Origin: Spirochaetia bacterium
GTDB taxonomy: Bacteria > Spirochaetota > Spirochaetia > CADAEX01
Direction: 5' to 3'
DNA length: 54,596 nt
Assembly (NCBI GenBank): GCA_017535435.1
Contig: JAFXTY010000044.1
Location: 1 to 54,596 of the forward strand
The notes beneath the pieces are model-generated. The model did not search any database, had not been told where the DNA came from, and saw only the letters and a program-made list of their open reading frames with translations. Numbering within the stretch: the stretch's first letter is position 1; every line of letters starts with the position of its first letter. This document shows positions 1 through 54,596 of this stretch, one piece after another. The translations under genes were made by a program, and so were the position numbers.

Positions 1-290
1 ACCAGAAGTTCATTGCAGCACTGATTGTTCCGAATTTCAAGAACATAGAGGAGAAGTCCAAGGAGATGGGAATCTCCTACATGGACATGGAGGATCTTCT
101 GGCCAATCCGCAGGTCTACAGCATGGTATATTCCAACATCAACGATATAGTAAGTACAAAGAACGGATTCAAGAACTACGAGAAGATTTTCCGTATCTGT
201 CTGCTTTCAAAGCCATTCACTGTAGGGGATGAGCTTACAAACACCATGAAGGTGAAGCGGGATGTGGTGAACCGGAAATACAGATCGTAG
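1..290 (+). CDS. Long-chain acyl-CoA synthetase (AMP-forming), C-terminal end only
   Basis: The open frame enters the window at base 3 and stops at 288-290, so only about the last 95 residues are present. The tail has the look of AMP-binding fatty-acid:CoA ligases: a stretch on acting as a fresh acyl acceptor (IAALIVPNF), then the terminal GDELTNTMKVKRDVV segment, whose conserved lysine closes over the adenylate in this family. The enzyme would activate fatty acids with ATP and CoA for phospholipid synthesis or recycling. The adenylation core lies upstream of the window. The next gene starts 17 bp downstream on the same strand. Confidence 0.75.
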   Translation, partial: QKFIAALIVPNFKNIEEKSKEMGISYMDMEDLLANPQVYSMVYSNINDIVSTKNGFKNYEKIFRICLLSKPFTVGDELTNTMKVKRDVVNRKYRS

Positions 291-307
291 ATTGCGAAGC
301 TCTTTAA

Positions 308-1441
308 ATGATGATTGATGCAGTTTTCCTGATCTATTCCATTTTCATGATAATTGTCCATGTGGTGATTGTCTGCGGAATAGTGCGTGCCTGTGCAGTT
401 TCCCGCCGGCAGGAAATGGCAGAGCCTAAGGAAAAGTTCAAAATTTCTGTTATTGTTCCTGCGAAGGATGAGGCTGATAATCTTCCAGCCCTGTTCGCCA
501 GTCTTGAAAAGGTAATGACACCTGATGTCCAGGTTGTTCTGGCCGATGACCGTTCCCAGGATCAGACCCACAGCCTTATGGCAGAGTTTGCATCCCGGCA
601 TAGCAATGTCAAAGTGATAAAGAATACAGAGCCTCCAAGGAAAGGAATGAATCCTAAGCACAGCATGCTGGCTATTGCATCTAAGTATGCAGATGGAGAT
701 ATCCTTATGTTCACCGATGCCGACTGCACAGTGCCTGAAGATTGGGTGGGACAGGTGTGCCGCTATTTCCAGGACCCCAAGGTGGGGCTGGTGTTCTCGG
801 CGGTGGTCACTGCCCCCGGAACCAGTTTAAGGGAAAGGTACCAGACCCAGGATCATCTGATGCGCTTCTTCTACACAGTGGGGGCAGTGGGGCTGGGGAG
901 CCCGGCCGGAGGCTACGGCAACAACTTGGCCATAAGGCGCACTGCCCTTGAGGATGTAGGGGGCTTTGAATCCATAGGCTTCTCCCTTACCGAGGATGCC
1001 CAGCTTATAGCTGCAGTGCGCCGCACCGGCCGCTGGCGTGTGGCTGTGTGCCCCTTCAGGCCGGTGCTGGTTTATGCCCAGCCCCAGAAGAGGCTTCTGG
1101 ATGCGGCAAGGCAGGAGGTGCGCTGGAGCGCCGGTGCTATATTCGGCACCGACTTCACCACAGCCCTCATGTACTCATTCATGCTTCTGTTCACGCTGGT
1201 GGGAGCTGTCTCTCTCCTGGTAATTCCATTCCATCCCCAGGCTGTGATATACTATCTTGCACCGGTGCTGGCCATGATAATGATGTCCTTGGCAGGCAAC
1301 TGGTATCTTAGGATGGATAAAGGTTTTCTGATGTGGATGGTTCCCTGTGCCCTCATCGGGACACCCTTTTATGGTTTCTCTTTTCTGACTGCATTTTTTA
1401 TTCCTTATGTCAGCTGGAAAGGGGTGAAGATAAAGAAGTAA
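308..1441 (+). CDS. Membrane-bound family 2 glycosyltransferase
   Basis: This 377-residue GT2 enzyme probably transfers a sugar from a nucleotide sugar to a lipid or envelope glycan at the inner membrane. An N-terminal membrane helix (about residues 5-30) is followed by the GT-A core: ISVIVPAKDE near 46-55, LADDRS near 78-83 for the nucleotide, TDADC near 138 as the metal-binding DxD, a TEDAQL motif with the likely catalytic acid, and QEVRW, the QxxRW signature of processive or lipid-linked GT2 enzymes. Three or four hydrophobic helices close the protein. Two ATG codons are adjacent at 308 and 311 and neither has a strong ribosome site. The exchanger gene begins 10 bp downstream, so the two are probably co-transcribed. 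The acceptor cannot be told from sequence. Confidence 0.8.
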   Translation: MMIDAVFLIYSIFMIIVHVVIVCGIVRACAVSRRQEMAEPKEKFKISVIVPAKDEADNLPALFASLEKVMTPDVQVVLADDRSQDQTHSLMAEFASRHSNVKVIKNTEPPRKGMNPKHSMLAIASKYADGDILMFTDADCTVPEDWVGQVCRYFQDPKVGLVFSAVVTAPGTSLRERYQTQDHLMRFFYTVGAVGLGSPAGGYGNNLAIRRTALEDVGGFESIGFSLTEDAQLIAAVRRTGRWRVAVCPFRPVLVYAQPQKRLLDAARQEVRWSAGAIFGTDFTTALMYSFMLLFTLVGAVSLLVIPFHPQAVIYYLAPVLAMIMMSLAGNWYLRMDKGFLMWMVPCALIGTPFYGFSFLTAFFIPYVSWKGVKIKK

Positions 1442-1451
1442 GGAGCGAAGT

Positions 1452-2405
1452 GTGATCTGGCTTAAGTTTTCTGTGACTGCCCTGGTTGTGGTTCTTTTCT
1501 GTATATCACTCTCTAAATATGCGGATCAGCTGGCTGCCGCAAAGCGGATTGGAAAAGGCTTCGTGGGCTTTGTCCTCCTGGGGTTCATCACCTCGATCCC
1601 GGAGCTTATCTCCACTGTCTCCAGCACAGTTTATCTGAACAATCCGGTGCTTGGAACCGCCAACATCATAGGCAGCAACAATGCAAACATGTTCATCCTC
1701 TATCTCTCTTTCATCTTGGCAGAGAGTCTGAGGCGGCCAAGCGGCAAGGTGGATGTTGAGAGCTGCACATCATTAGGCTACTGCTTCATAATCACTGCAG
1801 TCTTTATCCTCGGAGTGTTCTTCTCTGGCCAACCTTTTTATGGCCGTTCCCTCTTTGTATATCTGATTTTTATCCTGTTCATCTTGAGCGTGATTGCCCT
1901 GTACAAGGCTAACCCGAATGTGGAGGATGACCAGCCGGTTGAGGCCCTGGGATTCTTCTTCTACTGCAAGCTGATATTCTTTGCTTGCGGGCTGGTTGCA
2001 TCCAGCTTCTATCTTTCTGTGGTTGTAAACGAAATAGGAACTACAACATCTATCGGCAGTGCCATGGCGGGGGCTATTTTCCTGGCCTGGGCCACATCCC
2101 TTCCTGAGCTTGTTGTCACCATAAGCTCTGTAATCCGGGGCTCTGTGGAGATGGGAATCGGCAACATCCTGGGAAGCAATATCTTCAATATGGCTGTTCT
2201 TGCGTTGGCTGAGACAGTATCCTGCAGCCAGATATCGGTGTTCGAGAAGAATGACGGTATCATGATCTTCGGCGTGTTCCAGTGCGTTCTCTTAGGTATT
2301 CTTTTGATTCTTCTGATGCAGGAGAAGCTTCGCAGGGTGGGCAAGGTTGCCATTATGCCACTCTTTGCAATGGTGCTCTACTGCATCGGTGTGACTCTGC
2401 TGTAA
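1452..2405 (+). CDS. CaCA-family Na+/Ca2+ (cation) exchanger, YrbG-like
   Basis: This 317-residue inner-membrane antiporter shows the two inverted alpha repeats of the CaCA family. The first is ITSIPELISTV followed by GTANIIGSNNANMF at about residues 50-80. The second is WATSLPELVVTISS followed by GIGNILGSNIFNMAV at about residues 213-250. The paired glutamates in the two PEL motifs bind the cation. Around ten hydrophobic helices are visible. GTG at 1452 is used because AGGAG at 1441-1445 is correctly spaced. The stop codon abuts the stop of the opposing dus gene with no intervening base. Confidence 0.88.
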   Translation: MIWLKFSVTALVVVLFCISLSKYADQLAAAKRIGKGFVGFVLLGFITSIPELISTVSSTVYLNNPVLGTANIIGSNNANMFILYLSFILAESLRRPSGKVDVESCTSLGYCFIITAVFILGVFFSGQPFYGRSLFVYLIFILFILSVIALYKANPNVEDDQPVEALGFFFYCKLIFFACGLVASSFYLSVVVNEIGTTTSIGSAMAGAIFLAWATSLPELVVTISSVIRGSVEMGIGNILGSNIFNMAVLALAETVSCSQISVFEKNDGIMIFGVFQCVLLGILLILLMQEKLRRVGKVAIMPLFAMVLYCIGVTLL

Positions 2406-3389
2406 TCAGCAATCCTGCATGAAATCTTTTAATATTCCCAGGTACGCGTCGGCGCTAGTGCAGAAGACTATTTTATTGCGGATCTCGGCGCTGCCCGGAA
2501 GCCCCTTGGTGTAGCAGCACAGGTGCTTCTTCATCTCCTTGCAGGCCCGGTCCTCACCGATATACTTGACGGAACGGGCAAAGTGCTCCATGGCATTCTC
2601 CAGCTTCTGGCGCTGGGGTATTTTTGTGTAGCTGCCGGTGGTAAGAAGCTCCTTTGCATATTGGAAAATTTCGGGACAGCCCACCGCACCCCGGGCCACC
2701 ATGACACCGTCGCAGCCTGTGGTCTCCAGCACGTCGCGGATCGCCTCGGGAGAGAATATATCCCCGGATGCAATTACCGGGATAGAGATGTGTTCTTTAA
2801 GCTTTTTTATGAGTGGCCAGTCGGCCTTGCCCGCGTAGTCCTGGCTTCGGGTGCGGGGGTGCAGCGCCACTGCGGCTGCCCCTGCAGATTGGGCCGCGTC
2901 GGCTGCCTCTAAGAAGTTTATGGAGTTCTTGTCCCAGCCGGAGCGTATCTTCACAGTAACGGGAATATCGGTGTTGTCGGTCAGGGCTTTAACTATCCTG
3001 TGCATCAGCTCCGGGTTCCGGCCAAGAGCAGCGCCGCAGCCCCCTTTGAGTACCTTGGGCACAGGGCAGCCACAGTTGATGTCGATTACTGATGGCTTTT
3101 GGGAAAGCACATAGGGGAGGGCCTTTACCGCAGTCTCGGGGCTTGAGGTGAATATCTGGATTGCATAGAACTGTTCTTCCTCAGCCTTTCTCATCATGTC
3201 CATTGTCTTGGAGCTGTCCCGGGAAAGGGCCTCGCAGGAGACCATCTCGGTGTAGCACATATCAGCTCCCCATTTGACAGCAAAGCCCCGCCATGCCGCA
3301 TCGGTATATCCGGCCATCGGGGCAAGGAACAGGTTTCCCGGCACAGTGACTTTTTCTGAGAAATTAAAAGGATGGTACAGCGCCTTCAT
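2406..3389 (-). CDS. dus: tRNA-dihydrouridine synthase (Dus family)
   Basis: This FMN enzyme reduces specific uridines in the tRNA D-loop to dihydrouridine with NADPH. The protein opens with FLAPMAGYTDAAWR, the FMN-binding start of the TIM barrel, and carries INCGCPVPKVLKGGCGAAL, whose second cysteine is the family's catalytic acid. It continues with VKIRSGW, the HPRTRSQ histidine motif and GDIFSPE / GVMVARGAVGCPEIF phosphate-binding loops. ATG at 3389 overlaps the tatD stop by one base (TGATG); a GTG one codon earlier is possible. The length of 327 residues is normal. It resembles the DusB group most. It is translationally coupled to tatD. Confidence 0.92.
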   Translation of the reverse strand: MKALYHPFNFSEKVTVPGNLFLAPMAGYTDAAWRGFAVKWGADMCYTEMVSCEALSRDSSKTMDMMRKAEEEQFYAIQIFTSSPETAVKALPYVLSQKPSVIDINCGCPVPKVLKGGCGAALGRNPELMHRIVKALTDNTDIPVTVKIRSGWDKNSINFLEAADAAQSAGAAAVALHPRTRSQDYAGKADWPLIKKLKEHISIPVIASGDIFSPEAIRDVLETTGCDGVMVARGAVGCPEIFQYAKELLTTGSYTKIPQRQKLENAMEHFARSVKYIGEDRACKEMKKHLCCYTKGLPGSAEIRNKIVFCTSADAYLGILKDFMQDC

Positions 3390-4162
3390 CACTCTTTGAT
3401 GTTAAAGAGCCTCAGGCTGTTCTTGTAAAGGATGTCGGCACACTCCTCTGGATCCATGCCCCGAAGCTCTGCAATGAACTCCAGTGTGGAATGGATGTAG
3501 GCCGGCATATTCCTCTTGCCTTTATAAGCGGCAGGAACCATGAATGGAGCCTCGGACTCGATAAGCATATTCTCGATAGGAATATTGAGGGCTGTATCGT
3601 GGAGATTCTTGGCATTCTTATAGGTCACATTGCCTGCAAAGGAGACATACATGCCCAGGTCTATGGCTTTCTTGGCATATTCATAGCTTTCAGAGAAGCA
3701 GTGGAGGACACCTCCCTTTGCCGGAAGCCTGTGATGAAGAATCCCAAGCACATCGGCGCCAGCATCCCGGTTATGGATTATAACAGGGAAGTTGAGCTGC
3801 TGAGCCAGCTCCAGCTGTCTGATGAACAGAGCTATCTGAGAATCCTTGTCGCCGAACTTCCTGTAGTAGTCAAGGCCGATCTCGCCGATTGCCACAACTC
3901 TTTCCAGCTTTACGTTCTCGATTATCCTGCTTTCCCAGTTCCGTATCTGGTGCATGACCTCTGAGGGGGAGATTCCCACAGCGTGATAAATGTTTGTGGC
4001 AGTCTTCAGGTTCTGGTAAACCTGGTCGAAGTCGTGGAGACTGTTGCAGATGCTTACAATGTGCTCAACTCCAGCCTGCTTTGCCTGCTGGATAACAATT
4101 AATTCTTCTATCGGGTCATTATGAATCAGACCAATATGTGCATGAGTATCAAAAAATTTCAT
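3389..4162 (-). CDS. tatD: TatD-family metal-dependent DNase
   Basis: This is a 257-residue TIM-barrel hydrolase of the TatD/YcfH family, which removes nucleotides from DNA ends and has a proposed role in DNA quality control. It has DTHAHIG at residues 5-11 (the two metal-binding histidines), AIGEIGLDYYR with the metal-bridging glutamate, VIIHNRDA, GVLHCFSES and ESEAPFMVP near the end. In most family members the last motif reads ETDxP, so the serine in ESEAP replaces a usually conserved threonine and a glutamate stands where aspartate is usual. GAGG lies five bases before the ATG on the minus strand. The gene heads a tatD-dus operon divergent from the M23 gene. Confidence 0.9.
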   Translation of the reverse strand: MKFFDTHAHIGLIHNDPIEELIVIQQAKQAGVEHIVSICNSLHDFDQVYQNLKTATNIYHAVGISPSEVMHQIRNWESRIIENVKLERVVAIGEIGLDYYRKFGDKDSQIALFIRQLELAQQLNFPVIIHNRDAGADVLGILHHRLPAKGGVLHCFSESYEYAKKAIDLGMYVSFAGNVTYKNAKNLHDTALNIPIENMLIESEAPFMVPAAYKGKRNMPAYIHSTLEFIAELRGMDPEECADILYKNSLRLFNIKE

Positions 4163-4188
4163 ATTGTCCTCGTGATTGTTTTTTTATG

Positions 4189-4217
4189 TTGTTAAATATA
4201 TAATAACATGGTATATT
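4189..4217 (+). promoter_or_regulatory. Predicted sigma70-type promoter of the M23-bactofilin-ricT operon
   Basis: TTGTTA at 4189-4194 and TATATT at 4212-4217 are 17 bp apart, giving a leader of about 40 nt to the TTG start at 4263. A perfect TTGACA at 4237-4242 lies too close to the start to have its own -10. The promoter sits in a 100-bp AT-rich divergent region shared with tatD. Confidence 0.5.
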
Positions 4218-4262
4218 TAAAATCGTCAACAATTATTTGACAAAACATTTTAGGAGAAAGAG

Positions 4263-5252
4263 TTGTCCCCTGTCCATCATTACAAAAGAGCTGAAAAACG
4301 GTTTGTGGAACGAGTTCTGCGTTTTTTCTCTTCCATAGGGGATTTCTTCGCTAAATTTTTCGGAGCCATAGCAGGATTTTTCCGCCAGCAGGTGACAGTC
4401 ATGCTGGTTCCTCATTCCGAGCGGAATATCTTCAACTTCAGGATTTCTGCCTTTTCCATGGTTGTGGTTATTTTCCTCATAGTGTGCATGGTTCTCACCT
4501 TCATCCTTTATTCCACCAGGTTCACCGGTGTCTCTGACCTTCTGACCGACAAGACTCAGGTGCTGGAGCAGCGGGATGCCGACCTTGAGGTTATAAGGGA
4601 TCAGATTTCGGATCTCCTGAACACTTCTAGAGTCTTCGAGGAATCCCTCCACAGCACTTTGGACAGTTTGGGACTGGAGAAGAGAAAGGAGGAGGACAAG
4701 GGCGATCGGACTGGGGTGGAGCTTGGAGATGATGCAGCCGAGCTTACAGCTGTGAAGGGGCTTCTCCAGGATTCTCTGGAATACTTTGACCAGATAGCGA
4801 AGATGCTTCAGGCTCAGCAGAGCCTTATAGTTGAGCTTCCTACCATCTGGCCTCTCCGTGATGTGCGTGGTTATGTCACCTCCTATTTCGGACCTACCAC
4901 CCATCCCTTCACAAAGCACTGGTATCTGCACAAGGGTATCGATATAGCATACTCCAGGGGAACCAAGGTGGTCTCCACTGCAGATGGAAAGGTTATAGAA
5001 AAGGCGTTTGACGTAAATGGCTACGGGAATTATATTGTTATCAAGCATAAGTATGGTTTTTATACCCGGTATGCCCATATGGATAAAGTTTACGTGAAGG
5101 AAGGACAGAACGTGCAGCAGGGAGAGGTTATCGGAACCCTGGGCAGCACAGGACTCTCCACCGGGCCTCACCTCCATTACGAGGTGCGCATCGGTACCCA
5201 GGTTGTGGATCCTCAGCGGTATCTGGACTTTAACAGCAGTAAAAATTTCTGA
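4263..5252 (+). CDS. M23-family murein endopeptidase, membrane-anchored
   Basis: This 329-residue peptidoglycan hydrolase has a basic cytoplasmic N-terminus, one transmembrane helix at about residues 61-83, a charged coiled-coil-like linker (about 90-190) and a C-terminal LytM/M23 domain. The zinc ligands and catalytic residues are visible as H223xxxD227 (HKGID) and H303-L-H305. The domain therefore faces the periplasm and should cut cross-linking peptides. The TTG start is chosen because AGGAGAAAG ends just before it and no ATG fits. It lies 12 bp before a bactofilin gene, a pairing known from several bacteria where bactofilins position M23 enzymes to shape the cell. A role in helical shape is an inference. 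Confidence 0.88.
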   Translation: MSPVHHYKRAEKRFVERVLRFFSSIGDFFAKFFGAIAGFFRQQVTVMLVPHSERNIFNFRISAFSMVVVIFLIVCMVLTFILYSTRFTGVSDLLTDKTQVLEQRDADLEVIRDQISDLLNTSRVFEESLHSTLDSLGLEKRKEEDKGDRTGVELGDDAAELTAVKGLLQDSLEYFDQIAKMLQAQQSLIVELPTIWPLRDVRGYVTSYFGPTTHPFTKHWYLHKGIDIAYSRGTKVVSTADGKVIEKAFDVNGYGNYIVIKHKYGFYTRYAHMDKVYVKEGQNVQQGEVIGTLGSTGLSTGPHLHYEVRIGTQVVDPQRYLDFNSSKNF

Positions 5253-5264
5253 TGGAAGGTATTT

Positions 5265-5606
5265 ATGAGAGAGAATGATATGACAGTGAACTCGCTTCTC
5301 GGGAATGGTTCTGTCTTCAAAGGCGATATAAAGGTGAACGGAATCATAAAGCTGGCTGGCGATTTCTCCGGAACAATCGAGAGCACAGGGCAGGTGTTCA
5401 TAAGCGAATCTGCCAGGGTTGAGAGCTCCATCAAGGCCACTTCTGTAGTTATCGGAGGTATGGTGAAGGGAGATATCACTGCCACAGACAAGGTGACTGT
5501 TCTCTCCACAGGTATTGTGATGGGAAGCATAACCACATCCCGCCTTATAGCTGAGGATGGTGTGGTCCTGGACGGTGTATGCCGTGTCTCTCTTAATAAG
5601 GAATGA
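5265..5606 (+). CDS. Bactofilin (polymer-forming cytoskeletal protein), copy 1
   Basis: The protein has 113 residues, made almost entirely of the repeating beta-helix pattern of the bactofilin (DUF583) domain: GSVFKGDIKVNGIIKLAGDF, then GQVFISESARV, GGMVKGDITATDKVTV and GSITTSRLIAEDGVVLDG, each turn about 17-18 residues with small and hydrophobic residues facing inward. Bactofilins assemble without nucleotide into filaments lying under the membrane. The gene sits between the M23 endopeptidase (12 bp gap) and the RicT-like gene (3 bp gap), with AAGG before the ATG. It probably scaffolds the neighbouring endopeptidase. A second bactofilin lies at 8992-9414. Confidence 0.9.
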   Translation: MRENDMTVNSLLGNGSVFKGDIKVNGIIKLAGDFSGTIESTGQVFISESARVESSIKATSVVIGGMVKGDITATDKVTVLSTGIVMGSITTSRLIAEDGVVLDGVCRVSLNKE

Positions 5607-5609
5607 AAA

Positions 5610-6533
5610 ATGAGTGATGAGATAACAGAAGATATCATCGTAGACGATGAGCCGGAAGTAGTTGAATCTTCGGATATAGTTTTTCCCGACAAGCTTATAA
5701 AGGTGCGCTTTGTCCATTCCAACGAGTCTGCGATGTGCGCATATCCGGACGACTTTGATGTGAAGGATAAGGATTATGCCATTGTGGATGGCAAATATGG
5801 AAAAGATCTGGCCCAGGTGAAGGGGGGCATCTATGTTGTGTCCGAGCGGGGCAAGCCTAAGCATGTCCGGGATGTCTACACCATTATCCGCAAGGCTACC
5901 GAGGCCGACATGAAACGGTACGAGACAAACTGCGAAAGGGAGAAGGAGGCTTTTAAGATCTGCGCCCAGAAGATTGCGGATCACAAGCTGGAGATGAAGC
6001 TGGTATCGGCTCATTACCTTCTGGATGACCCTAAAGTTATGTTTTTCTTCACTGCCGACAACCGTATCGATTTCCGTGCGCTGGTGAAGGACTTGGTGGT
6101 TGTGTTCCGCATCCGCATAGAGCTGCGCCAGATTGGTGTCCGGGATGAGGCCATGGTGTGCGGAGGCCTGGGAATGTGCGGCAGGGACTACTGCTGTCAT
6201 GGAATCACCGATAAGCTGCGGACCGTATCCATAAAGATGGCCAAGGACCAGAACCTTTCCCTCAATTCCATGAAGATATCGGGTGCCTGCGGCCGCCTTC
6301 TGTGCTGCCTGGCCTACGAGTATGACTTCTATGCCGAGGAGCGGAAGAAGTACCCCAACGAAGGAAGCCGGGTAGTGTTCGAGGACAAGACCTACAGGGT
6401 GGCAGAGATCAACATCCTGACCAAGACAGTGAAGATAACTGCAGCCGACGGTGCCGGCTTTGTGATGCCTATCTCCGGATTCATGTTCGACCCGGAGAAA
6501 AAGATATGGCTTGTGACAGAAGAGCCTAAATAA
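5610..6533 (+). CDS. ricT: PSP1-domain protein, RicT/YaaT-like
   Basis: This 307-residue protein carries a PSP1 C-terminal domain with the dense cysteine set of the RicT/YaaT group: MVCGGLGMCGRDYCCHG near residue 182 and GACGRLLCCLAYEYDFY near 228. In Bacillus, RicT joins RicA and RicF in an Fe-S complex that governs RNase Y cleavage. No ricA or ricF neighbour is present here, so whether that complex exists is unknown. The N-terminus is acidic. The stop is followed by the promoter of the next gene with no obvious intrinsic terminator. Family assignment is secure; function in this organism is inferred. Confidence 0.85.
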   Translation: MSDEITEDIIVDDEPEVVESSDIVFPDKLIKVRFVHSNESAMCAYPDDFDVKDKDYAIVDGKYGKDLAQVKGGIYVVSERGKPKHVRDVYTIIRKATEADMKRYETNCEREKEAFKICAQKIADHKLEMKLVSAHYLLDDPKVMFFFTADNRIDFRALVKDLVVVFRIRIELRQIGVRDEAMVCGGLGMCGRDYCCHGITDKLRTVSIKMAKDQNLSLNSMKISGACGRLLCCLAYEYDFYAEERKKYPNEGSRVVFEDKTYRVAEINILTKTVKITAADGAGFVMPISGFMFDPEKKIWLVTEEPK

Positions 6534-6539
6534 CAGTTC

Positions 6540-6568
6540 TTGACATAAATGTTTGTTGTCAATATATT
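6540..6568 (+). promoter_or_regulatory. Strong sigma70-type promoter of the zinc-ribbon gene
   Basis: A consensus TTGACA at 6540-6545 is followed after 17 bp by TATATT at 6563-6568. The spacer ends in TGTCAA (6557-6562), the reverse complement of the -35 box, so the -35 and the spacer end form a 6-bp inverted repeat that could also be an operator. GGAGGAG at 6591-6597 is the ribosome site of the next gene. Confidence 0.65.
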
Positions 6569-6601
6569 TAAACACTGTATTACTTTTTTTGGAGGAGATT
6601 C

Positions 6602-6772
6602 ATGGGACAAGTAAGTAAGAACTCACGTGTTGGTTCATCAACTCATAAGTTTTTGTGTCCATGCGGTGGCGAGATCAAAATGAAGACTGTCTTTGCAAAC
6701 GGCAAGAAGAAAAACTATGCTGAATGCGAGAAATGCAAGAGACAGGAACGTAAACCAAGCGATTTCAAATAA
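6602..6772 (+). CDS. Small zinc-ribbon protein (56 aa), unknown function
   Basis: A short gene with a strong ribosome site (GGAGGAG, 4 nt spacing) and a near-consensus promoter. The 56-residue product is basic and carries two cysteine pairs, C19-P-C21 within LCPCGGEIK and C42-E-K-C45 within AECEKCKRQ, the pattern of a zinc ribbon like those of small ribosomal proteins and RNA-binding factors. It sits directly before rpsT and hup, each of which has its own promoter. A ribosome-associated or nucleic-acid-binding role is plausible, but I do not recognise the family. The lysine- and arginine-rich tail supports RNA contact. Confidence 0.8.
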   Translation: MGQVSKNSRVGSSTHKFLCPCGGEIKMKTVFANGKKKNYAECEKCKRQERKPSDFK

Positions 6773-6787
6773 GAGTCGGCAGTCATA

Positions 6788-6816
6788 TTGACTATCTGAT
6801 TTTTATCTGTTAATTT
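6788..6816 (+). promoter_or_regulatory. Predicted promoter of rpsT
   Basis: TTGACT at 6788-6793 and TAATTT at 6811-6816 are separated by 17 bp, about 23 nt before the AAGGAG ribosome site of the S20 gene. Confidence 0.5.
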
Positions 6817-6844
6817 CGAATAACTTAATTTAAGGAGTAAATCG

Positions 6845-7099
6845 TTGTCAGAGAAAAGGTACAGACAGAGTTTGAAAAGACATCTTAGAAACAAGATGAC
6901 AAAGAGCGAAGTCAAAACTTATATCAAAGATTTTACTGCCGCAGTTGAGGGAAATGACAAAGCCGAAGCTGAAAAGACATTCATCCTTATTTCTAAGAAG
7001 ATGGATACAGCTGCTGGAAAAGGCATTTACCACAAGAACACTGTTGCAAGAAAGAAATCAAGATTGGCAAAGAAGCTTAACAAGCTGAATGCCGGCTGA
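6845..7099 (+). CDS. rpsT: Small ribosomal subunit protein bS20
   Basis: This 84-residue very basic protein matches S20: RYRQSLKRHLRNKMTKSEVKT at the N-terminus and AGKGIYHKNTVARKKSRLAKKLN at the C-terminus, the conserved helix that binds 16S rRNA. The start is TTG at 6845, preceded by AAGGAG at 6834-6839. S20 genes often use weak start codons for autoregulation in other bacteria; that may apply here. The hup promoter begins inside the end of this gene. Confidence 0.95.
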   Translation: MSEKRYRQSLKRHLRNKMTKSEVKTYIKDFTAAVEGNDKAEAEKTFILISKKMDTAAGKGIYHKNTVARKKSRLAKKLNKLNAG

Positions 7100-7128
7100 T
7101 TGACGGTTATATCAATCCTGATTGTAAT
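7100..7128 (+). promoter_or_regulatory. hup: Predicted leaderless promoter of hup
   Basis: TTGACG at 7100-7105, beginning one base after the rpsT stop, is 17 bp from TGTAAT at 7123-7128. Six bases later comes the GTG at 7135. That spacing would put the transcription start on or next to the start codon. Confidence 0.5.
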
Positions 7129-7134
7129 TTTGGA

Positions 7135-7449
7135 GTGAATGTGGAAAAGAAAGTTACAAAAAACGACGTAGTAGAAAACATCTATAACGACACAGGATTC
7201 GATATAACTAAGAAAGATATCCACATAATCGTTGACAAAGTTTTTGAAGAGATTAAAAAAGCTCTACTTAATGATCAAACTGTAGAATTACGCGGCTTCG
7301 GTACTTTTGAAGTAAGAACCCGCCGGGGCAGGGAGAAAGCCCATAACCCCAAGACTGGAGAGCAAGTCTCAGTCGAGGTTCACGGAGCCGCAGTATTTAG
7401 ACCTGGAAAGGAACTGAAGAACAGTGTCTGGGCGCTTAGAAAAAAGTAA
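7135..7449 (+). CDS. hup: HU/IHF-family nucleoid DNA-binding protein
   Basis: This is a 104-residue histone-like protein: two N-terminal helices (TKNDVVENIYNDTGFDITKKD), the LRGFGTFEVRTRRGREKAHNPKTGE beta-arm that wraps DNA, and a C-terminal VFRPGKELKNSV helix. It bends and compacts DNA as a dimer. The start is ambiguous. GTG at 7135 lies 6 nt after a -10 element and would make a leaderless message. GTG at 7141 would use GGAG at 7132-7135 as its ribosome site. The difference is two residues. The 3' end overlaps lnt by 26 bp, so the two are translationally coupled. Confidence 0.93.
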   Translation: MNVEKKVTKNDVVENIYNDTGFDITKKDIHIIVDKVFEEIKKALLNDQTVELRGFGTFEVRTRRGREKAHNPKTGEQVSVEVHGAAVFRPGKELKNSVWALRKK

Positions 7450-8995
7450 ACCACTGTTTCTTTTATTCTGCTCCGCAATCCTATTTGCATTATCATTTCC
7501 CTCATTCATAAGCGACAAAGGGTTTCCTGTTTTCGGATATATCGCCCTGACCCCCATGTTCATGGCTGTACGGCATATCAGACTTAAGACAGCACCTCTG
7601 TGGGGCTTTCTCTATGGCCTTGTCTCCTATGTCCTTTTCAATTACTGGCTGGGCATATTCTATCCCCCTGCAATTGTGATAATTCCTGCATTATATGCAT
7701 TTTACTATTTCTTCCTGTTCCCTGCTTTAAAGCTGGCAGACATGGCTTTCCCCAAGTGGGGTTTCCTGGTGCAGTGCATCATCTGGATCGGCTACGAATA
7801 TCTGCGGACCAAAGGCTTCTTGGGCTACCCATATGGCATCCTGGGCTACACCCAGTACTCTGTCCCCTTGGTGGGCCGGCTGGCAGCCATAACTGGAGTA
7901 TGGGGAGTCTCGGCCCTGCTGGCAGTCCCCTCCGCCCTGCTGGCCAATATACTGCTTGATGGAGCAAAGCCCCATATAAAGCTTACAGCCATCGCCTACG
8001 GTGGTGTTTTCATCCTGGTGCTGATCTACGGCTTTGCCACCGGATATGACTATTCCGGCTGCACCGTTAAGAAAGCAGCCCTAATCCAGCAGAACATAGA
8101 CCCCTGGCAGGGCGGAGACGCCACCTACAGGGAGGCCCTGCGCCGTCTTACCAGGATGAGCACCCAGGCTATAGAGGACAAGGCCGGCCCACCGGATATC
8201 GTAGTGTGGTCCGAGACCTCTTTTGTCCCCTCCATAGACTGGCATACCCGATACCGCACCGACCCCGAGTATTATAAAATGGTGAAGGAGCTCCGGACCT
8301 ACATGGAGAAGCAGACCGTGCCATTCGTACTGGGCAACAACGAGGGTGTCCTGGGTTTTGACGAGGATACGAAGCAGCAGGTGCGGCAGGACCACAACTC
8401 GGCCCTCCTTTTCGAGAAAGGGGAGATAACCAAGGTGTACAGAAAAATCCACCTGGTTCCTTTCACCGAGCACTTCCCATACAAGAAGCAGCTTCCTTTT
8501 ATATACAACTTCCTGGTGGACTGGGATACCCACTTCTGGATTCCCGGCACCGAGTATACTGTGTTTGATGCGGCCGGCTTCAAGTTCTCCACCCCTATAT
8601 GCTTCGAGGACAGCTTCGGCGACTTATCCCGTGCCTTTGTACAGAATGGTGCCCAGGTGATAATGAACCTTTCCAACGACGGCTGGGCTTTCTCGGTGCC
8701 GGCAGAGATGCAGCACATGGCTATGGCCACATTCCGGGCCTACGAGAACCGGCGGACCGTGGTGCGGAGCACCAACAGCGGCATAACCTGTGTCATTGAT
8801 CCATCGGGCCGGCGGGTCGCCGAGATGGAGCCTTTTGTAGAGGGCTACCTGATTGCTGATGTCCCTGTGTATGACAGCACCCTGACTTTGTACACCAGGT
8901 GGGGCGACTGGTTCGGTGTCCTGTGTGCCGTTGCCGCTGGTCTTCTGCTATTGACAACCGGGCTTAAGTATAAGAAAATAAATAAGAAGGTATGA
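7424..8995 (+). CDS. lnt: Apolipoprotein N-acyltransferase
   Basis: This 523-residue inner-membrane enzyme adds the third acyl chain to the N-terminal cysteine of lipoproteins, using phospholipid as donor. Hydrophobic helices fill about residues 8-215 and again the end (about 497-513). The nitrilase-like periplasmic domain holds the catalytic triad E264 (VVWSETSF), K341 (YRKIHLVPF) and C393 (TPICFEDSF), with spacing close to E. coli Lnt. GTG at 7424 lies inside hup, and no later start keeps the first membrane segment. Lipoproteins such as those at 12903 and 45490 are likely substrates. It ends in a 4-bp ATGA overlap with a bactofilin gene. Confidence 0.93.
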   Translation: MSGRLEKSKPLFLLFCSAILFALSFPSFISDKGFPVFGYIALTPMFMAVRHIRLKTAPLWGFLYGLVSYVLFNYWLGIFYPPAIVIIPALYAFYYFFLFPALKLADMAFPKWGFLVQCIIWIGYEYLRTKGFLGYPYGILGYTQYSVPLVGRLAAITGVWGVSALLAVPSALLANILLDGAKPHIKLTAIAYGGVFILVLIYGFATGYDYSGCTVKKAALIQQNIDPWQGGDATYREALRRLTRMSTQAIEDKAGPPDIVVWSETSFVPSIDWHTRYRTDPEYYKMVKELRTYMEKQTVPFVLGNNEGVLGFDEDTKQQVRQDHNSALLFEKGEITKVYRKIHLVPFTEHFPYKKQLPFIYNFLVDWDTHFWIPGTEYTVFDAAGFKFSTPICFEDSFGDLSRAFVQNGAQVIMNLSNDGWAFSVPAEMQHMAMATFRAYENRRTVVRSTNSGITCVIDPSGRRVAEMEPFVEGYLIADVPVYDSTLTLYTRWGDWFGVLCAVAAGLLLLTTGLKYKKINKKV

Positions 8996-9414
8996 ATATG
9001 TTTTCCAATAATAATAAAATTCCTAAAGATATAGAAAAAACAGCAGCACTTCTGGGCAAGGACGCATCCCTGGACGGGACGCTGAAGTTCTCCAAATCTC
9101 TGCGAATCTGCGGCTCTTTCAAGGGGACAATAGACTCCACCGGATTCCTGAATGTGGCGGCCGGGGCAGAGGTCAAGGCCGATATCAAGGCTTATGCTGC
9201 GGTTATCTCAGGGCGGGTTATTGGGAACATCGTGGTTGAGGACCGGCTGGAGATGACCAGCGGCAGCTATGTGTGCGGCGACGTCAAGGCAGCGAAGCTC
9301 AAGATTGCAGATGGTGTTTTCTTCGAAGGAAAATGCAGCATGATCAAGCCGGGTCAGGATATAAATGTCTTTGCCTCCAACCGCGAAGAGCTGAAAAAGT
9401 CCCTGCAGGCTTGA
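8992..9414 (+). CDS. Bactofilin, copy 2
   Basis: This 140-residue bactofilin has an N-terminal disordered stretch (about 1-25), a beta-helix core (SLDGTLKFSKSLRICGSFKGTIDSTGFLNVAAGAEVKADI and following turns to about residue 118) and a polar tail. It is longer at both ends than copy 1 (113 aa) and diverges in sequence, so it is not a recent duplicate. It is translationally coupled to lnt by a 4-bp overlap. ATG at 8992 has AGAAGG before it; a second ATG two codons later is possible. Copy 2 has no peptidase neighbour. Confidence 0.9.
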   Translation: MNMFSNNNKIPKDIEKTAALLGKDASLDGTLKFSKSLRICGSFKGTIDSTGFLNVAAGAEVKADIKAYAAVISGRVIGNIVVEDRLEMTSGSYVCGDVKAAKLKIADGVFFEGKCSMIKPGQDINVFASNREELKKSLQA

Positions 9415-9425
9415 AAAATCGGGGG

Positions 9426-9455
9426 TTGACATATTTCCCCTGTTGTTAGTAAAAT
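9426..9455 (+). promoter_or_regulatory. rho: Predicted promoter of rho with ~100-nt leader
   Basis: A consensus TTGACA at 9426-9431 and TAAAAT at 9450-9455 are 18 bp apart, starting 11 bp after the bactofilin stop. The leader of about 100 nt before the rho ATG contains no clear hairpin. A second -10-like TATAGT lies at 9521-9526. Leader-based autoregulation of rho is known in E. coli and is possible here. Confidence 0.5.
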
Positions 9456-9558
9456 TAAATAAAGATACAAAAATCAAATAATCAGTTCAAAACGAACCTC
9501 TTTATTAAAAATAATTGTTTTATAGTTGAATTTTGAAAAAAGGAGTTTTTCTTTTTTT

Positions 9559-11034
9559 ATGTTTGAAGAAGAAAACCAGATTGAGAACCAGGTGGAAACC
9601 CTGGAAAACAAAGTTGAACCAGAAAAAAAAGTAAGTGAACCAGCAGTTGTGAAAAAACGGGTGATAGCCCGCAGGCATAGAAAGGAAGAGACATCCCCTT
9701 CCCCTGCAGCACCAGCTGTTTCAGCCAATCCCATTCCAGAAAGCACAGAAGGACGCAGCAAGCTCAGCATCAACGACCTTACCCAGCTGGGCCTTTTGGA
9801 GCTCCGTCAGAAGGCTCTCGATATGGGAATTCCCCACGAGAACCTGGGAAGTCTTAAAAAGCAGGACCTTATATTCCAGATATTGAAGTCTCATACCCTT
9901 GGCGGCGGCATTATCTATGCCTATGGCTCCCTGGAGATACTGTCCGAGGGCTACGGCTTCCTCCGCTCACCACAGAACAGCTATCTGCCGGGCTCTGACG
10001 ATATCTATATCTCACCATCCCAGATCCGGCTTTTCAACCTTAAGACCGGCGACATCGTATCAGGCCAGATCAGGCCTCCTAAAGAGGGAGAAAAATATTT
10101 TGCAATGCTTCGGGTGGAGCAGATCAACGGAGATGATCCTGTGGTGGCTCAGACCAGAGTCCCCTTCGACAACCTGATTCCACTGTTCCCGGATGAGCGG
10201 ATCAATATGGAGACTGCTTCCGGTGACCCATGTACCCGTATGATCAACCTCTTCTGTCCTATCGGAAAAGGACAGCGTGGTCTTATTGTATCCCCGCCCC
10301 GTTCTGGAAAGACAGTGATTCTGCAGAAGATTGCAAATGCAATAACCGAGAATCATCCGGAGATCAACCTTATTCTGCTTCTTATAGACGAGCGGCCTGA
10401 GGAAGTTACTGATATGAGGCGCAATGTAAAGGGGGAGGTTATCGCCTCCACATTCGACGAGCAGGCTTCCCGCCATGTGCAGGTGGCCGAGATGGTCATT
10501 GAGCGGGCAAAGCGTATGGTGGAGCATAAGAAGGATGTAGTTATCCTGCTGGACTCCATAACCCGTCTGGCCAGAGCTTACAACCAGACAGTGCCCACCT
10601 CGGGAAAGATCCTTTCCGGTGGTGTTGATTCCAATGCCCTGCACAAGCCTAAACGGTTCTTCGGTGCAGCCCGTAACATAGAGAACGGCGGAAGCCTTAC
10701 CATAATAGCTACAGCCCTTATCGAGACTGGAAGCCGCATGGATGAGGTTATCTTTGAGGAGTTCAAGGGTACCGGCAACATGGAGATGGTTCTGGACCGT
10801 AAGATTGCAGACCGTCGTCTCTATCCGGCCATCAATATCAAGAAATCGGGCACCAGAAGGGAGGATCTGCTCCTTTCAGAGGATGAACTGAAGAAGATCT
10901 GGGTGCTCAGGAAAGTAATAAATCCTATGGATGATGTAGAAATTATTGAAATGCTGATTGACAGAATGCAAAAAACAAAGAATAATGAAGCATTCTTACG
11001 GTCTATGAACACAACAGGTCCAATGGACGTATAA
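9559..11034 (+). CDS. rho: Transcription termination factor Rho
   Basis: Rho is a hexameric RNA-dependent ATPase that terminates transcription. From the ATG the protein has 491 residues: an acidic then basic disordered N-terminal extension (about 1-75), the Rho N-terminal helical domain ([17 protein letters not shown]), the cold-shock RNA-binding domain ([13 protein letters not shown]), the P-loop SPPRSGKT, Walker [17 protein letters not shown] and the secondary RNA-binding loop [20 protein letters not shown]. The P-loop reads PRSGKT where E. coli has PKAGKT. ATG at 9559 is preferred over the in-frame TTG at 9526, because AAAGGAG at 9539-9545 precedes it. Rho may matter unusually here, because intrinsic terminators are rare in the window. 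Confidence 0.95.
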
Positions 11035-11049
11035 ATTGGAGGAATATAT

Positions 11050-11253
11050 ATGAAAAAGGGTATACATCCAGATTACAAGCCAGCTAAAATCACATGCGCA
11101 TGTGGAAATGTAATTGAGACTGGTTCTTCTGTAGGGGATATCCAGGTTGAAATCTGCTCCGCTTGCCATCCTTTCTTCACAGGCAAGGAGAAGCTGGTTG
11201 ACACAGCAGGAAGAGTAGAGCGCTTCAACAAGAAGTACGGAATCAAAGGTTAA
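11050..11253 (+). CDS. rpmE: Large ribosomal subunit protein bL31 (zinc-binding type)
   Basis: This 67-residue protein starts [20 protein letters not shown] and ends [11 protein letters not shown], as L31 does. The C-A-C pair at residues 16-18 and the CSACHPFF motif make it the cysteine-containing, zinc-binding form rather than the zinc-free paralogue induced by zinc starvation. GGAGG at 11038-11042 precedes the ATG. It lies 15 bp after rho. Confidence 0.95.
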
Positions 11254-11267
11254 TCAAACTACGGTAA

Positions 11268-11951
11268 ATGAACATTGTATGGGGATATAATGGAACAATA
11301 ATTCCATTTATGCCGTATTCTGCTTTTTACAGCAGCGACCATATCCTTATTGATTATCTCCGTGCAAACAACTATCTTCTATTCAAGAAAAAACTGATGG
11401 CCTCCTTCATGCTTAAGCATGAGAAAAGTCCTGCTGTTCTAAGCTGGACAAGAGGTCATTTAGGTTCCCTTATCACAGGACAGCCTTCAATCATACTTGA
11501 AAATGTCTCAAAAATACTCAGCGCAAAAATTTCTGAGGCTGTACTCCAGGTGATGCGCCAGCTTCAGGCCGAAGGCTTTGAACTTTATATCGCAAGCTGC
11601 AGCACCGATTCCCTGATCAAAAGCTCTCTCTACTTCAAGGGGGCCGATACCCTGTTCCGGGGCATTGTGGGAAACCATGTCTCCTCCTACAGCGGGCAGA
11701 TTATGGATTATACCTGCAGGTTCAGGACAGGCTCGGACAAGATTGCATTCCTTGAGGAGACCATGCGTCTTTCGCCAGAGAACACTATTGTAATAGGGGC
11801 AAGCCAGGATGATATTCCTCTTATGGAATGGTCCCGTTATCCGATTCTGGTGGATGCTTCCCGGGATGGATGGAAAAAGTATGAGGATAAGCATTTTATT
11901 TTCATGGAATCCATCCAGATGGTGCCGGAAATAATAAAGAGTTTAGTATGA
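11268..11951 (+). CDS. HAD-superfamily protein with degenerate catalytic motifs
   Basis: This 227-residue protein has the HAD fold in the style of phosphoserine phosphatase-like members. Motif I, normally DxDGT, reads G6-Y-N8-G-T, so the aspartate nucleophile is glycine and the general acid is asparagine. Motif II keeps a serine (YIASCST). Motif IV, normally GDxxxD, reads G177-A178-S-Q-D-D, losing one magnesium ligand while keeping later aspartates. With the nucleophile gone it should not be a phosphatase. A binding or regulatory role, perhaps with the active HAD protein encoded next in a 4-bp ATGA overlap, is an inference. The frame is intact for 227 codons, which argues against recent decay. 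Confidence 0.75.
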   Translation: MNIVWGYNGTIIPFMPYSAFYSSDHILIDYLRANNYLLFKKKLMASFMLKHEKSPAVLSWTRGHLGSLITGQPSIILENVSKILSAKISEAVLQVMRQLQAEGFELYIASCSTDSLIKSSLYFKGADTLFRGIVGNHVSSYSGQIMDYTCRFRTGSDKIAFLEETMRLSPENTIVIGASQDDIPLMEWSRYPILVDASRDGWKKYEDKHFIFMESIQMVPEIIKSLV

Positions 11952-12910
11952 ATCTTCTTGTTTTTGATATGGATGGCGTGCTTGTGGATGTCTCCGGTTC
12001 TTACCGGGAGGCGACACGGCAGGCTGCATATACATTCCTTAAAGGCTGCAGGGGTGGCGAACTCCTTAAAGAGCCGCTGTTCTCCCTGGAGGAGCTGGCG
12101 GCGGTGAAGCAGAGCGGCGGCCTTAACAACGACTGGGATATGACCCACCGGATCATATCCCTGTTGCTGGTTATGGCGGACTGCGGGGAGGCTGGCCCTG
12201 GAGGAGCGGTGCGGGAGCAGTGGGATGTGGCCCCTTTGGCGGAATACCTGGCTGCCAGCCGGCGCCCTCTGTCCGCCATAATGGAGAGCGGACGGCTCTC
12301 CAAGGCCGCCGATAGGTACTACGCCGGGGATGTGGGCAGCGGCAATGTGATAAAGCAGATATTCCAGGAGATATATCTGGGACGGGAACTGTTCCAGGAG
12401 ACCTATGGGTTTGAGCCGCAGTACTGCCTCCAGGATGGGCTTATCCTGAAGGAGAAACTCTTTACTTCCCGCTCTCTGCTGCAAAAGCTGGCAGCCGGCA
12501 ACCGGCTGGCCATAGCCACAGGCCGTCCGAAGAGCGAGGCTCTGTACCCTCTTGAAAAGCACGGCCTTGATATGTTTTCCACAGTATTTTCCTTTGATGA
12601 GTGCGAGGCCGAGGAAAAAAGGATACTGGAGAAGACCGGCTGCCAGGTCTCCCTGGGCAAGCCATCCCCCTTTATGCTGGACTCCATTGCCTCCTTGTAT
12701 TCCGATGCGGAAAAATTGTACTATTTTGGAGATGTGGGAGATGACATGAAGGCGGCAAAAAGCTCCCGATATCCTTTTGCTGCTGTAGGTATAACCTATT
12801 CTGCTCCCGACAAGGAGGCATCTGCAAAAGCCCTTCTTGAATGCGGTGCTGATATTTTGATACATAGCCCTGAGGAGCTGACTGATATATTCGGAGGATC
12901 ACATGTTTAA
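11948..12910 (+). CDS. HAD-superfamily hydrolase (subfamily IA), substrate unknown
   Basis: This 320-residue protein has intact catalytic motifs: D7-M-D9-GVLVD for the nucleophile and acid, IATGRP for motif II, LGKPSP with the motif III lysine, and YFGDVGDDMKAA for motif IV. A large helical cap lies between about residues 20 and 165. The architecture matches an uncharacterised HAD-IA group. It is coupled to the degenerate HAD gene upstream (4-bp overlap) and to the lipoprotein gene downstream (8-bp overlap), so the three are probably made together. The substrate cannot be deduced. Confidence 0.8.
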   Translation: MNLLVFDMDGVLVDVSGSYREATRQAAYTFLKGCRGGELLKEPLFSLEELAAVKQSGGLNNDWDMTHRIISLLLVMADCGEAGPGGAVREQWDVAPLAEYLAASRRPLSAIMESGRLSKAADRYYAGDVGSGNVIKQIFQEIYLGRELFQETYGFEPQYCLQDGLILKEKLFTSRSLLQKLAAGNRLAIATGRPKSEALYPLEKHGLDMFSTVFSFDECEAEEKRILEKTGCQVSLGKPSPFMLDSIASLYSDAEKLYYFGDVGDDMKAAKSSRYPFAAVGITYSAPDKEASAKALLECGADILIHSPEELTDIFGGSHV

Positions 12911-14258
12911 GAAACTGGTGCTTATACTTTTCATCGTCCTGGTGGCATTCCCTTCCTGTTCAAAGAAGGTGGATGACAGCTATCTTCCAGAGATGGAAGC
13001 CCTTATAAAAGAGAAGACAGGGGATGAGCTTCTGGAAGGGCTGATTGCTCTGGATAAGAAGTATAACAATGTCCTTATGCTCAAGATCAATATCTCCGGA
13101 ATGCTCCTTATGAAGGACGAGGTCAAGCTGGCAGGGGATTACCTTAAGGCAGGACTGCCTCTGGTCAAGAAATCTTCCAGCGATGGGGAGAAATATGTGT
13201 TCTACACCAATATGGCCCAGTACTCCTTTAAGAGCAAGGATCCCAACAAGTGCATCGATTATGCCAAGCAGGCTCTGAGCTTCAACCAGGAGGATCCTCT
13301 GGGTGTGACTGTGACAATGGCCAAAGCTTATGCAGACAAGGAAGATCCTATCAGTGCCCTCAAACTTATGAAGGAGCAATGGGCTCTCTCCAGCAGCAAG
13401 TTCTCCAACGAGGATATGGTGTATATGCTTTATCTGTTGGGAAACGAGCCTGACAACATAGACAACCTCTCCATAGTGGTGGCTATTGCAGATGAATTCC
13501 TTATCCGGCAGCCAAGCATCTCCGGCACCGGAATACAGCAGGCACAGGCCCTGGAGCAGGCCGGATATATGACCAGCGCCCTGATCGCCACCTTCTCCGA
13601 GATGGACAGGATGCGGTTCCTGAATAAGATCAAGGACGAAAATATCTATACTGCGCTGGATGAGGCAAAGAAGAATTTTGATGCAAGCTCTCCCCATGTT
13701 AAATTTCTGGATGGTTTCAGGGCTTATGTTGACGAGGACTTCGATGGAGCCTCTGCGATCTTTGATTCAATAACACCAGAAGTACCGCTCAACTACTTCT
13801 CGTATCTGCAGATGTCCTGTCGGGCGAACAGTTCCAAGACAAGCCCCGAGCTTGTAAATGCATTCGGTGCCCTTGAGGACAAGTTCCCCCTCTTCCAGGG
13901 ATTTTACTATTACCTTTGGACATCTATCAGAAAGAACAACCTTCTTTCCAAGGAAGACCAGCCCCTTATGGAGCAGTGTATCCTCTCCAATCCCGGTTCC
14001 AGGTTCGGCATAGAGACCAAGAAAGCCCTTGGAAAGCTCTATGACCTTGAGGACGGCGAGAACATTATGCTGCCCGATGAGCTTACAGTTTATCTGATGC
14101 GGGTTAAGAACGGCGAGAAGCCCGAGGTGCTTGAGCCGGTAGCCAAGCTTCTGGAGATGAAGGACAATCCATTTAAAGACAATGCCAGCCTTATGATTCC
14201 AGAGCTCAAGAAGATTCCTGGCGTAGCAGACTGGCTTAATAAACGGCTGGGTATCTGA
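12903..14258 (+). CDS. TPR-like lipoprotein, unknown function
   Basis: This 451-residue protein has a lipoprotein signal peptide ending at C19 (VAFPSCSKK). The lipobox is relaxed, with S at -1 and F at -3, as is common in spirochaetes. The rest is helical and repeat-like. Segments such as YTNMAQYSFKSKDPNKCIDYAKQAL and FLDGFRAYVDEDFDGASAIFD have the alternating small and aromatic pattern of tetratricopeptide repeats, used for protein-protein contacts. It should be anchored in the inner or outer membrane, processed in part by Lnt. The start overlaps the HAD gene by 8 bp. I do not recognise a named family. Confidence 0.75.
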   Translation: MFKKLVLILFIVLVAFPSCSKKVDDSYLPEMEALIKEKTGDELLEGLIALDKKYNNVLMLKINISGMLLMKDEVKLAGDYLKAGLPLVKKSSSDGEKYVFYTNMAQYSFKSKDPNKCIDYAKQALSFNQEDPLGVTVTMAKAYADKEDPISALKLMKEQWALSSSKFSNEDMVYMLYLLGNEPDNIDNLSIVVAIADEFLIRQPSISGTGIQQAQALEQAGYMTSALIATFSEMDRMRFLNKIKDENIYTALDEAKKNFDASSPHVKFLDGFRAYVDEDFDGASAIFDSITPEVPLNYFSYLQMSCRANSSKTSPELVNAFGALEDKFPLFQGFYYYLWTSIRKNNLLSKEDQPLMEQCILSNPGSRFGIETKKALGKLYDLEDGENIMLPDELTVYLMRVKNGEKPEVLEPVAKLLEMKDNPFKDNASLMIPELKKIPGVADWLNKRLGI

Positions 14259-14260
14259 CC

Positions 14261-14821
14261 ATGATATGCGGAATGGACGAAGTGGGCCGTGGGCCGCTGG
14301 CTGGCCCTGTGGTGGCATCGGCCGTGGTATTGCCTCCAGACTTTCCGGTGGAGATTCTGGCCGATTCCAAAAAGCTGTCTGAGAAAAAGCGGCAAGAGGC
14401 CTACGAAATCATAATCCAGAAAGCAGTTTCCTATGGTACAGGCTGGGTCTGGCCAGAGGAGATTGATGAGATCAATATTCTTCAGGCATCTCTTCTTGCT
14501 ATGAAGCGGGCCTGGCTCTCCATGTCTGTGCCTGTGCATCCCGACCGCATCCTTGTGGATGGCACCTTCACTCCTCCGATTGAGACCGATATCCCTATGG
14601 AGGCAATTATAAAAGGGGACGACAAGATTCACGAGATAATGGCTGCCTCTATTCTGGCCAAGGTGCAGCGTGACAAATGGATGGTGGAATATTCAAAGAT
14701 TGATGGCCGGTATGGATTCGAGAAGCATAAAGGGTATCCTACCAAAGCCCACCGGGAGGCTGTGGCAAAGTATGGATTAAGCCCTATTCATCGGAAGAGT
14801 TTTCGGGTCTCTGTCTCTTGA
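14261..14821 (+). CDS. rnhB: Ribonuclease HII
   Basis: RNase HII cuts the RNA strand of RNA-DNA hybrids and removes single ribonucleotides from DNA. The 186-residue protein begins ICGMDEVGRGPLAGPVV with D6-E7 and the GRG motif that recognises the RNA-DNA junction. ILVDGT supplies the third acidic residue, and IMAASILAKVQRD carries the conserved ASIxAKVxRD motif. KHKGYPTKAHREAVAKYG closes the catalytic domain. The ATG is 2 bp after the lipoprotein stop. The last 38 bp overlap the opposing PUR gene. Confidence 0.95.
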   Translation: MICGMDEVGRGPLAGPVVASAVVLPPDFPVEILADSKKLSEKKRQEAYEIIIQKAVSYGTGWVWPEEIDEINILQASLLAMKRAWLSMSVPVHPDRILVDGTFTPPIETDIPMEAIIKGDDKIHEIMAASILAKVQRDKWMVEYSKIDGRYGFEKHKGYPTKAHREAVAKYGLSPIHRKSFRVSVS

Positions 14822-15035
14822 AGACCTTGAAGGCTCTGTTCAGCTCCCGCATGAATTTTTCTATATCTTCCTCATATACCATGATGGAGTGACGTTCGAA
14901 GGAACCATCAGGCTTCTTGGTGCTCTCAACAAGGTTCAGGAAATGGCTTCCTGTCCTGTTCTCCTTCACATTGAAGAAATAAGTTCTCTTTTCAGTCTGA
15001 ACCTGTGATGAAAAAATTTCTCCTCTGATAGCCAT
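14784..15035 (-). CDS. PUR-domain nucleic-acid-binding protein (DUF3276), BpuR-like
   Basis: This small 83-residue protein contains a single PUR repeat: IRGEIFSSQVQTEKRTYFFNVKENRTGSHFLNLVES followed by RHSIMVYEEDIEKFMRELNRAF, a beta-sheet plus helix that binds single-stranded DNA and RNA. The Borrelia homologue BpuR binds DNA and RNA and affects gene expression; that is known for Borrelia and only inferred here. AAAGGAGAG precedes the ATG on the minus strand. Its 3' end overlaps the RNase HII gene tail-to-tail by 38 bp, so the two transcripts are complementary at their ends. Confidence 0.88.
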   Translation of the reverse strand: MAIRGEIFSSQVQTEKRTYFFNVKENRTGSHFLNLVESTKKPDGSFERHSIMVYEEDIEKFMRELNRAFKVFKRQRPENSSDE

Positions 15036-15090
15036 AATCTCTCCTTTAATCGAACTTTACTGTATTGGGTATGTTTGTTCAATAACTCTA

Positions 15091-15119
15091 TTGACAATTT
15101 ATTTTTGATTTTGTATAAA
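15091..15119 (+). promoter_or_regulatory. Promoter of tRNA-Gly
   Basis: TTGACA at 15091-15096 and TATAAA at 15114-15119 are exactly 17 bp apart, 11 bp before the first base of the mature tRNA. This is the best promoter match in the window. Confidence 0.75.
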
Positions 15120-15130
15120 ATATCTTGTTC

Positions 15131-15202
15131 GCGCCTGTGGTATAATGGCTATTACCTCAGCCCTCCAAGCTGATGATGTCGGTTCGATTCCGATCGGGCG
15201 CT
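15131..15202 (+). tRNA. tRNA-Gly (anticodon TCC) with unusual C33
   Basis: A 72-nt cloverleaf is complete. Acceptor GCGCCTG pairs with CGGGCGC (one T-G wobble), with discriminator T at 15202 as in bacterial tRNA-Gly. The D-arm GTATAATGGCTATTAC is as in E. coli glyT, the anticodon stem is TCAGC/GCTGA, and the T-arm is GTCGG-TTCGATT-CCGAT. The anticodon loop reads CCTCCAA (15162-15168), giving anticodon TCC but C instead of the near-universal T at position 33. CCA is not encoded (TAC follows), which fits the CCA-adding enzyme at 22028. A promoter and a terminator flank it, so it is a single-gene unit. Confidence 0.93.
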
Positions 15203-15232
15203 TACCCCGTTGGGGTATCCTTACTTATGGCT

Positions 15233-15257
15233 CGGGTTTATACCCGGCTTTTTTTTT
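15233..15257 (+). terminator. Intrinsic terminator of tRNA-Gly
   Basis: CGGGT (15233-15237), loop TTAT, ACCCG (15242-15246), then GC and nine T (15249-15257). A smaller hairpin ACCCC-GTT-GGGGT lies directly after the tRNA at 15204-15216. The T run overlaps the 3' end of the opposing HAD gene. It is the only clear intrinsic terminator I found in the window. Confidence 0.75.
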
Positions 15258-15885
15258 GCACCAGCATTTTCAGCTCTTCCATGGTGTCGCAGATATACTC
15301 CGGATTGACTGCCTCCAGTGTTGCTCTTGGCTGCCAGCCATAGGTCACGGCAATGGTGTGGGCTCCTGCCTTTCTCCCCTCTGTTATGTCCCCCATGGAA
15401 TCGCCTATCATATAGGTGTCATCGGGATCTGCAGAAAGCTTTTCCATTATGTGAGCGATCTTTTCCGATTTGTTGCCAGGAGTGTCGGCTCCCACTATGT
15501 AATCGGGCAGTTCGGCAAGGCCTGCCATCTGGAGTCTCTTCTTTACAGTCCCTGAGCCGTTTGCAGTGTTTATGGCCAGGTATGCTCCTGATTCCTTCAC
15601 CATCCTGAAAATATCTCCGATGCCGTCAAAAATCTTTGCCTTTATGGCATTGGCCTGAAGCATTGTCATAAGTTCGCCGGTGTAAAGATGTTTATCTTCT
15701 GCAGATACTCCTAAAAGCCCGAAAGCGGCCTCTGCAGTCACATGAGGCAGCTTCTCTATGGCCTCCTTGGTCAGCTCTCCGGGAAAACCATATTTCTTCT
15801 TAAGAGTGTTGAAGGCCTCGATGCACATATCAAGGGAGTCGGCAATAACTCCATCGTAATCAAAAATAAAAATTTTTTTTGCCAT
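15238..15885 (-). CDS. HAD-IA phosphatase, phosphoglycolate phosphatase-like
   Basis: This 215-residue hydrolase has all HAD motifs: IFDYDGVIADS (nucleophile and acid aspartates), LAINTANGSG (motif II), GNKSEKI with the motif III lysine, and MIGDSMGDITEGRKAG (motif IV). The small helical cap and the YGWQPRATLEAVNPEYI tail resemble Gph and related phosphoglycolate or pyrophosphate phosphatases. The exact substrate cannot be read from sequence. It is divergent from glnN, sharing a 77-bp AT-rich promoter region. Confidence 0.82.
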   Translation of the reverse strand: MAKKIFIFDYDGVIADSLDMCIEAFNTLKKKYGFPGELTKEAIEKLPHVTAEAAFGLLGVSAEDKHLYTGELMTMLQANAIKAKIFDGIGDIFRMVKESGAYLAINTANGSGTVKKRLQMAGLAELPDYIVGADTPGNKSEKIAHIMEKLSADPDDTYMIGDSMGDITEGRKAGAHTIAVTYGWQPRATLEAVNPEYICDTMEELKMLVQKKSRV

Positions 15886-15902
15886 AATATATCCTATGTA
15901 GA

Positions 15903-15931
15903 TTGAAATTTCTTGTATGAAAATATAACAT
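15903..15931 (+). promoter_or_regulatory. Predicted promoter of glnN
   Basis: TTGAAA at 15903-15908 and TAACAT at 15926-15931 are 17 bp apart. Downstream, ATTGT (15930-15934) and ACAAT (15947-15951) could form a small hairpin just before the GGGAG ribosome site. The -10 match is moderate. Confidence 0.35.
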
Positions 15932-15962
15932 TGTAAATTGATTTTAACAATCGGGAGAAAAA

Positions 15963-18095
15963 ATGGAAAATAACAGAATCGTTGATTTCAGTAAGACATC
16001 GCTGCACGACATCTATGGTGAGAATTGTTTTAATGACGCAACCATGAGAGAGATGCTGCCAAAGGCAGTGTACAAAGAGCTCAAGGAAGTACAGCAGGGA
16101 AACAAGGAGTTGACCCTGGAGACAGCAAATGCAGTTGCCAGTGCCATGAAAAACTGGGCAGTATCAAAGGGCGCAACCCACTTTACCCACTGGTTCCAGC
16201 CCCTCAATGATCTTACAGCAGAAAAACACGATTCCTTCATTTCGCCCACAGAAGACGGAAAGGTTATCCTTGAATTCTCCGGGAAAGAGCTCATCAAGGG
16301 AGAATCCGATGCCTCATCCTTCCCATCCGGCGGTCTCAGGGCCACCTTCGAGGCAAGGGGATATACAGCATGGGACACCACATCTCCAGCCTTCCTTATG
16401 TCAGACAACACAGGTGTCACTCTGAACATTCCTACCGCATTCTTCTCATACACCGGTGAGTCTCTGGACAAGAAGGGACCTCTCCTCAAATCCATGAATG
16501 CCCTGGACAAGGCCAGCGTACGGCTTCTTCGCTCTATTGGGAATAAGACTGTAAAGAGAGTATCTGCCTCTGTGGGTCCTGAGCAGGAATACTTCCTGGT
16601 GGACCGCAAATATTACGACACAAGATCCGACCTGGTGCTCTGCAAGCGTACCCTCTACGGATCCATGCCTGGAAAGGGACAGGAACTGAACAGCCATTAC
16701 TACGGCAACATCCAGCTTAAAGTCGCAGATTTCATGCGGGAGCTTAACTGCGAGCTGTGGAGGATGGGTATTCCTGCCAAGACCCAGCATAACGAGGTGG
16801 CTCCGAACCAGTTCGAGATAGCACCGATCTATTCCACAGTCAATGTGGCTACCGACCAGAACCAGCTGACTATGCTCATACTCCGCAAGGTGGCAAAGCG
16901 GCACGGCCTTGCAGTGCTCCTTAATGAAAAGCCTTTCGAGGGAGTGAACGGAAGCGGCAAGCACAACAACTGGTCTCTTACAACAGATGACGGAACCAAC
17001 CTGATGGATCCGGGTGACGACCCTAAGTCCAACACCCAGTTCCTCCTGTTCCTCTGTGCTTTCATAAAGGCCTGTGACAAGTATTCAGGGCTGCTGCGGT
17101 TCTCTGCAAGCAATGCAGGCAACGACTACCGGCTGGGCGGTTCCGAGGCTCCACCAGCTGTCATCTCTGTCTATCTGGGCAGCGAGCTTGAGGAGATTCT
17201 TGAGAAGCTTTCCAAGCATGAGGACATAACCTCTGCCAAGGTGGGCAAGATTCAGTTCGGCGTAAACTCCCTCCCTACTGTGCTTAAGGATTCCACAGAC
17301 CGCAACAGGACAAGCCCCATGGCATTCACCGGAAACAAGTTCGAGTTCCGTATGGTGGGTTCCTCTGCTTCCATCGCAAAGCCTAATACAGTTATCAACA
17401 CAATTATGGCATCTGTGCTGGATGAGTTTGCCACAGAGCTTGAGAAATCCAAGAAGAAATCAGACACTATCCTTAAGCTGATCATCGACACATATAAAGC
17501 CCATAAGCGGGTGATCTTCAACGGAAACGGCTATTCCGATGAATGGAAAGCAGAGGCTGAGCGCCGGGGTCTGCCCAACATCACCAACAACGTGGATGCA
17601 ATTGCAGAGATTCTTAAGCCTGAGGCAATCGAGGTCTTCGAGAGGATGAATGTCCTTACCCGCCAGGAGCTTGAGGCCCGCTATAATATCTACCTGCAGG
17701 TCTACAGCCGCCAGATAAAGATGGAGGCTACCGTAATGCTCCAGATGGCCCGCAAAGATATAGTTCCGGCAACGCTCAAGTATGTTCATGATGTTGCCGC
17801 CACAGTCAACGAGGTGAAGGAGTCTGGCGTCAAGTGTCCGCTCTCAAGGGAGGAGGAGATGATTGCCTCCATAATGGACAGCGTTGATAAGTTCATGCAG
17901 ACCTGCCTGACCCTGGAGAAGGAGCTCAAGAATGCTCACGAGATTTCTGATCCGTTTGAGAAGGCATGCGCATACAGGGACAAGGTCTTCAAAACAATGA
18001 AGGTGCTCCGCTCCTACGGTGATGCTCTTGAGAGGGTAGTAGGAAAGACATACTGGCCATTTGCCACATACGAGGATCTCTTGTTCAATATTTGA
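15963..18095 (+). CDS. glnN: Glutamine synthetase type III
   Basis: GSIII joins ammonia to glutamate with ATP, the main entry of ammonium into amino acids. At 710 residues this has the GSIII length, far longer than GSI (about 470). The order of motifs fits: FPSGGLRATFEARGYTAWD and ASVGPEQEYFLVDRKYY with metal-binding glutamates, GNIQLKVADFMRELNCELW, HNEVAPNQFEIAPIY, GVNGSGKHNNWSL for ATP, and EFRMVGSS near 460. GGGAG precedes the ATG. GSIII is found in Bacteroidetes, cyanobacteria, rumen bacteria and some spirochaetes. Cysteine synthase follows by 30 bp, suggesting a nitrogen and sulfur assimilation pair. Confidence 0.95.
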   Translation: MENNRIVDFSKTSLHDIYGENCFNDATMREMLPKAVYKELKEVQQGNKELTLETANAVASAMKNWAVSKGATHFTHWFQPLNDLTAEKHDSFISPTEDGKVILEFSGKELIKGESDASSFPSGGLRATFEARGYTAWDTTSPAFLMSDNTGVTLNIPTAFFSYTGESLDKKGPLLKSMNALDKASVRLLRSIGNKTVKRVSASVGPEQEYFLVDRKYYDTRSDLVLCKRTLYGSMPGKGQELNSHYYGNIQLKVADFMRELNCELWRMGIPAKTQHNEVAPNQFEIAPIYSTVNVATDQNQLTMLILRKVAKRHGLAVLLNEKPFEGVNGSGKHNNWSLTTDDGTNLMDPGDDPKSNTQFLLFLCAFIKACDKYSGLLRFSASNAGNDYRLGGSEAPPAVISVYLGSELEEILEKLSKHEDITSAKVGKIQFGVNSLPTVLKDSTDRNRTSPMAFTGNKFEFRMVGSSASIAKPNTVINTIMASVLDEFATELEKSKKKSDTILKLIIDTYKAHKRVIFNGNGYSDEWKAEAERRGLPNITNNVDAIAEILKPEAIEVFERMNVLTRQELEARYNIYLQVYSRQIKMEATVMLQMARKDIVPATLKYVHDVAATVNEVKESGVKCPLSREEEMIASIMDSVDKFMQTCLTLEKELKNAHEISDPFEKACAYRDKVFKTMKVLRSYGDALERVVGKTYWPFATYEDLLFNI

Positions 18096-18125
18096 ACAAC
18101 TTTAGAAGCAGGGGAGGATGACATC

Positions 18126-19067
18126 GTGATCTGCAGAACAATCCTTGATGCAATGGGAAACACACCTCTTATACAGCTGAACAGGATGGTCAGCGCCAAC
18201 TCTGCCAGAGTGCTTGTGAAATTTGAAGGGCTCAATGTGGGCGGATCCATAAAGACCCGCACCGCCTGGAATATGATTCTGGATGCGGAGCGGCGCGGTA
18301 TTGTGAACAAGGATACTGTCATCGTGGAGCCCACCAGCGGCAACCAGGGAATCGGCCTTGCCCTTGTGGGTGCGGTCCGTGGATACAAGACTGTCATCAT
18401 CATGCCTGACTCTGTCAGCGAGGAGAGGCGTAAGATCATCCGCCATTACGGCGCAGAGGTAAGGCTTATACACGATGCCGGCGATATAGGCGCCTGTATG
18501 GAGGAATGCCTTAACACCGCTGTGCGGATGAGCCAGAAGAATCCTCACGTTTTTATTCCACAGCAGTTTGTGAACCCGGCCAACCCGGCAATTCAGCGGA
18601 CTCAGACCGCCCAGGAGATCCTTGATCAGGTGGACGGTCCTATCCACGGCTTCTGCTCAGGCATCGGCACCGGCGGCACTATTTCTGGAATTGGAGAGCG
18701 GCTCAAGGAGGCCAACCCAGACATCACAATCTGGGCTGTGGAGCCCCAGAATGCGGCAATCCTGGCAGGCGGCAACATCGGAACACACCTGCAGATGGGA
18801 ATAGGCGACGGCATTATCCCTGAGAATCTGAACCGCTCTATCTATGATGATATTTTCATTGTGACCGACGAGATGGCAATCCGGACATCACGGAACCTGG
18901 CCAGGAAAGAGGGAATCATGTGCGGAATCTCAAGTGGCACCAATGTTGCCGCTGCCCTGGAACTGGCAAAGAAGCTGGGTAAGGGCAAGACTGTGGTGAC
19001 AGTGCTCCCTGACACAGCAGAGCGCTATTTCTCCACACCGCTGTTTGACAACGATCTTACTTTCTAA
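18126..19067 (+). CDS. cysK: Cysteine synthase (O-acetylserine sulfhydrylase)
   Basis: This PLP enzyme makes cysteine from O-acetylserine and sulfide. The 313-residue protein starts IDAMGNTPLIQLNR-like (ILDAMGNTPLIQL) and holds the PLP lysine in VGGSIKTRTAW. The usual sequence is KDR, so KTR is a small variation. EPTSGNQGIGLA is the substrate loop, and GTGGTISGIG the phosphate-binding loop. GISSGTN near the end positions the pyridine ring. GTG at 18126 is the start, with GGGGAGG at 18111-18117. It overlaps the opposing EamA gene by 11 bp. Confidence 0.92.
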   Translation: MICRTILDAMGNTPLIQLNRMVSANSARVLVKFEGLNVGGSIKTRTAWNMILDAERRGIVNKDTVIVEPTSGNQGIGLALVGAVRGYKTVIIMPDSVSEERRKIIRHYGAEVRLIHDAGDIGACMEECLNTAVRMSQKNPHVFIPQQFVNPANPAIQRTQTAQEILDQVDGPIHGFCSGIGTGGTISGIGERLKEANPDITIWAVEPQNAAILAGGNIGTHLQMGIGDGIIPENLNRSIYDDIFIVTDEMAIRTSRNLARKEGIMCGISSGTNVAAALELAKKLGKGKTVVTVLPDTAERYFSTPLFDNDLTF

Positions 19068-19923
19068 GTCCTAAAAGAATCACAGCACCGAAGGTCAGAA
19101 GAATGCCGATGGCTTTTATCATAGTCATAGGCTCTCCGTAAAGCCCGCATCCTACCAGTGTGCCTACAAGGGGCTCCACAGTCACCAGAATTGCTGCCTT
19201 GCCGGTCTCGATGCGGATCATTCCGTAGGTGTAGAAAAGGTAGGGGAGCACTGTGCAGAACAATGCGACTCCCACACCATAGAGCAGCAGCTGGGGCTGC
19301 ATCATTCCGCCGCTCATACTGAGCCCCGAGAATGGGATTATGCTTAATCCGGAAAATAGAAATGTGTAGAAAGTTATGGTGAGCACATGGTATTTTTCAA
19401 GTGCATAACGGCTGAATATGGAATAGAGGGCATAACCCAGACCGGAGCCAAGCCCTATGATGAACCCTTTTGCTGTGATACCGCCACCATCCCTGCCAAG
19501 ACCGGAAACCAAGATGCACCCGATGAATGTCATTATCAGCGCTGTAAGCTTGACTGCTGTGATCTTCTCCTTGAACAGTGCCCGGGAAAAGAGGATGACG
19601 AAGATGGGGGATGTGTAAAGCAGTATTACAGCCACCGATGCCCCCGATTCTATTATGGTCTGGAAATAGCACAGGGAGAAGAAGGTAAGGCTGATGACCT
19701 CGGTGCCTATGAACATCCAGATATCCTTAAGATTGAAGTGCAGCAGCTTTCTGTCTGTGATAAAAAGGTATGGCGCCATGATGACTGATGCTATGATGGC
19801 CCGGAGCTGAAGTATCTGGATCGGCGACAGATTGCCTGCATTCAGTCCCTTGATGAAGATGCTTATTATGCCCCACAGGACTCCTGCAGCTATTACTGAC
19901 AGAGTGTACTTTGCCTTTCCCAT
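19057..19923 (-). CDS. EamA/DMT-family inner-membrane transporter
   Basis: From ATG at 19923 this is a 288-residue protein with ten hydrophobic helices arranged as two EamA repeats. The first opens YTLSVIAAGVLWGIISIFIKGL, with the conserved WG. The second follows GLGRDGGGITAKGFIIGLGSGLGYALYSIFSRYAL. The GTLVGCGLYGEPM stretch near the end is typical of the family. Members export or import amino acids, metabolites or drugs; the substrate here is unknown. A longer frame upstream (to 20010) adds 29 polar residues and is less likely. No ribosome site precedes the ATG. TTGCAA lies 17 bp above a weak -10-like AAAAAT that ends 6 nt before the ATG. Confidence 0.85.
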   Translation of the reverse strand: MGKAKYTLSVIAAGVLWGIISIFIKGLNAGNLSPIQILQLRAIIASVIMAPYLFITDRKLLHFNLKDIWMFIGTEVISLTFFSLCYFQTIIESGASVAVILLYTSPIFVILFSRALFKEKITAVKLTALIMTFIGCILVSGLGRDGGGITAKGFIIGLGSGLGYALYSIFSRYALEKYHVLTITFYTFLFSGLSIIPFSGLSMSGGMMQPQLLLYGVGVALFCTVLPYLFYTYGMIRIETGKAAILVTVEPLVGTLVGCGLYGEPMTMIKAIGILLTFGAVILLGLRK

Positions 19924-20046
19924 ATTGATATTTTTATGATTTTTCCCCCTTTTTGCAAGTAGGGATAAAAATGCCCCTTTTATTTTTATATAAAAGTTTA
20001 TATGATACAAGAAAGCATACTACTGTATTTTCTCTGGAGGAAATCA

Positions 20047-22014
20047 ATGAATAAAAAAGCAATTGCGGCAGTAGCCAACTCTATCCGTGCCCTTTCCATG
20101 GATATGATTCAGAAGGCAAAGTCAGGACACCCGGGACTCCCTATGGGATGTGCCGAGCTTGGCGCAGTTATTTTCGGTGAGGTTTTAAAGCACAATCCAA
20201 AAGACTCTAAATGGATTGACCGGGATAGGTTTGTTCTTTCCGCAGGACATGGTTCTGCACTCCTTTACAGCCTGCTGCATCTTTCCGGCTACGGTGTGTC
20301 ACTTGATGATATCAAGAACTTCCGGCAGCTGGGCTCAAACACTCCAGGACATCCTGAGTATGGTATGACCGACGGCGTGGAGACCACCACAGGTCCTCTT
20401 GGCGCAGGATTCACAAATGCAGTTGGTATGGCAATTGCCGAGGCTATGCTGGCAGAGAGATTCAATACAAAACAGCACAAGATCATCGACCATTACACCT
20501 ATGTTCTTTCCGGCGACGGCTGTATGATGGAAGGCCTTACATCCGAAGCTGCATCCCTGGCCGGCAACTTGGGCCTGGGCAAGCTCATCGTATTCTATGA
20601 TGACAACGGAATCACAATCGAAGGCTCCACAAAATTGGCATTCACCGAGGATGTAAAGGCACGTTTTGCCGCATACAACTGGCAGGTGCTCTCCGGCGAT
20701 GCATACGATGTCGAGGGTATCCTCAAGCTGGTTGCCCAGGCAAAGAAAGATACAAAGAGACCTACACTCATCTCCCTCAAGTCTGTAATCGGAAAGGGTG
20801 CTCCGAACCTGGCAGGAAGCCATAAGGTTCACGGTGCTCCCCTTGGTGATGAAGAGGTTCTTGCAGCCCGGAAGGCATTGGGAATTCCGGCAGATAAATC
20901 TTTCTATATCTTCCCGGAGGCCAAGGAGTACTTCAAGGAGAAAGCCAAAGGCTGGAAGAAGGATTATGACAGCTGGAGCAAGACTTTCGATGCATGGAAG
21001 AAAGCAAATCCGGAACTTGTGAAAGAATGGTGCGCATTCATGATGAACGGCACATTCGAAGATATCAAGCTGCCTAAGTTCAATGTGGGGGACAAGATTG
21101 CAACCCGCAGTGCCAGCGGAAAGACCCTGGTAAGCCTTTGCGCCGCATTCCCTAACTTGGTGGGCGGCTCTGCAGACCTGGCTCCATCCAACAATACAGT
21201 GGTGCCGGACAACGGCGATTTCTCCAAGGAGAACAGAAAGGGCAGGACACTCCACTTCGGTATCCGTGAACACGCAATGGGCGGTATCGCAAACGGCCTT
21301 ATCCTTCACGGCGGCCTCCGCTCCTACTGTGCCACATTCATGTCCTTTGCCGACTACCTGCGGCCTACAGTGCGCCTTGCAGCTATCATGAAGATTCCGA
21401 CAATCTTCATCCTTACACATGACTCAATATATGTTGGCGAGGATGGCCCGACCCATCAGCCAGTGGAGCAGCTTGAGTCCCTGCGCGTGATTCCAAATAC
21501 ACAGGTTATCCGCCCGGGCGATGCACAGGAGACAGAGATTGCATGGCTTATGGCTCTTGGGGCACAGGACAAGCCTACCTGCATGGCATTCACACGGCAG
21601 AACATCACAGTTTATCCAAAGGATGACAAGCAGTGGAAGAAGAATATGCGCAAGGGTGCTTATATTGTCAAGGATTGCAAAGGGACACCGGATGTGGTTG
21701 TTGTCGCAACCGGTTCCGAGGTTTCCCTTGCTGTGGAGGCTGCCGCAAAGACAAAGAAGAAGGTGCGGGTTGTCTCCATGCCTTGCCGCGAGCTGTTCGA
21801 GGCTCAGAGCGATGCTTTCAAGAACAGGATTCTTCCAAAGGGAGTGCGGGTAGTTGTTGCAGAGTGCGGTGTGCCGACCGGCTGGAAGGGCTATGCAGAG
21901 GACAAGGATATCCTTGCTGTCACCACCTTCGGCGAGTCCGGTAAGTATGCAGATGTAGCAGCTAAGTTCGGATTCACTGCCGACAACCTGGTGAAGATCA
22001 TCAAGAGAAAATAA
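20047..22014 (+). CDS. tkt: Transketolase
   Basis: Transketolase moves two-carbon units between sugar phosphates in the pentose phosphate pathway, using thiamine diphosphate. The 655-residue protein shows GHPGLPMGCAELG near the start, VLSAGHGSALLYSLLHL, the ThDP motif GDGCMMEGLTSEAASLAGNLGLGKLIVFYDDN (positions 156-187), and GGSADLAPSNNT, FGIREHAMGGIANGL and HDSIYVGEDGPTHQP in the pyrimidine-binding domain. GGAGG at 20036-20040 selects ATG at 20047 over the upstream frame. Possible -10 elements lie at 20001 (TATGAT) and 20021 (TACTGT). It is followed by the CCA-adding enzyme after 13 bp. Confidence 0.96.
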   Translation: MNKKAIAAVANSIRALSMDMIQKAKSGHPGLPMGCAELGAVIFGEVLKHNPKDSKWIDRDRFVLSAGHGSALLYSLLHLSGYGVSLDDIKNFRQLGSNTPGHPEYGMTDGVETTTGPLGAGFTNAVGMAIAEAMLAERFNTKQHKIIDHYTYVLSGDGCMMEGLTSEAASLAGNLGLGKLIVFYDDNGITIEGSTKLAFTEDVKARFAAYNWQVLSGDAYDVEGILKLVAQAKKDTKRPTLISLKSVIGKGAPNLAGSHKVHGAPLGDEEVLAARKALGIPADKSFYIFPEAKEYFKEKAKGWKKDYDSWSKTFDAWKKANPELVKEWCAFMMNGTFEDIKLPKFNVGDKIATRSASGKTLVSLCAAFPNLVGGSADLAPSNNTVVPDNGDFSKENRKGRTLHFGIREHAMGGIANGLILHGGLRSYCATFMSFADYLRPTVRLAAIMKIPTIFILTHDSIYVGEDGPTHQPVEQLESLRVIPNTQVIRPGDAQETEIAWLMALGAQDKPTCMAFTRQNITVYPKDDKQWKKNMRKGAYIVKDCKGTPDVVVVATGSEVSLAVEAAAKTKKKVRVVSMPCRELFEAQSDAFKNRILPKGVRVVVAECGVPTGWKGYAEDKDILAVTTFGESGKYADVAAKFGFTADNLVKIIKRK

Positions 22015-22027
22015 CAGAGGGGACTCA

Positions 22028-23380
22028 GTGACATTTCCAAGTGAAGTCAAAGAATTTGCCAGTATCGTATTCCGTGCCGGATATGAGATTTATCTGGTGG
22101 GGGGAGCAGTACGCAACTTGAAGCGGGGACTTCCTCCCGATGATTACGACTTCACCACTAATGCCACACCTCAGCAGATAACTGCAATTTTCCATAAGGT
22201 TATCCCCACCGGCATCGAGCACGGAACTGTAACTGTGCTCTTCAAGGGCAATTCCTTCGAAGTCACCACATACAGGATGGATGGCAAGTACTCGAATTCA
22301 CGTCATCCTGACAGCATCACATACTGCACCGATATCTACGAGGATCTTAAGCGTCGTGACTTCACAATCAACGCCATGGCAATCGATGTCAGGAACGGCA
22401 ATATCATCGATGCCCACGGCGGTATGGAAGATCTTAAGAAGGGTATTATACGGGCCATCGGGAACCCGGACGAGCGTTTTGCCGAGGATGGCCTCCGCAT
22501 CTTGAGAGCCTGCCGTTTTGCGGCACAGCTTGAATTTGAGATTGAGCCCGTGACACTTCAGGGAATGCTCCACAACCGTGACCACCTGAAAAATATCTCA
22601 AAAGAAAGGATAAGGGACGAGCTCCTGAAGACCATGTCAGCCAGTCATCCTTCCATAGCATTCCTCTATATGCAGAAGACAGAGATCCTGGAGTATGTTC
22701 TGCCCGAGCTTCTTGAGGGAGTGGGGGTTGAGCAGCGGGACAGGCATCAGTTTGATGTGTTCCATCACGCTATCTATTCCTGCGATTTCATGGAGAAGGA
22801 TCCGGTGCTCCGTATGGCGGCGCTGCTCCACGATATAGGCAAGCCGCGCTGCTTCAAGGTCCGGGATGGAATCAATACCTTCTATGGCCACGAGAATGTG
22901 GGAGAGGAGATGGCCCACGATATCCTGCGCCGGCTCAAGTTCTCCAAGGCAGATGAAAACAGAATATGCCACCTGATAAAGAACCACATGTTCCACTATA
23001 CCGAAAACTGGACAGATGGTGCAGTGCGGCGGTTCATAGCACGTGTGGGACTTGAGAATATGTCTGATCTTTTCAAGCTGCGTTTTGCAGACCGGGCCGG
23101 TGCCATCGGGGACAAGACCTATGCCTGCACTCCTGAGGATATTGCCCTGTCCCGACGTGTAGATGCAATTGCCAAGGAGACCCCGGCCCTTACTCTCAAG
23201 GACTTGGCTGTCAACGGCAATATGCTGGTGAAAGAATGTGGAATACCTAAAGGACCTTCTCTTGGGTTGGTCCTGAATTATCTTCTTGAGGCAGTGATGG
23301 ACGACCCTGCCATGAACACAAGAGAGGCACTTCTCAATCTGGGAAAAAATTTCTACGAATACAGGCTGCAGAGTAAATAA
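22028..23380 (+). CDS. cca: CCA-adding tRNA nucleotidyltransferase with HD domain
   Basis: This enzyme adds or repairs the 3' CCA of tRNAs, which is needed here because the tRNA-Gly gene in the window does not encode it. The 450-residue class II nucleotidyltransferase shows YLVGGAVRN, the metal aspartates in PDDYDFTTNA, the RRDFTINAMA motif and RFAEDGLRILRACRFAAQLEFEI, followed by an HD phosphohydrolase domain (ALLHDIGKPRCF near 265). The HD domain may remove 2',3'-cyclic phosphate. GTG at 22028 follows AGAGGGG. The neighbouring pfkB-type gene starts 2 bp downstream. Confidence 0.93.
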   Translation: MTFPSEVKEFASIVFRAGYEIYLVGGAVRNLKRGLPPDDYDFTTNATPQQITAIFHKVIPTGIEHGTVTVLFKGNSFEVTTYRMDGKYSNSRHPDSITYCTDIYEDLKRRDFTINAMAIDVRNGNIIDAHGGMEDLKKGIIRAIGNPDERFAEDGLRILRACRFAAQLEFEIEPVTLQGMLHNRDHLKNISKERIRDELLKTMSASHPSIAFLYMQKTEILEYVLPELLEGVGVEQRDRHQFDVFHHAIYSCDFMEKDPVLRMAALLHDIGKPRCFKVRDGINTFYGHENVGEEMAHDILRRLKFSKADENRICHLIKNHMFHYTENWTDGAVRRFIARVGLENMSDLFKLRFADRAGAIGDKTYACTPEDIALSRRVDAIAKETPALTLKDLAVNGNMLVKECGIPKGPSLGLVLNYLLEAVMDDPAMNTREALLNLGKNFYEYRLQSK

Positions 23381-23382
23381 GT

Positions 23383-24267
23383 ATGAAAATTGTAACTGTC
23401 GGAACAGTCTATGTAGATATCAAGGGGTATCCTGATGGAGAATATTTCCCTACAGGCAGGAATGCAGGGGATATAAAGTATTTCCATGGAGGCGTTGCAA
23501 GAAACATTGCCGAGGATGTGGCTAAGCTGGGTGAGGATTCTGTACTTGTAAGCCTGGTGGATAAAAGCGGTGTTGCCTCAGATGTGGTCAGACATCTTGA
23601 AGATGTCAATGTTAAGACCGGCTATGTGAAATCGACAGAAAATGGTATGGGCACCTGGATGGCTGTCTTTGATGGCCGTGGAGAACTGTGTGCAAGTATT
23701 TCAAGACGTCCCGACCTTCTGCCTATCTGCGACATTCTTAGGTCAAATGAGGAACAGATTTTTAAAGAGGCTGCCGGAATTCTTCTGGAGATAGATATAG
23801 ATGAGCCTATTGTTGACATCACAATGAGCCTGGCAGAGAAATATGGCATTCCAGTCTATGCTGTCATCTCCAACATGACTATTGCTAAAGAGCGCATCGA
23901 TTATATCAGAAGGACAACCTGTTTTTTCTGCAACCGGCTGGAAGCTGAGATTTTCTTCGAAAAAAAGACAGAAGGCTTGTCGCCACAGGGAATGCTTGAC
24001 CTGCTTAAGTCAGAGCTTGAAAGGATAGGCATGAAAGCCATGGTTGTCACAATGGATTCAGAAGGAGCTGTCTATGCCGCTGCAGATGGAGAGGCAGGAC
24101 ATTGCCCTGCGCAGCCGATCACTGTGGTGGATACAACAGGAGCAGGAGATGCTTTCTTTGCAGGAACTTCTGTGGGACTTCTCCGCCGGTTGTCTATTGC
24201 AGATGCTTGTAAGCTGGGTACAAAAGCTGCCGCCAGTGTCTTGAGCACAAAAGAAAATGTTCTTTAG
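23383..24267 (+). CDS. PfkB-family carbohydrate/nucleoside kinase, PsuK-like
   Basis: This 294-residue ribokinase-fold kinase has the C-terminal signature DTTGAGDAFFAGTSVGL with the catalytic aspartate, and an N-terminal GRNAGDIKYFHGGVARNIAEDVAKLG. The last string resembles the start of pseudouridine kinase PsuK (NPGKIKF..GGVGRNIAQNLA) more than ribokinase or fructokinase, so a nucleoside such as pseudouridine is a reasonable substrate guess. No psuG gene is next to it. It sits 2 bp after cca, which would fit salvage of modified nucleosides from RNA. The 3' end overlaps the GT4 gene tail-to-tail by 4 bp. Confidence 0.8.
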   Translation: MKIVTVGTVYVDIKGYPDGEYFPTGRNAGDIKYFHGGVARNIAEDVAKLGEDSVLVSLVDKSGVASDVVRHLEDVNVKTGYVKSTENGMGTWMAVFDGRGELCASISRRPDLLPICDILRSNEEQIFKEAAGILLEIDIDEPIVDITMSLAEKYGIPVYAVISNMTIAKERIDYIRRTTCFFCNRLEAEIFFEKKTEGLSPQGMLDLLKSELERIGMKAMVVTMDSEGAVYAAADGEAGHCPAQPITVVDTTGAGDAFFAGTSVGLLRRLSIADACKLGTKAAASVLSTKENVL

Positions 24268-25367
24268 TCTATCTGGTGCAGATGGGAAGGATCAGCCAGC
24301 ACATTCTCGTACAGGGATTTATATTTATCACCAAACAGTTTCAAGGTGTGACGCCTGAGTATAAGCTCCCGTCCCTTCTGCCCCATATCCCACAGCTGTT
24401 TTATATCAACTTTCTTAAGGATGTCGTATAGTTCGTCAGCCATACCTGGAGTAAAGAGGAAACCCGTCTCGCCGTCGGTGACAGTTTCAGGATTACCGCC
24501 GCACCGGGATGCAATCAGAGGCGTGCCGCTGGCCATAGTCTCCAGAGGAATGTAGGAGAAAGCCTCATCCCACCGCACCGGGAGCACAGTCACATCAGAG
24601 TTGGCATAGAACTGGCTTACTTCCTGGGGGCTCTTGAGGAAACCCACCCAGTTTATGCATGGATCCCCTTCGGTCTTCTTCATCAAGATCGGTTTCAAGG
24701 TGCCGTTGCCGATTATGTTGAGCCGCACCTTGCGCTCCAGGGAAAGACGCCGTACCACGTCAATCAGCATATCAATTCCTTTTTCCAAAGTGATCTGTCC
24801 TACAAAGGTGATCTCCAGAGTATCGTGGGGGGTATATTCCACAGGTTTGAAAATATCGGGGTTCACTCCGGCGTAGAGCAGTATAATGCGGTCTTTAGGA
24901 ATGCCGCCGATTTCTTCCAGCTGTTTCTTTACAAATTTACTGATAGCCACATAGCAGGTTGCATTCTTGAAGTTCCGTTTGGTTATATTGAAAAAACCAT
25001 TCATAAATTTGTCTACCATGTATTTCTTGGAACCTACAGACATATGGAAGGTGCAGATCAATGGTACATCAAGCTCCTGGCGGAACCGCTCGATTGAGAA
25101 ATCCAATCTTCCTGATGGGTGATGGTGATGGATGATGTCGGGCTGGAATTCCTTAAGCCGCTCCAGCACTTCGTCCGGATGCTTTGCCCACGGAATTATG
25201 CCGCCGATAAGCCAGGAATCTGGCTCATACACAGGAATGGCCTGCTTTGTCCACTTTGCCTCGCTGACCACCAGAGTCTCCTGGTTGATCTGCTCAAAAT
25301 ATCTATATATGTTCAGGGCATAGGAGGCAATGCCTCTGATACCGCTGTGAATATGTGCAACTTTCAT
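24264..25367 (-). CDS. Family 4 glycosyltransferase (GT-B fold)
   Basis: This 367-residue enzyme begins MKVAHIHSGIRGIASYALNI, the glycine-rich acceptor side of GT4 proteins, with DIIHHHHPSGRLDF and TFHMSVGSKKYMV in the N-terminal domain. The C-terminal domain starts ITLEKGIDMLIDVVRRL and carries the donor-binding motif EAFSYIPLETMASGTPLIASRCGGNPETV, including the E-x7-E glutamates of retaining GT4 enzymes. It probably builds a glycan or glycolipid of the envelope from a nucleotide sugar. No ribosome site precedes the ATG. A TTGACA promoter lies so close that the leader would be 3 nt or less. Confidence 0.85.
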   Translation of the reverse strand: MKVAHIHSGIRGIASYALNIYRYFEQINQETLVVSEAKWTKQAIPVYEPDSWLIGGIIPWAKHPDEVLERLKEFQPDIIHHHHPSGRLDFSIERFRQELDVPLICTFHMSVGSKKYMVDKFMNGFFNITKRNFKNATCYVAISKFVKKQLEEIGGIPKDRIILLYAGVNPDIFKPVEYTPHDTLEITFVGQITLEKGIDMLIDVVRRLSLERKVRLNIIGNGTLKPILMKKTEGDPCINWVGFLKSPQEVSQFYANSDVTVLPVRWDEAFSYIPLETMASGTPLIASRCGGNPETVTDGETGFLFTPGMADELYDILKKVDIKQLWDMGQKGRELILRRHTLKLFGDKYKSLYENVLADPSHLHQID

Positions 25368-25376
25368 ATTGCTATA

Positions 25377-25405
25377 AGGATAGCCTTAAAAAGGGGAGTT
25401 GTCAA
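25377..25405 (-). promoter_or_regulatory. Predicted (near-)leaderless promoter of the GT4 gene
   Basis: On the minus strand, TTGACA (25405-25400), 17 bp, TATCCT (25382-25377), then 9 nt to the ATG. Transcription would begin about 2-3 nt before the start codon. Confidence 0.5.
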
Positions 25406-25421
25406 CGTTGGGGCTTCCTTC

Positions 25422-25435
25422 TGTAAAACTTTACA
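25422..25435. promoter_or_regulatory. 14-bp palindrome between GT4 and the giant gene
   Basis: TGTAAA-AC-TTTACA is a perfect dyad with a 2-bp centre. It lies 17 bp above the GT4 -35 box and 91 bp before the start of the 1929-residue gene, followed by a T- and A-rich stretch. It could be an operator; no regulator can be named. Confidence 0.3.
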
Positions 25436-25525
25436 ACAGAAACAATTTCAAAATTTTTTTAAAAATTTTTCAAAAAGTCAAATCAAAAACAACTTTTTTG
25501 CAGTTAAAACAGTCGGAGGTGTTTT

Positions 25526-28500
25526 ATGAAAAAGTCTGTTTTTGTGGTTTTGATTTTTGCCTGGTGTTCCTGCTTTGCCGCAGGGCAGAATAATGAGCTT
25601 TTCCGACGGGCTATGTCAGAACAGAACGAGAACCGGTGGCACGAGATATCTGACCGGTTTGGGAAAAAGGACTCAGAGGATTGGGACAGGATGTATTCCT
25701 CCTGGCTGTGGAGACAGATAGAAGCCAGGATAGTGTCTCCCGATATCCAGCGGTTCTCCGATCAGCTGTCGGAACAGGCAGTCAGTCTGACCCGCGGGAC
25801 AGCAGGGCAGGATGATATGTCTGGTATCCTTGCCAACTGGAAGGCTTCAGGAGAGTCTTCACTCCAGAATCTTTATCAGAGATGGGAAGAGGCCGCAAGT
25901 GCAGTCTATGCACAGATGGCTGCATCGTTGCCAGATGCTGCCCAGACCCGGGTGGCCGAATTTTTTGCAGATTATAAGAGCAGAGTGCACAAGGAATTGG
26001 AGACTTTGTTTCTGGCAGGGGAGAGGAGATTGTTGGCTTCCCAGCTCCGGGTAGAAAATGCTGGTTCCAATGATGAGAAGACCGGGAAAAAGAAAATGGA
26101 GGATATGTTTGAAGAAATTGCATCTGCGTCAGATACCAGCCTGCAGGAGCTTCAGGAAACATGGGACAGTACATTTGACTCCGGAATGTCTCAATGGAAT
26201 GCATATTCAACCCAGACCCTCGGCTCTAATATTGACTGGAACAGATTGACATCTTCTCAGAGCCTGGAAGAAGAATCGGCTCTGAGCAATGCTATGGCCG
26301 AGTTTGCAGAGAGCAGAAACAGCTGGTTTGCGGAGCTTGATTCTGTTATCCAGACAGGAAAGACAATCCTGGACGGCAGAGCCTCTTCTTTCTTCAATGA
26401 GATGGAAGAGACCTTGGAGCAGACCCGCTTGGCTTTTGACCAGAATGCTCAGCTGCTTCAGACCCGGATGGACGCGGTGTTTGCACAGTTCAATACTGTC
26501 AAAGGAGTAAAAGAGCAGGCAGCATCTAACCGGCAGAGCTGCCTGAATGAGAAAACCCGTCTTGAGAATTATAAGGCAGAGCTTCAGGCCAGTGTCAGCA
26601 GCTGTAATAATTCTATCTCAAACTTAAATAAAAAAATAAAGAGCAATCAGGAAAGTATTGAGTTCTATCAGAAACGTATCAGGACGCTTTATGCCTTTAT
26701 GAGTGAAAGCAATGAATATGATAATGAGTATGAGATCAGCCAGTGCAGCAAGAAGATTGCTGCCTGTCAGGCAGAGATACAGAGCTGGGAGGCAGAGAAA
26801 ATCCGTCTTGCCAATCAGAAGAATGCTTTGAACAGTCTGATCACTCAGCAGAATGAGAAAATAACGGCCTATACTCAGCAGGCAGCTTTCTGGGCTGATG
26901 CTGTTTCCAGATGCAATGCCAGGGAGGCGGAGATACGGCAGAGCATGTCTGGCATAGAGAGCGAGATACGGGGCGCAGGATGGCCCGACAGTGCAGATAT
27001 GCAGCTTTATCAGCTTAAGGCAGAGGTGGATTCTCTTGTCCTTAATGCTGAGATAGCCAGGAAGGTATATGAGTTTGCCCTTGATATCAGCTCTGGAAAT
27101 GCTGTCAGAGAAGAGATATATGATGCATATGGCGAGGCCGAGAAGACAATGGCCGATGCAGATAAGGCCTATAAAGATTCAGTTGCTTCTTTAAAGGAGC
27201 TGGCAGATAAGCTGAATGATGAAAAGAATTTTGATCAGGATACATATCAGAACCTGACCGATGAATACAGCAGAAAATCGGAAGAGAGCAAGGCCCTTTA
27301 TGAGCAGTATGCCGGAGCGGTCATGAACTTCAAGCTTCAGGATAGAAAGAGGGAATACATACTTTCTCCGGACAGCACTCCAGAGGATGCTCTTAAATCC
27401 TTGAATGAAGCAGAAAAAGCTTTGGCAGAGGCAACAGAAAAATATGATAAAGCTGTTCTGCTGGCACAGCAGAATGCTGTATCTCCGGATGGAGGCCAGG
27501 ACGCAGATTTAGTTCAGTCTGTTCTCTATCTCAACAAGGCTGCAGAGACTGCGGAAGCAAAGGCCGAGGATCTGTATGCCCAGTCTGCCATGGCTGGACA
27601 GAATGCAGAACGTAGACTTGCAGACCAGCTGTTCAAGGATGGGGGGAGCATAGCTTTTGAATTTGTTCAAAAAATGAACAATTCTCTGCTTCGGGAATTC
27701 TCCCTGGCTTATTACTGGCGGAGCCTGCACAATTCCGGGTTCAAGAACATAGATGTGGCAATATACAGCGACCAGAACTTCCAGAAGCTTAAAAGCTACG
27801 GTTATGCATTCAGTCATCCGGAGGATTACACATCAGCCCAGGCCCAGGCTGCTTACAATGAAATAGCAGGTGATCCTGAGAAATTAAGGCTATATACCTA
27901 TTTCGAAGACTCGATAAACAACGGCAGTGCTCAGTTTGATATCGCTTTTATAGGAAAGGATGTGAGCGATGTTGCCCACGATTACCTGTGGGATGTGTCA
28001 AAGGAGAAAGAAGAGAATTACGAGAAGAATCACGCTATTTATAATTTATTCACCCGTAAATCCAAGAAAATGAAAAGCATGCGCAAGGCTATGGCTGATA
28101 TAGATGGAAATAAGGAGCGTTCTGATATTATGGAGGCTGTCAGCTATATCAAGGGCGAACTGGAGTCAAAGGACAAATATGAGGCTCTTGCGGCTATGAC
28201 CTTGGACGAGGAGACAAGTTACAGCTTTGATGAGTTTATTTCAAAGTGCAGGGAATGTACGGGGCTGGCTTTAGCCGATGAGACTGTGCTGGAAAAATAT
28301 TTCAATCAGCTGGACTCGGCCGAGAGGAAAGGTTTTTTATCCCTCCTTTCAAATCTTTCATCCCTGATTATGAATGAGAATATCTGCATAAGCTTGGGGC
28401 AGCTGGATGGACTTGATGATTATTGCAGCTCCTCAAATCGTCTTATGATAATGAAGCTGACTGGAATTGAGCTTATGAGCAGCTACCAGGAGATGGCAGA

Positions 28501-31315
28501 GTATTCTGTTGGAAAAATGGCGGACAATCTGAAAATGACATATAAAGAGTTGTCAGATGATGCTGCCTCCTGGGATGTTATGACCGAGAACCTTCTGGCC
28601 CTTGCTGCAGATAAATGGGAAGGTATGCTTGAGAAAATCAGGACCGGGATGAAGAGCAGGATTCAGCTTGAGACTTTGAAGTCTGCATCTGCAGAGGAAG
28701 GCTTTATAGAGGATGTCCTTAAGCACAGCACTTATCTTGTGGCACTTCAGATGTCGACAGCTGTAGATGATCTGGAGAATCAGATGCTATCTCATATCGA
28801 GAAGGCAAACCAGACTGCAGATAAAAGGATAACAGATCTGCTGGAGGGGAAAGGGTATGTCAGACATGGTGCCAAATTTAAGCGCAAGGTGATAATCGGC
28901 GAAAGCCTTCTGGGGGGTATCGAGCATGAGAATCAAAGTATAGAGGGGTACCGGTGGTTCAGCGCTCCAGTCTTCAATTTAGGAGTTGATCTCTCCCCCT
29001 CTTGCATAGAAGGACTTGATCTGGTGCAGCTTGCGGCTCTGATTGAGAAGGCTGAGACTGCCATAGACAGGTATAGGATGGTGGTGTTCGGAAAGAGCGA
29101 CAGCCAGGAGGCTGCATCTTGGAGCGGCTTTGATCAGGATATGCTTGCATATATGAGACAGGCGGAGGAAGGGTTCCGTGGATCTGCCCAGTATTCAGAT
29201 TACTCTGGTGTAAAGGGCCTTTTTGCTATGCACATAGGTTATGTACCTGTCATGTCCAGTTCAGATCCGGAGAAAGTTGTGAAGAAAGGATATGGTGAAT
29301 ATGGACGTATCTTTGAGCTTTTCTATAAGAACGAAGGAAGGCTGGGCAGAGGGCTGGCAGCCATTGATGTTCCGTTCTATATGCAGACACTGTGGGATGA
29401 GGACAGCGACAATGACGGCAAGAGCGACAATATGCTTTTTGCTGTTCCGACTATCAGGCAGGGCGGTCAGATTGTCTGCAATATATTCAGCTCTATAAAT
29501 CCGGCACTGGGTATGATGGTGACAGCTTTTGACAGCACCACATTTGAAGGCTTGGATATGATTTTTGCAGGGAAAAGCCTGGAGGATGCAGTCAAGGATG
29601 TGAACAAAAGGATGGCACTGGCCGCCTCCAGCTGGGGAACCAGCTCTCTGGCCCATGCGGCCCAGCCGGCACAGTCTGCCGCCACCGGCACCAGGCTGAT
29701 CCAGGCTGCCGCAGTTTCTGCAGGAAAGGGATATGCGGACCAGGTTGCGGCTTCTGCTGTTGATGGCAGCTCCTTTGACAAAGCTCTGGAACCCGGTGCG
29801 AAAAAGACTTTGGGCAGCCTGGTGCGGAACTGGATAAGCGGCAGACTGTCGGGCTTCCTGGGGGAAGACCAGCTTGCAGCCCAGCAGGTTGCAAGCTTTG
29901 CCGGCGTCCTGACCGATGCCGGGTATGATCTTGCCACCACAGGAAAGGCTAAATTCAATGTGCTTAAGATCAACGACCATATTGGAATCCTTGAGATGAA
30001 TATAGGTGGAGATGACCCTATTTTCGAGATAGGATCAGGAGGTTATGACATAAGTAAAAAAACTGTTGAGTCTGCCATCGCATCATCCTATATTCTGAAG
30101 GAGGACAACAGAATAAGACACGGCTCCGATTTCTCCAGAGATAACAAGATAACAATGCGGGCTCTTTTCTCCGAGGGTAAAATCCAGGATCAGATAGGAC
30201 ACTTGTATAACCTGCTCCTTGATGATGGAGCGGCTGTGGAATATGGAGAGCTTGGGGATGCCTTTGCATACACCTCAACAGATGATCATGGTATAAAAAA
30301 TATCGTCCTTAACCTCATCCCATCCGGCTCAGTATCAGACCAGCTTAAAGCTGCTGTTGTCCTTGCTCACGAGGCATTCCGCAATGGAAAGGATGACGGC
30401 ATTCTCCAGATTCTGGAGACAGCAGATGCAGTCATAGGGCATGCGAAGATGGCTTACGATATTGTCTCTTCCGGCTTCAAGTATCCTGATATCACTCTTA
30501 TCAAAAACGAAGTGGAATCATTGATAGGGGGCAACATAACAGACCTGCTTGTGAATGCATTGGTCAACTACGCTTCCAGCGGTGATTTCTGGCGGATTAT
30601 AGGAGATGACAAGGTGGTATGGGACGGCCATCTGAATCTATATCAGGAGGATGGGGATCTTCTTTACAACTATCAGAAATTGAGAGAGACATTGCAGGCT
30701 GGTTTGGCGTCTGTTGTTGAAGTCCCTCAGGAAAGGCTTTCTGAGATTGTATGGAAAAACTCTCTTCTTGAAATGATAGGAGTAAAAGCAGATGGCACCT
30801 ATACTTCAAAGGCGGCAGAGGCTCTCCTTTCTGATGGTTATATGAGCTATGACGAGGCAGTTGATTCCCTTTGCGGCACTGCAGGCAAAACCTTTGCAGT
30901 TCCAGATATATTCCAGCATTACAGCGCCCGGATTGTGGCCAATGATACAGCTCTGCTTGAGAAGTATTTTGCCGACTCTGATATGCTTAAGAAGTGGAGC
31001 AACCAGAATGAGCCTGTGCAGTATCTGAATGGGGCAAGGGCAACTCTGCTCCCCGACAGCAAGTCAATCTTCCACATGGCTCCGGAAGACAAAGCTACCT
31101 ACAAATGGGTTTTTGATGATGGCAGGGAACTGGTGATCGGCGAAAGGCAGGATGGTACAAGATATGTGCAGACCGACGACCGTTACATTGGAACCTACAA
31201 CCTGGCAAACCCAGACAACCCTGTGGAGCACGCAGTCAAGGATGTTTTCCCCTATGCTGTTTTCGGCAACACTCCGGATGACCGCTCTCTTGCGAATTTC
31301 CTTATTTCTATGTAA
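25526..31315 (+). CDS. Giant exported protein (1929 aa), coiled-coil N-half, unknown function
   Basis: GGAGG precedes the ATG. A signal peptide (about residues 1-20, ending near CFAAG) sends the protein out of the cytoplasm. Residues about 60-330 are polar and helical. About 340-500 form a strong coiled coil rich in Q, E, K and N. About 520-720 continue as charged helices with Ala-rich YEKA-type repeats. An acidic DEDSDNDGKSD loop at 1291-1301 looks like a calcium site. A small-residue-rich, mildly hydrophobic zone follows (about 1310-1450). The C-terminal third is globular and includes VLAHEAFRNGKDDG and DKVVWDGHLN, but no catalytic set that I recognise. The size and style recall the very long Leptospira protein family TIGR04388, which I cannot verify. 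pyrK starts 20 bp downstream. Confidence 0.7.
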   Translation: MKKSVFVVLIFAWCSCFAAGQNNELFRRAMSEQNENRWHEISDRFGKKDSEDWDRMYSSWLWRQIEARIVSPDIQRFSDQLSEQAVSLTRGTAGQDDMSGILANWKASGESSLQNLYQRWEEAASAVYAQMAASLPDAAQTRVAEFFADYKSRVHKELETLFLAGERRLLASQLRVENAGSNDEKTGKKKMEDMFEEIASASDTSLQELQETWDSTFDSGMSQWNAYSTQTLGSNIDWNRLTSSQSLEEESALSNAMAEFAESRNSWFAELDSVIQTGKTILDGRASSFFNEMEETLEQTRLAFDQNAQLLQTRMDAVFAQFNTVKGVKEQAASNRQSCLNEKTRLENYKAELQASVSSCNNSISNLNKKIKSNQESIEFYQKRIRTLYAFMSESNEYDNEYEISQCSKKIAACQAEIQSWEAEKIRLANQKNALNSLITQQNEKITAYTQQAAFWADAVSRCNAREAEIRQSMSGIESEIRGAGWPDSADMQLYQLKAEVDSLVLNAEIARKVYEFALDISSGNAVREEIYDAYGEAEKTMADADKAYKDSVASLKELADKLNDEKNFDQDTYQNLTDEYSRKSEESKALYEQYAGAVMNFKLQDRKREYILSPDSTPEDALKSLNEAEKALAEATEKYDKAVLLAQQNAVSPDGGQDADLVQSVLYLNKAAETAEAKAEDLYAQSAMAGQNAERRLADQLFKDGGSIAFEFVQKMNNSLLREFSLAYYWRSLHNSGFKNIDVAIYSDQNFQKLKSYGYAFSHPEDYTSAQAQAAYNEIAGDPEKLRLYTYFEDSINNGSAQFDIAFIGKDVSDVAHDYLWDVSKEKEENYEKNHAIYNLFTRKSKKMKSMRKAMADIDGNKERSDIMEAVSYIKGELESKDKYEALAAMTLDEETSYSFDEFISKCRECTGLALADETVLEKYFNQLDSAERKGFLSLLSNLSSLIMNENICISLGQLDGLDDYCSSSNRLMIMKLTGIELMSSYQEMAEYSVGKMADNLKMTYKELSDDAASWDVMTENLLALAADKWEGMLEKIRTGMKSRIQLETLKSASAEEGFIEDVLKHSTYLVALQMSTAVDDLENQMLSHIEKANQTADKRITDLLEGKGYVRHGAKFKRKVIIGESLLGGIEHENQSIEGYRWFSAPVFNLGVDLSPSCIEGLDLVQLAALIEKAETAIDRYRMVVFGKSDSQEAASWSGFDQDMLAYMRQAEEGFRGSAQYSDYSGVKGLFAMHIGYVPVMSSSDPEKVVKKGYGEYGRIFELFYKNEGRLGRGLAAIDVPFYMQTLWDEDSDNDGKSDNMLFAVPTIRQGGQIVCNIFSSINPALGMMVTAFDSTTFEGLDMIFAGKSLEDAVKDVNKRMALAASSWGTSSLAHAAQPAQSAATGTRLIQAAAVSAGKGYADQVAASAVDGSSFDKALEPGAKKTLGSLVRNWISGRLSGFLGEDQLAAQQVASFAGVLTDAGYDLATTGKAKFNVLKINDHIGILEMNIGGDDPIFEIGSGGYDISKKTVESAIASSYILKEDNRIRHGSDFSRDNKITMRALFSEGKIQDQIGHLYNLLLDDGAAVEYGELGDAFAYTSTDDHGIKNIVLNLIPSGSVSDQLKAAVVLAHEAFRNGKDDGILQILETADAVIGHAKMAYDIVSSGFKYPDITLIKNEVESLIGGNITDLLVNALVNYASSGDFWRIIGDDKVVWDGHLNLYQEDGDLLYNYQKLRETLQAGLASVVEVPQERLSEIVWKNSLLEMIGVKADGTYTSKAAEALLSDGYMSYDEAVDSLCGTAGKTFAVPDIFQHYSARIVANDTALLEKYFADSDMLKKWSNQNEPVQYLNGARATLLPDSKSIFHMAPEDKATYKWVFDDGRELVIGERQDGTRYVQTDDRYIGTYNLANPDNPVEHAVKDVFPYAVFGNTPDDRSLANFLISM

Positions 31316-31335
31316 AATTGAAGAGAAGGTGACCT

Positions 31336-32091
31336 ATGAAGATACAAGAGAAAGGCGTTGTAGTTTCCAACATTGAAGCAGCCAGGAACCTCCACTTTTT
31401 AGAGGTCCGTGTACCAGAAATCACAGCACAGATTGTGCCTGGCAATTTTGTCAGTCTGCTTCCTCCTGCCTCTTCCGGAGTCTTCCTCCGACGTCCCTTC
31501 TCTGTTGCCGGAGTGCACGACGGGACTTTGCAGCTTGTGATCCGTGATATCGGTAAAGGAACTCATGCAATAACTTCTCTGAAAAAGGATGACACCATAG
31601 AGGTGCTTGGTTCCTTAGGAAACAGTTATCCCACCTTTGAGCCGGACAAAAAGCTGTGGCTTTTGGGGGGCGGCACCGGCATTGCATCTCTTCTGTTTTT
31701 GCATAGCATTCATAATAATCCAAAAGATAGAATTCTGTGGGGTGGAAAGTGTTCCTGTGAACTGCCCGAACCCACTGTGCTCCCTTCCGGATGCACTCTG
31801 GCCACCGATGACGGCTCCTGCGGGGAGTGCGGAAATGTGGTGGAGGTGGCCCGGCGCTGGCTTAAGACTGATAAGCCTGATTATATTGCCGCCTGCGGTC
31901 CTAAGGGGCTTTTGAAGGGTGTGCAGCAGCTTGCTGCTGAATACAGTATTCCGGCCTGGATATCCTGCGAGGAGTTCATGGCCTGCGGTATGGGAGCCTG
32001 CGCCGGATGTGCGGTGCCGCTGGCTGCGGGGGGCTATGCCCGGGTTTGTGCCGACGGCCCCATATTCAAGGCAGAGGAGGTGCTGTTATGA
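31336..32091 (+). CDS. pyrK: Dihydroorotate dehydrogenase electron-transfer subunit
   Basis: PyrK passes electrons from the PyrD flavin to NAD+ through FAD and a [2Fe-2S] cluster. The 251-residue protein has an FAD domain (FLRRPFSVAG near 57), the nucleotide-binding LLGGGTGIASLLFL and the iron-sulfur ligands in SCEEFMACGMGACAGCAVPL plus a following ARVCADGP cysteine, matching C-x4-CGxGxCxGC-x(n)-C. GAAGGTGAC precedes the ATG. The stop overlaps the pyrD start as ATGA. No other pyr gene is in the window. Confidence 0.93.
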   Translation: MKIQEKGVVVSNIEAARNLHFLEVRVPEITAQIVPGNFVSLLPPASSGVFLRRPFSVAGVHDGTLQLVIRDIGKGTHAITSLKKDDTIEVLGSLGNSYPTFEPDKKLWLLGGGTGIASLLFLHSIHNNPKDRILWGGKCSCELPEPTVLPSGCTLATDDGSCGECGNVVEVARRWLKTDKPDYIAACGPKGLLKGVQQLAAEYSIPAWISCEEFMACGMGACAGCAVPLAAGGYARVCADGPIFKAEEVLL

Positions 32092-33008
32092 GTCTTTCCA
32101 CAAAAGTAGGCAGCTTTGAGCTTGCCAATCCTTTTATTGCAGCCAGCGGCACCTACGGTTACGGCACCGAGTATGGCGACCTTTCTCCTGCAAGGGAGTG
32201 GGGTGCAGTCATCCTCAAGTCTGTATCCAGGAACCCCCGGCCAGGCAATTTGCCGCCCCGGTGCTGCGAAGTTGACAGCGGCATGATCAACTCCATCGGC
32301 CTTGCCAATGTGGGGCTTGAGAAATATATGGCTGAAAAGCTCCCGGCCTTTGCCGCTGCAAACCCAGATGCAGTCTGCATAGCCAGCCTGGCAGGGGAGA
32401 CTCTGGATGAGTTCCTCTGCTTGGCTGAAAAGCTTACAGAAGTCAAAACCATAAAAGCTTTCGAGCTCAACATCTCCTGCCCAAATGTGGCCAAAGGTGG
32501 AATGCACTTTGGCGCAGACTGCAGTGCATCCCGGCAGCTGGTGACAGAGATGAAGAAGATAAGCAGTGTGCCGGTGTGGGTAAAGGTTACCCCATCCACC
32601 ACCGACCCTGTGGGGGTGGCCTCTGTCTGTGCCGAAGCAGGGGCTGATGCAGTGGTTGCCACCAACACAATTCCTGCCATGAAAATCGATATCACAAGGT
32701 GCCGCCCGGTGCTGGGCAACAAAACCGGCGGCCTGTCTGGCCCTGCCATGTTCCCCGCATCACTGCGCATAGCATACATGATCCACCGGGCTCTGCCCGA
32801 TCTTCCCCTTGTAGGCTGCGGCGGTGTGGACTGCGGGGAAAAGGCAGTCCAGTACATCCTTGCAGGATGCAGTGCCGTCGAGATCGGCACTGCCACATTC
32901 CGCCGGCCCGACACCCTGGCAGAAGTTAAGCAGTTCCTTTCTGAATATATGGATAGGATGGGCTTCAAGACTATCGAGGACTTCAGGGGGCTGGCTTCCC
33001 GCACTTAA
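32088..33008 (+). CDS. pyrD: Dihydroorotate dehydrogenase, class 1B catalytic subunit
   Basis: PyrD oxidises dihydroorotate to orotate in pyrimidine synthesis and, with PyrK, forms the NAD-dependent class 1B enzyme. The 306-residue TIM barrel shows ANPFIAASGTYGYG, LKSVSRNPRPGN, the catalytic-cysteine motif FELNISCPNVAKGGM typical of class 1 enzymes, VWVKVTPSTTD, and a flavin phosphate loop GCGGVDCGEKAVQYILAGCSAVEIGTA. ATG at 32088 is the real start; the frame extends upstream only because it lies in pyrK. The next gene has its own 63-bp intergenic region. Confidence 0.94.
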   Translation: MSLSTKVGSFELANPFIAASGTYGYGTEYGDLSPAREWGAVILKSVSRNPRPGNLPPRCCEVDSGMINSIGLANVGLEKYMAEKLPAFAAANPDAVCIASLAGETLDEFLCLAEKLTEVKTIKAFELNISCPNVAKGGMHFGADCSASRQLVTEMKKISSVPVWVKVTPSTTDPVGVASVCAEAGADAVVATNTIPAMKIDITRCRPVLGNKTGGLSGPAMFPASLRIAYMIHRALPDLPLVGCGGVDCGEKAVQYILAGCSAVEIGTATFRRPDTLAEVKQFLSEYMDRMGFKTIEDFRGLASRT

Positions 33009-33071
33009 GGCTTTTGCTTTTTGCTTGCGCCGTAATCATTTTTACTGTATCATTACAACTGGAGGCAATCT

Positions 33072-33803
33072 GTGGATAAACTTATAACTCTTCTTAAAGA
33101 ATCAAAGCACTGCGTTGTGTTCACCGGCGCCGGAGTCTCTACCCTGGCTGGAATCAAGGATTTCAGGGGCAAGGACGGTCTGTATAAGACAGCTGGCGAG
33201 GATGCAGAGAAAATTTTCGATATCGACTATTTCCACAAGAAGCCTTCTTTCTACTACAAGGCTGCCAAGGATTTCATATACAACCTGGACCAGAAGGAGC
33301 CTGCCATTGTCCACACCGAGCTGGCAAGGCTTGAGAAGATGGGGATTGTGAAAGCAGTCATCACCCAGAATATAGACCTGCTGCACCAGAAGGCCGGTTC
33401 CAAGAAAGTGATAGAAGTCCATGGATCTCCGGAGATCCATCGCTGCCTTGCCTGTGGGAAGATTTATAAGTTTGACGAGATTGCCAAGATTGTCCAGGAT
33501 GGCAAGGTGCCTCAGTGCAGCTGCGGAGGTATAATCAAGCCGGATATCACATTCTTCGGGGAATCCTTGCCGGCACTGGCGGTGGAGGAGGCGATATCAG
33601 AGGCATCCAAGGCCGACCTCATGCTGATTCTGGGCTCCACCCTGGTGGTTTATCCGGCAGCCTCATTCCCTCTGTACACTGCACGGAATGGCGGAAAGCT
33701 GGTGATTGTGAACAACATGGAGACACCGCTGGATTACATGGCGGCTGCCAAGTATGACGACCTGGAGAAGGTCTTCACCTATATTTCTGAACATCTGAAG
33801 TGA
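33072..33803 (+). CDS. cobB: Sirtuin NAD-dependent protein deacylase
   Basis: This 243-residue SIR2 enzyme removes acyl groups from lysines, consuming NAD+ and releasing O-acyl-ADP-ribose and nicotinamide. Motifs are complete: FTGAGVSTLAGIKDFRG, TQNIDLLHQKAG, the catalytic histidine in VHGSP, zinc ligands CLACG and CSCGG, then KPDITFFGE, LGSTLVVYPAASFP and VNNMETPLD. GTG at 33072 has GGAGG 6 nt upstream. The SIR2-like gene begins one base after the stop, so the pair is an operon. Confidence 0.94.
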   Translation: MDKLITLLKESKHCVVFTGAGVSTLAGIKDFRGKDGLYKTAGEDAEKIFDIDYFHKKPSFYYKAAKDFIYNLDQKEPAIVHTELARLEKMGIVKAVITQNIDLLHQKAGSKKVIEVHGSPEIHRCLACGKIYKFDEIAKIVQDGKVPQCSCGGIIKPDITFFGESLPALAVEEAISEASKADLMLILGSTLVVYPAASFPLYTARNGGKLVIVNNMETPLDYMAAAKYDDLEKVFTYISEHLK

Positions 33804-33804
33804 T

Positions 33805-34767
33805 ATGGATACATATAAGCGCATCTATGTACTAGGTTCCGGTTTCTCAAAATCCATCTCGAAGGATATGCCTGCAATGAGCGGTCTTTCCCAGGAGCTC
33901 AGGATGGCAGAAGATGACAAATACCCTGAGCTTATGGAATTCATGAGAACCCTGAATGAAAAGACCAACGGCAGCAGAGAGTTTACCTCCCTTGAGGCAG
34001 TATGCTCCCTGATTCTGGGGCGTGATATATTCTACAACAGCTCTGTCTACCTTCATTACCAGATTCTCCAGAATCAGCTGGTGCACTGGCTTTATGAAAA
34101 GATAGACAAGGCGGCCAAGGCAGTGGATCCTGAGAAGGAGGAGGGGCTCAAGCGGTTCATCCTGCAGTGTGTGCAGCCCAAGGATGGCAAGAAGTCTCTG
34201 GTCATAACTTTCAACTACGACCTTCTGATTGAACGGCTCTTTGCCAGCGTTAAGGATTTTCCATGCAGGCTGGATTATATTGTCAGGCTCAACAGCTATT
34301 TTGACGAGAGGAGACCCTCGGCAAGCAAGCATATTTTCCCGTATCTCAAGCTGCATGGCTCCTTCAACTGGTTCCGATCGCCGGGCAGCATTATCTGCGA
34401 CACCAACAATGTGTATCTCCTGGACGAGGATGGATACAGCCGCAACCTGGTGCACCATAATGATATTCCTGTATTTGTCCCTATGACATTCTCAAAGCAG
34501 AGCTATCTGGGTGGAAGCTTCTTCAATGTGCTTTGGAACATTGCCCAGCGTTATCTGGAGATGGCAGAGGAGATTACTTTCATAGGATATGGATTCCCTC
34601 TTACTGATCTTATAAATTTGGCTTTCTTCTTGAACTATAAGGATAAGATAAAGCATGTGGTGATAATGGGAGAGGAAGAGCGCAAAAAAGCCCGCCTCGA
34701 GGCTCTCTTCGGAAAAGAGAGAATTATAGACCAGGATGCAGTGGACTATCTTTCCCAGATTTCCTGA
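33805..34767 (+). CDS. SIR2-like domain protein (zinc-less), possible NADase
   Basis: This 320-residue protein keeps the SIR2 Rossmann core but not the zinc ribbon: VLGSGFSKSISKDMP at the start, ITFNYDLLIERL in place of TQNID, YLKLHGSFNWF carrying the histidine and the H-G-S-x-N-W signature, and FIGYGFPLTDLINL near the end. This is the SIR2-like type found in ThsA and other phage-defence NAD+-cleaving enzymes, and also in uncharacterised chromosomal proteins. It lies one base after a true sirtuin, with no recognisable partner defence gene, so defence is only one possibility. The 3' end overlaps the Nudix-SGNH gene tail-to-tail by 22 bp. Confidence 0.75.
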   Translation: MDTYKRIYVLGSGFSKSISKDMPAMSGLSQELRMAEDDKYPELMEFMRTLNEKTNGSREFTSLEAVCSLILGRDIFYNSSVYLHYQILQNQLVHWLYEKIDKAAKAVDPEKEEGLKRFILQCVQPKDGKKSLVITFNYDLLIERLFASVKDFPCRLDYIVRLNSYFDERRPSASKHIFPYLKLHGSFNWFRSPGSIICDTNNVYLLDEDGYSRNLVHHNDIPVFVPMTFSKQSYLGGSFFNVLWNIAQRYLEMAEEITFIGYGFPLTDLINLAFFLNYKDKIKHVVIMGEEERKKARLEALFGKERIIDQDAVDYLSQIS

Positions 34768-35825
34768 TTTATAAAATCACCCATATAAATTGCAAGATTC
34801 TTATTTGATGCGGCGTTGAAGTGGATGCCGTCCGTGCCGTCGCATGTGGCATATTTGCCAGCTTCTATAAAGGTGCATCCTTTTTTCTCGGCCACCTCTT
34901 TTATGGCTCCTGCCAGCCGCTGAGATTTATTCACCTGGCTCTCAAAGAATGATGCAAAAAGATTGTCCTCGTCACACTTGGTGGAGATAGGAACTGCAGA
35001 GGCCAGAAACACCCGGGCATCAGGATTTGTCGCCCACACGATGTCGGCCATATCCCCCATCCCTTCAGCTATCCTGTTTATGGAGATATCTGGTACTGCC
35101 ATTATATCGTTGTTACCTAGAAGTATTATTACTCCATCAAATTTTTCCTGTCCTACAGCTCTTTCCAAGGATTGCTTCCCGTTGGTGGGACTTCTCATGG
35201 GGAGGTAGTTCATCACAGTGCGGCCGTTCACACCGTTCTCGGTTATATCGAAGCAATCTGGAATATATTTTTTTACCACACAGGGCCATCGGGTCTCCTC
35301 ATCCAGTCTGCTGCCGTCATGCCAGTCATAGCCCCAGGTGCTGGAACTGCCGAAGCAGAGTATTTTTTTCTTCTTATCAAAGATCTGAAGCCGGCTCTCC
35401 CTCATATTATCGCCGTCAAAGGTGAAGTAGCCCGAGAAACATTTGCCGTCCAGGAGAGCGGGAATCCAAAGCTTGTCATCCTCCCACATCTGGGCGTAAG
35501 GCATTTTATTAACCGGGCACCAGAAAGGGTCAGCCTCATCGCAGGACTTCAGCTCACCGAAGAATTCATCTGCATAGAATACATAGCCTTTGAGGTCAAG
35601 GCCATCGGTGAATGGAAAGTCCAACACACCTTTCAAGACAGGATTCACCGGAATGATGCCGGTTTCCTCCATGCACTCCCGCACTGCAGCCTGAACCGGT
35701 GTCTCTCCCGGCTCAATATGACCCCCCGGAGCATTCACCTTGCCGGCGCCATGCCCAGTCTTCTTGTGGATAAGCAGGATTTCATCTCCCGACCGTATAT
35801 ATGTGATGACAGCCCGTTCTTCCAT
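34746..35825 (-). CDS. Nudix hydrolase fused to SGNH/GDSL-type hydrolase
   Basis: This 359-residue protein has two enzyme domains. Residues about 1-135 are a Nudix domain with a perfect box from G35 (GHIEPGE) to R49-E50-CMEE-T-G56-I57, so it should hydrolyse a nucleoside diphosphate-X. Residues about 153-359 are an SGNH esterase of the arylesterase type: FGSSSTWGYD (block I, usually GDS; the aspartate is serine), NGVNGRT (block II), LLGNND (block III) and DGIHFN with the catalytic Asp/His (block V). The fusion is unusual. The ATG lies 6 nt after a perfect TATAAT, without a ribosome site. Substrates are unknown. Confidence 0.85.
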   Translation of the reverse strand: MEERAVITYIRSGDEILLIHKKTGHGAGKVNAPGGHIEPGETPVQAAVRECMEETGIIPVNPVLKGVLDFPFTDGLDLKGYVFYADEFFGELKSCDEADPFWCPVNKMPYAQMWEDDKLWIPALLDGKCFSGYFTFDGDNMRESRLQIFDKKKKILCFGSSSTWGYDWHDGSRLDEETRWPCVVKKYIPDCFDITENGVNGRTVMNYLPMRSPTNGKQSLERAVGQEKFDGVIILLGNNDIMAVPDISINRIAEGMGDMADIVWATNPDARVFLASAVPISTKCDEDNLFASFFESQVNKSQRLAGAIKEVAEKKGCTFIEAGKYATCDGTDGIHFNAASNKNLAIYMGDFINQEIWER

Positions 35826-35831
35826 ATGGAT

Positions 35832-35837
35832 ATTATA
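35832..35837 (-). promoter_or_regulatory. -10 element of a leaderless promoter for the Nudix-SGNH gene
   Basis: A perfect TATAAT on the minus strand ends 6 nt before the ATG. The -35 region is AT-rich without a clear match. Confidence 0.45.
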
Positions 35838-35877
35838 TAAGAATAATAATTTATTTAAAAGTTACTTAATAAAAACA

Positions 35878-36204
35878 TCAATTATGTCTTTTTATTACAT
35901 TGATTATATCTAAAATGAAATCTAACTGATTATCACTTGAGGTATTAATTATTCTTTTTAAGTTTTCTTTCTTTTCTGAAGGGATTTGACTTTCTTCTAT
36001 TCCAAAATCATTAAAAGAAAGATGTAATATGGATATAAGCTTAAAAAAGTTATCTAAAGAGGGATAATTTTTCCCTGTTTCAATTTTGCTTAGGTGTTTT
36101 TCGCTGATTCCAACTAGTTCTGCCAGTTGGGCTTGTTTAAGGCCATTTTCTTTTCTTGCATTTTTGAGGATTTGTCCAATGTATTTTTTATCAACTTCCA
36201 CCAT
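35878..36204 (-). CDS. XRE-family helix-turn-helix regulator
   Basis: This 108-residue protein has an N-terminal HTH_3 domain: IGQILKNARKENGLKQAQLAELVGISEKHLSKIETGKNYPSLDNFFKLISIL, about residues 9-60, with the classic Q-x3-A recognition region and an IETGK turn. The short C-terminal part is helical. It is divergent from the peptide/radical SAM genes across a 191-bp AT-rich region containing an inverted repeat, so it is the likely regulator of that cassette. Base composition is clearly AT-richer than in the neighbouring Nudix gene, as in the rest of the cassette. No ribosome site precedes the ATG. Confidence 0.85.
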   Translation of the reverse strand: MVEVDKKYIGQILKNARKENGLKQAQLAELVGISEKHLSKIETGKNYPSLDNFFKLISILHLSFNDFGIEESQIPSEKKENLKRIINTSSDNQLDFILDIINVIKRHN

Positions 36205-36297
36205 ATAAATATATTTATTACTTTTTTATAAAATAAATTATAAATAACTATTAATAAACAACATATCTATTGACTATTTATAAAATAATCATATGTA

Positions 36298-36330
36298 TTG
36301 ACTTTCCGAGGTAGGGCGGTTAGTATATAA
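36298..36330 (+). promoter_or_regulatory. Predicted promoter of the RiPP cassette
   Basis: TTGACT at 36298-36303 is followed by TAGTAT (36321-36326, 17-bp spacer), or by TATATA at 36324-36329. The octamer TATTGACT occurs here and again 28 bp upstream (36268-36275), a direct repeat that may be a second -35 or a regulator site. Confidence 0.4.
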
Positions 36331-36337
36331 AGTAATC

Positions 36338-36374
36338 ATCTATATAACTTATTTTATAGATGGGTTATATAGAT
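36338..36374. promoter_or_regulatory. 11-bp inverted repeat, likely operator or leader hairpin
   Basis: ATCTATATAAC (36338-36348) and GTTATATAGAT (36364-36374) are perfect reverse complements with a 15-bp spacer. They lie between the predicted promoter and the ribosome site (36384-36390) of the small peptide gene. The position suits an operator for the divergent XRE protein, or a hairpin in the leader. Confidence 0.5.
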
Positions 36375-36395
36375 AACTTTTTAAAGGAGAAAACT

Positions 36396-36497
36396 ATGCT
36401 CGGTATTTTAATGGTTGTACAGCATTCTGTTGTCGGAATGGCTGGTTGCGGCAGGTCTTTTGATATTGACTGTGGAATTAGTTCAAGAATGGGTTGA
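36396..36497 (+). CDS. Putative RiPP precursor peptide (33 aa)
   Basis: A 33-codon gene with the best ribosome site of the region (AAGGAGA, 5 nt before ATG). The N-terminal 17 residues (MLGILMVVQHSVVGMAG) would be the leader and CGRSFDIDCGISSRMG the core, with two cysteines (18 and 26), one aromatic residue and several small and charged residues. Its position immediately upstream of a kinase-fold gene and a PqqD-like/radical SAM/SPASM gene is what marks it as a precursor. Possible products are a thioether (sactipeptide or ranthipeptide type) from the cysteines, or a ring involving F22. I do not recognise the family. The alternative is a frameshifted N-terminus of the next gene, whose frame reads through this region without an ATG. 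Confidence 0.55.
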   Translation: MLGILMVVQHSVVGMAGCGRSFDIDCGISSRMG

Positions 36498-36498
36498 G

Positions 36499-37413
36499 GT
36501 GTTTGAATTTTTAAAATTTGACAGTTTCAAGGTGTTTAATGATCATGCCTTGGGGAAAATCTTTTTCCCCAAGGGCTTGAATTATTATGAAAATTTATCC
36601 ACATATGTTTCGATTAAGCATGGTCGTTCCTGTGCAATAAAAGTTAGTGATTTTGAATGGATATTAGTTAAAGGTGGCGGCTGGAACTATGGTGGTTGCT
36701 TAGTTTATCGTTCAACAAAAGATAAAGAGTTGATTTTTGGTCTTTTTGGGAAGACTGATGCAATTCGGGAATATGAAGTAAGCAAAAAAATTGAGGAAAT
36801 AGCAAATGAATTCCCTCAAGTACTATATTATAAAATATTTTCAGATTATAAACTTCCCTCCCAGTATGATTTTCTAAAAACAATCAAATATAATGATTTA
36901 AAGCCGGTAGAACCGTGTTTGCTCTACACAAAGGTTAAATCACCATTTAGAATAGCAGATTTGCAATTCTATTCTGACTCTATAAAAAATGAAATAATCA
37001 GAATAAGTTGTGAATATTGGAATATAGGTATAAATGATTATTTAGAATATTTCTGTAAAAAACTTGCAAATCATGTTTCATTAATGCATAAAAATGGTTT
37101 TATAAATGATTCCTTAGAATATTCAAATATTACAATGCTTGCTGAAATTGTAGATTATGAATGGATAACTGCGCCAAATATTCCACTTCCTGATGGAAAT
37201 AGTGGGAATGTGTTTACATATGAAAGGAAGGAAAAAGAAATACTTTATGCAGTTGAAGCTATCCTTTTTCTTTCAGCTTTAATCCATATTAAATATGATT
37301 TTTTTGATATTTATGAAACTTTTATTTCTGAATACAAAAAAACGAATTCAGATTATGTAGATTTAAACATAAATATTTGGAAAATTCTCAAAAGGGAAAG
37401 GTTTATTTTCTAA
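36499..37413 (+). CDS. Kinase-fold protein resembling SelO-type protein AMPylase, RiPP-associated
   Basis: I do not recognise a named family. From GTG at 36499 (2 nt after the peptide stop) it has 304 residues; GTG at 36472 is an alternative. The order of motifs follows the SelO pseudokinase fold: KGGGW at 58-62 (glycine loop, like KGSG), AIREYE at 88-93 (like SIREF, with the helix-C glutamate), a long middle, H197-x-NGF, then DSLEYSN210 and IVDYEW at 217-222, matching the GVMNTDN and TIDYG catalytic motifs of SelO. SelO transfers AMP to proteins; here a tailoring or activating step on the peptide is conceivable. The end overlaps the radical SAM start by one base (TAATG). Codon use is AT-rich. 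Confidence 0.5.
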   Translation: MFEFLKFDSFKVFNDHALGKIFFPKGLNYYENLSTYVSIKHGRSCAIKVSDFEWILVKGGGWNYGGCLVYRSTKDKELIFGLFGKTDAIREYEVSKKIEEIANEFPQVLYYKIFSDYKLPSQYDFLKTIKYNDLKPVEPCLLYTKVKSPFRIADLQFYSDSIKNEIIRISCEYWNIGINDYLEYFCKKLANHVSLMHKNGFINDSLEYSNITMLAEIVDYEWITAPNIPLPDGNSGNVFTYERKEKEILYAVEAILFLSALIHIKYDFFDIYETFISEYKKTNSDYVDLNINIWKILKRERFIF

Positions 37414-38798
37414 TGAAGAAGAATTTTTATATTCCTGATTGGCTTGCTTTTAGAACATACTTTTTTGGCACAGATAAAAGCAGAACCGTTATTTCAAATG
37501 AATATAAACACGAGTATGTTTTGCTTGAAGCATTATCATCAGATTTTTGGTTTGTGCTTGTTAATTCAAATACTTTTGAAGAAATAAACGATTGGGCGAT
37601 TGAACATAAAATTGATAATCAAGTTGAAGCTTTTATTGATGTCCTTAAAAAGCAAGGATTACTTTTATCTGAGGCTGAAAGCAGAGACTTTATCCCCGGT
37701 GAACAGAACAAGCAAGATAATGATGAAGCAGCAACCATACAATTTGAAACTGATTTGAAGAAATGGTGCTTTGACAATGGGTTATTATTTTCTTTATTTA
37801 TAGAACTAACTTATTCATGTAATTTAGATTGCGTTCATTGTTTTAATCCTAAGGATAATAATCATCAAATTGGATTTAAAGAAATAAAAAAAATAATTGA
37901 TGATGCCTACGAAATAGGATGTTTCAAGTTGACTATATCAGGAGGGGAAGCAACCCTGCATAAGGATTTTATTAATATTGTCAGATATGCCAGAAACAAA
38001 AGAATGTCGGTAGAGTTTTTTTCAAATGGTCAATTATTATATGATGACTCGTATCTTTTTGATGAAATAAAAAAGCTTTATCCTTATCGAGTTGGATTGA
38101 GTATATATAGCATGGACTCACAAGAGCATGACAATGTAACAAATGTTAAAGGATCATGGAATAAAATTGTCAGTATCGCAAAAAGATTAAGAGAAAATAA
38201 TATTAATGTTCAGATTAAGAATTTTCTTCTTGCCCAAAACTATAGAAGTTGTATTTCGGTAAAAGAATTTGCAAAGACAATAAAGGCCAACTATGTTGCC
38301 GACTTATCGCTGATTCCAACAATAGAAGGCGATAAAAAAACTTTAAACTTTGAAATAGGAGAAGAAGGACTTTTTTATTTATATTCAAACCCAGAGTCAC
38401 CTTTATTTGTCAAGGATATAAAATTAAAAGATTTTTCAAAATTGCTTAACACATATTTATGTTATGGAGGATTCAGTAGTTTATCAATTTCTCCGGTGTT
38501 AGATGTATTCCCCTGTTGTTCTATGCCATATAAAATAGCAAATTTAAGAGATAAATCTTTAATTGAAATATGGAATAATTCTTTGAAAGCAAAAAAAGAT
38601 TCAAAACTCTATCAGTTGCAGAATACAAAAGTGAAAGATTTAAAAGAGTGCTATAAAGAAGATTATTGTAAATTCTGCAATTATTGTCCTGGAATGGGAA
38701 TGCTCGAAAATGGTTTTCTGAGAAAATCAGATGTTTTATGCAGACAAGCAAAAGTTAAGATGGAGGCTTATAAAAGAATAATATCTTCGATAAAATAG
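37413..38798 (+). CDS. Radical SAM/SPASM peptide maturase with N-terminal PqqD-like domain
   Basis: This 461-residue protein has three parts. Residues about 20-88 look like a PqqD/RRE peptide-binding domain (SNEYKHEYVLLEALSSDFW through VEAFIDVLKKQGLL). Residues about 125-330 are the radical SAM barrel, with C136xxxC140xxC143 for the SAM-binding [4Fe-4S] cluster and SGGEA at 176-180. Residues about 345-450 are a SPASM domain with C350, C368, C369, C413, C419, C422, C425 and C443 for auxiliary clusters. This layout is typical of enzymes that build thioether or carbon-carbon crosslinks in ribosomal peptides. ATG at 37413 overlaps the previous stop. No transporter or protease gene is in the cassette. 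Confidence 0.88.
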   Translation: MKKNFYIPDWLAFRTYFFGTDKSRTVISNEYKHEYVLLEALSSDFWFVLVNSNTFEEINDWAIEHKIDNQVEAFIDVLKKQGLLLSEAESRDFIPGEQNKQDNDEAATIQFETDLKKWCFDNGLLFSLFIELTYSCNLDCVHCFNPKDNNHQIGFKEIKKIIDDAYEIGCFKLTISGGEATLHKDFINIVRYARNKRMSVEFFSNGQLLYDDSYLFDEIKKLYPYRVGLSIYSMDSQEHDNVTNVKGSWNKIVSIAKRLRENNINVQIKNFLLAQNYRSCISVKEFAKTIKANYVADLSLIPTIEGDKKTLNFEIGEEGLFYLYSNPESPLFVKDIKLKDFSKLLNTYLCYGGFSSLSISPVLDVFPCCSMPYKIANLRDKSLIEIWNNSLKAKKDSKLYQLQNTKVKDLKECYKEDYCKFCNYCPGMGMLENGFLRKSDVLCRQAKVKMEAYKRIISSIK

Positions 38799-38828
38799 TT
38801 TACAGATATGATATAAATGTATCTTGTC

Positions 38829-38857
38829 TTGCAAAAGCACTATCTTTTTTATAAAAT
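38829..38857 (+). promoter_or_regulatory. Predicted leaderless promoter of ychF
   Basis: TTGCAA (38829-38834), 17 bp, TAAAAT (38852-38857), then 6 nt to the ATG at 38864. No ribosome site is present. Confidence 0.5.
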
Positions 38858-38863
38858 AAAAAT

Positions 38864-39970
38864 ATGGGACTTAATTGCGGTATAGTAGGACTTCCTAACG
38901 TAGGAAAATCAACAATATTTTCGGCGGTGACCTCGGCTCCGGCAGAGGCTGCCAATTATCCATTCTGCACAATTGAACCGAATGTGGGCATCGTGAGTCT
39001 GCCTGACAAACGGCTGGACAACCTTTCGGCTCTCTTCCATCCTAAGAAGACTGTTCCTGCGATCGTGGAATTTGTAGATATTGCAGGCCTTGTGGGTGGC
39101 GCATCCAAAGGGGAGGGCCTTGGCAACAAGTTCCTGTCCCATATACGGCAGGTGGGTGTCATTGCCCATGTAGTGCGCTGCTTTGACGACAAAGATATAA
39201 TCCATGTGAGCAACAAGGTGGATCCTGCTTCCGATATCGAGACCATCAATATTGAGCTGGCTCTCTCCGACCTGGAGACAGTGGAGAAGCGGAAGGTGAA
39301 GACCGAGAAGCTGCTGCATGCAGGAAAGGATGCTGCCAAGGCTGCCCAGGCTGAGCTTGAGGTGCTGGAGATGCTTGGAAAAGCACTGGGTGACGGTAAA
39401 CCAGCCCGGTCCATAGAATTCACCGACGACCAGCTGGCAATTGTGAAAGATCTGCAGCTCATCACCATGAAGAAACAGCTTTATGTCTGCAATGTGGACG
39501 AGGCCTCTGCAAAAGATGGCAACCAGTATTCCAAAGTGGTTGAGGAGATTGCCGCCAAGGAAGGCTCTGCCGCCATTGTTGTATGCGGAAAGCTGGAGGC
39601 CGAGATTGCAATGCTGGAGACCCAGGAGGAGCGCAAGGAGTTCCTGGAGATGGCCGGCCTTGAGGAATCTGGCTTAGTACGGCTTATCCATGCGGCATAT
39701 AACCTTCTGGGACTGCGCACTTTCTTCACCGCCGGAGAGGATGAGTGCCGTGCCTGGACATTCCACGAGGGGGACAAGGCACCCCAGGCCGCAGGTGTAA
39801 TCCACACAGACTTTGAGAAGGGATTCATCAAGGCCGAGGTCTACAGCTATGACGACATCATGGAGCTGAAGACCGAGCAGCAGATAAAGCTGGCAGGCAA
39901 GCTCCGCATCGAAGGAAAGGACTATGTGGTCCAGGACGGAGATGTGATGCACTTCCGCTTCAACGTGTAA
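38864..39970 (+). CDS. ychF: Redox-regulated ATPase YchF (Obg/OLA1 family)
   Basis: YchF is a conserved P-loop NTPase that prefers ATP and associates with ribosomes. The 368-residue protein starts GIVGLPNVGKSTIFSAVT (P-loop with the YchF-specific NVGKST), continues with EFVDIAGLVGGASKGEGLGNKFL (G3 and switch region), and replaces the GTP-specifying NKxD motif with NVDE (YVCNVDEASA), which explains ATP use. A coiled helical hairpin follows (about 125-190). The C-terminal TGS domain ends VVQDGDVMHFRFNV. It opens the GC-richer housekeeping stretch after the AT-rich cassette. The opposing thioesterase stops 3 bp away. Confidence 0.95.
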   Translation: MGLNCGIVGLPNVGKSTIFSAVTSAPAEAANYPFCTIEPNVGIVSLPDKRLDNLSALFHPKKTVPAIVEFVDIAGLVGGASKGEGLGNKFLSHIRQVGVIAHVVRCFDDKDIIHVSNKVDPASDIETINIELALSDLETVEKRKVKTEKLLHAGKDAAKAAQAELEVLEMLGKALGDGKPARSIEFTDDQLAIVKDLQLITMKKQLYVCNVDEASAKDGNQYSKVVEEIAAKEGSAAIVVCGKLEAEIAMLETQEERKEFLEMAGLEESGLVRLIHAAYNLLGLRTFFTAGEDECRAWTFHEGDKAPQAAGVIHTDFEKGFIKAEVYSYDDIMELKTEQQIKLAGKLRIEGKDYVVQDGDVMHFRFNV

Positions 39971-39973
39971 GTT

Positions 39974-40372
39974 TTATTTTCTATACACAGTACCATGCAG
40001 CAGCGCAATCAGTGTACCATCCTCGGTGGTGACAGGCACGTTATAGCGGGCTAATGTCCGGCCGCAGGAGACCTCTTTTGCCACTGCAAAAACTTTGCCG
40101 GTGGAGACTCCCTTTATAAAGGACATGGAGGTCTCTATGGATACCGACACTTTTTCTCTGGAGTTGGCGGCTGATGCCAGGGCATAGTCGGCTAAAGTGA
40201 AGAGCACGCCACCCTGTATTATTCCCGCTCCGTTCAGATGCTGGGGCTGGATCTCCACCGATGTCTTTGCATACCCTGGCCCTATCTCGTCCAGTGTAAT
40301 GCCGCACAGATCCACGAACTTGTCAGCTTTCATCAGGTCAATCACTTTCTGGGGAACGTTGTCGTTTTTCAT
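39974..40372 (-). CDS. PaaI-type hotdog-fold acyl-CoA thioesterase
   Basis: This 132-residue hotdog protein contains LNGAGIIQGGVLFTLADYALASAAN. The usual HGG of the family is QGG here, and the aspartate of LADYA is the likely catalytic acid. SVSIETSMSFIKGVSTGKVFAVAKEVSCGRTLARYNVPVTTEDGTLIALLHGTVYRK follows, the strand pattern of PaaI/YdiI enzymes. It would release CoA from aromatic or medium acyl-CoA. GAGG precedes the ATG on the minus strand. It is divergent from lysS. Confidence 0.82.
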   Translation of the reverse strand: MKNDNVPQKVIDLMKADKFVDLCGITLDEIGPGYAKTSVEIQPQHLNGAGIIQGGVLFTLADYALASAANSREKVSVSIETSMSFIKGVSTGKVFAVAKEVSCGRTLARYNVPVTTEDGTLIALLHGTVYRK

Positions 40373-40386
40373 ATATACCTCGCTAA

Positions 40387-40416
40387 TTGAATAATTATCA
40401 CTTTTTTATATATACT
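40387..40416 (+). promoter_or_regulatory. Predicted leaderless promoter of lysS
   Basis: TTGAAT (40387-40392), 18 bp, TATACT (40411-40416), then 7 nt to the ATG at 40424, with no ribosome site. Confidence 0.5.
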
Positions 40417-40423
40417 GTCCACT

Positions 40424-42025
40424 ATGGAAAAAGAGAATATACAGTCTGTCCACTGGGCAGATATCACTGCAGACAAGATTATCAGAGAAAGAAAGCAGTT
40501 CTTGAACGACAAGAAGACTAAATATGTGTGTGCCTCCGGCATCACTCCCTCAGGCACTGTCCATATCGGCAACTTCCGGGAGATCATCTCGGTGGAGCTG
40601 GTGGTCCGGGCACTGCGCCAGAAGGGGGCCGATGTCCGTTTCATCTATTCCTGGGACGACTATGATGTGTTCCGCAAGGTGCCTAAAAACATGCCTAACC
40701 AGGAGGAGCTTGCAAAATATCTCCGTTTCCCTATCACTATGGTTCCAGACCCATGGGGAAAAGAGACCAGCTATGCCCGGGCCCACGAGGTTGAGCTTGA
40801 GAGCCTTCTGCCCCAGGTAGGCGTATACCCTGAGTATCTGTACCAGGCCTCCAACTATCAGGCATCAAGGTATGCAGAGGGTATGCGGAAAGCCCTGGAG
40901 AACAAAGCTGTGATCAAGGCTATTCTTGATGAGTTCCGCACCACACCTCTTCCTGAGGACTGGATGCCTATTTCCATGTTCTGCGGCAAGTGCCACAAGG
41001 ACACCACCACAGTCTTAAGCTGGGACGGCGAGTGGGGTGTTACATACAAATGCGATTCCTGCGGATGCGAAGAGACAGTGGACCTGCGCACCACCTCCAT
41101 TGCAAAGCTGCCATGGCGTATCGACTGGCCTATGCGGTGGGGTGTAGAAGGTGTAGACTTCGAGCCTGCCGGAAAAGACCACCACTCAGAGGGAGGTTCC
41201 TTCAGCACAGCAAAGGGAATAGCCCGGAAAGTATACAACCACGAGCCACCTGTAACCTTCCAGTATGACTTCCTGAGCATAAAGGGGCGTGGCGGAAAGA
41301 TATCATCCTCCAGCGGCGAGGTCATAAGCCTTCGGGATGTTCTGGAGATTTACCAACCTGAGATTGTCCGCTACATGTTTGCCAGCACACGGCCCAACAC
41401 AGAGTTCGCCATCTCCTTTGACCTGGATGTCCTCAAGATTTATGAGGATTACGACAAGTGCGAGCGCATCTACTTCGGCGTGGAGAAGGTGAACGACAAG
41501 AAGGCAGAGAAGGAGAAGCGCATCTACGAGCTTTCTCAGGTGGGCGATGTTCCTTCTGTGATGCCATATCAGATTCCGCTCCGACATCTGTGCAACCTGC
41601 TGCAGATTCACGACGGTAATATAGACGAGGTGCTCAAGCTTTGCGACATCAAGGATGAGAGCCAGGTGCCACGGCTCCGGAACCGTGCAGAGTGCGCATG
41701 GCGATGGATCACCACCTTTGCCCCCGAGGACTTCCGGTTTGCCCTTAAGAAGCCAGGTGAGGATATGTATTTTCCTCAGGATGACAGGGAGATTGCAGTT
41801 CTTCAGCAGTCAGCTTCTGTTGTTGAGAACCTGGAACAGTATGATGAGAAGTCTCTGGCCGAGGCTCTGTATGCAGTAGCTGAGAAAGCGGGCATGGACT
41901 CCAAGGATATGTTCAAAGTGTTCTACAACGTACTTATAGGCAAAGAGAAAGGGCCCCGCCTTGCAGGCTTCATCAAGACCTGTGGAAAGGATAAGGTGCT
42001 GCCTCTTCTTAAGTGGTATAAATAA
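40424..42025 (+). CDS. lysS: Class I lysyl-tRNA synthetase
   Basis: This 533-residue enzyme charges tRNA-Lys but belongs to class I, the form found in archaea, spirochaetes and some alphaproteobacteria, and not to the usual class II. The signatures are PSGTVHIGNFREI (HIGH) near 40-50 and GGKISSSSGEVISL (the KMSKS equivalent) near 290. A cysteine cluster CGKCHKDTTT..YKCDSCGCEE near 186-216 probably binds zinc. The C-terminal helical anticodon-binding domain is complete. It converges on the histidine kinase gene with a 3-bp gap. Confidence 0.95.
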   Translation: MEKENIQSVHWADITADKIIRERKQFLNDKKTKYVCASGITPSGTVHIGNFREIISVELVVRALRQKGADVRFIYSWDDYDVFRKVPKNMPNQEELAKYLRFPITMVPDPWGKETSYARAHEVELESLLPQVGVYPEYLYQASNYQASRYAEGMRKALENKAVIKAILDEFRTTPLPEDWMPISMFCGKCHKDTTTVLSWDGEWGVTYKCDSCGCEETVDLRTTSIAKLPWRIDWPMRWGVEGVDFEPAGKDHHSEGGSFSTAKGIARKVYNHEPPVTFQYDFLSIKGRGGKISSSSGEVISLRDVLEIYQPEIVRYMFASTRPNTEFAISFDLDVLKIYEDYDKCERIYFGVEKVNDKKAEKEKRIYELSQVGDVPSVMPYQIPLRHLCNLLQIHDGNIDEVLKLCDIKDESQVPRLRNRAECAWRWITTFAPEDFRFALKKPGEDMYFPQDDREIAVLQQSASVVENLEQYDEKSLAEALYAVAEKAGMDSKDMFKVFYNVLIGKEKGPRLAGFIKTCGKDKVLPLLKWYK

Positions 42026-42028
42026 ATA

Positions 42029-43375
42029 TTAAGCAGGGATTGTTATGGTGAATACTGTCCCTTTCCCTGCCTCTGATTCTGCCTCGATTTCCCAGTTGTG
42101 TGACTTTATGATGCTCTTTACTATGGCCAGTCCCAGGCCATGTCCCATTTCGCGCCTTGACCCGGTGCCGCGGTAGAACAGCTCAAATATATTCTTAAGC
42201 TCTTCTTTGTCGATTCCGATGCCGTCATCCTCTATCTGAATCTTGTAACAGCCTGAGCCTTGGAAAGCACGGAGCCCTACAGTACAACCCTCTTTTGAGT
42301 ACCTGATTGCATTGCTGAACAGATTCTCGAAGCACCGGTTCATGAGCTTCTCATCCATCTGCACCGCAGCATCCTGAGGAATATCAATCTCTGACTTGAA
42401 ATTATGCTTCAGTATGGTGGTGGCCTCGGAACCCCTCTTTGCTATCTCCTCTATGAAGGATCTCAGATTCACAGTTTCCCAGGCGGTACGCCATTCCCCT
42501 GTGTCGACCTTGATGAAGTCGATGAGATCATTTATAAGTCCCTCCAGGTCATCAGCCTTCTTAAGGATAATCTCTGCATACTGCTTCCTTTCTTCAGGGG
42601 ATGCGGGAATTTCGTCATACAGCGCCTCCACATAGCCCCGTATAAGAGCCAGAGGTGTCTTTAAATCGTGGGATATGCCCATGATGAACCTTGCCTGCTT
42701 ATCCCTGTTCTCCTTAACAGCCAGACGCAGTTCATTCAGAGATTTGGTGAGGGAAATAACCTCGTTGCTTCCCCGTACCTCTATGGGCTGGTCCAGTTCC
42801 CCCCGGGTGACACGCTTCGCGGCCTCCTCGAGCACTGTGACCGACTTGGCGATAGATCTGGTTATTGCAGTTATGATGACAATACAGAATAGAAGAATTA
42901 CAACAGAAATGATGGTTACAGTATTCACATAATCTTCGGTTCTGGACCTGAACGGCCTGGCTTTTTTCTCAGACCTTATCAATGTGACCAGTGTGCTTTC
43001 TTTAAGGTGGGGTGGAGTAGTCATCTGGAAAAAGTACTTGTCAGAGTTGTCCACTGAGTATTGGAAAAGATTCTTCTCATCAAGCTTCTGTCCAGGGGTA
43101 AAGTGGCTCATGGTGGAATAGATGACTTCCATGGTGGCCTTGTCAAAGACCGTAACCTCCATGTTGGGCGGACGGCGTGATATGAATTGACGGATCCGTT
43201 CCCAGTCCTCTGCAGAAGTCAGCCCTTCTTTCTCCTGGAAAATCTCTTCATAGGTGGGGACATCGGAACCCAGCTTCTGCCTCTGGTGGAACATAAGCCA
43301 ATATGATGTCACAAGCACCACAGGTATTATGATTATTCCTGCAAGAAGGAGAAAGCTCTGGGTCTTTATCTTCAT
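42029..43375 (-). CDS. Sensor histidine kinase
   Basis: This 448-residue transmembrane kinase has helix 1 at about residues 8-28, a periplasmic sensor domain (about 30-150), helix 2 (about 155-180) and a HAMP linker. The phospho-acceptor motif is GISHDLKTPLALIRGYVEAL, and the ATPase domain shows NLFSNAIRYSKEG (N box), EDDGIGIDKEEL (G1) and MGHGLGLAIVKS (G2). It is coupled to the response regulator upstream by a 4-bp overlap. The pair is divergent from a TolC-adaptor-RND efflux operon, which it probably controls, perhaps in response to drugs or envelope stress; that link is an inference from position. Confidence 0.92.
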   Translation of the reverse strand: MKIKTQSFLLLAGIIIIPVVLVTSYWLMFHQRQKLGSDVPTYEEIFQEKEGLTSAEDWERIRQFISRRPPNMEVTVFDKATMEVIYSTMSHFTPGQKLDEKNLFQYSVDNSDKYFFQMTTPPHLKESTLVTLIRSEKKARPFRSRTEDYVNTVTIISVVILLFCIVIITAITRSIAKSVTVLEEAAKRVTRGELDQPIEVRGSNEVISLTKSLNELRLAVKENRDKQARFIMGISHDLKTPLALIRGYVEALYDEIPASPEERKQYAEIILKKADDLEGLINDLIDFIKVDTGEWRTAWETVNLRSFIEEIAKRGSEATTILKHNFKSEIDIPQDAAVQMDEKLMNRCFENLFSNAIRYSKEGCTVGLRAFQGSGCYKIQIEDDGIGIDKEELKNIFELFYRGTGSRREMGHGLGLAIVKSIIKSHNWEIEAESEAGKGTVFTITIPA

Positions 43376-44072
43376 TTATTCACTTCCTCATCTGGTACAA
43401 AGCGGTATCCCATGCCATGTACGGTCTCGATGAAGTGAGGTACCGCCGGGTCTGCCTCCAGCTTTTTCCGCAGCCGCTGCACATAGACTGCCACTGCAGT
43501 AAGGTCGCCGAACTCGCTTCCCCATACCTTGCGGTAGATCTCTTCCGGAGTGCTGGTTTTCCCCTTTGTATTTATGAGGTAGAGGAGGATATCAAATTCC
43601 TTGGCCGAAAGGTGTATGCGCTCATCCCCTTTCTTGAGCAGACAGGATTCTGTGTTGAGGGTATATGGCCCGAACTGTATTATGTTCTTGGACGAGCCTG
43701 AGGAGCCACTCTGCTTACGGCGGAGCAGAGCTCTTATGCGGGCCATGAGCACCTTGGGCGAGAAGGGCTTGGTCACAAATTCATCGGCACCGTATCCCAG
43801 CGCCATTATGATATCCTCGTCCGAATCCCTGGCCGATACGATAAGCACCGGACAGTCAGACTGCTTGTGGTATATGTTCAGGAACTCAAAGCCATCCATC
43901 CCGGGAGGTTTATATCAAGAAGGATAAGATCAGGGGTGTTGTCCTTAAGGTAAACCAGGGCATCCTCGGCATTGTCAAAGACAGCAGTCTCCATTCCCTC
44001 CCGTTTCAGATAGAGCTGGATAAGGTCAGACATCTCTTTTATATCTTCTATGATGACAACCGATGCTTTCAT
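43372..44072 (-). pseudogene. OmpR-family response regulator, interrupted by a one-base frameshift
   Basis: Two overlapping frames make one regulator. The first (44072 to about 43900) encodes the start of a receiver domain through PDLILLDINLPG, with the phospho-acceptor aspartate. The second (43899 onward) continues MDGFEFLNIYHKQSDCPVLIVSARD, TKPFSP and a winged-helix domain ending YRFVPDEE. The expected LPGMDGFEF needs one extra base at the CCCGGG run near 43900-43905. The span is 701 bp, and adding one base gives 702 bp, or 233 residues, the normal OmpR length. Either a real recent mutation or an assembly error in a short G run explains this. GGGAG precedes the ATG. Confidence 0.85.
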
Positions 44073-44191
44073 TCTGTTCTCCCACTATCATACTACTCTA
44101 ACTTTTCCTAAAAACCAACACAATTCTGGTTTATAACAAAAAATTATCTTTTTTTCATAATTAATTTATAGTATTGTGCCTGTATTTATAG

Positions 44192-44197
44192 TATAGT
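44192..44197 (+). promoter_or_regulatory. -10 element close to the efflux operon start (possible leaderless promoter)
   Basis: TATAGT at 44192-44197 ends 6 nt before the GTG at 44204, and a second TATAGT overlaps it at 44187-44192. The -35 match is weak, which suits a promoter needing an activator such as the neighbouring response regulator. Confidence 0.4.
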
Positions 44198-44203
44198 AAA
44201 CTT

Positions 44204-45487
44204 GTGAAAAAATTTGCCTGTCTGCTTCTGCTTTTTACTCTTTTCCTGTTATCTTGCTTCGGAGATATTGTCCTTACTGCTGACAGTGCGGCCAGGATGG
44301 CCCTGGAGAACAACCGGGGACTTAAGCTGCAGGAGATAACTTTTATGGATAAAGAGCGGACAGCCAAGAACCGCTGGAATGTGTTCCTGCCCGAGATAAC
44401 CGCAACAGCCGGAGTAAGCCGTGGCAATGAGATTCTCAAGAACTCTCCGGATGCCACATGGGCCGGCCAGCTGAATGGCTCCCTCTCCCTGACTCTGGGA
44501 ACCGATATTCCCCACAAGATGAACCGTATAAAGGAAGAGTATGATGCAGGAAACATAGACTACGAGGTGGCACAGAGGAACCTGGAGGTGACTGTGCGCC
44601 AGGCTTTCTACGAGCTTCTTATCTGCCAGAAGAATATGGAGCTGGTACAGAGCAACCTGGAGACCAACAAGAAACGCTACGATCAGACCCAGGCACGCTA
44701 CAAGGGAGGTCTTGCCCCTGAGCTGGATGTCCTCAACTCTTTTCTGGCATGGAGCAAGCTGGTTCCAACCTATGATTCCCTTTCCACAGTGTATCAGCAC
44801 AAAATGGACCAGCTTAAGATAACTTTGGGTATACCGGCCGGCGAAGAGGTGGTGCTGCAGGGTGATGTGAAGACTCTGGTTCCCGACAGCCTTGATCTTT
44901 TAGATATTCCGGAAGAATACGAGACTCCTGAGCTTAGAAAACTCAAAGCCAGTCTGAATGTGGCAGAGAGCAGCAGGAAGGAACTCCGTGGTTCTTCCCT
45001 TATGCCGGAGCTTACCCTGGGCTGGAACATAAACCCTTACTGGAATGACATCACCTATGGCGATGATTATGTGGACCGGGGATCTTTGAGCGCTACTCTC
45101 AGGTGGCATTTGGACAACCTTATCCCTAACTCCAGCGGTAATCTCAAGATAAAGCAGCTTGAGGACAATGCCGCGAAGCTCCGTCTGCAGATTGCGGAAG
45201 AGGAGGAGAACAGCATCAGCCGGGTGGAGAATCTGGTGCGCCAGATCAAGCAGCAGCAGGAGAGCGTCAAGACACTGGAAATGACAAAAGAGGTGGCAGA
45301 GAAGACTCTGGCACTTACAGAAGATGCTTACAGATATGGAACCAAGGATATGCTGGATGTTAGCGATGCCCAGTTTACAGTACGTACAGCAGAGATGGAC
45401 ATCCTCCAGCGCAAGTATGATATCTACTGCTCCATTCTTGAGCTTGAATATACACTCAATCTAACATTCGGAACATTAGGCAGGTGA
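44204..45487 (+). CDS. TolC-family outer-membrane efflux protein, possibly lipidated
   Basis: This 427-residue outer-membrane channel protein has the two coiled helical repeats of the TolC family: LTADSAARMALENNRGLKLQE at the N-terminus, RQAFYELLICQKNMELVQSNLETNKKRYDQTQARYKGG in the first, and VRQIKQQQESVKTLEMTKEVAEKTLALTEDAYRYG in the second. The signal peptide ends LFLLSC18, a good lipobox, so it may be anchored by lipid like NodT-type channels. It works with the adaptor and RND pump downstream to carry substrates out across both membranes. GTG at 44204 lacks a ribosome site. The stop overlaps the adaptor's region as GTGA. Confidence 0.9.
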   Translation: MKKFACLLLLFTLFLLSCFGDIVLTADSAARMALENNRGLKLQEITFMDKERTAKNRWNVFLPEITATAGVSRGNEILKNSPDATWAGQLNGSLSLTLGTDIPHKMNRIKEEYDAGNIDYEVAQRNLEVTVRQAFYELLICQKNMELVQSNLETNKKRYDQTQARYKGGLAPELDVLNSFLAWSKLVPTYDSLSTVYQHKMDQLKITLGIPAGEEVVLQGDVKTLVPDSLDLLDIPEEYETPELRKLKASLNVAESSRKELRGSSLMPELTLGWNINPYWNDITYGDDYVDRGSLSATLRWHLDNLIPNSSGNLKIKQLEDNAAKLRLQIAEEEENSISRVENLVRQIKQQQESVKTLEMTKEVAEKTLALTEDAYRYGTKDMLDVSDAQFTVRTAEMDILQRKYDIYCSILELEYTLNLTFGTLGR

Positions 45488-45489
45488 CT

Positions 45490-46395
45490 ATGTCAAATAT
45501 TCATAAAATAAGCAGATTGATCCTTCTTTCATTTTTAGCTGCAGGAGTTATCTTCTCTGTCACTTCCTGCAAGAAGAAGGAGGAGGCTGCCGCACCTGTA
45601 AGCAGAGAGCGTGTATATGCTGTAGTCACCCAGAAGGCAGCTGTGGCTGAGCTTCAGGACAGCATAGAGATAAACGGTGAAGTTGATGTAAAGACAAATG
45701 TGGCAATCTACCCCGAGATAGGAGGCAAGCTGGTCTCCTTGACAGTGGAGGTGGGGGACCGGGTTCAGAAGGGACAGGTCATTGCGACTGTGGATCCATC
45801 CAAGCCTGGTTACAGCTATGTCATGAACCCTGTTAAATCTACAATTTCAGGTGTTGTCACCCAGGTCATCTCCCGGGTGGGCGCCACATTGACCACAAGC
45901 ACAGGAATTGTGACAGTAGGAGATATCGACAATCTGGTGATTCATGCCAACATCCCTGAACGGAATGTGGGAGAGCTCAAGAAAAACCTTGTGGCCGATC
46001 TCTTTTTCCCTGCCTATCCTGACATCCCCTTCAAGGCTCATATCACATGGATTTCTCCTGTGGTTGACCCTGCATCCCGAAGCAAGCAGATAGAGCTGAC
46101 CCTTGATAAGAGGGATTCCCGTATCAACACCGGTATGTTCCCTAAGATAAAACTTTATACCACTGTCTATGATGGCTATATTGTGGTTCCTGATGATGCA
46201 GTGGTTACCCGTGCCGGCCAGGATTATGTATTCGTGGTTTCAGGTGATATTGCCCGCCGTGTCCCTGTGAGAAAACTTATAACCATAGACAACAGCACTA
46301 TTATTGCGGAAGGGCTTTCTGTGGGCGACAGCATTGTTGTTGACGGCATGGATGTGCTTGTGGATGGCTCCAAGGTGAACCAGGTGGAGAGGTAA
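45490..46395 (+). CDS. RND efflux periplasmic adaptor lipoprotein (HlyD/MFP family)
   Basis: This 301-residue membrane-fusion protein has a lipoprotein signal peptide ending SVTSC27 and then KKKEE, so it is tethered to the inner membrane. The barrel-sandwich domain is YPEIGGKLVSLTVEVGDRVQKGQVIATVD, then SGVVTQVISRVGATLTTS; the helical hairpin is nearly absent. The beta-barrel (VVDPASRSKQIELTLDKR) and a membrane-proximal domain (VVPDDAVVTRAGQDYVFVV) follow. ATG at 45490 is chosen; GTG at 45484, which overlaps the tolC stop, is an alternative. It links the TolC-like channel with the RND pump. Confidence 0.9.
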   Translation: MSNIHKISRLILLSFLAAGVIFSVTSCKKKEEAAAPVSRERVYAVVTQKAAVAELQDSIEINGEVDVKTNVAIYPEIGGKLVSLTVEVGDRVQKGQVIATVDPSKPGYSYVMNPVKSTISGVVTQVISRVGATLTTSTGIVTVGDIDNLVIHANIPERNVGELKKNLVADLFFPAYPDIPFKAHITWISPVVDPASRSKQIELTLDKRDSRINTGMFPKIKLYTTVYDGYIVVPDDAVVTRAGQDYVFVVSGDIARRVPVRKLITIDNSTIIAEGLSVGDSIVVDGMDVLVDGSKVNQVER

Positions 46396-46404
46396 CAGCA
46401 GATT

Positions 46405-49400
46405 ATGAATGTCTCCCGGCTGGTTGTAAGCCGTCCTGTCCTTTTTACTATTATCTTTGTAGTTCTTACTGGATTGGGTATGTTCTTCTATTCAGACCTT
46501 CCGGTGGAGATGATGCCCGAGGTGGAATACCCTATGATCACAGTCATAACCACCTATTCAGGAGCGGCGCCGGAATCTGTTGAGAAAAGTATAACCAAGC
46601 CTATCGAGGAGGCCCTTACCAGCGTCACCGGTGTAAAGGAGCTGACCTCTGCATCCCAGGAAGGGCGGAGCCGTGTGATGCTGGAGTTTGATTTCGGAAC
46701 CAACCTGGATGCGGCAACCAACGATATCCGTGACAAGCTGGACAGAGTGAAGCGGAGCCTTCCGGACGATGCCGACACTCCTCTTATCCGTATATTCAAC
46801 TCATCCTCAATGCCTATAATGCGTCTTGCAGTCCGGGGCGACCGTGACCTTGGGGAGCTCCGCTACATTGCAGAGAACCGTATAGAAGACCGCCTCTCGC
46901 AGGTGGAGGGAGTAGGTGATGTAAATACTTACGGCGGCCAGGTGCAGGCTGTTCAGGTGGAGCTTGAGCAGAACCGGCTTGATGCCTATGGAATAACAAT
47001 AGCTTCCATAAAAAGTTCCCTGAGCAAGCAGAACATGGAGCTGGGCGGCGGCGATATAGAGGGAAGCACCAGGGAGTATCTGGTCCGCACCACAGGAGAG
47101 TTCAAGAATGTGGAGGAGATAGCCGAGACTGTTGTGGCTGTACGGGGCGGTGTTCCGGTCCACCTTTCAGACCTGGGCCGAGTGTTCATGGGACACAAGG
47201 ATAAGACCTCCATTGCCTCGGTGAACGGAGAGCCCGGTGTATATGTATCAATCCAGAGAGCCACAGGTGCCAATATAGTCAAGGTCGCAGACGGCCTTTA
47301 TAAGAAAATAGAGGAACTTAAGGATTACCTCCCCGAGGATATAAACCTTATCATCATAAGAGATGACAGTACCGAGATCCGGGACACTCTTTCCGAACTC
47401 AGGACAACTATGCTCCAGGGTCTCTGCCTTGTCATCTGTGTTCTCTTTGTATTCCTCCGGAGCCTTAGAAGTACAATCATAATCAGTATCTCTCTGCCGG
47501 TGGCAGTTCTCATAACAGTATTTGCCATGTATCTATGCGGGTTCACGCTGAACATGATGTCCATGACCGGTCTTATCCTGGGCCTTGGTATGATTCTTGA
47601 TGCCTCCATAGTTGTGCTTGAGAATGTGTATCAGCATCTGGACAGAGGTGAGACTGGAAAAGAGGCAGTGATAGAGGGTGCTCACGAGATGATAGCAGCT
47701 ATCACCGCATCCACCATGACCACCGTAGTTGTATTCCTGCCGTTCATCTTCTACAAGAACCAGCTGGAGATGGTGGGCCAGATTCTCACCGACGTAATCT
47801 TCACCATAATCATCTCTGTCAGCATAAGTCTGTTCGTGGCTATCTTCCTGGTGCCTGTACTGGCCACCAAATACTTCCCTGTGCGGAGCAAGCGGAAGGC
47901 TGTAAAGGCAGAAGAGGGAAAGAAGGTTAAAGTTCCTTTTGTGGAGCGGTTCAGAAACGGCTACAGAGGTGCAGTACGGTTTGCTATAAAATTCCGTTAC
48001 CTTGTGATTATTCTTATAATCGCTGCTTTCTGCGGTGGTCTCTATATGCTCACAAAGACCCGTATCATATACATGCCTGGAATGGTTACAAACAACATCA
48101 CCCTTTCTGTCACACTGGCTCCTGGAACCAAGCTGGAGGAGACTGAGCGCTTCATGCTGGACCTTGAGGAGATAGTCAAGGAAGAGGTTAAGGATTACAA
48201 GTACATTATCACCACCTCCGGTTCCGGCACCGCATCCTATTCCGGCGAGATTTCGGTGGAACTTCTGAGTGCGGGGGAGCGAAAGGAGACTCCGGATCAG
48301 GTCAAGGACAAGCTGCGGAAACATTTCAACAGATTCCCCCAGGCAAAGCTTAACTTCAGCAGCAGACGGGGCGGTTTCTCATCTACCCCTACCATCAAGG
48401 TGCAGCTGACATATGAGGATATAAACAATGTCCGGACCGCAGCAGATGATATTATGAATCTTATCCGGCTCAACATGGCCGATTCTGTCACCAACACAGT
48501 GCTTGATCTTACCGACGGTCTGCCACAGGTGGAGGTTGTCATCGACCGGCAGAGGGCATACAACTTCGGCCTCAGCGTATCTGAGATTGCCCAGGAGGTC
48601 AGAAACTCCATAGAGGGCACCAATGCCACCACCTACCGGGAGTCTGGAAACGAGTATGATGTTATTCTCCGGCTCCAGGAATCTGACCGGCTGCAGATAC
48701 CGGACCTGAACAAGATATTCCTTATCTCCAGCTCCGGCGAGAAGATTTATCTTTCCAATGTGGCCTCTTTGAAGAAAGGGGTGGGGCCTATGACCATAAG
48801 CCGTGACAACAAGCGGCGCCTTGCCTCCATAAGTGTGGAATGCTCTGCCACCGCCAAGATGAACGAGGTGCAGAACGGCATCAAGGTTCTTATTGACGAA
48901 AACATGGTGTTCCCTGATGATGTGACCCACACCTTCGACGGTGACTGGGTGGATGCCCAGGAGAAAGGTAAGTATGTGATCATAATCCTGACCATGGCAA
49001 TCATCCTTATTTTTGCGGTAATGGCAGGACAGTATGAATCCTTCAAGAACCCGTTCATAAACATGTTCACAATCCCGCTGCTGGTAATCGGTGTGGCAGG
49101 AATCTACTACATAACAGGCCAGTCATTAAGCCTCTTCAGTGCCATCGGTGTTGTAATGCTCACCGGTATTGTAGTAAACAACGGTATTGTACTGGTGGAC
49201 TACACCAACCAGCTCCGTGCCAAGGGAATGAGTGTCTACGATGCCTGCATCGAGGCTGCAGCCGCCAGAATCAGACCTATCCTCATGACCAGCACCACTA
49301 CCATCTTCGCTATGATGCCTATGGCTTTCTCCCACAAGGAGGGGCCCAATATGACACAGCCTATCGCCCTTACTGTACTGGGCGGTCTTTTGAGTGCCAC

Positions 49401-49476
49401 ACTTATAACATTGTTCTTTATCCCGATTATGTATTACATCTTCAACAAGGGTGCTGACAAAAAGAAGCAGCGGTGA
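46405..49476 (+). CDS. RND-family multidrug efflux permease (AcrB/HAE1 type)
   Basis: This 1023-residue pump has twelve membrane helices in two halves and two large periplasmic loops. The N-terminus MNVSRLVVSRPVLFTIIFVVL is typical, followed by GAAPESVEKSITKPIEEALTSVTGVKELTSAS. The GLGMILDASIVVLENVYQHLDRG motif on helix 4 holds the proton-relay aspartate. HAE-type LMTSTTTIFAMMPMAF lies near the end. It exports drugs or lipophilic molecules using the proton gradient. The gene follows the adaptor by 9 bp. Its last 43 bp overlap rlmL tail-to-tail. Confidence 0.93.
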   Translation: MNVSRLVVSRPVLFTIIFVVLTGLGMFFYSDLPVEMMPEVEYPMITVITTYSGAAPESVEKSITKPIEEALTSVTGVKELTSASQEGRSRVMLEFDFGTNLDAATNDIRDKLDRVKRSLPDDADTPLIRIFNSSSMPIMRLAVRGDRDLGELRYIAENRIEDRLSQVEGVGDVNTYGGQVQAVQVELEQNRLDAYGITIASIKSSLSKQNMELGGGDIEGSTREYLVRTTGEFKNVEEIAETVVAVRGGVPVHLSDLGRVFMGHKDKTSIASVNGEPGVYVSIQRATGANIVKVADGLYKKIEELKDYLPEDINLIIIRDDSTEIRDTLSELRTTMLQGLCLVICVLFVFLRSLRSTIIISISLPVAVLITVFAMYLCGFTLNMMSMTGLILGLGMILDASIVVLENVYQHLDRGETGKEAVIEGAHEMIAAITASTMTTVVVFLPFIFYKNQLEMVGQILTDVIFTIIISVSISLFVAIFLVPVLATKYFPVRSKRKAVKAEEGKKVKVPFVERFRNGYRGAVRFAIKFRYLVIILIIAAFCGGLYMLTKTRIIYMPGMVTNNITLSVTLAPGTKLEETERFMLDLEEIVKEEVKDYKYIITTSGSGTASYSGEISVELLSAGERKETPDQVKDKLRKHFNRFPQAKLNFSSRRGGFSSTPTIKVQLTYEDINNVRTAADDIMNLIRLNMADSVTNTVLDLTDGLPQVEVVIDRQRAYNFGLSVSEIAQEVRNSIEGTNATTYRESGNEYDVILRLQESDRLQIPDLNKIFLISSSGEKIYLSNVASLKKGVGPMTISRDNKRRLASISVECSATAKMNEVQNGIKVLIDENMVFPDDVTHTFDGDWVDAQEKGKYVIIILTMAIILIFAVMAGQYESFKNPFINMFTIPLLVIGVAGIYYITGQSLSLFSAIGVVMLTGIVVNNGIVLVDYTNQLRAKGMSVYDACIEAAAARIRPILMTSTTTIFAMMPMAFSHKEGPNMTQPIALTVLGGLLSATLITLFFIPIMYYIFNKGADKKKQR

Positions 49477-51587
49477 ATCCTGCTGTTCCTCTCGAAGTCG
49501 AAGGAAATTGATTCCTGAGTTATATCTTTGATCTCAAACTGCTGGCTTAAACTCTCGTCCAGCTGGAACTTCCTGAAGTTTGTGGAGAAGATGATGCTTC
49601 CTCCCTTTGCAAGGCATCCTGATGCAAGAATCAGAAGAATCCGATGGTCCCGCTGCACATCAAAGATATCATCCCTGCTCTTGGAGTTTGAGAAGGTAGG
49701 TGGGTCTATGAAAATAAGGTCATACTTCTCTCTTGTGCTCTGGAGGAACTTGATGCAGTCCTCTTTTATAAATGAGTAATTCTTGATGTCGAGCCCGTTG
49801 AGCTGGAAGTTCTTCTTGCCCCAGTCCAGGTATGTGGAAGAGGTATCCACGCTGGTGGTGCTTTCTGCTCCCTTTGCCGCTGCATAGACACTGGCAGTGC
49901 AGGTATAGGCGAAGAGGTTGAGCATTTTCTTACCTTCGCTCATATCGCCGATCATCTTGCGCACTGGCCTGTGGTCCAGGAAGATTCCTGTATCCAGATA
50001 ATCATAGAAATTCACATAGAACTTGAGGCCGTTCTCCTGCATTATCTCCAGGTGCTCCGATTCGCCGCTCTTGGTATACTGGTTTGCACCCTTCTGCTTT
50101 TCCCTGCGGCGTATGAAGATATTTTCCTTAGGCACATACTGCTCCAGCACCTGGGCCATCTCCCTGACCCGCCGCTTTGTCTTGGCCGGGTCTATGAATG
50201 CAGGGGCAGCATACTCCTGCAGGTACATCCATTTCCCTTCGTAGAAGTCTATGGCAGCAGAGTAGTCGGGCAGATCTGCGTCGTAGATTCGGTAGCTGGT
50301 CACATTCTGGCGGCGGGCCAGCTTGCCGAACTGCTTTATATTCTTTGCCAGCCTGTTTGCAAACATCTGGGCGCTCTCTGAAAGCTCGTGGGTGTGCTCT
50401 TCCCGGTATGCAGTGTTTATGGAGAAGGCTGCCGAGATGCATTCTATCGGGCCGTTGTATATCTTGTTCACCTTGTAGGCCTTGAGACCGGTCTTCCGGG
50501 CCAGTTCCTCATCTCCGGTGATGAAAATTCCCTTCCAGCCCTCAAACCTTTCTTTGAAGATGTTGCCCATGTCGGCGTAAAGAACCCTGAGGGCCTCTAT
50601 CTCTCCCAGCCGCTCTCCATAGGGCGGGTTCACAGCTATAAAGCCAGGCTTGTCACCAGCCTCAGCCGGGATGGAAAGCTTATGTATCTCTTTCTTTGCA
50701 ATGTGAACTTTCTTAAGAAGCTCCGGGTACATGGAGAAAGCCTTGGACACATTCTTCCGGGCTGCTGTGACAGCATCTGTGCTGTAGTCGTAGCCGAAAA
50801 GGTGGGGCACTGCGGCTATGTTGGCCTTTATGGTCTCAAGAGCATCCTTACGCAGTTCCTCCCATAGATCACCCCTGAACTTTTTCCAGTATTTGAAGCA
50901 GAAATAGTTCCGGTCAAAGGCGCTTGGAATCTTGGCTGCCATCATGGCTGCCTCCACCACAAGAGTACCGGATCCGCACATAGGGTCTACAAAACTGCCC
51001 CCTGCCTTTGCTACAGCTTCCCAGCCACCTCTGTAAAGCAGTGCGGCGGCAGCATTCTCCTTAAGGGGTGCCTCTACGTGGGCTATTCTGTAGCCTCTGC
51101 GGTGCAGTGAATCTCCTGCCATATCCAGGCTTACTGTGGCGTGGTTCCTTTCTATGTATAAGTTGATCCGTATGTCGGGCTGGCTGGTCTCTATGTCGGG
51201 GCGGCTTCCTGTCTTCTCCCGGAAGGTGTCAACTATTGCATCCTTAAGTACCAGAGAAAGATAGGATGCATTCCTGAAGCTGCCGGTGGAGAGGACTGTG
51301 TCCACCGCAAAGGTTCGCCTTACATCAAAAAGGGATGCCCAGTCATACCGGCGGGCATTCCTGTAGACATCCTTCTCCTGCTGGATATCAAAGTCAAAGA
51401 GTCTCAGCAGCACCTTGGATGCCACTCTGGACCAGAGGCACACCTTGAGCCCCTCGGCTTGGGTGCCAGAGAAGGTGACATTCCCTTTTCCCATTGAGTA
51501 CTTGGCAATGCCCAGAGCTTCCAGCTCCTTTGCCACAAGACTTTCGTATCCGTTTGCCGATGTCACGGAGAAGGTATAGAATTCCAT
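49434..51587 (-). CDS. rlmL: 23S rRNA methyltransferase RlmKL-like (THUMP-RlmL-RlmK)
   Basis: This 717-residue bifunctional enzyme matches RlmKL, which methylates G2445 (N2) and G2069 (N7) of E. coli 23S rRNA. A THUMP domain covers about residues 60-155. The first methyltransferase has DPMCGSGTLVVEAA (SAM site) and VNPPYGERLG (NPPY catalytic loop). The second, after about residue 460, has LDHRPVRKMIGDMSEGKKMLNLFAYTCTASVYAA and FIDPPTFSNSK. No ribosome site precedes the ATG. TATCGT ends 6 nt before it on the minus strand. Confidence 0.92.
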   Translation of the reverse strand: MEFYTFSVTSANGYESLVAKELEALGIAKYSMGKGNVTFSGTQAEGLKVCLWSRVASKVLLRLFDFDIQQEKDVYRNARRYDWASLFDVRRTFAVDTVLSTGSFRNASYLSLVLKDAIVDTFREKTGSRPDIETSQPDIRINLYIERNHATVSLDMAGDSLHRRGYRIAHVEAPLKENAAAALLYRGGWEAVAKAGGSFVDPMCGSGTLVVEAAMMAAKIPSAFDRNYFCFKYWKKFRGDLWEELRKDALETIKANIAAVPHLFGYDYSTDAVTAARKNVSKAFSMYPELLKKVHIAKKEIHKLSIPAEAGDKPGFIAVNPPYGERLGEIEALRVLYADMGNIFKERFEGWKGIFITGDEELARKTGLKAYKVNKIYNGPIECISAAFSINTAYREEHTHELSESAQMFANRLAKNIKQFGKLARRQNVTSYRIYDADLPDYSAAIDFYEGKWMYLQEYAAPAFIDPAKTKRRVREMAQVLEQYVPKENIFIRRREKQKGANQYTKSGESEHLEIMQENGLKFYVNFYDYLDTGIFLDHRPVRKMIGDMSEGKKMLNLFAYTCTASVYAAAKGAESTTSVDTSSTYLDWGKKNFQLNGLDIKNYSFIKEDCIKFLQSTREKYDLIFIDPPTFSNSKSRDDIFDVQRDHRILLILASGCLAKGGSIIFSTNFRKFQLDESLSQQFEIKDITQESISFDFERNSRIHRCFFLSAPLLKM

Positions 51588-51593
51588 ATTTCT

Positions 51594-51622
51594 ACGATAC
51601 CTTTTTTCGGCTGCATAAACAA
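51594..51622 (-). promoter_or_regulatory. Predicted leaderless promoter of rlmL
   Basis: On the minus strand, TTGTTT (51622-51617), 17 bp, TATCGT (51599-51594), then 6 nt to the ATG. Confidence 0.45.
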
Positions 51623-51629
51623 TAGGCAG

Positions 51630-51658
51630 TTGTATTTCAGTTGAAATTCTTTTATTCT
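51630..51658 (+). promoter_or_regulatory. Predicted leaderless promoter of the U32 gene
   Basis: TTGTAT (51630-51635), 17 bp, TATTCT (51653-51658), then 6 nt to the ATG at 51665. It is only 7 bp from the divergent rlmL -35 box. Confidence 0.5.
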
Positions 51659-51664
51659 GATAGC

Positions 51665-53995
51665 ATGGAAAGGAAAAAGGCTGAGCTTCTTGCCCCTGCC
51701 GGGGATTACGACTGCGCTAAGGCGGCCATACTGGCTGGAGCAGATGCTGTTTATATGGGACTCAAGAAGTTCAATGCCAGGGAGCGTGCTTCAAACCTGG
51801 GTCTGGAGGAGCTTAAGGAGATTGTCTCCATAGCTCACGGCCACGGGACAAAGATCTATGTCACCATGAACACACTCCTTACCGACTCTGAACTTTACGA
51901 GGCAGTCCAGTGCGCCTCTGACATCCTGAATGCCGGGGCCGATGCCCTTATTGTCCAGGATGCAGGTCTTGCCTATGTGCTCCATCAGTATCTTCCAAAC
52001 TTGGAGCTCCATGCCTCAACCCAGATGACAACCCACAACTCTCTTCAGGTGGACTTCCTTAAAGAGTTGGGAATCAAGAATATAAACTTTGCCAGAGAGC
52101 TTTCTGCCGATGAACTTGAGCCGATTATCGCCTGCACAAAAGAGAAGGGGATAAAGACCGAGATTTTTGTCCACGGTGCCTACTGCATCTCATGCTCCGG
52201 CATCTGCTATATGAGCTCCTTCATATCATCCCAGGCGGGGAACCGGGGCAAGTGCCTCCAGCCCTGCCGGCGGCGGTACAGCCTTACACCCCATGGAGAA
52301 AAAAGCTATTATTTCAGCCTCAAAGACAACAATGCCCTGCCTAATCTGGACAAGATTAAGGAGATCGGTGCCGATGCCCTTAAGATAGAGGGACGTATAA
52401 AGAATTACGGCTATGTCTATACCACAGTCTCAGCCTACCGCCATGCCTTGGACAATGACAGTCTGGAAGCAGGCGATGATGTGAGCCAGGTGTTCAACCG
52501 GGGTTTCACCACAGGCTATTTCGACAGCTGCATAAGCCCCGATATGTTTGTGGATTCCCCATTGGACCAGTCCATGGTCCAGGCAGGCACAGTAGCCTCC
52601 TACACCGCCGACAGGCAGGAGCTGGCTGTGGAGCTGGAGGGTGTCACAATAGAGGAGGGGAGCCGTATCAGTATCTACACCCCGGAGAACAGCTTTATCT
52701 GCAGCGCCATAGTGAAGCAGGTGCTGGAGCAGGGGCGTTACCATATAGAGATAGAGAACCTGCTCCATGGAAAAATACTGAAGGGGCAGATTGTAGCCCT
52801 GCTGCCCCAGCCCCAGCGGATGCAGCAACTGGCCCGGCGGCTGACAGAGCTGAAGGCTGTGCCGGCAGTATTTGATGCCGAAGTGTTTGCTTCCCGGGGG
52901 GAGCCTCTTAAAGCAGTTTTCCAGTACAAGGGACGCCGGGCCGAAGTACAGAGCACTGCGCCGCTGGAGAGGGCCCAGAGCAGGGGCCTCTCGGAAGAGG
53001 GGATCCGGACTCAGTTCCAGAAAACCGGAGATATGCTCTGCACCCTGGGGAAACTGACCTGCCATGGCCTTGAGGAGCCCCTGTTCCTGCCGGTTAAGGA
53101 ACTTAACCAGATGCGGCGTACTGCGTTGGAGGCTCTGTTTGCCCCTGCCCCGGCGCCCCAGGTGCCCCACCTTGCATACCAGCCCCACAAGGATAAGAAG
53201 CTGGCTGTGCTGGTCTCCACCGAGGAGGATGCAAAGCTCTTTGCCGGCCGGTGCGACAATGTATTTGTAGAATGGTTCCCAGGCTGCAGGGTCAGCCTGG
53301 GTAAGAACATATATCCATGGCTGCCAGCCTTTGTAGAAGATTCTGCGGTGTCTGACTATCTGACTCTTCTGGATACCAGGCCAGGCCTTGTTGTCTCGGA
53401 CAATGTGGGGTTGGGGCTTGAGGCGGCACGCCGGGGCATAAGCTGGGTTGCAGGTCCTATGCTGAACAGCTCCAACAGCTATACCCTGAAGGCATACCAG
53501 GAGCTGGGCTGCGCCTGCGGCGCATTCCTCTCCCCGGAGCTGAACCGGGATCAGCTTTCGCAGATCTCAGCCCCTGCCGGGTTCAGGCTTTTCCTTCAGG
53601 TCTTCGGCCCTATAACCATGATGACCACCCGTCAGTGCCTCCTGGCCTCTGCCGGACGTTGCCGCAGCGGCCGGAACCGGTTCAGCTACCTTTGCAAAGG
53701 CTGCAGCGGGTACGAGACCTTCTACGACGAGAAGGAGATTCCTTTCCACATAGTAAAGAGCCCAGGCTACATCAACCGGGTCTTCAACGATGCCCTCCTG
53801 TATATCCCGGAGGCTGTGAGCCAGGTGGATGCCGACAGTTTCCTCCTGGATTTCCGTGCTCTCCCATTCATTCATCTGAGCCTGGAGGACAAGCTGGCCA
53901 TCTTCGACTGCTTCAGCGGCGACCGCACCGTCCAAGAGCGTGCGAGAAAGGCGGCCGGATCAGTGACCCGGGGCAACTGGCAGCGTGGTTTCTGA
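51665..53995 (+). CDS. Peptidase U32-family protein (RlhA-like), with long C-terminal extension
   Basis: From ATG at 51665 this has 776 residues; a TTG at 51641 would add eight. The N-terminal U32 domain is clear: AELLAPAGDYDCAKAAILAGADAVYMGL, FVHGAYCISCSGICYMSSF, GNRGKCLQPCRRRY with iron-sulfur cysteines, and DALKIEGRIKNYGYV. Despite the name, studied members such as RlhA and TrhP hydroxylate 23S rRNA or tRNA with Fe-S clusters and prephenate. A middle region (about 300-480) fits the DUF3656 extension, and a C-terminal part (about 640-740) carries more cysteines (CLLASAGRCRSG, CKGCSGYE). It is divergent from rlmL, so two rRNA-modification genes may share this 77-bp promoter region. Confidence 0.88.
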   Translation: MERKKAELLAPAGDYDCAKAAILAGADAVYMGLKKFNARERASNLGLEELKEIVSIAHGHGTKIYVTMNTLLTDSELYEAVQCASDILNAGADALIVQDAGLAYVLHQYLPNLELHASTQMTTHNSLQVDFLKELGIKNINFARELSADELEPIIACTKEKGIKTEIFVHGAYCISCSGICYMSSFISSQAGNRGKCLQPCRRRYSLTPHGEKSYYFSLKDNNALPNLDKIKEIGADALKIEGRIKNYGYVYTTVSAYRHALDNDSLEAGDDVSQVFNRGFTTGYFDSCISPDMFVDSPLDQSMVQAGTVASYTADRQELAVELEGVTIEEGSRISIYTPENSFICSAIVKQVLEQGRYHIEIENLLHGKILKGQIVALLPQPQRMQQLARRLTELKAVPAVFDAEVFASRGEPLKAVFQYKGRRAEVQSTAPLERAQSRGLSEEGIRTQFQKTGDMLCTLGKLTCHGLEEPLFLPVKELNQMRRTALEALFAPAPAPQVPHLAYQPHKDKKLAVLVSTEEDAKLFAGRCDNVFVEWFPGCRVSLGKNIYPWLPAFVEDSAVSDYLTLLDTRPGLVVSDNVGLGLEAARRGISWVAGPMLNSSNSYTLKAYQELGCACGAFLSPELNRDQLSQISAPAGFRLFLQVFGPITMMTTRQCLLASAGRCRSGRNRFSYLCKGCSGYETFYDEKEIPFHIVKSPGYINRVFNDALLYIPEAVSQVDADSFLLDFRALPFIHLSLEDKLAIFDCFSGDRTVQERARKAAGSVTRGNWQRGF

Positions 53996-54066
53996 CCCAA
54001 CCTCCTTAGACATCAGGGGCTGCAATATAAAAACGCAAACAAAGGACGCCACTGCAGTAGTGCATG

Positions 54067-54209
54067 GCACAGAATAATGCCTGTGGTCGACATTGCGGCA
54101 CACAGCTACAGACAAAAATCATACCGGTCAGCATCCTCAAAATGCTGGGTGGGATGACTTTGACTGTCTGTGGGAACGTATCGGGAGAGCCACAGGTGTT
54201 ATTCTGTGC
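54067..54209 (+). ncRNA. Candidate structured RNA: rod hairpin with central bubble (6S-like shape)
   Basis: No convincing gene covers 53996-54596 (601 bp). Within it, 54067-54086 pairs with 54190-54209 over 20 positions without a mismatch if two G-U pairs are allowed. An internal bubble of 19 and 16 nt follows (54087-54105 and 54174-54189). A second helix (54106-54134 with 54142-54173, 26 pairs counting three G-U, three mismatches, a 3-nt bulge) closes on loop CCTCAAA. A GCAATA/TATTGC pairing (54022-54027 with 54239-54244) may extend it. Closing stem, central bubble and terminal hairpin is the shape of 6S RNA, but no sequence signature proves this. TATAAA at 54026-54031 could be a -10. A palindromic mobile element (MITE) is the main alternative. 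The strand is uncertain. Confidence 0.4.
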
Positions 54210-54269
54210 AAGGGTGGGTACTGAAAGCAGGGGTGCCTTATTGCTGGAAGAGTTATTTGTTTATTGTGT

Positions 54270-54596
54270 ATTTTTTATTTTTATATTACTTTTTTGAACA
54301 TTTAAAAATAATTTATTTTTTCTATGAGTTTTTGCTTTTGGGGAAAAATAGGCTTCATGAGATTTAAATCTTCTCATTTCTATTTTATTTAAACAATTAT
54401 TTGTTGTTATTGCTAATTTATTAAAATCTCTATTATTATTTGAAGAAGTTATGCAATTTGAGGGCTTTATTTTCCCTTGCATTTTTTTTTATAATAATAT
54501 TTATATATTTTATTAAGAATAATTTTTTATTTATATTTTATAAATAACTTTAAACTATTATAATAAACAAAAAAGTATATAATGGGGATTGGGGAT
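54270..54596. other. AT-rich tail without a recognisable gene
   Basis: This stretch is very AT-rich, with many T and A runs. A perfect 12-bp palindrome AGATTTAAATCT lies at about 54359-54370. A TATAAT at 54578-54583 near the window edge could be the -10 of a plus-strand gene starting beyond the window. Short open frames on both strands are low-complexity and lack ribosome sites, so I call none. Confidence 0.5.

Follow-up and report, generated by a model that had tools for sequence, protein, structure and literature searches.

A probable RiPP operon of horizontal origin in a Spirochaetia bacterium: an undescribed two-cysteine family with a predicted SelO-like second enzyme

The cassette described here, located in a window of 54,596 nucleotides (the whole stretch of DNA that was analysed), is most probably a RiPP operon that arrived by horizontal transfer and represents an undescribed two-cysteine family, a reading to which we assign a probability of about 0.8. 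Direct support comes from the precursor frame, the conservation of this frame, and its tight linkage to a maturase, a regulator and, in a subset of loci, a kinase-fold protein. All four genes named in the original prediction are present, together with a strong ribosome site: the XRE regulator lies on the minus strand and is followed by the peptide, the kinase-fold gene and the maturase on the plus strand. With a predicted precursor next to its putative modifying enzyme, the locus shows the arrangement by which a RiPP cassette is recognized. The features, in window coordinates, are:

35838..38843, no strand assigned: whole inserted cassette, delimited by the empty site in five sister genomes (G001-G004 and G006) and by GC content
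35878..36204, minus strand: XRE/Cro-CI regulator, divergent, 108 aa (Pfam HTH_3, 4.9e-15)
36226..36243, no strand assigned: palindromic operator-like site TTATAA-AATAAA-TTATAA (sequence and comparison with locus L020)
36338..36374, no strand assigned: 11-bp perfect inverted repeat ATCTATATAAC/GTTATATAGAT with a 15-nt spacer, just upstream of the peptide
36386..36389, plus strand: ribosome-binding site GGAG of the peptide (sequence; comparable sites in homologues)
36396..36497, plus strand: precursor peptide, 33 aa, MLGILMVVQHSVVGMAGCGRSFDIDCGISSRMG (homologous peptides in loci L002-L007 and L020; profile E 2.5e-8)
36499..37413, plus strand: predicted SelO-like kinase-fold protein, 304 aa (hhalign; weak Bud32 match; homologues behind the peptide in loci L004, L007 and L062)
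36548..36574, plus strand: 12-bp RNA hairpin CCTTGGGGAAAA/TTTTCCCCAAGG, early in the kinase frame (-21.1 kcal/mol, z -3.1)
37413..38798, plus strand: radical SAM/SPASM maturase, 461 aa, with a putative N-terminal RRE-like domain at about residues 20-90 (Pfam Radical_SAM and SPASM; homologues)

The insert comprises 3,006 bp between a NUDIX-type gene and ychF, and its GC content is 28.8% vs 48.3% for the whole window, in agreement with the AT-rich block between housekeeping genes that had been described from the sequence. The five congeneric sister genomes align across the site without positions 35838-38843, only a few bases separating the flanks, and a sixth, more diverged congener (G005) likewise lacks the cassette. 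A binning artefact was considered and rejected, given that the insert lies inside the contig and that the DNA on both sides of it is about 79-92% identical to the sister genomes. No target duplication, transposase or integrase was seen at the insert, no Rfam element was found in 33000-42000 and, as had been noted before, no transporter or protease gene is present within the insert.

The seven close homologues of the maturase (52-55% identity) all belong to Gastranaerophilales; six come from the genome collection (53-55%, nearly full length) and the seventh, in genome G201 (locus L020), was detected when 383 genomes of the order were scanned. A tree of 35 relatives places the window maturase together with these seven sequences, which share the peptide, with support 96/91. 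A survey of 393 genomes from the window's phylum turned up no further copy, and the GC content of the insert equals that of the homologous loci (26-34%). The tree grouping, the lack of another copy in the phylum and the matching GC content make a transfer between Gastranaerophilales and the host lineage, in either direction, the simplest reading of these sequence comparisons, and the maturase identity of about 53% suggests that it was not recent or not direct. Taken with the empty sister sites, these observations uphold the horizontal acquisition that base composition had first suggested. The gene content of the host, which includes a class I lysyl-tRNA synthetase in a genome of 1.7 Mb, would fit a spirochaete.

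The peptide frame is preceded by GGAG six bases ahead of its ATG and would consist of a leader of about 17 residues (1-17) and a core starting at C18, with C18 and C26 separated by seven residues. In each of the seven close homologue loci (L002-L007 and L020), the maturase is preceded by a peptide frame of 32-36 aa, at a distance of about 0.1-1 kb and with a ribosome site; examples are MLKISLVVKHSVVQMGACAKTKANSGCPDVLVKMH in L020 and MLKISRIARHTVVHMGTCPEYSEIMCGILYRCC in L007, and L006 carries two precursors in tandem. When a profile built from eight homologue peptides, with the window peptide left out, was run against the 1,471 stop-to-stop segments of the window, it recovered the window peptide at E 2.5e-8, the next segment scoring E 0.65. 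Additionally, synonymous change exceeds nonsynonymous change in the closer peptide pairs (dN 0.05 and dS 0.35 for L004/L007; dN 0.23 and dS 1.32 for L002/L003; dN 0.25 and dS 2.14 for L002/L020). The original prediction had set against itself any homologous loci without a small upstream gene, or a small frame unconserved at codon level; what was found is a peptide in 7/7 loci, with dS above dN in the closer pairs.

The XRE gene occupies the same divergent position in L020 and L002, where its product is 64% and 50% identical, respectively. Conservation between the window and L020 extends to the noncoding stretch that separates regulator and peptide (local alignment score 110 vs 59 for the best of 1,000 shuffles), and this stretch contains a palindrome that reads TTGTAG-AATAAA-CTACAA in L020, both arms having changed in step relative to the window. 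Because the arms differ in step, we consider this palindrome a putative operator. Regulator, operator region and maturase are thus kept as a unit in at least one homologue genome (L020), and on these comparisons the regulator is assigned to the cassette. The 11-bp inverted repeat was found in the window only and is equalled by 30 of 2000 shuffles. Strong terminator-like hairpins were found by folding just after the peptide in L002, L003, L005 and L006, and hairpins between precursor and maturase fit the production of more precursor than enzyme, as far as predicted folds can indicate.

The peptide stop and the kinase-fold start are one base apart, and the ATG of the maturase overlaps the TAA of the kinase-fold gene by one base. 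This near-touching arrangement suggests that the three genes are probably translated as a coupled unit. In this regard, the most likely start of the kinase-fold gene is the GTG at 36499, since it matches the MFDFLK start of the homologues.

The maturase matches Radical_SAM (2.6e-17) and SPASM (7.3e-8) in Pfam, and its CX3CX2C motif (C136/C140/C143) and the seven cysteines of the SPASM region (C350, C368, C413, C419, C422, C425 and C443) are invariant among the homologues. None of the NCBIfam radical SAM maturase families listed reaches its curated cut-off, the scores being spread over many families (AlbA, one of the stronger matches at 1.3e-19, scores 69.9 vs a cut-off of 850; SkfB, 53 vs a cut-off of 300), in line with a RiPP-type cassette of an undescribed family, as had been proposed. 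Among maturases of solved structure, SkfB is the nearest by sequence (E 6e-15). Viperin matches in the defence library were judged to be generic radical SAM similarity. The original prediction also placed a PqqD-like domain at the N-terminus; PqqD is the Pfam family most often matched by the N-terminal domains of the maturase family (6 of 29 members, best 8.8e-5), but the window copy does not itself match PqqD in Pfam. A match of this domain to TbiB1 is weak (E 0.59), and the structure model (7 sequences, pLDDT 47) is too poor to settle the nature of the domain, so that the likeness of the N-terminal 90 residues to an RRE is weakly supported. A fold search with this poor model placed SuiB first, with SkfB and CteB among the matches (TM about 0.3), and is at most consistent with a RiPP maturase.

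No core residue other than the two cysteines is kept in every homologue. In sactipeptides and ranthipeptides, a pair of invariant cysteines this close together normally provides the donors. This conservation pattern, together with SkfB as the nearest maturase of solved structure, makes thioether chemistry at C18/C26 the preferred and a plausible reading; with no other core position invariant, the sequences do not point to a particular acceptor. An alternative is that the maturase performs a radical change other than thioether formation, such as epimerisation or decarboxylation, while the cysteines form a disulfide or bind metal. Radical SAM/SPASM enzymes do perform many reactions, and the NCBIfam scores point to no single family, but the invariant, short-spaced cysteine pair and the proximity to SkfB argue in favour of thioether formation, making this alternative rather unlikely.

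With respect to the kinase-fold protein, the fold that had been recognized from the sequence can now be specified as SelO-like. A profile of four homologues was compared by hhalign with nine SelO proteins and aligned over the whole core with a score of 40.4 (pairwise E 1.3e-4); none of 200 profiles with shuffled columns exceeded 23.4, and the reversed profile reached 13.8. Residues K60, R92/E93, R153, N212 and D221 (counted from codon 36493) align with K107, R129/E130, R177, N247 and D256 of E. coli SelO, and the ATP/Mg residues (SelO K107, E130, N247 and D256) are colinear and invariant in the four kinase-fold sequences, down to 27% identity. Bud32 is matched weakly over this catalytic loop, at 5e-6 in the case of the L004 copy. 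On this alignment evidence, the protein is classed as a remote relative of SelO. Pfam gave no convincing family match, and the SelO family itself (PF02696) was not matched at E up to 10; moreover, R170, invariant in the SelO alignment used, is replaced by T, Q, Q and Y in the four sequences. The loss of R170 and the lack of a SelO Pfam match suggest that the reaction may differ from that of SelO. A match of profile residues 10-83 to the sigma-1 receptor (E 0.001) was judged to be due to chance, as it covers only the would-be N-lobe and SelO accounts for the whole core. The structure prediction for the kinase-fold protein (3 sequences, pLDDT 41) is too poor to rely on.

The kinase-fold gene was found in four genomes only, namely those of the window, L004, L007 and L062, and directly follows a two-cysteine peptide in 4/4 known copies. 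The genome carrying L062 (G407) belongs to the window's phylum and to a different family; there the contig ends within the peptide leader, but the core MSSCPKGSEGQCGINYRQP is recognized by the peptide profile (E 3.6e-6), and no maturase was found elsewhere in this genome, which is 85% complete. No close homologue of the kinase-fold protein was found in phage or plasmid records, nor of this protein or the maturase in viral collections. Peptide and maturase occur without the kinase-fold gene in L002, L003, L005, L006 and L020, which points toward a putative optional tailoring factor. The same dispensability could suit a protein that serves the cassette in immunity or regulation and does not modify the peptide. 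We consider such a role unlikely, given the invariance of the ATP/Mg residues, the position of the gene between precursor and maturase with probable translational coupling to both, its constant place behind a precursor, and the fact that the published peptide-linked SelO relatives, MchC and MceJ, are maturation factors (PMC3281104).

The core chemistry suggested in the original prediction, involving the cysteines and a Phe-Asp-Ile stretch, is plausible for the cysteines and unsupported for the stretch. The small upstream gene expected in homologous loci is present in 7/7, but of the window core only the cysteines are invariant among these peptides. A carbon-carbon cyclophane or similar cross-link on F22-D23-I24 would suit the place of this stretch between the cysteines of the window core and the top rank of SuiB, a carbon-carbon cross-linker, in the fold search from the poor model. 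However, F22, D23 and I24 are unconserved, the stretch occurs in the window peptide and in no homologous precursor, several precursors lack an aromatic residue between the cysteines, and both cysteines are invariant; the cyclophane was rejected on these conservation grounds and is very improbable. A chance origin of the small frame, with a maturase that has another substrate, is hardly credible, as the divergence of the window leader (MLGILMVVQ vs MLKISRIAR) is outweighed by the profile match, the frame in all close homologues, the synonymous bias and the ribosome sites.

Several known systems resemble parts of this cassette. As in the sactipeptide (SkfB/AlbA) and ranthipeptide (PapB/CteB) systems, a short cysteine-bearing precursor lies beside a radical SAM/SPASM maturase; unlike them, the cassette scores far below the family cut-offs, has a precursor of 33 aa and has no linked transporter or protease. 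The PapB motif, Cys-X3-Asp/Glu (PMC9413430), is absent, the window peptide having C18-X4-D23 and those of L002, L003 and L020 no acidic residue between the cysteines, so that a PapB-type ranthipeptide is unsupported. The kinase-fold protein shares the colinear active-site K, E, N and D with the SelO/YdiU protein adenylyltransferase, whereas it is shorter (304 vs 478 aa in E. coli), has no PF02696 match and lacks R170 and the C-terminal cysteine. MchC and MceJ, which are needed for siderophore attachment to microcins (H47 and E492), are remote SelO relatives (PMC3281104) and, by their published description, likewise belong to a peptide maturation cluster with a small peptide substrate. The insert differs in having no MceI/MchD-type (HlyC-like) acyltransferase, siderophore gene or exporter, and no radical SAM enzyme is described for the MchC cluster in PMC3281104. 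No closer published precedent than MchC/MceJ was found for a SelO-like protein that acts on a small peptide.

The order-wide scan also turned up about two dozen paralogous maturases in Gastranaerophilales (30-37% identical, up to four per genome); their neighbours are further small cysteine peptides and, in many cases, a TupA-like ATP-grasp gene. These clusters differ from the cassette in their leaders and in having the ATP-grasp gene (PF14305, E 1e-24 to 1e-30) in place of the kinase-fold gene. A search of the open-access literature found no description of the present cassettes or of the ATP-grasp clusters. On E. coli and Photobacterium plasmids, two-gene cassettes similarly carry a distantly related maturase (about 28-30% identity) directly behind a two-cysteine peptide of 38 aa, but this peptide is not detectably homologous (E 59) and there is no kinase-fold gene.

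These comparisons allow us to propose a model for the cassette. The XRE protein would repress its own promoter and that of the peptide through the conserved palindrome. The leader, with the pattern MLxIxxxxxHxVV, would dock on the maturase at its RRE-like N-terminal domain; the enzyme would cleave SAM and then abstract hydrogen from a core residue, and C18 and/or C26 would be joined to that residue as a thioether, closing a small ring. The SelO-like protein would modify or activate the peptide with ATP-Mg: it might transfer a nucleotidyl or phosphoryl group to a hydroxyl, for instance that of S21, or it might act in the manner of MchC/MceJ, which work at the C-terminus of siderophore microcins. 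The leader would be removed and the product exported by host functions encoded elsewhere, unless the product stays intracellular. In its fullest form, the model has a radical SAM/SPASM enzyme close a ring on two cysteines, after which a dedicated SelO-like enzyme would adenylylate or phosphorylate the peptide or activate its C-terminus; the product, a ring bearing a nucleotide or a phosphate, would be made by gut bacteria of two phyla. This version is put forward tentatively, with the odds somewhat against it.

Together, our findings define a previously undescribed subfamily within a known kind of RiPP system, one with an unusual second enzyme, and add a precursor-maturase family with a minimal two- to three-gene layout in little-studied gut bacteria. 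We know of no earlier case in which a SelO-like enzyme accompanies a radical SAM maturase, and the present one would be the first if it acts on the peptide; in that case, it would tie SelO-type chemistry to small-peptide maturation beyond the siderophore microcins. The regulator-operator-precursor-maturase unit common to two phyla suggests, in addition, a product useful enough to travel.

SelO-like or SelO family genes also lie at these loci:

L062:1-1114 (G407, another genome of the window's phylum, from a different family), SelO-like gene behind a peptide core
L074:2842-6404 (Polaromonas plasmid), long divergent SelO family protein and SagB/ThcOx family dehydrogenase, as neighbours

In G407 the contig start falls within the peptide leader, and the maturase was not found anywhere in this genome, which is 85% complete. 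The Polaromonas locus holds another SelO relative, which adjoins a peptide-type oxidase family.

In the Gastranaerophilales locus L002, an additional small frame, seen in this locus only and giving no match in Pfam, lies between the regulator and the peptide:

L002:5564-5773, 70-aa frame with a ribosome site

Gastranaerophilales genomes also carry up to four clusters each of paralogous maturases (L021-L044), in which a TupA-like ATP-grasp, a peptide of 48-69 aa and the maturase are found together, the peptides displaying a leader of the type LSxDEINELFxDIIE and a tail with cysteines. Examples are:

L027:451-4320
L031:7-2282
L038

Other genes of the window itself include:

25526-31315, coiled-coil-rich, secreted-looking protein of 1,929 aa, part of the host backbone
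33072-34767, sirtuin-like gene and, immediately behind it, another gene of SIR2-like appearance (sequence features VFTGAGVS and YVLGSGFSKS)

Finally, a two-gene cassette adjoins a recombinase on two conjugative plasmids:

L063:3584-5212, E. coli
L064:3453-5074, Photobacterium

In both, a 38-aa peptide, MSYSKPTVLAKSSTYMAQCRPNSKPSGRPCNPPGPSGR, precedes a radical SAM/SPASM enzyme. The peptide is identical in the two plasmids while 100 of the 117 bases of its coding DNA are, and the change is therefore synonymous only; the enzymes are 77% identical. This plasmid cassette looks like another unannotated RiPP.
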